Translations under genes and position numbers: made by a program
The notes under the pieces: model-generated
Told to the model about the DNA's origin: nothing
What the model saw: the letters and a program-made list of their open reading frames with translations, nothing else
The model's database searches: none
Source of the DNA: a virus
DNA length: 22,083 nucleotides
Virus record (IMG/VR): IMGVR_UViG_3300031918_000161
Location: 1 to 22,083 of that record
Direction: 5' to 3' (one strand)
Part shown: in pieces, positions 1-22,083 of the stretch
Layout of the letters: every line of letters begins with the position of its first letter
Numbering within the stretch: the stretch's first letter is position 1

Positions 1-1
1 G

Positions 2-256
2 CTCCCGTTCAACGCGTCGCAAAGCAACGCTGATTTGGCCTACGTTGCCTCATTGGAGGCTCTCACCACCAAATTGGGATTACAATTTCACGACAGGTAT
101 GCCAAGACCACCAATGGGGCGGTTCCTGCCGGGTTGCTGCCGGGATATGCCTACCCGACGGGAACAACGAACCAACAAGCCCACCCCAACGACGCATGCT
201 ACGCTATGTTGTCTCCCTACGTGCAGGATATCATCAGGGGGTTAATTGGCAAGTAA
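2..256 (+). CDS. 3' end of an unidentified phage virion-region gene
   Basis: The reading frame is open from the left edge, so only the last 84 residues are present and the start lies outside the window. The visible part ends in a segment reading AHPNDACYAMLSPYVQDII. This resembles the last block of SGNH/GDSL hydrolases (HPN or HPT, then a helix), but the usual Asp three residues before the His is Gln here, so the match is only suggestive. The position, just before the conserved protein at 337 and the tail adaptor-like gene, is where capsid or head-associated genes sit in BPP-1-like podoviruses, so a capsid or capsid-decorating protein is equally possible. An 80-base gap to the next start shows no clear terminator. 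The coding frame is secure; the function is not. Confidence 0.75.
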   Translation, partial: LPFNASQSNADLAYVASLEALTTKLGLQFHDRYAKTTNGAVPAGLLPGYAYPTGTTNQQAHPNDACYAMLSPYVQDIIRGLIGK

Positions 257-336
257 TTACCTGTTCATCGGGTTTATTTAAGACTGGTAAGGCGATGGCC
301 AGATTTCCAAACATCCCACACAAAAGGAAAATTCAA

Positions 337-939
337 ATGAACAATGATTTGGCAACATACGACGAGGCAGCGGTCATGCAAGACCAACCGCGTTATGCGA
401 TGGACAAGCGGTTGTACGTCCAGTTCTACCGCAATGCGGTCATGAGCAGTTTCAAGTCGGCGGAAGAAGGTCGCCCCATCTTTGATGAAGTTGATTTTGT
501 CCGAATCATTGTTCCCGGCGACAAGAACAGCATCGTGGACACTCAAGTAACCGAGGAACACAAAATGCGGTTCGAGAAGCAGTTTGATCGCTTCAAGAAG
601 AATCAGGAGCAAGCTGTCACAGGCACTCCCCTGGAAGTCTGGACCCAAATGACGGTGGGCCAAGTGGCGGAATTGAAAGCCATGCACGTTCATACCGTCG
701 AGCAGTTGGCCGACATGCCCGACCAATTAGCCCAACGCATCATGGGTTCGCATGCTCTGCGAGCTAAAGCCAAGCTGTTCCTGGAGGCCGCTGCTGGTGA
801 AGCTGTTACCTCCAGGTTGGCTTCCCAATTGGAATTGCGAGATAATGAGATCAACCAACTCAAACAACAGATGGCCCAAATCATAGCGGCTCAGGAATTG
901 GCTGCTAAAGCCAAGACCGTGGCTACGGTGGCCAAGTAA
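337..939 (+). CDS. Conserved phage virion-region protein with C-terminal coiled coil
   Basis: A protein of 200 residues. I chose the ATG at 337 because an AAGGAAAA ribosome site sits just upstream; an upstream ATG at 196 lies inside the previous gene. The middle part (about residues 45-100) has the EEGRPIF-DEVDFVRIIVPGDK type of segment that I recognise as recurring in many podovirus and myovirus structural regions. Residues about 105-150 look like a helix-hairpin-helix type bundle (MTVGQVAELKAMHVHTVEQL). Residues about 155-185 form a likely coiled coil rich in Gln, Leu and Ala. It lies directly before the tail adaptor-like gene (9-base gap with AAGGAG). Its exact role is unknown to me; a head-associated or assembly role is inferred from position only. 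Confidence 0.85.
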   Translation: MNNDLATYDEAAVMQDQPRYAMDKRLYVQFYRNAVMSSFKSAEEGRPIFDEVDFVRIIVPGDKNSIVDTQVTEEHKMRFEKQFDRFKKNQEQAVTGTPLEVWTQMTVGQVAELKAMHVHTVEQLADMPDQLAQRIMGSHALRAKAKLFLEAAAGEAVTSRLASQLELRDNEINQLKQQMAQIIAAQELAAKAKTVATVAK

Positions 940-948
940 GGAGAAATC

Positions 949-1674
949 ATGCTAGGTAACGCGCTCCAAGTAGCAAGACAAGTAGCAAGTGAATTGGGCC
1001 TTCCAATCCCGACGGAACTCGTTACCTCGCAAGAACAAACTTCCATCCAGATGTTGGCATTGATGAATTCCGCCGGCAACGAATTGGTGACTTATTTTGA
1101 TTGGGAGTTTTTGCTCAAGACCCACAACATCATTTCCGAAGCGGGGAAGGGGTCTTACCCCCGACCCGACAACTATCAACGCCAAATTAACCAAACCATT
1201 TGGGACAAGAACAATCGACGCCCTGCCTTCGGCCCGGTGTCCCCACAGGGCTGGCAAACTCTGAACAACGCGGTAATCACGGCGGGGCCATTTGCCCGTT
1301 ACCGTATTGCTGGTCGCAACGTGGAGTTCTTGCCTGTGCCCCAAGGTAACGGGCTAAACTACAACTATCAATACATCAGCAATGGCTGGATTCAATCCTA
1401 TCTGGACCCAGACATATTCACGTCCATGGTGACAAACGACCAAGACACCGTGCAATTTGACTTCTGGCTCATAGTCAAGTTCTTGAAGTTGAAGATGTGG
1501 CAAGCAAAAGGTCTGGACACCACCAATTTGGCCTCTGATTTCAATCGAGTAATGGATGCAGCCACCGGCCAAGACCACGGCGCTCCAGTATTAAGCACTG
1601 CTGGCGGGTACAAGACGCCGTATTTGAACATGCAAAGCGTTCCTGACGGCAACTGGAATTCTGGTACTCCTTAA
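949..1674 (+). CDS. Tail adaptor / tail tubular protein A-like protein
   Basis: A protein of 241 residues starting at an ATG behind a strong AAGGAG site. The pattern of an N-terminal helical part (ALQVARQVASELGLPIPTEL, then helices to about residue 60) followed by a Trp- and Tyr-rich beta part (residues 85-150) and a helical C-terminus resembles the gatekeeper/adaptor proteins that form the 12-mer ring under the portal in short-tailed phages (T7 gp11, P22 gp4 class). Size fits that class. The next gene encodes a nozzle-like protein and overlaps by TAATG, matching the usual adaptor-nozzle order. Assignment rests on architecture and order, not on a unique motif, so it could be another head-tail connector. 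Confidence 0.6.
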   Translation: MLGNALQVARQVASELGLPIPTELVTSQEQTSIQMLALMNSAGNELVTYFDWEFLLKTHNIISEAGKGSYPRPDNYQRQINQTIWDKNNRRPAFGPVSPQGWQTLNNAVITAGPFARYRIAGRNVEFLPVPQGNGLNYNYQYISNGWIQSYLDPDIFTSMVTNDQDTVQFDFWLIVKFLKLKMWQAKGLDTTNLASDFNRVMDAATGQDHGAPVLSTAGGYKTPYLNMQSVPDGNWNSGTP

Positions 1675-3269
1675 TGGCCACCAAGCATACTCCTTTCGGA
1701 AAGCCGCAAGTAAGCGGCTCTACCACCGTTCAAGCCCCCACTGGCGGGTTGAACGCTTTTAATCCTATCTCCAATATGCCGGAGACAGACGCTGTTATCA
1801 TGCGCAATTTCTTCCCAGAAGCGTTTGGTTGCCGGGTAAGGCGCGGGTATGTGCAACACGCCACCGGATTTGCCGGGGAAGTTTGTAGTGTCCTGCCTTA
1901 CACCCCATCTGTCGGGGCCAGGAAGATATATGGCGTGGACCAATACGGGGCGTACGACATCAGCATGCCTGGGGACATTGCCGGCCATGCGGTAGCGTGG
2001 GCGTCGACCAACCCGTGGTGGCAAAGCACCAACATGTCCAACCCGTCCGGCACCCACATGGTCGCCTTCAACGGGACGGACGACGGGGTGATCATCAATT
2101 CTTCTGGCATGCACCGGCTGGTAGTTGGCACAGTCGCAGCTAACTATACTTGGGTAGGCATTGACCCGAAGAAATTGGTAGTCCCCATCGTCCACCAACA
2201 CCGTCTTTGGGCGGTCGAAGTGGAATCCACCAGGGCTTGGTATTTGCCGCCTGAGCAAGTATGGGGCACGGCCAAGTTCTTCGACTTCGGGGCTAACTTT
2301 AGCCAAGGTGGGTTCCTCCAGACATTGGCTATATACACTCAGGATTCCGGCTACGGGCCTGACGACTATTTAGCGGCCATTTCGTCGGCAGGGGAGATCG
2401 TGCTGTACAAGGGCACCAACCCTGAGTCCTCCACCGATTGGGCTTTGGTTGGGGTGTTCTTTGTCGGGGCCACCTTCACGCGCCGTTGTACAGCCAAGTT
2501 CGGCGGCGACGTAGCCGTGCTGACTGAATATGGCATGATTACCATCAGCACCCTGGCCAAACCTGACAATACCTCAGTGTTGGACAATGCGCTGTCGCAA
2601 AAGATTCAGACCCTCATTAGTGAAGTGGTAGTAGAAGGGTCGTACCGTGTTGGCTGGAACATGCTGCTATTCCCGACAGCAAATATGATGCTAATCAATG
2701 TTCCTGGCATAGTCCCCTCCCAAACGCTTCAACTAGTTTACAACACCATCACCAAGGCTTGGGGGCAGTTTCAGGGCATGTCGGCCAATTGCTTCCAAGG
2801 AGTGGGGAACACCTTGATGTTTGGTGGCGATGGCGTGGTCTACAGGGCATGGGAAGGGTACATGGATAATGTTCTCCTGGACACCACAGGAGGTATTCCC
2901 ATCGTAGCCGAATGCCAACAGGCATTTAGTTATTTCGACCTACCTGGAGCAAACAAACACTTCAAAATGTTCCGCCCCACGTTCGTGTTCTCCGGCAAGT
3001 TTAAATACAAAGCCGGAGCAAACATGGACTTCGACTTTGCGACCCTGCCGGCCCCGGCTGCGTTTGGTACTTCTAACTTCGGGGTTTGGAACGACACCTT
3101 ATGGGATGATGGCAGCGTTTGGTCGGGCGGGTCGCAATCCTCCAAGCAATGGGCAAGCATCATAGGCATAGGGTATGCGGCAGCCATCCGAATTGCTGTT
3201 GAAACTACCAGCGAGACTTTGTGGGTTTCCACTGATTGGTTGATCGAGAAGGGTGGGGTGGCGGGATGA
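1674..3269 (+). CDS. Tail nozzle / packaged-DNA-stabilisation-like protein
   Basis: A protein of 531 residues, start codon overlapping the previous stop (TAATG). The N-terminus has the sequence QAPTGGLNAFNPISNMPETD followed by AVIMRNFFPE, a signature I recognise from nozzle-type proteins of podoviruses: the chain enters a large beta-propeller after an 'APTGGL' arm. The remainder is beta-rich with many aromatic and Gly residues and few charged helices, as expected for a propeller (P22 gp10 and T7 gp12 class). These proteins close the tail tube and carry the fibres. The stop overlaps the next gene's start (ATGA). Function follows from the family and from its place after the adaptor. Confidence 0.72.
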   Translation: MATKHTPFGKPQVSGSTTVQAPTGGLNAFNPISNMPETDAVIMRNFFPEAFGCRVRRGYVQHATGFAGEVCSVLPYTPSVGARKIYGVDQYGAYDISMPGDIAGHAVAWASTNPWWQSTNMSNPSGTHMVAFNGTDDGVIINSSGMHRLVVGTVAANYTWVGIDPKKLVVPIVHQHRLWAVEVESTRAWYLPPEQVWGTAKFFDFGANFSQGGFLQTLAIYTQDSGYGPDDYLAAISSAGEIVLYKGTNPESSTDWALVGVFFVGATFTRRCTAKFGGDVAVLTEYGMITISTLAKPDNTSVLDNALSQKIQTLISEVVVEGSYRVGWNMLLFPTANMMLINVPGIVPSQTLQLVYNTITKAWGQFQGMSANCFQGVGNTLMFGGDGVVYRAWEGYMDNVLLDTTGGIPIVAECQQAFSYFDLPGANKHFKMFRPTFVFSGKFKYKAGANMDFDFATLPAPAAFGTSNFGVWNDTLWDDGSVWSGGSQSSKQWASIIGIGYAAAIRIAVETTSETLWVSTDWLIEKGGVAG

Positions 3270-3736
3270 TGCTCGACCTATTCGCCAAGAACGTTCCGGA
3301 TACCAACACCCCGCTGGCCAGCAGAGAGGGCATCGCCCTTATAGAGGCCACTTTAGTGGAGGCTTTCTCCGAAAATGGATGGGAAGATTCATTTCCCCTC
3401 CAGCACAGATTTGCTGATGGGGTGTATGCTAGGGAAATGTTGATCCCTGCCGGACACCTCATAGTTGGTAAAATTCATAAGTTTGGTCACCTAAACGTGA
3501 TCACCAAAGGACTCGTTTCAGTATTGACTGAGTTCGGGGTAGAGACATTACAGGCTCCCACTACCTTCATCAGTAAGCCGGGCACCAAGCGGGTTGTTTA
3601 CGCGCATGAGGATACGGTCTGGACCACTTTTCACGGGACGCAACATACTACTCCCGACGAAGTGGAGGCGGACATCATCTGCAAAACATTCGCTGAGTAC
3701 GATGCTTACGTTAGCAAACAATTGGAGAACAAGTAA
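3266..3736 (+). CDS. Cupin-fold phage protein
   Basis: A protein of 156 residues. I place the start at the ATG at 3266, which overlaps the preceding stop as ATGA; a second ATG follows at once, and an in-frame ATG at 3236 would overlap the nozzle gene further. Residues about 60-130 alternate short beta strands with Gly/Pro turns (MLIPAGHLIVGKIHKFGHLN, then VLTEFG, FISKPGTKRVVYAHEDTVWT), the pattern of an RmlC-like cupin barrel. Histidines in the first strand pair and near 'TFHGT' could be metal ligands. Cupin-like proteins of this size occur in podovirus tail regions, but their role is unclear; it may be structural or a virion enzyme. The stop overlaps the next start (TAATG). Confidence 0.65.
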   Translation: MMLDLFAKNVPDTNTPLASREGIALIEATLVEAFSENGWEDSFPLQHRFADGVYAREMLIPAGHLIVGKIHKFGHLNVITKGLVSVLTEFGVETLQAPTTFISKPGTKRVVYAHEDTVWTTFHGTQHTTPDEVEADIICKTFAEYDAYVSKQLENK

Positions 3737-4812
3737 TGACTTGGGGCGCTATAGGTGGGGCAGCAGTATCGGTGGTTGGCGGATCGCTGTTAAATAAGGG
3801 CAAGAGCAGCGGCAGTTCCAACGCCGACGCTTCTGCTGCGGGTAGTGTGCAATCCTGGCAAGACATTCAGAAGGCAAACGACCTTAACCGTCAAAATGCC
3901 ACTTGGTCGCAACAACAAAACCAAGCGGCCAATACAGCGGCGTTGGGCACGAACAAGGACAATCAACTGTGGGCGCAAGGGGCTAACCAGACTTCTCTGG
4001 ACGCTCAGAATGCCGCCAATCGAGACAATGCTGACTATGTGTTGGGGCAGAACCGCACCAACATGCAGACCGCTGGCGGCGGATTGACTTGGGAGCAGGA
4101 CCCCACTACCGGTGCCTGGACCCAATCCTCGTCCCTGAACCCTTCGGCTCAAAATACCCTGGACGCCCTGCGTGGCAGCTACGGCACCGCTGCTGGCAAC
4201 CTAGACACTGGCGGCGGATTCAACGTCAACAGCGACTACATGAATGCCATGAAGGCTCAATTGCAGCCCGGTCTGGACCAGACGCGCAACAACGAAAACG
4301 CTCGGTTGGCGGCGATGGGCTTAGCTTCGGGTTCAGGTTCCGCCTGGGACAGTTCTCAGGACACTTTGAACCGATCGGCCAACGACGCCAACCAAAAAGC
4401 GGTACTTGGTGGTTTTGACGCCTGGAACACTTCCCAGACTGGTTTGCGTAACAATATGGCCACTATGATGAACGGTCAAACCAGTCTGCTGGGCCAAGCC
4501 CCCACTCAGGGCGCGGCTCAGATGGGCGGGTTGCCCGGCGCTGGCGCTGCCATGGTTACTGCCCCCAACATGGCTGCGGCTCAGATGGGCCAAATCACCG
4601 CCAATGCTCCTACCAATGACCTTGCTGGCGCTATGTCTGCTGATTCTGCTACCCAACAAGCCAACAACAACCAAATCGCCGGGGTTCTTGGCAAGGCTGG
4701 CGGTAAAGCTATCGATTGGTGGAATCAAGCCGGAAGTTCCGGCGGATCAATGCCTGCTAATTGGTCGGGGGACTACTATTCCAACCCCAACAACGATAGC
4801 TACGGATTCTAG
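3736..4812 (+). CDS. Ejection-type internal virion protein
   Basis: A protein of 358 residues. The N-terminus (MTWGAIGGAAVSVVGGSLLN) is a short glycine-zipper-like hydrophobic stretch, able to enter a membrane. The rest is extremely rich in Ala, Gln, Asn, Gly and Ser with almost no Cys and few aromatic residues, low complexity in places, and helical in the middle. This composition and the location between nozzle and fibre genes match the first of the proteins ejected with DNA in T7-like and BPP-1-like phages. They form a channel across the cell envelope. No enzymatic motif is visible. Assignment is by composition and order. Confidence 0.6.
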   Translation: MTWGAIGGAAVSVVGGSLLNKGKSSGSSNADASAAGSVQSWQDIQKANDLNRQNATWSQQQNQAANTAALGTNKDNQLWAQGANQTSLDAQNAANRDNADYVLGQNRTNMQTAGGGLTWEQDPTTGAWTQSSSLNPSAQNTLDALRGSYGTAAGNLDTGGGFNVNSDYMNAMKAQLQPGLDQTRNNENARLAAMGLASGSGSAWDSSQDTLNRSANDANQKAVLGGFDAWNTSQTGLRNNMATMMNGQTSLLGQAPTQGAAQMGGLPGAGAAMVTAPNMAAAQMGQITANAPTNDLAGAMSADSATQQANNNQIAGVLGKAGGKAIDWWNQAGSSGGSMPANWSGDYYSNPNNDSYGF

Positions 4813-4820
4813 GGGGCAAC

Positions 4821-6017
4821 ATGGAACTCGATCTTAACGACCCCAACTTGGACTTTGCCGGCCAGTCCGACGTCATCGCCAGAGCCTTGCGCATGGCCCA
4901 AGAGCAACAAGATATGCCTATGGGCGGACCCCAATTTCACGGCAAGTGGAACACCACCGGCAACGGCATAGCCACAGCCCTGACTAATGCTCTTGGGCAA
5001 TACGGCGTTAAACAGGCCGAAGGCCAACAGACTGCTTTGAATAAGGAGCAAATCAGCCGTTTCGACGCCATTGCAAAACAATTGGGTACGCCGGGCACCA
5101 AACGCGGGAAGGTATTGTCCAAGACACTATCCGGCGATCAACAGGGTCCGGAGCAAATGGTGGATGGTGACGTTCCTCTGGACCCCATCGAAGAAAATCA
5201 GCGTCAAATGGGGCTTGGCATGCAAATGAGCAAGCTGCCCATGGCCAACAAAGTTGGGATGGAGTTTATCAAGTCCGGAGTTGGTTTTCCGGAGAAGATG
5301 GCCACGTTGCAATCCCAACAGGAACAGGCCAAGATGCTATTGATCCAACGTTCCCAGGACCGCATGGCCGAAATTCAAACTCGTCTGGAAGACAAAGCGT
5401 TGGATAGGGATTCTAGGGAGGCTCTGGCTCGTGAGGGGTTTGCCTTAAGGGAGCAAATTGCCGGAATGACCAAAACCCTTGGGAACGCGAACGCCGATAT
5501 CCAGCGGGAGTTGATCCAAGCCCGAATCGACAAACTTAAAGAGCCAAAACCGCCCAGCAAAGAATCCGCTGCTGCTGAGAAAGCTCGTCACGAATCGGCC
5601 ATGGGTGTTGCTTCTATCGACGACGCTATCAAAGAATTAGACAACCCCAAGGCGAAAAACGCTATGGGGGCGCGCAACATTCTGCCTGACGCTGTTCGCC
5701 AATACACAGATCCGAATGGAGTTGTGGCCAGGGCTACTGTGGCGAATATTGGGTCGCTGAAACTCCACGACCGATCGGGCGCTGCCATTACCGCCAGCGA
5801 ATTCCCTCGTTTGAAGCCGTTCATCCCCAGCATGACGGACAAGGTTGAAGCTGTCAAGAACAAACTCGGCAAAATGAGGGAGGAGTACCTGAGAATGCAG
5901 GGCGAATGGGCCAAGAGTCGCGGTGCTACTGATTCTTACCCTCCTGAGGGTTCGGGACCAGCCGATCCTGCCCCCTCCCGTAAAGTCTACAACCCGGCTA
6001 CGGGCAGGGTGGAATAA
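4821..6017 (+). CDS. Ejection-type internal virion protein, coiled-coil
   Basis: A protein of 398 residues; AGGGGG precedes the ATG. The centre (about residues 165-260) is a long charged helix, likely coiled coil, rich in Glu, Gln, Arg and Ala. The C-terminal third contains SGAAITASEFPRLKPFIPS followed by a helical hairpin, a segment I recognise from several phage internal or DNA-ejection proteins, and a tail ending YNPATGRVE. It sits between two other ejection-type genes and its stop overlaps the next start (TAATG). No catalytic motif is visible. An internal core protein is the best guess; a tail-associated structural protein is the alternative. Confidence 0.58.
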   Translation: MELDLNDPNLDFAGQSDVIARALRMAQEQQDMPMGGPQFHGKWNTTGNGIATALTNALGQYGVKQAEGQQTALNKEQISRFDAIAKQLGTPGTKRGKVLSKTLSGDQQGPEQMVDGDVPLDPIEENQRQMGLGMQMSKLPMANKVGMEFIKSGVGFPEKMATLQSQQEQAKMLLIQRSQDRMAEIQTRLEDKALDRDSREALAREGFALREQIAGMTKTLGNANADIQRELIQARIDKLKEPKPPSKESAAAEKARHESAMGVASIDDAIKELDNPKAKNAMGARNILPDAVRQYTDPNGVVARATVANIGSLKLHDRSGAAITASEFPRLKPFIPSMTDKVEAVKNKLGKMREEYLRMQGEWAKSRGATDSYPPEGSGPADPAPSRKVYNPATGRVE

Positions 6018-7639
6018 TGGCCAAAATCATAGGACTTCCGGACGGGTCGGAGGCCGAATTTCCGGATAATATGTCCGATGACGATATTGGGACGGTGCTG
6101 CAGAAGCAATTCCCGTCCCCGGTCAAAACGCCCGACGCCCCTGCTTTGGGCACGACCGCACCAGAGCCTACTGGCTGGTCTAATTTGGGCCGTCAACTAG
6201 GGCTGTCGGCCAGGGCTGGCGCTAACGTCGTAGCGTCCCCTGTAATCACGGGCGGCAGACTCCTTAACAAAACCATCAACGCCATGGGCGGAAACGTAAA
6301 TCCGGACTTGCAGGGCACCCTGGACAAAGGGTTAAACGCTTTGGGTCTTCCGGAGCCACGTACCGACAGGCCGATAGAACAAGCCGGACAAATGATGGCG
6401 CAGTCGGCCCCCGCTGTCGCTTTACCGGGTAGCCTACTGCCGCAGGCTCTTGGCAACGCAGCCCTGTCATCCGTGCAATCGCCGGTGGGTCAGGAATTGG
6501 AGGAGGCAACTATCGGGGGCGCTACGGGCGCTATCGGACAGGGCTTGTCCAGACTCGCCGGGGGTGTAATAACCCCGTCTGCAAGGGCGCTGGAATTGCT
6601 GAGAAGCGGCGCAAAGAATCTTACCCCTGGCCAAATGCAGGGCGGGTTGCTGAGAAGAACGGAAGAAGCACTGGCCCAAACCCCGTTCATTGGCCGTCCC
6701 ATGCGAGACAGAATCGCGGAATCTCGAACGGGATGGGAGCAATCGGTAAAGGATGCTGTTGCCCCTCCCAAATCGGCCCCAGGGTCGTCCGACAGCATAG
6801 CGGCGTTGCAGGAATCCTTCACCAAAGCATATAACGACTCGGTGAACATGGCCAAGTTCAAGCCGGGCACCCAACCGGTCAAATTGACAGATGATTTGGT
6901 CATGAGCGCCAAGAACAGGGTTCCAGGGGCTACCGGGGAACAGATGGACAAGGCCGCCAAATTGGTGGATAATTTGATGGAGAACGGCGGCAACCCGCAC
7001 ACCCCGGCCTCCCTGCAGCAAGTCGAAAGTAGCCTGAAAACATTGGCCAGAAAGTTCGAATATTCGCCCGATCCTGAACAAAGCATATACGGGGATTTAT
7101 TGGGCAACATCGCTTCTGACATGCGCAGTCAGTGGAGAAATTCGCTGACCGGAACGAAAAAAGCCGAATTGGCCAGTATTGACGCCCAATACCGAAAGTT
7201 TATTCCCGTCCAGTCCGCTTCTGGAAAAGGGACAGCCAGTCTTGCCGGGGAGGAAGTCCCTGGGTCTTTTTCCCCACAGTCCCTGTTGAGGGAGTTGAGG
7301 TCCGGCGAGAAGGGGTCCAGGAAAGCGCAATGGTTTGCTGGAGAGCGGCCAATGCAGGACTCTGCCACGGCAGCTGAGAATGTAATAGGATCGTCCACCC
7401 CTTCCCCTAGTAGCATGTCGCGTCTTGCTGGCTTGGCCACTCTTGCTGGCAGCGTGTCCGGATTGGGGATAGTGCCCACAGCGTCTGTGTTGGGGGCAGC
7501 AGGGTTGTATGGAACAAAACCGGTTCAAAGAGTCCTGACGAGTAAATTCGCCACAGGCGGGAGTAAATACCAAAAACAATTGGCCGATGCTATTCGTAGG
7601 TTTTCTCCTACTGTGGCCGCTGAATTTAACCAGGAGTGA
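6017..7639 (+). CDS. Large ejection-type internal virion protein
   Basis: A protein of 540 residues, start overlapping the previous stop. It opens with a small module (LPDGSEAEFPDNMSDDDIGT) that recurs at the N-terminus of phage internal virion proteins. Residues about 60-190 are rich in Gly, Ala and Pro with amphipathic stretches, and near residues 465-500 there is a hydrophobic Gly/Ala run (LAGLATLAGSVSGLGIVPTA) that could insert in a membrane. I see no lysozyme-type or transglycosylase active site, unlike the largest T7 ejection protein. It is the third of three consecutive genes of this type, matching the usual three-component ejectosome. Confidence 0.57.
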   Translation: MAKIIGLPDGSEAEFPDNMSDDDIGTVLQKQFPSPVKTPDAPALGTTAPEPTGWSNLGRQLGLSARAGANVVASPVITGGRLLNKTINAMGGNVNPDLQGTLDKGLNALGLPEPRTDRPIEQAGQMMAQSAPAVALPGSLLPQALGNAALSSVQSPVGQELEEATIGGATGAIGQGLSRLAGGVITPSARALELLRSGAKNLTPGQMQGGLLRRTEEALAQTPFIGRPMRDRIAESRTGWEQSVKDAVAPPKSAPGSSDSIAALQESFTKAYNDSVNMAKFKPGTQPVKLTDDLVMSAKNRVPGATGEQMDKAAKLVDNLMENGGNPHTPASLQQVESSLKTLARKFEYSPDPEQSIYGDLLGNIASDMRSQWRNSLTGTKKAELASIDAQYRKFIPVQSASGKGTASLAGEEVPGSFSPQSLLRELRSGEKGSRKAQWFAGERPMQDSATAAENVIGSSTPSPSSMSRLAGLATLAGSVSGLGIVPTASVLGAAGLYGTKPVQRVLTSKFATGGSKYQKQLADAIRRFSPTVAAEFNQE

Positions 7640-7642
7640 ACA

Positions 7643-9433
7643 ATGCCCCGTAACATATCTGGAGTAATGGTGTTGCCGACAGGGAATCCGGTGATTCCTG
7701 GCACACTTATTGAATCCACGTGGGCCAATCCCACAATGGCTGATTTGGCCAACGAAATAACTCAATCCCTGCCAAGGAACGGGGCGGCACCAATGACGGG
7801 ACCGTTGGTCCTTGCCCGTGACGGAATTCTGCCCAAGGAAGCCATAACAGTCGACCAACTCAGCGCCGCAGTATCTAGCAGCACCAACTACTTGCCAGCC
7901 GGGGCCGTTCAATATTTTGCCATGAACGCGGTGCCCACGGGTTGGCTGGAGGCAAACGGGTCGGCAATCAGCCGGACCACCTACGCCAATCTGTTCAGCA
8001 CAATTGGGGTTACCTACGGGGCTGGCAACGGAACCACCACTTTCAATTTGCCCGATTTGCGCGGCACTTTCATACGGGGCTTCGACAATGGGCGCGGGTC
8101 TGACCCCGGCAGAGGGTTCGGGACCATGCAGGACGGGGCCAACGCTCCCCACAACCACCCTTTGAGCGACCCCGGTCACGCCCACAGCGCCAGCAGTCCG
8201 GCCCACACCCACGGAATAAGCGATCCTGGCCATGCCCACGGAATAAGCGATCCTGGCCATACTCACGGCGTTTACGACCCCGGTCACGCTCACACATCAT
8301 ATGTTCCTGTCGGGGCCGGTAACGCAATTTCGTCTGGCTCGGAAGTAGGCCCAGGCGCTACAGGGGCGGCAGGTACTGGCATCGGGATATACGGGGCAGC
8401 GACCGGAGTTGGGGTGCAGGGAGCTTATTCCGGAGTGTCGGCTGCAGGAACAGCCGTTGGAGTAAGCGTCGCGGGGGCCGGTACCGGAATAACAGTTGCT
8501 TCTTCCGGATTGGAAGCCCGGCCAGCCAACATGGCCTTGATTGCGTGCATCAAAGCTTTTGGTGCCTTGCAGACTGATGGCTTGGGCACCATGGCCTTTC
8601 AAAACAAGGACGCGGTGCAGATTACTGGTGGCACTGGGGTGTTCTCGTCGCTGCAGAGCACCAAAACGCCCACAGAGCCTAACGATGTTGCCCGTCTAGC
8701 TGATATTGGGGGGTCCATTGCCGAGATTCTTTCCGACGATCCTCAAATCATCCTGGTGGACAACACTACTCCGTCCACCCCCATCCTGCGCATACAAACT
8801 AACGTCCCCCATGGGGCTTTGAAGTTAAACGCTTCCGGATTGGTGCCCCCGGCCTTGATATCGCTAGGGGGACTGAACTATCAGGGGCCATGGAACGCTC
8901 TTCCAGGGGTGTTGCCCGCTGGAACATTCACTGACGGGGACTTTTTCCAAATAACTACTGCAGGAACCCTGACTTTACGCACCCCAACAGGGGCGGTATC
9001 GCAGGTATGCGGAATTGGCGATAATATTGTTTGGTCATCACCCAATCCCGTGTACCCGGTGGCTGGGTTCTACTATTCCCCTGCTCCTATTCCCACTAAC
9101 GTGGTGACCAAGACCTCAGACACAGGGGCGATGCACCCGCCAGTAGGCGATACTTCACAGCGCCCTGTGTCACCCATTTATGGGGATGAACGCACGAATA
9201 GCGAATTGGGCGCTAAAGAGTGGTGGAACGGGACAAATTGGATTCCAACCGGTGGCGGTCAGATGCTCGGCCAAGCTCTTGTTAAAGCGATCCATTACAA
9301 CTCACAAACCATTGCAGAGAATCTAACTATTGCTGCTGGTACTAATGGTTTCTCAGCAGGTCCGAATATAACTATCTCACCGGGTTTTGAAGTAACGATT
9401 GAACCTGGAGCAAATTGGGTGATAACGTCATGA
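7643..9433 (+). CDS. Tail fibre with phage collar domain and His-rich repeats
   Basis: A protein of 596 residues behind an AGGAG site. Residues about 85-165 match the phage tail collar domain: the segment from AVQYFAMNAVPTGWLEANG through NLPDLRGTFIRGFDNG. Residues about 172-217 hold repeated HAH/HTH pairs in a DPGHAHGIS pattern; such HxH pairs bind iron along the axis of trimeric fibres (T4 gp37 and related needle domains). A Gly/Val repeat follows and ends in LEARPANMALIACIKAF, the usual end of the collar module. The last 60 residues carry the SAGPNITISPGFEVTIEPG anchor motif common at phage fibre C-termini. Base composition becomes AT-richer from about 9250, so the 3' end may belong to the imported cassette downstream. 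Confidence 0.88.
   Translation: MPRNISGVMVLPTGNPVIPGTLIESTWANPTMADLANEITQSLPRNGAAPMTGPLVLARDGILPKEAITVDQLSAAVSSSTNYLPAGAVQYFAMNAVPTGWLEANGSAISRTTYANLFSTIGVTYGAGNGTTTFNLPDLRGTFIRGFDNGRGSDPGRGFGTMQDGANAPHNHPLSDPGHAHSASSPAHTHGISDPGHAHGISDPGHTHGVYDPGHAHTSYVPVGAGNAISSGSEVGPGATGAAGTGIGIYGAATGVGVQGAYSGVSAAGTAVGVSVAGAGTGITVASSGLEARPANMALIACIKAFGALQTDGLGTMAFQNKDAVQITGGTGVFSSLQSTKTPTEPNDVARLADIGGSIAEILSDDPQIILVDNTTPSTPILRIQTNVPHGALKLNASGLVPPALISLGGLNYQGPWNALPGVLPAGTFTDGDFFQITTAGTLTLRTPTGAVSQVCGIGDNIVWSSPNPVYPVAGFYYSPAPIPTNVVTKTSDTGAMHPPVGDTSQRPVSPIYGDERTNSELGAKEWWNGTNWIPTGGGQMLGQALVKAIHYNSQTIAENLTIAAGTNGFSAGPNITISPGFEVTIEPGANWVITS
8213..8293 (+). repeat. Three tandem 27-bp repeats encoding His-rich fibre units
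   Basis: Three 27-base units (8213-8239, 8240-8266, 8267-8293) inside the fibre gene. The first two differ at two positions within GGAATAAGCGATCCTGGCCA-type units; the third is diverged. Each encodes nine residues ending in HxH. A related, interrupted copy lies at about 8165-8212. The length is a multiple of three, so changes in copy number would keep the reading frame. Confidence 0.9.
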
Positions 9434-9921
9434 CCACGATAAACGGGAATACAGGTATCGACCGAGTTAATGATGGTTCGATTACACAGGCTGATCTTGC
9501 GCCGAATGTGGCAGGTAATGGACCGTGCTTTATGTCCATAAACGCTGCCACACAAACGGGATTCGGCCCCACCCTCGCCGTAGTTGAGCTTGCTTCTGAG
9601 TTGTTTGATACCGACTCAAGTTTTGCGGCAAACATCTTTGCCCCGAAGGTCGCCGGGTATTATCAGTTCAACGCATCAATTACATGGGGGTCTGGGCTTC
9701 CCAACCCTTCTGGCGCAACGCTGGCTCTGCTAAAGAACAGCGCCCTATATGGTAAGGCGAGCTACACCGTCATAACAACGGGCTACGAGCTAACACAAAC
9801 TCTTACCTGTTTTGTTCCTTTGGTTGTGGGTGACATAGTGAATCTCGGTGGTAGCGTGACTGCTGGATCGGGCAGGTTAAACTCGGCCCAGTTCTCAGGT
9901 TTCTTAGCGAGGGCTGCATAA
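9430..9921 (+). CDS. Fibre-associated protein with C1q/TNF-like jelly-roll domain
   Basis: A protein of 163 residues. The ATG at 9430 overlaps the fibre stop as ATGA, which I prefer over an in-frame start at 9415. After a short N-terminal arm (ITQADLAPNVAG, typical of fibre trimer linkers), residues about 45-163 show the C1q-like pattern: FDTDSSFAANIFAPKVAGYY, then QFNASITWG and a final GFLARAA strand. Such trimeric jelly rolls serve as receptor-binding tips or connectors in phage tails. It lies in the AT-richer cassette and overlaps the next start (TAATG). Confidence 0.68.
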   Translation: MTTINGNTGIDRVNDGSITQADLAPNVAGNGPCFMSINAATQTGFGPTLAVVELASELFDTDSSFAANIFAPKVAGYYQFNASITWGSGLPNPSGATLALLKNSALYGKASYTVITTGYELTQTLTCFVPLVVGDIVNLGGSVTAGSGRLNSAQFSGFLARAA

Positions 9922-10106
9922 TGACTTCCGATCTTAACCTACGCTCTATCCGCCTCGGCAACAATGCCGACCTCACCAAGAATTTCGTAATCTCAACGCC
10001 AGCGATTGCAGATGGCACGCTCACAATCTCACGGGAATCAGGAGTTGTGGTTATGAAGATTGAAACTACTGGAAAAGTTACCTTTCCGTTTGGAGTAACT
10101 CCATGA
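9921..10106 (+). CDS. Small fibre-cassette protein, 61 residues
   Basis: A 61-residue frame bounded by TAATG on the left and ATGA on the right, which strongly supports it being translated. The sequence alternates polar and hydrophobic residues (IADGTLTISRESGVVVMKIE, then TTGKVTFPFGV), a pattern typical of short beta-strand phage tail fibre segments. No catalytic motif. It may be a small connector between fibre subunits or a remnant of a larger fibre. Function not recognised. Confidence 0.75.
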   Translation: MTSDLNLRSIRLGNNADLTKNFVISTPAIADGTLTISRESGVVVMKIETTGKVTFPFGVTP

Positions 10107-11101
10107 CTATAAGAACAGACATCAGCGATGCCTACATCGCAATTGGCCGGAACGGTGAGGATTATGCGCGCTTCGGTGGTGATACATCGGGGCAGCTTGC
10201 AGGGTTTCGCAATGTATTGATTAACGGCGGCTTCGATATAGTACAGCGAGGTGAATATTTCACTACAGGTGGATATTCGTTCGACAGGTGGTTTCTGTAT
10301 AACCCAACAAACAGTGTGGTAAGCAGAATCGACGTTGGCGCTACTTATGGATCAAAGGCACTTTCGATTTACGTTTCTAATGCAACAAATATCGGGTCAA
10401 TAGAGCAGCCTATTGAGAATGATAAGTGTCGATTTTTAGCGGGGAAAAAAGCGACGCTATCTTTTTGGTGTTCTGCAAGTGCTTCTGGTGGAACTATAAC
10501 TGCTGCGATCTTTAAAAACTCAACAAAAGATTCTCTAAACACAGGTGTATGGAATCAGATTGGAACTAAGTCAGTTAGTGTTTTAGGGTTGCAGAAAATT
10601 ATCCTTACAGTAGATATTCCAGCAGACGGATCAGCGGAAGGTCTAATGCCGATTATCAGTTGGAGCAACCTAACAAGTGGAGCAACGAGCTACATATGGA
10701 ACGTACAACTCGAAGAAGGTTCAATAGCAACAAAATTCGAGAATCGTCCGATTGGGATTGAGTTGGCGCTGTGTCAGAGATATCTTCCGGCATGGAGTGC
10801 CCTTGGGGCAAATCAGACGATAGCAACAGGTATGTGCTATTCAACGACCAACGCGATTATAAACCTGCCATTCAAAGTTACCCCAAGAGTCTCCCCAACT
10901 GGCTTAAGCTACATTGGGGGGATGGCCATTCTTAACGCAGGGGCGTCAGGCGTAAATATATCTAGCGTAGCAAGCTTTAATAATGCCTCGATGGAGGTGC
11001 TGCAAATGATTTGCCAAGTGGCGGCAGGGCTTGTTGCTGGTAATTCCACGACGCTACTCGGAACTAATCTTACAATTCTTGCAAACGGGTGCGAACTATG
11101 A
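10103..11101 (+). CDS. Receptor-binding tail fibre with carbohydrate-binding-like domain
   Basis: A protein of 332 residues, start overlapping the previous stop (ATGA). After a linker (GRNGEDYARFGG), the segment NVLINGGFDIVQRGEYFTTG, followed by GGYSFDRWFLYN, opens a beta-sandwich that ends near residue 220 with WNVQLEEGSIATKFENRPIG and the ELALCQRYLPAW tail. I recognise this layout from many phage tail-tip proteins with CBM-like sandwich domains. The C-terminal 110 residues are beta-rich and without a known motif, and are likely the variable receptor-contacting part. Composition is AT-rich relative to the virion genes upstream. It is probably the main host-range determinant of this cassette. 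Confidence 0.75.
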   Translation: MTIRTDISDAYIAIGRNGEDYARFGGDTSGQLAGFRNVLINGGFDIVQRGEYFTTGGYSFDRWFLYNPTNSVVSRIDVGATYGSKALSIYVSNATNIGSIEQPIENDKCRFLAGKKATLSFWCSASASGGTITAAIFKNSTKDSLNTGVWNQIGTKSVSVLGLQKIILTVDIPADGSAEGLMPIISWSNLTSGATSYIWNVQLEEGSIATKFENRPIGIELALCQRYLPAWSALGANQTIATGMCYSTTNAIINLPFKVTPRVSPTGLSYIGGMAILNAGASGVNISSVASFNNASMEVLQMICQVAAGLVAGNSTTLLGTNLTILANGCEL

Positions 11102-11481
11102 GCAATTGGAAATTTACGGACTATAGCAATCGGGTTGTTCATCGCACAAACGAAGACGGATCACAAGAATCCTGTCTTGTTGAAGTCATTGCAGATTGGC
11201 TCGCAGAAGGTAATGAGCCAGAGCCTGCTGATCCGATTCCTCCTGTAATCATTCCTCCTATCTCAGTGTCTCCTTGGCAGATGTGTAAAGCCTTACTTGC
11301 TATGGAACTGCTTGATGACGTTGAAGCAGCAGTAGCAACTTCTGATCGCATAACCCAACTTGGTTGGGCTAAAGCAACTGAGTTTGTGGAGAACGATCCA
11401 TTCGTAGTGAGCATGTTTGCACAGTTTGGCAAGACGGATGAAGAACGTCATGCATTGTTTGAACTGGCAGCTTCGCTATGA
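11098..11481 (+). CDS. Fibre-cassette accessory protein, possible assembly factor
   Basis: A protein of 127 residues; the ATG at 11098 overlaps the fibre stop as ATGA. The N-terminal half has the pattern WKFTDYSNRVVHRTNEDGSQ, then ESCLVEVIADWLAEGN and a Pro-rich linker (EPADPIPPVIIPP). The C-terminal half is helical (SPWQMCKALLAMELLDDVEA). Proteins with this layout commonly follow tail fibre genes in phages and prophages and have features of fibre assembly chaperones, but I know of no precise function. It belongs to the AT-richer block. Confidence 0.65.
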   Translation: MSNWKFTDYSNRVVHRTNEDGSQESCLVEVIADWLAEGNEPEPADPIPPVIIPPISVSPWQMCKALLAMELLDDVEAAVATSDRITQLGWAKATEFVENDPFVVSMFAQFGKTDEERHALFELAASL

Positions 11482-11876
11482 GAATCCAAGAAATCCAACA
11501 TGAGAATGAACCTTGGCTGATGTACAAGATCGGGAATGTCACAGCCATTGATTCTGATTACATCAAGTCATTCGGTATTGCTTGGTTGTTCAAGGAGAAC
11601 GGGAAATGGAATTTCATCCCTCGCAAAACAGAGAACGTAGCCTTGTTCTACAACGCAATACTGTTCCTGCGGTTCTCGCTGCCATTCGGAGTTTTCGCAT
11701 CAATCCGCTGGTCAGGTTCTACAGTTACGAAAGCATTGTTCCAGTGCGGCATGGGTTGGAAACTCAACGGGCGCTTGGCAATTCTATTTCGTTTTCAATC
11801 TGACGCATCGAGCGCAGCAGGTGTGACCGGTCCTAACTTTGGGCAAGCGCAGGGCTTTGAGTATGGGACACACTAA
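11478..11876 (+). CDS. Conserved phage protein of unknown function
   Basis: A protein of 132 residues, joined to its neighbours by ATGA on the left and TAATG on the right. Residues about 55-80 include a hydrophobic segment (ALFYNAILFLRFSLPFGVFA) that could associate with membrane, followed by SIRWSGSTVTKALFQCGMGW and a C-terminus ending GPNFGQAQGFEYGTH. I recall similar sequences in other tailed phages next to fibre genes but cannot name a function. It is the last gene of the AT-richer block. Confidence 0.65.
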   Translation: MRIQEIQHENEPWLMYKIGNVTAIDSDYIKSFGIAWLFKENGKWNFIPRKTENVALFYNAILFLRFSLPFGVFASIRWSGSTVTKALFQCGMGWKLNGRLAILFRFQSDASSAAGVTGPNFGQAQGFEYGTH

Positions 11877-12280
11877 TGGAATATGATGAGGCGTTCGGGA
11901 GGCGCATAGACGATGAGTTCTCCCCAAGGGTGTTGTCCCAGGAGGAGATTGAAATGTACCTCAAGGGCGATCGCAGGGAAGTAGACAGACTCATCCTGTT
12001 TTCCCTCAACCGGCTGGCGGCTTGCATCATTCCACACGCTCGAATTGAGGAGGAGCGGGTAAGGGAGCAGGACAAATTGGTTGAAGACTTGGGCGGGGTG
12101 CCTATGATGGTCAAGAGGGCCAAGTACGTAGACACCCTGATCATCCAAGCAGAAGCCAAGACCACTATGATGCAAAAAGTAACCGCATCTTCCCTCAGTT
12201 GGGCCTTGATTGCTTTCATAGGATTTATGGCAGTAGCTGCTTGGGAAGCCATTAAAGTTTCCATAAGATCGAAGGTATAA
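11876..12280 (+). CDS. One-TM membrane protein before the lysis genes
   Basis: A protein of 134 residues. The first 100 residues are charged and helical (EEIEMYLKGDRREVDRLILF and IEEERVREQDKLVEDLGG). Residues about 105-126 form one strong transmembrane segment (SLSWALIAFIGFMAVAAWEA), followed by a short basic tail. The composition returns to that of the phage backbone. Its place directly before the endolysin suggests a lysis role, such as a holin, antiholin or pinholin. The long cytoplasmic part is unusual for a holin, so the function is open. Confidence 0.65.
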   Translation: MEYDEAFGRRIDDEFSPRVLSQEEIEMYLKGDRREVDRLILFSLNRLAACIIPHARIEEERVREQDKLVEDLGGVPMMVKRAKYVDTLIIQAEAKTTMMQKVTASSLSWALIAFIGFMAVAAWEAIKVSIRSKV

Positions 12281-12281
12281 A

Positions 12282-12695
12282 ATGATCACCACAGAACAAT
12301 ACTTTGGTAAGTTTATGGACCACTCGGACGTCACCACTACCGTCAAGGTTAACGCTGCAGAGTTGCTGGAGTCCTGCCACCGTTTGGAAACCATGGCCAG
12401 GTCTGATGAGGTCATCTTCTTGACCAATCCCGCCACCAAATCCAACATCAGCGGCACCCAATACGGGGGTTTTCGCCCACAGGACTGTCCCATAGGTGCT
12501 CCTGGGTCCAGCCATAAGCAGGGCAAAGCCGTGGACCGGTACGACCCTGACGGCAAAATCGACGCATGGTGCTTGGTTAACCAGGACAAGCTGAAAGAGT
12601 GCGGCATATACATCGAGCACCCCAACGCCACAGCTTCGTGGAGTCATTGGACCACCAGAGCGCCGGGGTCGGGCAATAGAGTATTCTATCCATGA
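12282..12695 (+). CDS. Endolysin, M15-type peptidase
   Basis: A protein of 137 residues. The zinc-peptidase signature of the VanY/M15 group is visible: GGFRPQDCPIGAPGSSHKQG with H78, G81 and D85 in SxHxxGxAxD, a Glu at 112 (YIEH) as likely catalytic base, and the last ligand H122 in WSHW. Enzymes of this type cleave peptide bonds in peptidoglycan (D-Ala-D-Ala or L-Ala-D-Glu bonds). The length is that of a bare catalytic domain with no binding domain, usual for phages of Gram-negative hosts. No signal peptide or SAR domain, so it needs a holin. Stop overlaps the next start (ATGA). Confidence 0.85.
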   Translation: MITTEQYFGKFMDHSDVTTTVKVNAAELLESCHRLETMARSDEVIFLTNPATKSNISGTQYGGFRPQDCPIGAPGSSHKQGKAVDRYDPDGKIDAWCLVNQDKLKECGIYIEHPNATASWSHWTTRAPGSGNRVFYP

Positions 12696-12952
12696 TTGAC
12701 GAACCCCGCCCCCATTATAGACGAACTGGAGACTTTGAATCATGGATGACCAAGCACAGAGTACGGTCGACAATTATGATGGGAACGGGGATTTGGATGT
12801 CGATCCACTCGTACCTGTGGGCCACGGAATTTGCAAATTTATCGATCCGGCCTGGGGTGGAGATTGCCGTTATCATTGCAGCGGTACAGGGAATTGCGAC
12901 GTTCTACACCGCTTGGGTTTTCAAAGTTTATTGCGAAAATAAAATACCATGA
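12692..12952 (+). CDS. Small two-TM membrane protein, holin candidate
   Basis: A protein of 86 residues with two hydrophobic segments, about residues 26-46 (TIMMGTGIWMSIHSYLWATE) and 54-78 (VEIAVIIAAVQGIATFYTAW). The N-terminus is short and charged. Size and topology fit a class II holin. It lies between the endolysin and the spanin genes, with ATGA overlaps on both sides. No sequence family was recognised; the call rests on topology and context. Confidence 0.65.
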   Translation: MIDEPRPHYRRTGDFESWMTKHRVRSTIMMGTGIWMSIHSYLWATEFANLSIRPGVEIAVIIAAVQGIATFYTAWVFKVYCENKIP

Positions 12953-13398
12953 ACCCATTAACATTCTTTCGCTCGGCCCCTTACATCGTCATAGTGGCGC
13001 TGATTGCTGCTCTGGCGTGGACAACTAACTTGTACTTAGGGAAAAGGGATCAATTTACAGCTTTGGTCACCTCTGTACGGGCAATTGGCGAAGCCGCTAA
13101 ACTTGAGGCGGTCAAGAAAACCCAAGAAGGTGTGGACAATCTTAAAATAGTGAAGGATAAACATGAAAAAGAACTTCCTGCTATTCGTCGTGATGCTGTG
13201 GCTAACTACCGGATGCGCAACCCCGTTGCCAGTAGCTGTCCAGTGTCCGGAAATGGCCCCGGTCAGCAAGTGGATGATGGAGCCAAGCAAGAACGCGTAC
13301 TTGACGAACCCTTTATCGCAGAGTGCGCCACTGACGCCAGCAAAGTTGCTGCCTTCCAGGAGTATTGCTCTCTCAACCATTGCCCGGTGAAGGAATGA
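12949..13398 (+). CDS. Rz: Rz-like inner-membrane spanin
   Basis: A protein of 149 residues. Residues about 8-30 are an N-terminal signal anchor (SAPYIVIVALIAALAWTTNL), then a charged helical periplasmic region (about residues 45-85) as in i-spanins. The C-terminal part has several Cys residues. A lipoprotein gene is nested in another frame within it, as in lambda Rz/Rz1. Spanins fuse inner and outer membrane in the last step of lysis of Gram-negative cells. It is the last plus-strand gene and ends five bases from the converging gene. Confidence 0.8.
   Translation: MNPLTFFRSAPYIVIVALIAALAWTTNLYLGKRDQFTALVTSVRAIGEAAKLEAVKKTQEGVDNLKIVKDKHEKELPAIRRDAVANYRMRNPVASSCPVSGNGPGQQVDDGAKQERVLDEPFIAECATDASKVAAFQEYCSLNHCPVKE
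13163..13390 (+). CDS. Rz1: Rz1-like outer-membrane lipoprotein spanin, nested in Rz
   Basis: A 75-residue frame entirely inside Rz, offset in reading frame. AAGGA lies six bases before the ATG. The N-terminus is a lipoprotein signal peptide, MKKNFLLFVVMLWLTTGCAT, with the acylated residue expected at C18. The lipobox is slightly off consensus (Thr at -3, Leu at -4). The mature part is about 58 residues and rich in Pro, as usual for o-spanins. The nested arrangement itself is the strongest support. Confidence 0.82.
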   Translation: MKKNFLLFVVMLWLTTGCATPLPVAVQCPEMAPVSKWMMEPSKNAYLTNPLSQSAPLTPAKLLPSRSIALSTIAR

Positions 13399-13403
13399 CG
13401 GGG

Positions 13404-13709
13404 TTACAGCGCTCTCCAAACCCCTGACCCCCGAAATTCTCCCCCGGTCTGTTTCTTGAATTTCTCCACCATTCCTTGATTGGCCAACTTCACCAAGGCT
13501 CGATTGGTGGTGGACTCCCCCTGATTGGCCAGGGCTGCTGCCTCTTTTGCTGTGAAAGTGCCTAGAATTTTGGCGGCCTGTAAAATTCTCTCAGTGGCCA
13601 TCCCGTAATTAGGGCTGTTACGGCCTTTCAACTCCGTGGCAGCGGCGCTGGGGTTGCCCTCCCTCATCGGGTGCGGGTTGCCGTACAGCAAAAATGCTAA
13701 CTCACTCAT
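13404..13709 (-). CDS. Winged-helix DNA-binding-like protein
   Basis: A protein of 101 residues. I chose the ATG at 13709, behind AAGGA at a seven-base spacing; an in-frame TTG at 13808 would give 134 residues but has poor context. Residues about 38-90 look like a winged helix: ERILQAAKILGTFTAKEAAA, then LANQGESTTNRALVKLANQG and MVEKFKKQTGG as wing. It is the last gene of the minus-strand block. Its ATG overlaps the stop of the small frame upstream as ATGA. It may be a regulator of late or host genes. Its target is unknown. Confidence 0.7.
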   Translation of the reverse strand: MSELAFLLYGNPHPMREGNPSAAATELKGRNSPNYGMATERILQAAKILGTFTAKEAAALANQGESTTNRALVKLANQGMVEKFKKQTGGEFRGSGVWRAL

Positions 13710-13882
13710 TTTACGTCCTTTCTTCTGGCTATTCCAGCGATGCTGGCTTCGAGTGTTGCAATTTCTGCGCGCAGAAATTCGGCGTACAACTTCTTTAGCC
13801 GGGCACAATCAGCGCACGGCGCTGGCGGCTGCGAGGCAGCGGGTAACGAAGTCCACGTGCTGACCGAACGGCGTTTCAACAC
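13706..13882 (-). CDS. Possible 58-residue coiled-coil protein with GTG start
   Basis: An open frame ending in TGA that overlaps the next ATG as ATGA, exactly like the other junctions here. It has a CADC pair followed by a helix LYAEFLRAEIATLEASIAG likely to be a coiled coil. No ATG exists in frame; the first reasonable start is GTG at 13882, inside the 44-residue gene upstream, with a weak ribosome site. Translation could instead start at a later TTG or by coupling. The coding character of the second half looks real; the start is uncertain. Confidence 0.45.
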   Translation of the reverse strand: MLKRRSVSTWTSLPAASQPPAPCADCARLKKLYAEFLRAEIATLEASIAGIARRKDVK

Positions 13883-13943
13883 CGTCGCCGGGTGGCATGG
13901 CCCATTCGATACGAACAGCCTTCTCGATCAGTTCTTTGCTCAT
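13809..13943 (-). CDS. Small phage protein, 44 residues
   Basis: A 44-residue frame from ATG at 13943 to TGA at 13809. Its start overlaps the stop of the upstream 50-residue gene as ATGA. The sequence MSKELIEKAVRIEWAMPPGD, followed by GVETPFGQHVDFVTRCLAAA, reads as a soluble, partly helical small protein. No family recognised. Support is the exact overlap and a sensible amino acid composition. Confidence 0.6.
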   Translation of the reverse strand: MSKELIEKAVRIEWAMPPGDGVETPFGQHVDFVTRCLAAASAVR

Positions 13944-14092
13944 GGCCAATAGCTCCCAATGATTGCCGCCAGAAACGCCGCGACAGCCCAGAACGCGGCT
14001 TGTGCCTTGGTCGGCATGCCGTTATCTGCTCCGTCATAGAACGGCACCTCAGGGTGCGGGTCTTTGTTGACGAATTTGGTGAACCTCTTCAT
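13940..14092 (-). CDS. Small one-TM membrane protein, 50 residues
   Basis: A 50-residue protein starting at ATG 14092, with GGAGAAGGAG upstream and an ATGA overlap with the preceding stop; a longer frame from 14206 lies inside the neighbouring gene. The first half is polar (MKRFTKFVNKDPHPEVPFYD). The second half is a single membrane segment (KAQAAFWAVAAFLAAIIGSY) ending at the C-terminus. This is a tail-anchored topology. Function unknown. Confidence 0.65.
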   Translation of the reverse strand: MKRFTKFVNKDPHPEVPFYDGADNGMPTKAQAAFWAVAAFLAAIIGSYWP

Positions 14093-14355
14093 TGATACTT
14101 CTCCTTCTCCAAAATATTGACAATGAGGGTCGCGTAGCCAGCGATGTCTTGCCAAGTGTCCGACTTGTTCGGGTTTCCGCAAGCAATCCGCGAAAGTTTC
14201 GTGCAAATCATATCGACAGATTCCTGCTGGGCGAAATTCAAGGAGGACGTGCCAGTATTCATTACGTTTTTCAGGTTTTGCGCAACGCGGGACATGTACT
14301 CATAATCACCGTAATCGCCGCCCCTGTTTTCTAGTACTTCTTCAGTTGTTGCCAT
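14089..14355 (-). CDS. DUF6378-like phage protein
   Basis: A protein of 88 residues, GGGAGGT just upstream of the ATG. It shows the layout I associate with DUF6378: an N-terminal ENRGGDYGDYEY segment, a central helix (QQESVDMICTKLSRIACGNP) and a C-terminal helix starting DTWQDIAGYATLIVNIL. The family is common in phages and has no established function. The helical arrangement with Asp in the last helix recalls all-alpha NTP pyrophosphatases, but I do not see their EExxE motif. It lies in the transcript downstream of the Z genes. Confidence 0.72.
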   Translation of the reverse strand: MATTEEVLENRGGDYGDYEYMSRVAQNLKNVMNTGTSSLNFAQQESVDMICTKLSRIACGNPNKSDTWQDIAGYATLIVNILEKEKYQ

Positions 14356-14770
14356 AACACCTCCCTGGTCGTTTGATTATGCTCAAAAATTGTGCTGCCG
14401 GTATCTCTCCCTGCCAGATCGCCGCAGCATGTCTTAGCGCGTTTTCCTGATGAGGCTCGGCTCGGAGGCTGGCGGCGGCGGACCCCGGCACGATGATAAA
14501 AAGGTCGTCATACTGTATCAAAAACAGCGGGTATCCGCCAGCCTTAATCCGTTCTTCGAACCATATTTTCTGTGCGGCCCGCACTTCAATTTCCGGCCCG
14601 CACTTCAACTCCAACCAACCGTCTACCCCGCAATAGCAATAATTCAGATCGGGGATTCCGATTGCTGTGTCGTGGCTCTCAACCCACGATATGTGGAGGC
14701 GGGTATCCTTCATTGACGCGACGACACGTTTCACGGTCTGCCGCAAGGCGCGTTCTTTCTTCGATAGCAT
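14342..14770 (-). CDS. PD-(D/E)XK nuclease, VRR-NUC-like
   Basis: A protein of 142 residues starting at ATG 14770 behind AGGAG at five bases. The nuclease core is clear: G38-I-P-D41 then W-L-E54-L-K56 (PD...ExK) and RAAQKIWFEERIKAGGYPLF, with the Gln typical of VRR-NUC and related resolvase-like enzymes. Such small phage nucleases act on branched DNA or nick DNA. The gene overlaps the upstream datZ by 92 bases, an unusually long overlap. It could serve recombination, replication or host DNA breakdown. A role tied to the modified genome is only speculation. Confidence 0.8.
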   Translation of the reverse strand: MLSKKERALRQTVKRVVASMKDTRLHISWVESHDTAIGIPDLNYCYCGVDGWLELKCGPEIEVRAAQKIWFEERIKAGGYPLFLIQYDDLFIIVPGSAAASLRAEPHQENALRHAAAIWQGEIPAAQFLSIIKRPGRCYGNN

Positions 14771-15278
14771 CGCTGCTCCTGAATCTGATATATGCTAATG
14801 TCCTGACCGCCGCCGTCCGCAGGTCTTCGGATGCCTCGTCGAGGTAGGTCCGTAACCTCTCGTCGACCTCTACCACAGCCGATCTGCCACGGGTGCCCGT
14901 CGCATGCTCGGTTATGAAAATAAGGTTCTCTATCAAGTCAGCAGCTTTTATTATCCTGGCCACTTTATCGATGGGGGCTTGCTCTCCAATATGGTCGTCC
15001 TGGTAATTGTCTGGATCGAACCCCGCTGCCTTCATGCCGCGCTTGGTGGGAGTGGGGATGTCGCCAGTGTAGGACTCTTTGACGTCGTGGATCAGCGCGA
15101 AGTAGCAAACAGTCTTCTCGTCGATGCCAGGGACGTTGAACATCCTCTTACGGATTTCCATGGCGATCATCGCCACCCCGAAACTATGGCTGGCGACGGT
15201 ACTTTCCCTGTCAGTGCCAACCATAGTCCAGCGCTTGACGTACTGACAGTCCATAAGGACGTCAATTGGCGTTTTCAT
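14679..15278 (-). CDS. datZ: HD-domain dATP triphosphohydrolase (DatZ-like)
   Basis: A protein of 199 residues of the YfbR-like HD phosphohydrolase group. Visible residues: R16-W17, the STVASHSFGVA segment with H31, the H64-D65 pair in ALIHDVKESYTGDIPTPTKR with E68 and D73, and the last Asp at 114 (KAADLIEN). In Z-genome phages the enzyme of this fold is DatZ, which removes all three phosphates from dATP so that adenine is kept out of the genome. Its location right after mazZ and purZ (17-base overlap with mazZ) supports that role. Alone, the sequence would fit a 5'-deoxynucleotidase of the same fold. Confidence 0.82.
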   Translation of the reverse strand: MKTPIDVLMDCQYVKRWTMVGTDRESTVASHSFGVAMIAMEIRKRMFNVPGIDEKTVCYFALIHDVKESYTGDIPTPTKRGMKAAGFDPDNYQDDHIGEQAPIDKVARIIKAADLIENLIFITEHATGTRGRSAVVEVDERLRTYLDEASEDLRTAAVRTLAYIRFRSSDAIEERTRLAADRETCRRVNEGYPPPHIVG

Positions 15279-15570
15279 GTTTCAAAGCCCCCTTCTGGGA
15301 TTTCCATTCTCTGGTCATGTTGATTTTCATTTTCTTGTCGAATTCCGCTTCCAGGTCTATTTCGAGCAGGTAAGCAACATCAACGAGAAGGATCAAAATG
15401 TCAGCACACTCTTGGCCAGCATCGCCGTCTTTCATGTAAATAGAGTGTTGCAACTCGGCCACTTCTTCGGCCAATTTGATCGCCGTGTTCATCGGGTCCC
15501 TGAACCGGTCCGGCAATAGCGGACTGATCCAGTCGACCACGATTTTAGCCATCGTGTCGACTGATTTCAT
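15262..15570 (-). CDS. mazZ: MazG-like nucleotide pyrophosphohydrolase (MazZ-like)
   Basis: A protein of 102 residues, a single MazG-type all-alpha domain. The metal-binding residues are present: E35, E36 and E39 in KLAEEVAELQHSIY, and E54 with D57 in GQECADILILLVD, followed by the usual DLEAEFDKKMKINMTREW end. In Z-genome phages MazZ converts dGTP to dGMP, the substrate of PurZ. The start at 15570 has GAGG nine bases upstream, lying across the end of purZ. Only one base separates it from the purZ stop. Its assignment as MazZ rather than a general MazG comes from this context. Confidence 0.83.
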   Translation of the reverse strand: MKSVDTMAKIVVDWISPLLPDRFRDPMNTAIKLAEEVAELQHSIYMKDGDAGQECADILILLVDVAYLLEIDLEAEFDKKMKINMTREWKSQKGALKHENAN

Positions 15571-15571
15571 T

Positions 15572-16606
15572 TTAGTTTACCTCGGCAATATCAGCTGGGA
15601 GGGGGCCGCTGCCGATATAGCCAACGCCCCCGCAACCAATCTCTGCGGCCACATCGTCAATAACGTCTACGGCAACCATGCTAGCCGCCTCATTGTACTG
15701 CGCAAAGTTCAGGAACACCGCCGTAGGGTGTGTCATGATCATCGCTTCGCGAATTTGCAAAGCCGAAAAGCTGGCTACGCGGCGAATTCGTTGGGTGACT
15801 GTGGTCAGTTCAGGCTCGACGCCAAGAGCCTCGAACGTGGTTTCGATCTGATCGTCGTACCATTCGCCGCTGAATCCGTCTGTAGTATTGCCGACGCGGA
15901 TCGGGTGAACGCGCGCACAGCCGAACGTGTCGCGAAGCCACGCAATCGGCAAATTCGCGTCAGCCAGAACCCGACCAACGGTGCAATCACGGCTGGTGCA
16001 ATAGGGATAAAACCCGCTGCTCAAGCCCAGCGAATAGCCCTGGCTACCTTCAACAAGAATGCTGCTCTTGTTGCCCATTATTTCGAGCCATTCGGTCTGA
16101 TTGACGACCCGTACCGGGCCAAATTGGCCTGGGCCAGATTCAAGGGCTACCGACCAATCCTTAGCTATTGCCTTCGGCAGGCGGCGAATCTTGTCGATCA
16201 AGGCTTCGGCGCTGCCCTGCATGGTGCTGGAAATCCGGCTGAGCGTCGATGCCTCGGTCGTCTTGTGAATGTCCTGCGCAACACACGCCGCCTCGTGAAT
16301 GATTAGCACCAAGTCGCTGCGGTATTCGCAAACGGCTTTCCACTCGTCCATCAAACGGTTGATGTAGAAAACTGCGCCGGGGCCGATGCCGATTACCTTG
16401 AGTTCGCTGCCAAAGATGGCAGATGGCAGCACCTTGTGAATAAATTTTTCGCCGGTATCGGGCGAGTACGCCGTATGGCCGGCATTGGGGGCGTTACAGC
16501 TAATGACCGCCTCGTATCCCTTTTTGACCCCCAGATATCCGGACAGCAACCCCTTGCCGGTGCTGCCGAATTGAAGGTCAACCAGTACATCAATCTTGCG
16601 TTCCAT
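15572..16606 (-). CDS. purZ: PurZ, 2-aminoadenylosuccinate synthetase of the Z-genome pathway
   Basis: A protein of 344 residues of the PurA (adenylosuccinate synthetase) family, shorter than the roughly 430 residues of bacterial PurA. The N-terminal loop reads LQFGSTGKGLLS, where cellular PurA has GDEGKGK: the catalytic Asp is Ser15. This replacement is the known hallmark of phage PurZ, which joins dGMP and aspartate using ATP to make the precursor of 2-aminoadenine. NAGHT (H44), GIGPGAVFYINRL and VEGSQGYSLGLSSGFYPYCT are the other conserved blocks. GGAG lies eight bases before the ATG, about 40 bases below a strong promoter. The host PurB and kinases would finish dZTP. Confidence 0.93.
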   Translation of the reverse strand: MERKIDVLVDLQFGSTGKGLLSGYLGVKKGYEAVISCNAPNAGHTAYSPDTGEKFIHKVLPSAIFGSELKVIGIGPGAVFYINRLMDEWKAVCEYRSDLVLIIHEAACVAQDIHKTTEASTLSRISSTMQGSAEALIDKIRRLPKAIAKDWSVALESGPGQFGPVRVVNQTEWLEIMGNKSSILVEGSQGYSLGLSSGFYPYCTSRDCTVGRVLADANLPIAWLRDTFGCARVHPIRVGNTTDGFSGEWYDDQIETTFEALGVEPELTTVTQRIRRVASFSALQIREAMIMTHPTAVFLNFAQYNEAASMVAVDVIDDVAAEIGCGGVGYIGSGPLPADIAEVN

Positions 16607-16653
16607 TTTTGGTTCTCCAGTTTAGCGGCGAGGACATCCCCACCACAGATTCT

Positions 16654-16682
16654 ATTATACCACGCCCGGCACGTTCTGTCTA
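16654..16682 (-). promoter_or_regulatory. Near-consensus sigma70 promoter for the purZ operon
   Basis: On the minus strand, TAGACA (16682-16677) and TATAAT (16659-16654) are separated by exactly 17 bases, and the -10 is extended (TGG before TATAAT). Only one base differs from the -35 consensus. Transcription would begin near 16647, giving a leader of about 40 bases before purZ. It lies in one of the few true intergenic gaps of this strand (16607-16696). Confidence 0.82.
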
Positions 16683-16696
16683 TACCGCTCGTCGGA

Positions 16697-18916
16697 TCAG
16701 GACGTGCCCTGCTTCGCTTCTGCGTTCTTGTGCAATTCTTCGACTGGCGGGACCAGCAACAGACGCCCGGTGTCAGAGAAGCCGTATGCAAGTATGTTGG
16801 AGGAAAATACCGGCAGCGACAATACGTCCGCTACTGTTATGCGCACTTCCTTACACCACGCCCTATACTCGGCAAACAATTCGTACTTGAGCACTTTGCT
16901 AGGCCAATCCACGACATCGCCCACCATGTGCTCGGAGTCCAGGGTATCGAAACCCCCGCGCTGGATGCACTCGGAAATGAACTGCAACAAACTATCGTGC
17001 CTGTGGCTTAGTCTTCGTTGATCCAGCAGCCCTGCTGTGACCGGGGCCATTCGCAGGTTACTAGTTATCTTTCTGGCCTGTAGCAGGTGCAGCAGAGCGC
17101 CCAGCCCACCATTTTCTATCTCGTTCCACATGGCGTCGAAGTATGATTTATTCCCGGCCATGGCTTTGTTGCAATTCAGCACCATCCAGCGTCTGGATTG
17201 CGGTCCTGCCGGAATTATCCATTCCTCATTAGACGCTATTATCACGTGGGCCAAGTTGTCTATTTCAATGCTATCGATGCCTTTGGCTTCCTTGGTGACC
17301 CTTCGCTCTGATACCAACCCCTTAAGGATGTTTGCTGCTTTGCGGTCCCCCGGCCACAGCACCTCGTCCGCAAACACTACTACGCTGTCGCTGGTCAGGC
17401 TGTTAAATCTGGTGGTCAATCGTTCAGCGTCGATCAGGTGGGTGTAATGTCTGCCAAACAGACGGCCAAATGTGTCAGCCCATACGCCTTTGCCGCACCC
17501 TTCTACTCCTCGCAACACGATGCACGTTCCCTTTATGTCCCGACTGTTTTGTACGGCGTCTGCCATCCAGTCCAGCATCCACTCGTAAATCCCTCTCTCT
17601 CCGTCGCATATTACGTCCCTCATGTGTGTAAGGTAAAGTTCGCAAGAAGCGGTCGGGTCCGGAGTGGCTCCCCAGCCGTTCCACATGTTTAGCGTCCCTG
17701 CGGGTTCGTCCCCTTGGGGGTGTATGGCTATGTCGTAATACTCCCTGCGGTGCTCTGATGCTATCCATATCTCGCTCATGGCTTTTTCGATGTAGCCTGA
17801 TCGGGTCGGCATTTGAATTTTGATGTTCGCGGCCATCGTGGAGAATGACTGAACGCTCAGGAATCCGACTTTCTCTCCGTTGGCGTTCTTGTCGAAGGTG
17901 GCTATTACTGCGCTCTTCGATATTCTGACCAGAGCGAACTGCTTATTCATCTGCAACACGCGTTCTTCTACTTCTGCGTCCACGGATGGGTTGGACATAT
18001 CGCCCGGCAGCGGTCGCCACCCTGCTTCCTTGGCCATGAACAGCAGAGTTCCGAACCCAACCCTGCCATCTTCATCAAATGATTTCCACCGGAATCCACA
18101 TTCCCCCATTTTCCGTCTGGCCCCACCAGATGACCACTCGTCCCAAATCTCCAAGCCGTCATCGCCACAGGATGATTTTAGGGCCATGCCCACCCGCACC
18201 CAATCCTCATAGGACAGAGAATCTGGGTCAATCACCATCAACATTCGGTTGATTTGCGAGGTCGGCACTTCCGTTTTGACGTCTTCGGTTTTGCGCTTTT
18301 CTGACCACGGCTGGCCTAAGGCAGAGGACACCCATTCTGGCATGGGAGGGACTTCTCCTCCCTCTTCCCACACATAAGCTTTCCCGTTAAACACGGAAGG
18401 GAAAGCGACGATGTGGCCCGTGCAACGATCCGCTGTGCCGCCTCTGGTGTCAATGCCATTGGCAATTTTGCTGCTGCTGCTAGCGGCGTTGTCCTGCCAC
18501 TCGTATAGGTAGTGGAAACCCCCTGATGGTGTGGCTTGTCTTGGTCCATGCGGTAACGGTCCTTCCTTCGAGATTATCCTGGCCACTTCCTTGATGCCCG
18601 TCGTGCCCCCTACGGGCTTAGCGTCTATGTCTAGGGCCATCACACCGCCCTTAGTACCGCAGCCGATGCCTAGATTAAATCCGCGAAACTTTCCTCCTTC
18701 TCCGAACCATTTTTCAACTGTGGCTACTTTCTTGCTGGCAGACATGTAATTAATGCCGGTGTTCCCTGCCGGGAGCTTCTTGCTGTTCGGCTCCAGCGGC
18801 AGGACCGGAATGCCGGCCTTGGCATAGCAAATCGCACAATGGAGTATGGCATCATTGAACTCCATTTTCTTGGCTTTGTTTATTTCCAACAGATCCAACG
18901 CTATCGTATTATTCAC
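16697..18916 (-). CDS. Primase-polymerase / SF3-type helicase
   Basis: A protein of 739 residues. I prefer the GTG at 18916, which has GGGAGG upstream and overlaps the polymerase stop, over an in-frame ATG at 18943. Residues about 20-200 form a prim-pol domain: catalytic D96 and D98 in VMALDIDAKP, GGFHYLYEW, and GIDTRGG with GHIVAFPSVFNG. Residues about 232-302 look like PriCT-2 (LSYEDWVRVGMALKS). The C-terminal helicase has Walker A GVEGCGKG (about 470-477), Walker B VVVFADE (about 512-518), sensor VIIASNE and an Arg pair (SRRW). It would prime and unwind phage DNA. Phage S-2L, the classic Z-genome phage, also relies on a PrimPol. Confidence 0.87.
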   Translation of the reverse strand: MNNTIALDLLEINKAKKMEFNDAILHCAICYAKAGIPVLPLEPNSKKLPAGNTGINYMSASKKVATVEKWFGEGGKFRGFNLGIGCGTKGGVMALDIDAKPVGGTTGIKEVARIISKEGPLPHGPRQATPSGGFHYLYEWQDNAASSSSKIANGIDTRGGTADRCTGHIVAFPSVFNGKAYVWEEGGEVPPMPEWVSSALGQPWSEKRKTEDVKTEVPTSQINRMLMVIDPDSLSYEDWVRVGMALKSSCGDDGLEIWDEWSSGGARRKMGECGFRWKSFDEDGRVGFGTLLFMAKEAGWRPLPGDMSNPSVDAEVEERVLQMNKQFALVRISKSAVIATFDKNANGEKVGFLSVQSFSTMAANIKIQMPTRSGYIEKAMSEIWIASEHRREYYDIAIHPQGDEPAGTLNMWNGWGATPDPTASCELYLTHMRDVICDGERGIYEWMLDWMADAVQNSRDIKGTCIVLRGVEGCGKGVWADTFGRLFGRHYTHLIDAERLTTRFNSLTSDSVVVFADEVLWPGDRKAANILKGLVSERRVTKEAKGIDSIEIDNLAHVIIASNEEWIIPAGPQSRRWMVLNCNKAMAGNKSYFDAMWNEIENGGLGALLHLLQARKITSNLRMAPVTAGLLDQRRLSHRHDSLLQFISECIQRGGFDTLDSEHMVGDVVDWPSKVLKYELFAEYRAWCKEVRITVADVLSLPVFSSNILAYGFSDTGRLLLVPPVEELHKNAEAKQGTS

Positions 18917-20747
18917 CCTGCGCCTCCCAATAATCGGAACCAACCCCTTTTAGGTCCAGCACCAGCGGAACCCTGACCCACGGCACCGCTGCTCGAATCC
19001 CTTCCTGCAGAAGTTCCCTTAGGTCTTTCACGTTTGTCCCCTCTTTCACATTCATCTCGTATGAATCGTGGGTGTTCATTATTAGATGGTTGCCGCTACC
19101 GTCAAAAATGCGGTCACTGAGCAGCCACATTTCTTTGTTAATGTCTGCAGAGGTGGCTTGAATAGCCAGTCCTGACGCTTTGTATGTCTTGAATTTGTTG
19201 GGGAACCGCAGCCTTCGGCCATGCTTGGTGGCCACATATCCAAAAGACTCTGCTGTGGCCTTGGCCCGTTGCGCCAATTCTTTCACCCCCGGCACCCGCT
19301 CGTGATATTTGGCTATCACAGCCTCTGCCTCGTCGCCAGCCTTTTTGTACTTAACGACTTTGCCGGCTTTGTCGGAGAAACTGTTCCAGTCCCATGCCAT
19401 GCCCATTTTGTCGGCAATAGCTCCGTTCCCCGAATTGAAAATCATCGACAGATTCAACTGTTTGGCGTTGGCTTGTCCGCTGTAGGTGGCGTTGCGGGTC
19501 AGACCGGTCAGGTCAGCGACATATTGGTGCAGGTCCATCATTTCGTTGGCTGCGTATGCTTCGTTGATCACGGGATTGTTCACCAAGTGGGCAAACACCC
19601 TGACCTCGAAACTGTTCATGTCGTAAGCGGCCCACTGGCACCCCAACTCTGGCAGGAACACTGGCTTGACGATACTGGCCACCTTCTTGTTGCGGCTGGG
19701 TATTTGTTGCAGGGCTGGTGCGGTGTAAGATAGTCTGCCAGATCCGGTACCCGCATCTTCCCCCTTATTCTGGTTTATGTTGGGGTATACCCTGTCCCCC
19801 ACAGCATGCCCCAGCACGTGCCCACCCAGGAATGTATCCCTGGTCTTGGTCGTGGATCGAATTGTGAGGATCAACTGCGCTCTGCGGTCGTTTTCCATGC
19901 CTCGCAGCGCTTCTGCGTCCAACGATGGGTTGCCACTGTCTGTTTTTAACAGGTGATGCCCGTTGTCCGCAAACCACTCGCCCGTTTCGTCTTCTTTCGG
20001 AGCAAACAATTCCCGTGTTTGCTTGGGGCTGTTGACGTTTATTTCCTTGCCAATCAGTGCTGTTAACTCTTTCTGATCGGATTCGATCACCAGAGTCAAT
20101 CTGGCCATGGCTTGCTCGGCCTTTTTAAGGTCTACCCTGACCCCCCTGATTTCCGCCTTGACGATCGGGACGAACACCCGGCGCTCGAATTCGCAGATCC
20201 GCTGGATTCCCTGCCGAGCTATTTCTTCTTCCTGCCATTGCCACAGCCTCATGGTCAGCACGGCGTCTTTGATGGCGTATGGGCGAACTACTTCTGGAGG
20301 TGCCCGGTGCAAATTGGGCATCTGAACGGTTCTGGTGGCTCTGCCCCCAAAGATCTTGGCCAGTTCTGGGTATATGTCTTCTTTTCTTTCGCCTAGGTGC
20401 TTGTCGCACAGGTAGTCTAGGCTAAAACTATGTTCATGTTCGTTGATCAGACAGGCACGGGTTACAGTGTCGTCCATTCTGTCTAATGGCAGGTACAGCC
20501 CACTGGAGTCGGACATTTTATAGTCGAAGGATGCATTGTGGCAAATGACTGTGCCAGAGAATCGGCTCATTTCGTCATTAAACCAATCTGTAGCACCCGG
20601 CTCATGCCGAACGTCGTGATAACATGCTGTGCCATCAGGCAGAGCGATAGAGAAACCAAAAGCCCGATTAGTTGGCCAATTCAGGCCATCGGTTTCTGTA
20701 TCGAATGCTATCTGTTCGGCTTCGCTAAAGCGAGGCCAGGAGTTCAT
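18909..20747 (-). CDS. dpoZ: Family A DNA polymerase with 3'-5' exonuclease (DpoZ-like)
   Basis: A protein of 612 residues. The exonuclease has all three motifs: D16-T-E18, N71-x3-D75 (CHNASFDYKM) and Y157-x3-D161. The polymerase has TGSGRLSYTAPALQQIPSR, motif A with D376 and E381 (AAYDMNSFEVRVFAHL), motif B and motif C with H560-D561. Motif B is unusual: GQANAKQLNLSMIFNSG keeps the Lys but has Gln, Leu and Phe where E. coli Pol I has Arg754, Phe762 and Tyr766, and motif C reads HDS rather than HDE. DpoZ, the Z-phage family A polymerase, favours dZTP over dATP, partly through its exonuclease. The name here relies on co-occurrence with purZ. ATGA overlaps the upstream gene. Confidence 0.85.
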   Translation of the reverse strand: MNSWPRFSEAEQIAFDTETDGLNWPTNRAFGFSIALPDGTACYHDVRHEPGATDWFNDEMSRFSGTVICHNASFDYKMSDSSGLYLPLDRMDDTVTRACLINEHEHSFSLDYLCDKHLGERKEDIYPELAKIFGGRATRTVQMPNLHRAPPEVVRPYAIKDAVLTMRLWQWQEEEIARQGIQRICEFERRVFVPIVKAEIRGVRVDLKKAEQAMARLTLVIESDQKELTALIGKEINVNSPKQTRELFAPKEDETGEWFADNGHHLLKTDSGNPSLDAEALRGMENDRRAQLILTIRSTTKTRDTFLGGHVLGHAVGDRVYPNINQNKGEDAGTGSGRLSYTAPALQQIPSRNKKVASIVKPVFLPELGCQWAAYDMNSFEVRVFAHLVNNPVINEAYAANEMMDLHQYVADLTGLTRNATYSGQANAKQLNLSMIFNSGNGAIADKMGMAWDWNSFSDKAGKVVKYKKAGDEAEAVIAKYHERVPGVKELAQRAKATAESFGYVATKHGRRLRFPNKFKTYKASGLAIQATSADINKEMWLLSDRIFDGSGNHLIMNTHDSYEMNVKEGTNVKDLRELLQEGIRAAVPWVRVPLVLDLKGVGSDYWEAQGE

Positions 20748-20980
20748 TTGAATATTTCTATGTTGCGAATGCGGTTGGCGTATATGTCGCCGTTGATAAC
20801 GCCTTTGAGCAGCAGTGCTGACTCAATCTTGATTGATTCCTGGACCATGGCCATCTGGTCGGCGCTGTACAGGTGGGTGACCCTTACCGGTTCCGCAGGT
20901 ATTGGGTCGGAGACTGTAAATTCTTTTCCTGTCGTTTTGTCTATGTATGTGAACAGGAATGCTACCGGACGCATATTCAT
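20744..20980 (-). CDS. Conserved small phage protein, 78 residues
   Basis: A 78-residue protein with GGGGAG six bases before the ATG, ending in an ATGA overlap with the polymerase start. The sequence starts MNMRPVAFLFTYIDKTTGKE, has VRVTHLYSADQMAMVQESIK, and lacks known motifs. I have seen similar short proteins next to phage polymerases, but no function is known to me. Translational coupling to the polymerase suggests a replication link. Confidence 0.7.
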   Translation of the reverse strand: MNMRPVAFLFTYIDKTTGKEFTVSDPIPAEPVRVTHLYSADQMAMVQESIKIESALLLKGVINGDIYANRIRNIEIFK

Positions 20981-20999
20981 TATTGCTCCCCAGCAATTG

Positions 21000-21248
21000 C
21001 TACGATTTTCGATGCTGTTCCATGTGGTGTGGATGGCATAACCACATTACATCCAGCGGCTTTGAATAGTCCTCGTGATGGGCGTGGGCATCCGCTCCGC
21101 ACTTCTCGCAAGGTTGTTTCTCCAATCTTCCGTCGCGTACGGCGTTACTGACGGCATAGTGGGCGGCATAGACTTCCGGTCTTTCCTCCTTCATTCTGGC
21201 CGTAACCTTGGCCCCGCACCGAATGCATGATTTTTTGGGCGGTGTCAC
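21000..21248 (-). CDS. HNH-like zinc-binding protein, 82 residues
   Basis: An 82-residue protein that starts with GTG overlapping the SSB-like stop as GTGA. It contains C8-x2-C11 and C47-x2-C50 pairs and ends CEKCGADAHAHHEDYSKPLD, then VMWLCHPHHMEQH, giving the HH and C-x2-HH of an HNH-type fold. It may be a small endonuclease or a zinc-binding DNA protein. It shares this C-terminal module with the 139-residue protein at 21513-21932, two genes away. Confidence 0.7.
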   Translation of the reverse strand: MTPPKKSCIRCGAKVTARMKEERPEVYAAHYAVSNAVRDGRLEKQPCEKCGADAHAHHEDYSKPLDVMWLCHPHHMEQHRKS

Positions 21249-21523
21249 GCTACACCGTAGCTAAAAGGTATATCGTCGTCCAGATCGTCGACCATGTAAG
21301 GCTTCGGCTCTGGCGCTTTGACGTACTTGGCGTCCTTCTTTTCAAAAGACATTGACAAGAATTTGGACCCCGGATTCTTGGCGTTAGGCCCGGCTACTTT
21401 TATCCATCCGCTGGCCCACATTTCGACTCCATCGATGTTGGCGCTTCCGCGATAGTCGGGTTGCGCGTCGTTGGTTTTGTCATTCTTGAACATCACGCCT
21501 TTGTTAGTATTATCAAATGCCAT
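21245..21523 (-). CDS. SSB-like protein with DDDIPF motif
   Basis: A 92-residue protein. The ATG at 21523 has GGAG seven bases upstream; a longer frame from 21562 lies in the preceding gene. Residues about 8-60 are beta-rich and could be an OB-like fold (GSANIDGVEMWASGWIKVAG, then GSKFLSMSFEKKD). The C-terminal region is acidic and reads VDDLDDDIPFSYGVA. DDDIPF is the exact tip by which bacterial SSB recruits partner proteins, here followed by five more residues. Position upstream of the polymerase supports a single-strand binding role. The fold itself is not proven by sequence. Confidence 0.65.
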   Translation of the reverse strand: MAFDNTNKGVMFKNDKTNDAQPDYRGSANIDGVEMWASGWIKVAGPNAKNPGSKFLSMSFEKKDAKYVKAPEPKPYMVDDLDDDIPFSYGVA

Positions 21524-21932
21524 TATGAATCTCCAAATGGTGTTTCCTACATAACCACACAACGGATAGGGGTTCGTCGTAATTCGGATGGTGGCCTTCT
21601 GAGCTTAGACTTCCACAACAGAAGCAAGGAAGCTTAGCTAGCACCCCTGATCCTACGGCCTTTCTAACCATGTCGGCCAGATCATTGCCCTTAGTAACAA
21701 CTAAACGCCTTTCCTTTTTCGATGCGGCATTCTTTCGACCGGATCTGCGCTTATTAGTTGCCACTCTTTCAGGAGTTTTCTTGCCGGATTCCTTCACGTT
21801 TTCTCTATTGCACTCGACGCATATCCAATTAGAAGACAACCTCTCTGCTATGTGCCCGTAGATACAGGGCTTTCCCGTAAAATATCGAGAAAGCCCCCTG
21901 TCCAGAGCTTCTTTTCTGGACAGTTTATCCAT
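21513..21932 (-). CDS. HNH-like endonuclease, 139 residues
   Basis: A 139-residue protein, start overlapping the preceding stop as TAATG. The N-terminus has a zinc-binding type segment (GKPCIYGHIAERLSSNWICV, then ECNRE) often seen in phage HNH proteins, a basic middle (residues 50-80) and a C-terminal HNH-like module, CFCCGSLSSEGHHPNYDEPL followed by VVWLCRKHHLEIH. It may be a free-standing homing-type nuclease or a phage processing enzyme. The last 11 bases overlap the SSB-like gene. Confidence 0.72.
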   Translation of the reverse strand: MDKLSRKEALDRGLSRYFTGKPCIYGHIAERLSSNWICVECNRENVKESGKKTPERVATNKRRSGRKNAASKKERRLVVTKGNDLADMVRKAVGSGVLAKLPCFCCGSLSSEGHHPNYDEPLSVVWLCRKHHLEIHNGI

Positions 21933-22083
21933 TACAGTTCTGCCGTGTGCTGGGCAGGTGCGGCACCCGTGTCGACATCACTGCGGTCAACGTCTGCCGC
22001 CCCCGCCTTGATCATGTCGCAGAGTTCCTTGCCCTTGTCGTACAGTTCCTTGGTGGCAAAACCGGCTGCCGCCACCTTGAATG
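21932..22083 (-). CDS. 3' end of an unidentified gene
   Basis: Only the last 49 residues are inside the window; the stop overlaps the next start (TAATG). The visible end is FKVAAAGFATKELYDKGKEL, then CDMIKAGAADVDRSDVDTGA and a short Ala/Pro-containing tail. It looks like a helical end with a flexible tail. By position, upstream of the SSB-like and polymerase genes, it could belong to a replication or recombination protein, but nothing specific can be read. Confidence 0.7.
   Translation of the reverse strand, partial: FKVAAAGFATKELYDKGKELCDMIKAGAADVDRSDVDTGAAPAQHTAEL

Follow-up and report, generated by a model that had tools for sequence, protein, structure and literature searches.

The roles of MazZ, PurZ, DatZ, and DpoZ, the enzymes by which some phages come to carry 2-aminoadenine (Z) for adenine, have been described in characterized relatives of the locus analyzed here (PMC8342488, PMC8065100, PMC8599892, PMC12884076). 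The DpoZ of phiVC8 discriminates against dATP (PMC8599892). The PrimPol of cyanophage S-2L is not conserved in other phages of the Z cluster (PMC8342488). According to the literature, Z phages usually encode both DpoZ and a PrimPol.

Gene Content and Order

The window, i.e., the whole stretch of DNA analyzed, is a 22,083-base virus record and represents a fragment from an uncultured phage. Genes for the tail and other virion parts, along with a spanin-like gene, lie on the plus strand, and replication and nucleotide genes occupy the minus strand from about 14.1 kb onward. Read 5′ to 3′, the minus-strand order is DpoZ (20747–18909), PrimPol-helicase (18916–16697), PurZ (16606–15572), MazZ (15570–15262), DatZ (15278–14679), a VRR-type nuclease (14770–14342), and a DUF6378 protein (14355–14089). 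This gene content and order, which are established directly, define a compact Z set of seven genes spanning 14089–20747 (−). The VRR-NUC-type nuclease (14342–14770, −; phrog_2165, 4e-14) follows datZ as in the phiVC8-type layout, and the DUF6378 protein (14089–14355, −; PF19905, 7e-9) ends the set. Both have a counterpart at the matching place in phiVC8, ZP6, BUCT555, K300, and Bm1, and the order of the two is kept in phiVC8, ZP6, and BUCT555. Upstream of dpoZ there is an SSB-like gene (21245–21562) with a small endonuclease-like gene on either side (21000–21248 and 21513–21932), both belonging to phrog_2340. No nucleotide match to the window was found in phage records. Judged by its sequence, the window is an uncultured lineage of the known phiVC8-type Z phages, with a PurZ at most 53% identical to that of any isolate.

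A sequence-only reading of this DNA had proposed a complete Z-genome set at 14679–20747, made of a PurA-like synthetase, a MazG domain, an HD phosphohydrolase, an exonuclease-bearing family A polymerase next to them, and a PrimPol-helicase. These five genes are indeed present at the coordinates given, on the minus strand, with family matches far above chance, and their functional reading is well supported by family and PDB matches, residues, the PurZ tree, and gene order. Two details had to be revised: the set runs on to 14089, and the PrimPol has a better start. The latter protein (16697–18916, −) includes an AEP primase-polymerase domain (PF09250), PriCT_2 (PF08707), and the P4-type helicase DUF5906 (PF19263), with E values from 4e-21 to 7e-18. 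The GTG at 18916 appears more likely as its start than the TTG at 18943, because a Shine-Dalgarno sequence, GGGAGG, precedes it and it overlaps the stop codon of dpoZ.

The family A DNA polymerase with a 3′–5′ exonuclease domain (dpoZ, 18909–20747, −) is of the phiVC8 type. It scores 829.7 bits with the NCBIfam model DpoZ_1 (NF038380, cut-off 500) and 38 bits with the other DpoZ model, and it matches the crystal structure of phiVC8 DpoZ (7pbk) with 700 bits, where Klenow reaches about 102. The clade marks and the three insertions that serve as criteria for phiVC8-type DpoZ (PMC8599892), namely R440, L455, F459, G548, and S583 (phiVC8 numbering) and three insertion loops, are all present, as is D582. 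The exonuclease residues D16, E18, D75, and D161 are invariant among the relatives aligned. In the alignment, identity to the window protein is 52–58% in phiVC8, ZP6, and K300 and 53% in BUCT555.

The adjacency of DpoZ and PrimPol had been taken as unusual. This is wrong, as the two genes lie side by side in phiVC8, ZP6, BUCT555, and K300, and DpoZ, PrimPol, and PurZ are contiguous in 48 of the 97 loci with a PurZ that were drawn from phage records, IMG/VR, and GTDB contigs, a sample gathered by likeness to the window PurZ and thus no census of all Z phages. The collection of relatives needed an alignment scan, a single-sequence scan of viral contigs having returned only the virus itself. Such a pairing is what phiVC8-type loci normally show, and it has already been described; S-2L, with a PrimPol of another type, is the exception. 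The window PrimPol is of the phiVC8 type, being 39.5% identical to the phiVC8 primase (coverage 95%). A PrimPol of the S-2L kind was ruled out: the phiVC8-type profile misses the S-2L protein.

Predicted Z-Nucleotide Enzymes and Alternative Readings

The protein with the MazG domain (mazZ, 15262–15570, −) is a predicted dGTP pyrophosphohydrolase of type MazZ-1. Its sole PDB match is the MazZ of S-2L (7ody, E = 9e-11). Under the residue criteria for MazZ-1 (PMC8342488), it keeps all of E35, E38, E50, D53 (metal), I56, D60 (guanine), and R83 of S-2L MazZ; residue 53 is printed as E in that work, and the S-2L sequence has D53. MazZ-2, the type found in phiVC8, was ruled out, as a profile built from phiVC8 and ZP6 gives no match to the window MazZ at E ≤ 1e-3. 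MazZ-2 is carried by phiVC8, ZP6, and K300, where in the last an unannotated MazZ-2 reading frame lies between purZ and datZ (between 13026 and 13182). Because BUCT555, with a layout as in phiVC8, has MazZ-1, the mixture of this type with the phiVC8-type layout is already known.

The synthetase (purZ, 15572–16606, −), a predicted succino-aminodeoxyadenylate synthetase, belongs to the PurA superfamily (PF00709), and this membership would also suit an ordinary PurA, converting IMP to adenylosuccinate as a purine auxiliary gene in a phage with normal DNA. Yet the change from the catalytic Asp to Ser, already noticed in the sequence-only reading, is real: S15 of the window protein aligns with D13 of Escherichia coli PurA, and Ser stands there in 99 of the 99 PurZ and PurZ0 proteins aligned. 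The PurA equivalog models score at most 114 bits against cut-offs of at least 368, falling short by more than 250 bits. Against a PurZ stands the score with the NCBIfam PurZ model (NF038379), 287.5 bits (E = 1e-85), which is 12.5 bits below a 300-bit cut-off; this is a naming threshold rather than a biochemical feature, and is uncalibrated here on other PurZ. The protein matches phrog_1211 at 9e-68, and its best PDB matches are phiVC8 PurZ (6fm1) and then S-2L PurZ (7odx). The Ser at position 13 is also found in PurZ0 and would therefore fit a Z system of the PurZ0 type, like that of Wayne; however, positions 10, 16, and 206 are D, T, and R, the residues typical of PurZ, where the PurZ0 of Wayne and Archimedes have G, E, and S. 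Furthermore, the neighboring polymerase follows DpoZ_1 rather than the other DpoZ model (830 versus 38 bits), and no dUTPase-like gene was found beside the window purZ among domain and phrog family matches. The phylogeny that had been suggested as a check did not group the synthetase with PurA. In the maximum-likelihood tree, a quick tree where PurA is represented by one sequence on a long branch, the window PurZ joins the metagenome contig L009 (support 99), then L010 (99), and then a wider phage clade (97), inside the PurZ group and with both PurZ0 (Wayne, Archimedes) and PurA outside; this phylogenetic place, like the catalytic and clade residues, is established directly. On model scores, residues, and tree, a PurA or PurZ0 identity of the protein was rejected. 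Given also the linkage to DpoZ, MazZ, and DatZ, an ordinary PurA in a phage with normal DNA is extremely improbable, and a PurZ0-type system is marginally more so. On residues, tree, and context, the window synthetase is counted as a PurZ.

The HD-domain protein (datZ, 14679–15278, −), a predicted dATP triphosphohydrolase, matches phrog_7076, annotated as dATP triphosphohydrolase, at 3e-24. It keeps the metal and phosphate residues of DatZ, where positions 20, 22, and 79 may also carry conservative changes: the metal residues H34, H66, D67, E70, D75, and D119 of S-2L DatZ are present, as are R19, W20, P79, K81, and K116, and I22 is replaced by Met and Q29 by Ser. In S-2L DatZ, I22 confers adenine specificity, and Q29, A32, and G74 are strictly conserved among close DatZ, with a suggested structural role and no listing as catalytic (PMC8065100). 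The window protein retains A32 and G74; Q29 gives way to Ser in the window clade and to Asn in L011. The DatZ of the window, L009, L010, L011, and L013–L015 combine I22M with Q29S/N and E33S/T, a signature confined to this clade, and the remaining 81 of the 88 DatZ aligned have Q29. These changes would be consistent with a clade protein that is a broader nucleotidase and not a strict dATPase, hence with partial Z replacement. So would the resemblance to E. coli YfbR, a deoxynucleoside monophosphatase in which the active-site residues tested, except positions 22, 29, and 32, are also found. Because most of these residues are common to YfbR, they are alone no proof of dATPase activity; as they fail to separate DatZ from YfbR, synteny and profile score were used instead. 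A DatZ profile built without the window clade gives 141 bits for the window protein and 79 for YfbR, and the named tblastn neighbors of the former are mostly PurZ phages. From profile, linkage, and relatives, we infer that the window protein is a dATPase. Of the 88 DatZ, 13 have Met at position 22, among them those of ZP6 and further Z phages, the metal and phosphate residues are intact, and phiVC8 DpoZ itself selects against dATP (PMC8599892). Partial replacement is thus improbable, if less so than the two readings that concern the synthetase.

The preferred reading, which we hold with high confidence, is that the window comes from a phage of the phiVC8 type (phiVC8 and ZP6 being podoviruses) whose DNA would have Z for adenine, made by the enzymes listed. 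Its virion DNA very likely has 2-aminoadenine replacing adenine. In ordinary sequencing, Z is read as A. The activities of the individual enzymes, the presence of Z in the virion DNA, and the protection from restriction are predicted from characterized relatives, and the solved structures of four homologs match the window proteins by sequence. MazZ would turn dGTP into dGMP, from which PurZ, with aspartate, would make N6-succino-2-amino-dAMP, and host enzymes would complete dZTP. DatZ would meanwhile remove the triphosphate from dATP. The PrimPol-helicase would ensure unwinding and priming, and DpoZ would copy with a preference for dZTP, its exonuclease editing out A.

A Candidate Promoter and Unusual Z Loci

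The gap before purZ has 90 bases and contains a promoter-like site, predicted to be an extended −10 promoter of the sigma70 type (16654–16682, −; TAGACA-17-TATAAT, the −10 being preceded by TG) that lies 47 nt ahead of the purZ start codon. It has 11 of the 12 consensus bases plus the TG, and none of 200 shuffles was as good in the window. An extended −10, TATAAT or TATACT, is kept 35–49 nt before purZ in L009, L010, L012, and L013, with poorer −35 boxes (shuffle fractions of 0.005, 0.095, 0.0, and 0.04, respectively). The promoters of K300 and Bm1 are comparable to that of the window. Loci with such a site are those of the window clade, Bm1, L017, K300, and L045. BUCT555 and many other loci have no gap before purZ, and BUCT555 has no promoter-like site there. 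Most loci lack such a site, and the idea that Z phages in general have a promoter ahead of purZ was therefore rejected. Because the window has an extended −10 site in this gap and the −10 is kept in the clade, purZ, mazZ, datZ, and the VRR and DUF6378 genes are probably also transcribed from a host-type extended −10 promoter of their own.

One may speculate further, although we consider it rather unlikely, that the clade has a retuned system. Z-nucleotide synthesis would then be switched on by the host RNA polymerase at a strong, dedicated extended −10 promoter, uncoupled from the genes for replication, and the altered pocket region of the clade's DatZ (I22M, Q29S/N, E33S/T) would give this enzyme a substrate range differing from that of characterized DatZ. 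What is new here is small: the predicted promoter ahead of purZ, whose −10 the clade retains, and the clade-confined DatZ signature.

Some of the relatives have unusual arrangements. In mazZ, the published description is of a gene always present between purZ and datZ (PMC8342488). In nine phiVC8-type contigs (L016, L018, L020, L021, L034, L040, L043, L049, and L050), purZ overlaps datZ directly, seemingly without mazZ; no match to a MazG family or to the window MazZ was found in these whole contigs, several of them of 36–38 kb. In L045 (9050–9364), L066 (9055–9483), and L163 (1986–2321), a related small protein, phrog_2831, lies between purZ and datZ at the place of mazZ, and may be another type of dGTP pyrophosphohydrolase. 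In L087, a dATP/dGTP diphosphohydrolase N-terminal domain (PF18909) stands at this place (9067–9396), and DpoZ was not found in this 13.4-kb contig. The 119,931-base contig L047 has a PurZ (7914–8984) that clusters in the tree with those of phiVC8 and K300, and the gene for this PurZ overlaps a radical SAM gene; neither a family A polymerase nor a match to the window DatZ turned up anywhere in the contig. This may be a larger phage whose Z system lacks DpoZ, or its PurZ may serve another use.

Comparison with Known Z Phages

The closest isolate PurZ is that of Burkholderia phage Bm1 (53%, tblastn), and in the alignment the identity to the window PurZ is 51% in BUCT555 and 45–47% in phiVC8, ZP6, and K300. 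Among metagenomes, L008 (whole, 5,135 bases) encodes a PurZ identical to that of the window, and L009 one with 78% identity. Because L009 comes from the same metagenome as L008 (3300030010), two related Z phages are probably present in one habitat. The window and its metagenomic relatives add an uncultured lineage to the phages very likely using a non-standard base and make diverged DpoZ, PurZ, MazZ, and DatZ sequences available for enzyme work. Knowledge of the system itself is unchanged, since its enzymes, its layout, and the co-occurrence of DpoZ with PrimPol were already described.

Cyanophage S-2L shares with the window the purZ-mazZ-datZ cluster and the MazZ-1 type, but it is without DpoZ, and its PrimPol is of another type, located elsewhere in the genome, and not specific for Z. 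Bm1 resembles the window in its PurZ, its MazZ-1, and the extended −10 promoter before purZ, and differs by its 67.5-kb genome, its baseplate genes, and the lack of a PrimPol between DpoZ and PurZ. Stenotrophomonas phage BUCT555 has the gene order of the window and also MazZ-1, but no gap or promoter-like site before purZ, and its DatZ has Q29 instead of S29. Finally, phiVC8 (Enhodamvirus), ZP6 (Mareflavirus), and Vibrio phage K300 have MazZ-2 where the window has MazZ-1 and give no nucleotide match to it, yet their order of DpoZ, PrimPol, PurZ, MazZ, DatZ, VRR nuclease, and DUF6378 is identical. The phiVC8-type Z podophages and the window have in common a phiVC8-type DpoZ with its insertions and structural genes that converge on this set from the opposite strand.

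Follow-up and report, generated by a model that had tools for sequence, protein, structure and literature searches.

The reactions by which phages replace adenine with 2-aminoadenine (Z) have been described in earlier studies of phiVC8 and S-2L (PMC8342488, PMC12884076), and the chemistry of the synthetase in this pathway, PurZ, is already published. PurZ uses ATP (PMC8342488). One sentence in PMC12884076 gives the preferences of PurZ0 and PurZ as "ATP and GTP, respectively", which contradicts both the introduction of that paper and PMC8342488; the two nucleotides look to have been swapped there. Serine takes the place of the PurA aspartate in the active loop of 147 of 147 phage sequences (100%), and archaeal relatives carry serine or glycine at this position (PMC12884076). 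The Asp-to-Ser change is a published hallmark of the PurZ family and not new with the locus described here. S-2L is described as lacking DpoZ and as being replicated by a PrimPol (PMC8065100).

A Z-DNA operon in an environmental viral contig

The stretch of DNA that we analyzed (hereafter the window) spans all 22,083 bases of an IMG/VR virus record. It is apparently a fragment, with about half the length of a phiVC8- or ZP6-sized genome (38-39 kb). On its minus strand lies an operon in the order ssb, dpoZ, primase, purZ, mazZ, datZ and nuclease (phrog_2165), with a DUF6378 gene at the end:

21245-21562, minus strand: single-strand DNA-binding protein (phrog_18154, E 3e-11; phrog_7364, E 7e-11)
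18909-20747, minus strand: DpoZ, aminoadenine-incorporating family A DNA polymerase, 612 aa (NF038380; 7pbk)
16697-18943, minus strand: primase with Prim-Pol, PriCT-2 and DUF5906 domains, 748 aa (domain and phrog matches)
15572-16606, minus strand: PurZ, 2-amino-2'-deoxyadenylosuccinate synthetase, 344 aa (phmmer, Pfam, NCBIfam, tree and structure model)
15262-15570, minus strand: MazZ of the MazZ-1 (S-2L) type, predicted dGTP-to-dGMP hydrolase, 102 aa (S-2L MazZ 7ody, E 9e-11)
14679-15278, minus strand: DatZ, HD-domain dATP triphosphohydrolase, 199 aa (PF12917, E 1e-16; phrog_7076, E 3e-24; DatZ 6zpa, E 1e-6)
14342-14770, minus strand: phrog_2165 protein, 142 aa (orthologues labelled "nuclease" or "DNA helicase", at the same place in ZP6, Bm1 and phiVC8)
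14089-14355, minus strand: DUF6378 protein at the downstream end (PF19905, E 7e-9; ZP6 and Bm1 have a counterpart in this position)

The purZ gene thus stands in one operon with datZ, mazZ and dpoZ, and the window's gene order recurs in many viral contigs as well as in phiVC8 and ZP6. Compared against the window's proteins, 88 of 103 loci with PurZ or PurZ0 had a DatZ match and 81 had a DpoZ match. The polymerase scored 829.7 bits with the phage_DpoZ_1 model NF038380, above its cut-off of 500, which places it in DpoZ group 1, and it matched phiVC8 DpoZ (7pbk) at E 2e-209. The DatZ residues R16, W17, H31, H64, D65, E68 and D114 are invariant with S-2L and phiVC8 DatZ. MazZ retains the metal ligands E35, E38, E50 and D53, the guanine-site residues I56 and D60, and R83 (S-2L numbering; read against PMC8342488), as expected of the MazZ-1 type.

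It is from homology and operon content that we infer the enzyme activities and the presence of Z-DNA in this virus. MazZ would supply dGMP from dGTP, and PurZ would form dSMP from dGMP and aspartate at the expense of ATP (or dATP); host PurB and kinases would then carry dSMP on to dZTP. With DpoZ polymerizing Z opposite T and DatZ clearing dATP, adenine in the phage DNA would be replaced by Z.

The operon combines features of both described phages. Like the window, phiVC8 has the order DpoZ, primase, PurZ, MazZ and DatZ; however, its MazZ is of the MazZ-2 type, whereas the window has a MazZ-1 inside an otherwise phiVC8-like operon. The phiVC8 and ZP6 proteins at the mazZ position are shorter, lack the MazZ-1 tail and gave no tblastn match to the window's MazZ. 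S-2L shares the MazZ-1 partner. The closest annotated phages, Burkholderia phage Bm1 and Stenotrophomonas phage BUCT555, have a DUF550/MazZ-1-like neighbor and DUF6378, although Bm1 differs from the window in having no primase between DpoZ and PurZ. The window and the related contigs L022 to L028 add to the Z-DNA phages an environmental lineage with a phiVC8-like replication set and an S-2L-like MazZ-1.

Two side observations concern genes near purZ. Counterparts of the DUF6378 protein lie near purZ in ZP6, Bm1 and Ochrobactrum phage OH and are annotated as phosphofructokinase in Bm1 and OH; a nucleotide-pool enzyme is a possible role for this protein. In another contig, L103:2637-4898 encodes a predicted protein in which a uracil-DNA-glycosylase-like domain is fused with a family A DNA polymerase; a PurZ gene (L103:5995-7059) and a gp32-like protein lie downstream of it.

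The window gene belongs to the PurZ family

The purZ frame runs from an ATG at 16606 to a stop at 15572, with 344 codons and no internal stops. An earlier note on this DNA had identified the gene as purZ from its letters, and its reading of the sequence (GSTGKG, Ser15, threonine for the following glutamate, NAGHT with His44) was correct in residues and coordinates by translation and alignment. The elements discussed below are:

16550-16567, minus strand: GSTGKG loop, residues 14-19, with the Ser15 codon at 16562-16564 (translation; alignment to PurA GDEGKG and PurZ0 GSEAKG)
16472-16486, minus strand: NAGHT, residues 41-45, including His44 (translation)
15698-15709, minus strand: NFAQ, residues 300-303 (alignment; S-2L ligand contacts in PMC8342488)

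The identification as PurZ is strongly supported by sequence, tree, fold and operon. In phmmer searches, the nearest solved chains were phiVC8 PurZ (6fm1, E 5e-78) and S-2L PurZ (7odx, E 4e-61), followed by PurZ0 at E 4e-23, while no PurA did better than E 8e-13. Among annotated phages, the best relatives were Bm1 (53% identity), BUCT555 (52%) and ZP6 (49%); identity was 44-47% to phiVC8 PurZ and ~40% to S-2L PurZ over 88% of the length, and a close relative, L022, was 78% identical with its motifs kept. The protein matched PF00709 at 99 bits and scored 287.5 bits with the NCBIfam PurZ model NF038379, 12.5 below the curated cut-off of 300, compared with 91 bits for the purA model TIGR00184. 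On reference proteins, NF038379 gave 350-422 bits for validated PurZ, 241 for the divergent PurZ of Ochrobactrum phage OH, which is likewise below the cut-off, and 127 for E. coli PurA. When viral contigs were scanned with the single sequence P0001, one near-copy (L002) was found, while an alignment query returned hundreds of matches, partly via the GSTGKG pattern.

In a tree of 64 sequences, the window protein grouped with six relatives from viral contigs (support 100/99), within a larger set that also holds ZP6, phiVC8, Bm1 and BUCT555 (100/99). The AlphaFold2 model was confident along the entire chain (pLDDT 94.3), and in a Foldseek search of the PDB ranks 1 to 9 were all PurZ structures (TM 0.76-0.92). 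The model matched 6fm1 with Z 48.6 over 330 residues at 1.4 Å, whereas archaeal PurA reached Z 38.5 and PurZ0 (7vf6) 38.4. Sequence, tree and fold thus all place the protein nearer to PurZ than to either PurA or PurZ0, and by its sequence it is a fairly divergent new phage PurZ within the known family. Like the window protein, phiVC8 PurZ has GSTGKG, NAGHT, a TTVT tip and an FLNF ATP site; the two differ in that the window protein carries the insert N-T-T-D-G-F ahead of SG, and Gln303 where phiVC8 has asparagine. S-2L PurZ has the same motifs, with glutamine at the adenine contact (Q303 in the window, Q308 in S-2L).

Serine 15 alone does not mark PurZ

Residues 10-19 of the window protein read DLQFGSTGKG, with Ser15 aligned to the PurA aspartate and Thr16 to the glutamate that follows it. 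By alignment, this loop is GDEGKG in PurA (E. coli and P. horikoshii), GSEAKG in PurZ0 and GSTGKG in PurZ, and the histidine of NAGHT is invariant in all three families. Full-length tblastn collected 12 PurZ from phage records and four PurZ0, and because all 16 keep the serine (12/12 and 4/4), Ser15 is not a chance change. Serine also occupies this position in 59 of 59 rows of a wider PurZ set, a count that is biased since many rows were retrieved by the GSTGKG pattern, so that motif counts among those loci carry no independent weight.

The earlier note took Ser15 to be diagnostic of PurZ. Taken alone it is not, because PurZ0 shares the serine, and archaeal relatives have serine or glycine there. 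With the Asp-to-Ser change common to PurZ and PurZ0, the Glu-to-Thr change becomes the mark of PurZ proper, and in the alignment the Ser-Thr pair and the NFxQ motif of the ATP site separate PurZ from PurZ0. Nor does shortness serve: the protein had been described as about 85 residues shorter than PurA, and at 344 aa it is 88 shorter than E. coli PurA (432 aa), but it exceeds by 4-5 residues the length of P. horikoshii PurA (339-340 aa), which retains the aspartate.

The ATP site provides a further distinction. The window residues N300, F301, A302 and Q303 fit NFx(N/Q), which replaces the TKxD of PurA (TKLD in E. coli); in S-2L PurZ, N305, F306 and Q308 bind adenine (PMC8342488), and their window counterparts are N300, F301 and Q303. 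The tip at T268-T271 is TTVT in the window and GATT in E. coli PurA. These comparisons sharpen the sequence marks that set PurZ apart from PurZ0 and PurA to the Ser-Thr pair, an aspartate at position 10 and NFxN/Q, rather than serine alone or length. One PurZ gene (L101:937-1974), on a metagenome contig that also has DpoZ and DatZ matches, reads GSCGKG, with cysteine for the usual threonine.

Alternative assignments

We consider it very probable that the product of the window gene is a functional tailed-phage PurZ, acting in the Z-DNA pathway. Were it instead an enzyme of the PurZ0 type, which uses GTP as in Gordonia phage Archimedes, the serine in place of aspartate and the shared PurA fold, with its strong match to 7vf6, would be accounted for. 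However, PurZ0 has glutamate and alanine in its GSEAKG loop, glycine at position 10 and no NFxN/Q, whereas the window has GSTGKG, D10 and NFxQ; the PurZ0 sequences form a clade apart from it (100/98); and the genes beside purZ are DatZ, MazZ and DpoZ_1 rather than DutZ or DmtZ. Loop, tree and neighbors led us to reject this assignment, which we regard as extremely unlikely.

It is just as improbable that the protein is a short PurA making AMP precursors from IMP, with the role of the aspartate moved, for example, to D10. PurA resembles the window protein in its fold, the PF00709 match, NAGHT and the conserved lysine and arginine residues, P. horikoshii PurA (5k7x) is equally short, and D10 is an invariant aspartate in PurZ only five residues upstream. 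Yet PurA acts on IMP through GDEGKG with its catalytic aspartate, where the window has Ser15, and the TKxD guanine site of E. coli PurA is missing; phiVC8 and S-2L PurZ, enzymes that act on dGMP, have D10 as well; and PurZ is closest in sequence, structure and tree, within a Z-DNA operon. That the gene encodes a decayed or repurposed PurA-like protein with no synthetase activity is equally hard to credit, given an open frame of 344 codons, the presence of every residue that PurZ, PurZ0 and PurA share without variation, the confidence of the model and the retention of the motifs in L022.

The chemistry at Ser15 and Asp10

In adenylosuccinate synthetase, the PurA aspartate acts as the general base at N1. 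The earlier note's hypothesis was that the 2-amino substrate changes the chemistry needed; dGMP, however, carries a proton on N1, so the 2-amino group alone does not make a base dispensable. In principle, a carboxylate at the position of Ser15 could bond to N1-H and N2-H at once. Ser15 would line the dGMP pocket on the N2 side, in place of the aspartate that takes the N1 proton in PurA. In S-2L PurZ, the serine hydroxyl is 3.7 Å from N2, a distance considered too great for hydrogen bonding; the serine was described as possibly useful for its polarity, lying near an arginine and touching the triphosphate (PMC8342488).

An aspartate supplied from elsewhere, which according to the earlier note would speak against its reading, has one visible candidate in the window, D10 (16577-16579), five residues before Ser15. 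This position is aspartate in 59 of 59 PurZ rows, where it was not demanded by the pattern used to retrieve viral contigs; E. coli PurA and the four PurZ0 have glycine here. PurZ may have shifted the acidic function within the loop, such that Asp10, directly or via Mg2+, water or a neighboring arginine, serves the N1-proton or 6-phosphoryl step. We hold this to be unlikely, since the case for D10 is weakened by the absence of its S-2L counterpart, D18, from the dGMP-pocket residues listed for that enzyme (PMC8342488). If it were true, PurZ and PurZ0 would compensate for the loss of the aspartate by two distinct routes.

PurZ-type genes on bacterial chromosomes

In a genome scan, a PurZ-type gene (P0002 and P0003) came up on two contigs from bacteria, L105 (994 kb) and L104:

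L105:5968-7011 and L104:5977-7014: PurZ-type gene with DGQFGSTGKG, NAGHT and FLNFANY

In both contigs the order is cmk, purZ-like gene, Ham1/RdgB-like gene, rpsA and sppA, with glpK upstream, and the proteins scored 206-209 bits with the PurZ model and 70-80 with the PurA model. In each of the two genomes (1.6-1.8 Mb), the PurZ-type gene was the sole PF00709 member found. No purA, no PurB or GuaB above cut-off and no DatZ/YfbR was found in these genomes, whose assemblies are possibly incomplete; a weak purB match in genome G002 turned out to be fumarase. The sequences look like those of a cellular PurZ-type enzyme rather than a phage one. Chromosomal PurZ-type genes in genomes where no purA was found are more surprising than the PurZ of the window.

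A different arrangement was seen in bacterial genome G093, where L119:1348-2979 (minus strand) encodes a 543-aa fusion of an N-terminal kinase-like P-loop region to a PurA/PurZ-like domain, flanked by two ORFs. Its loop, GQFGSEGKG, has serine for aspartate with the glutamate kept, and G093 also has a second PurA match of ordinary length.
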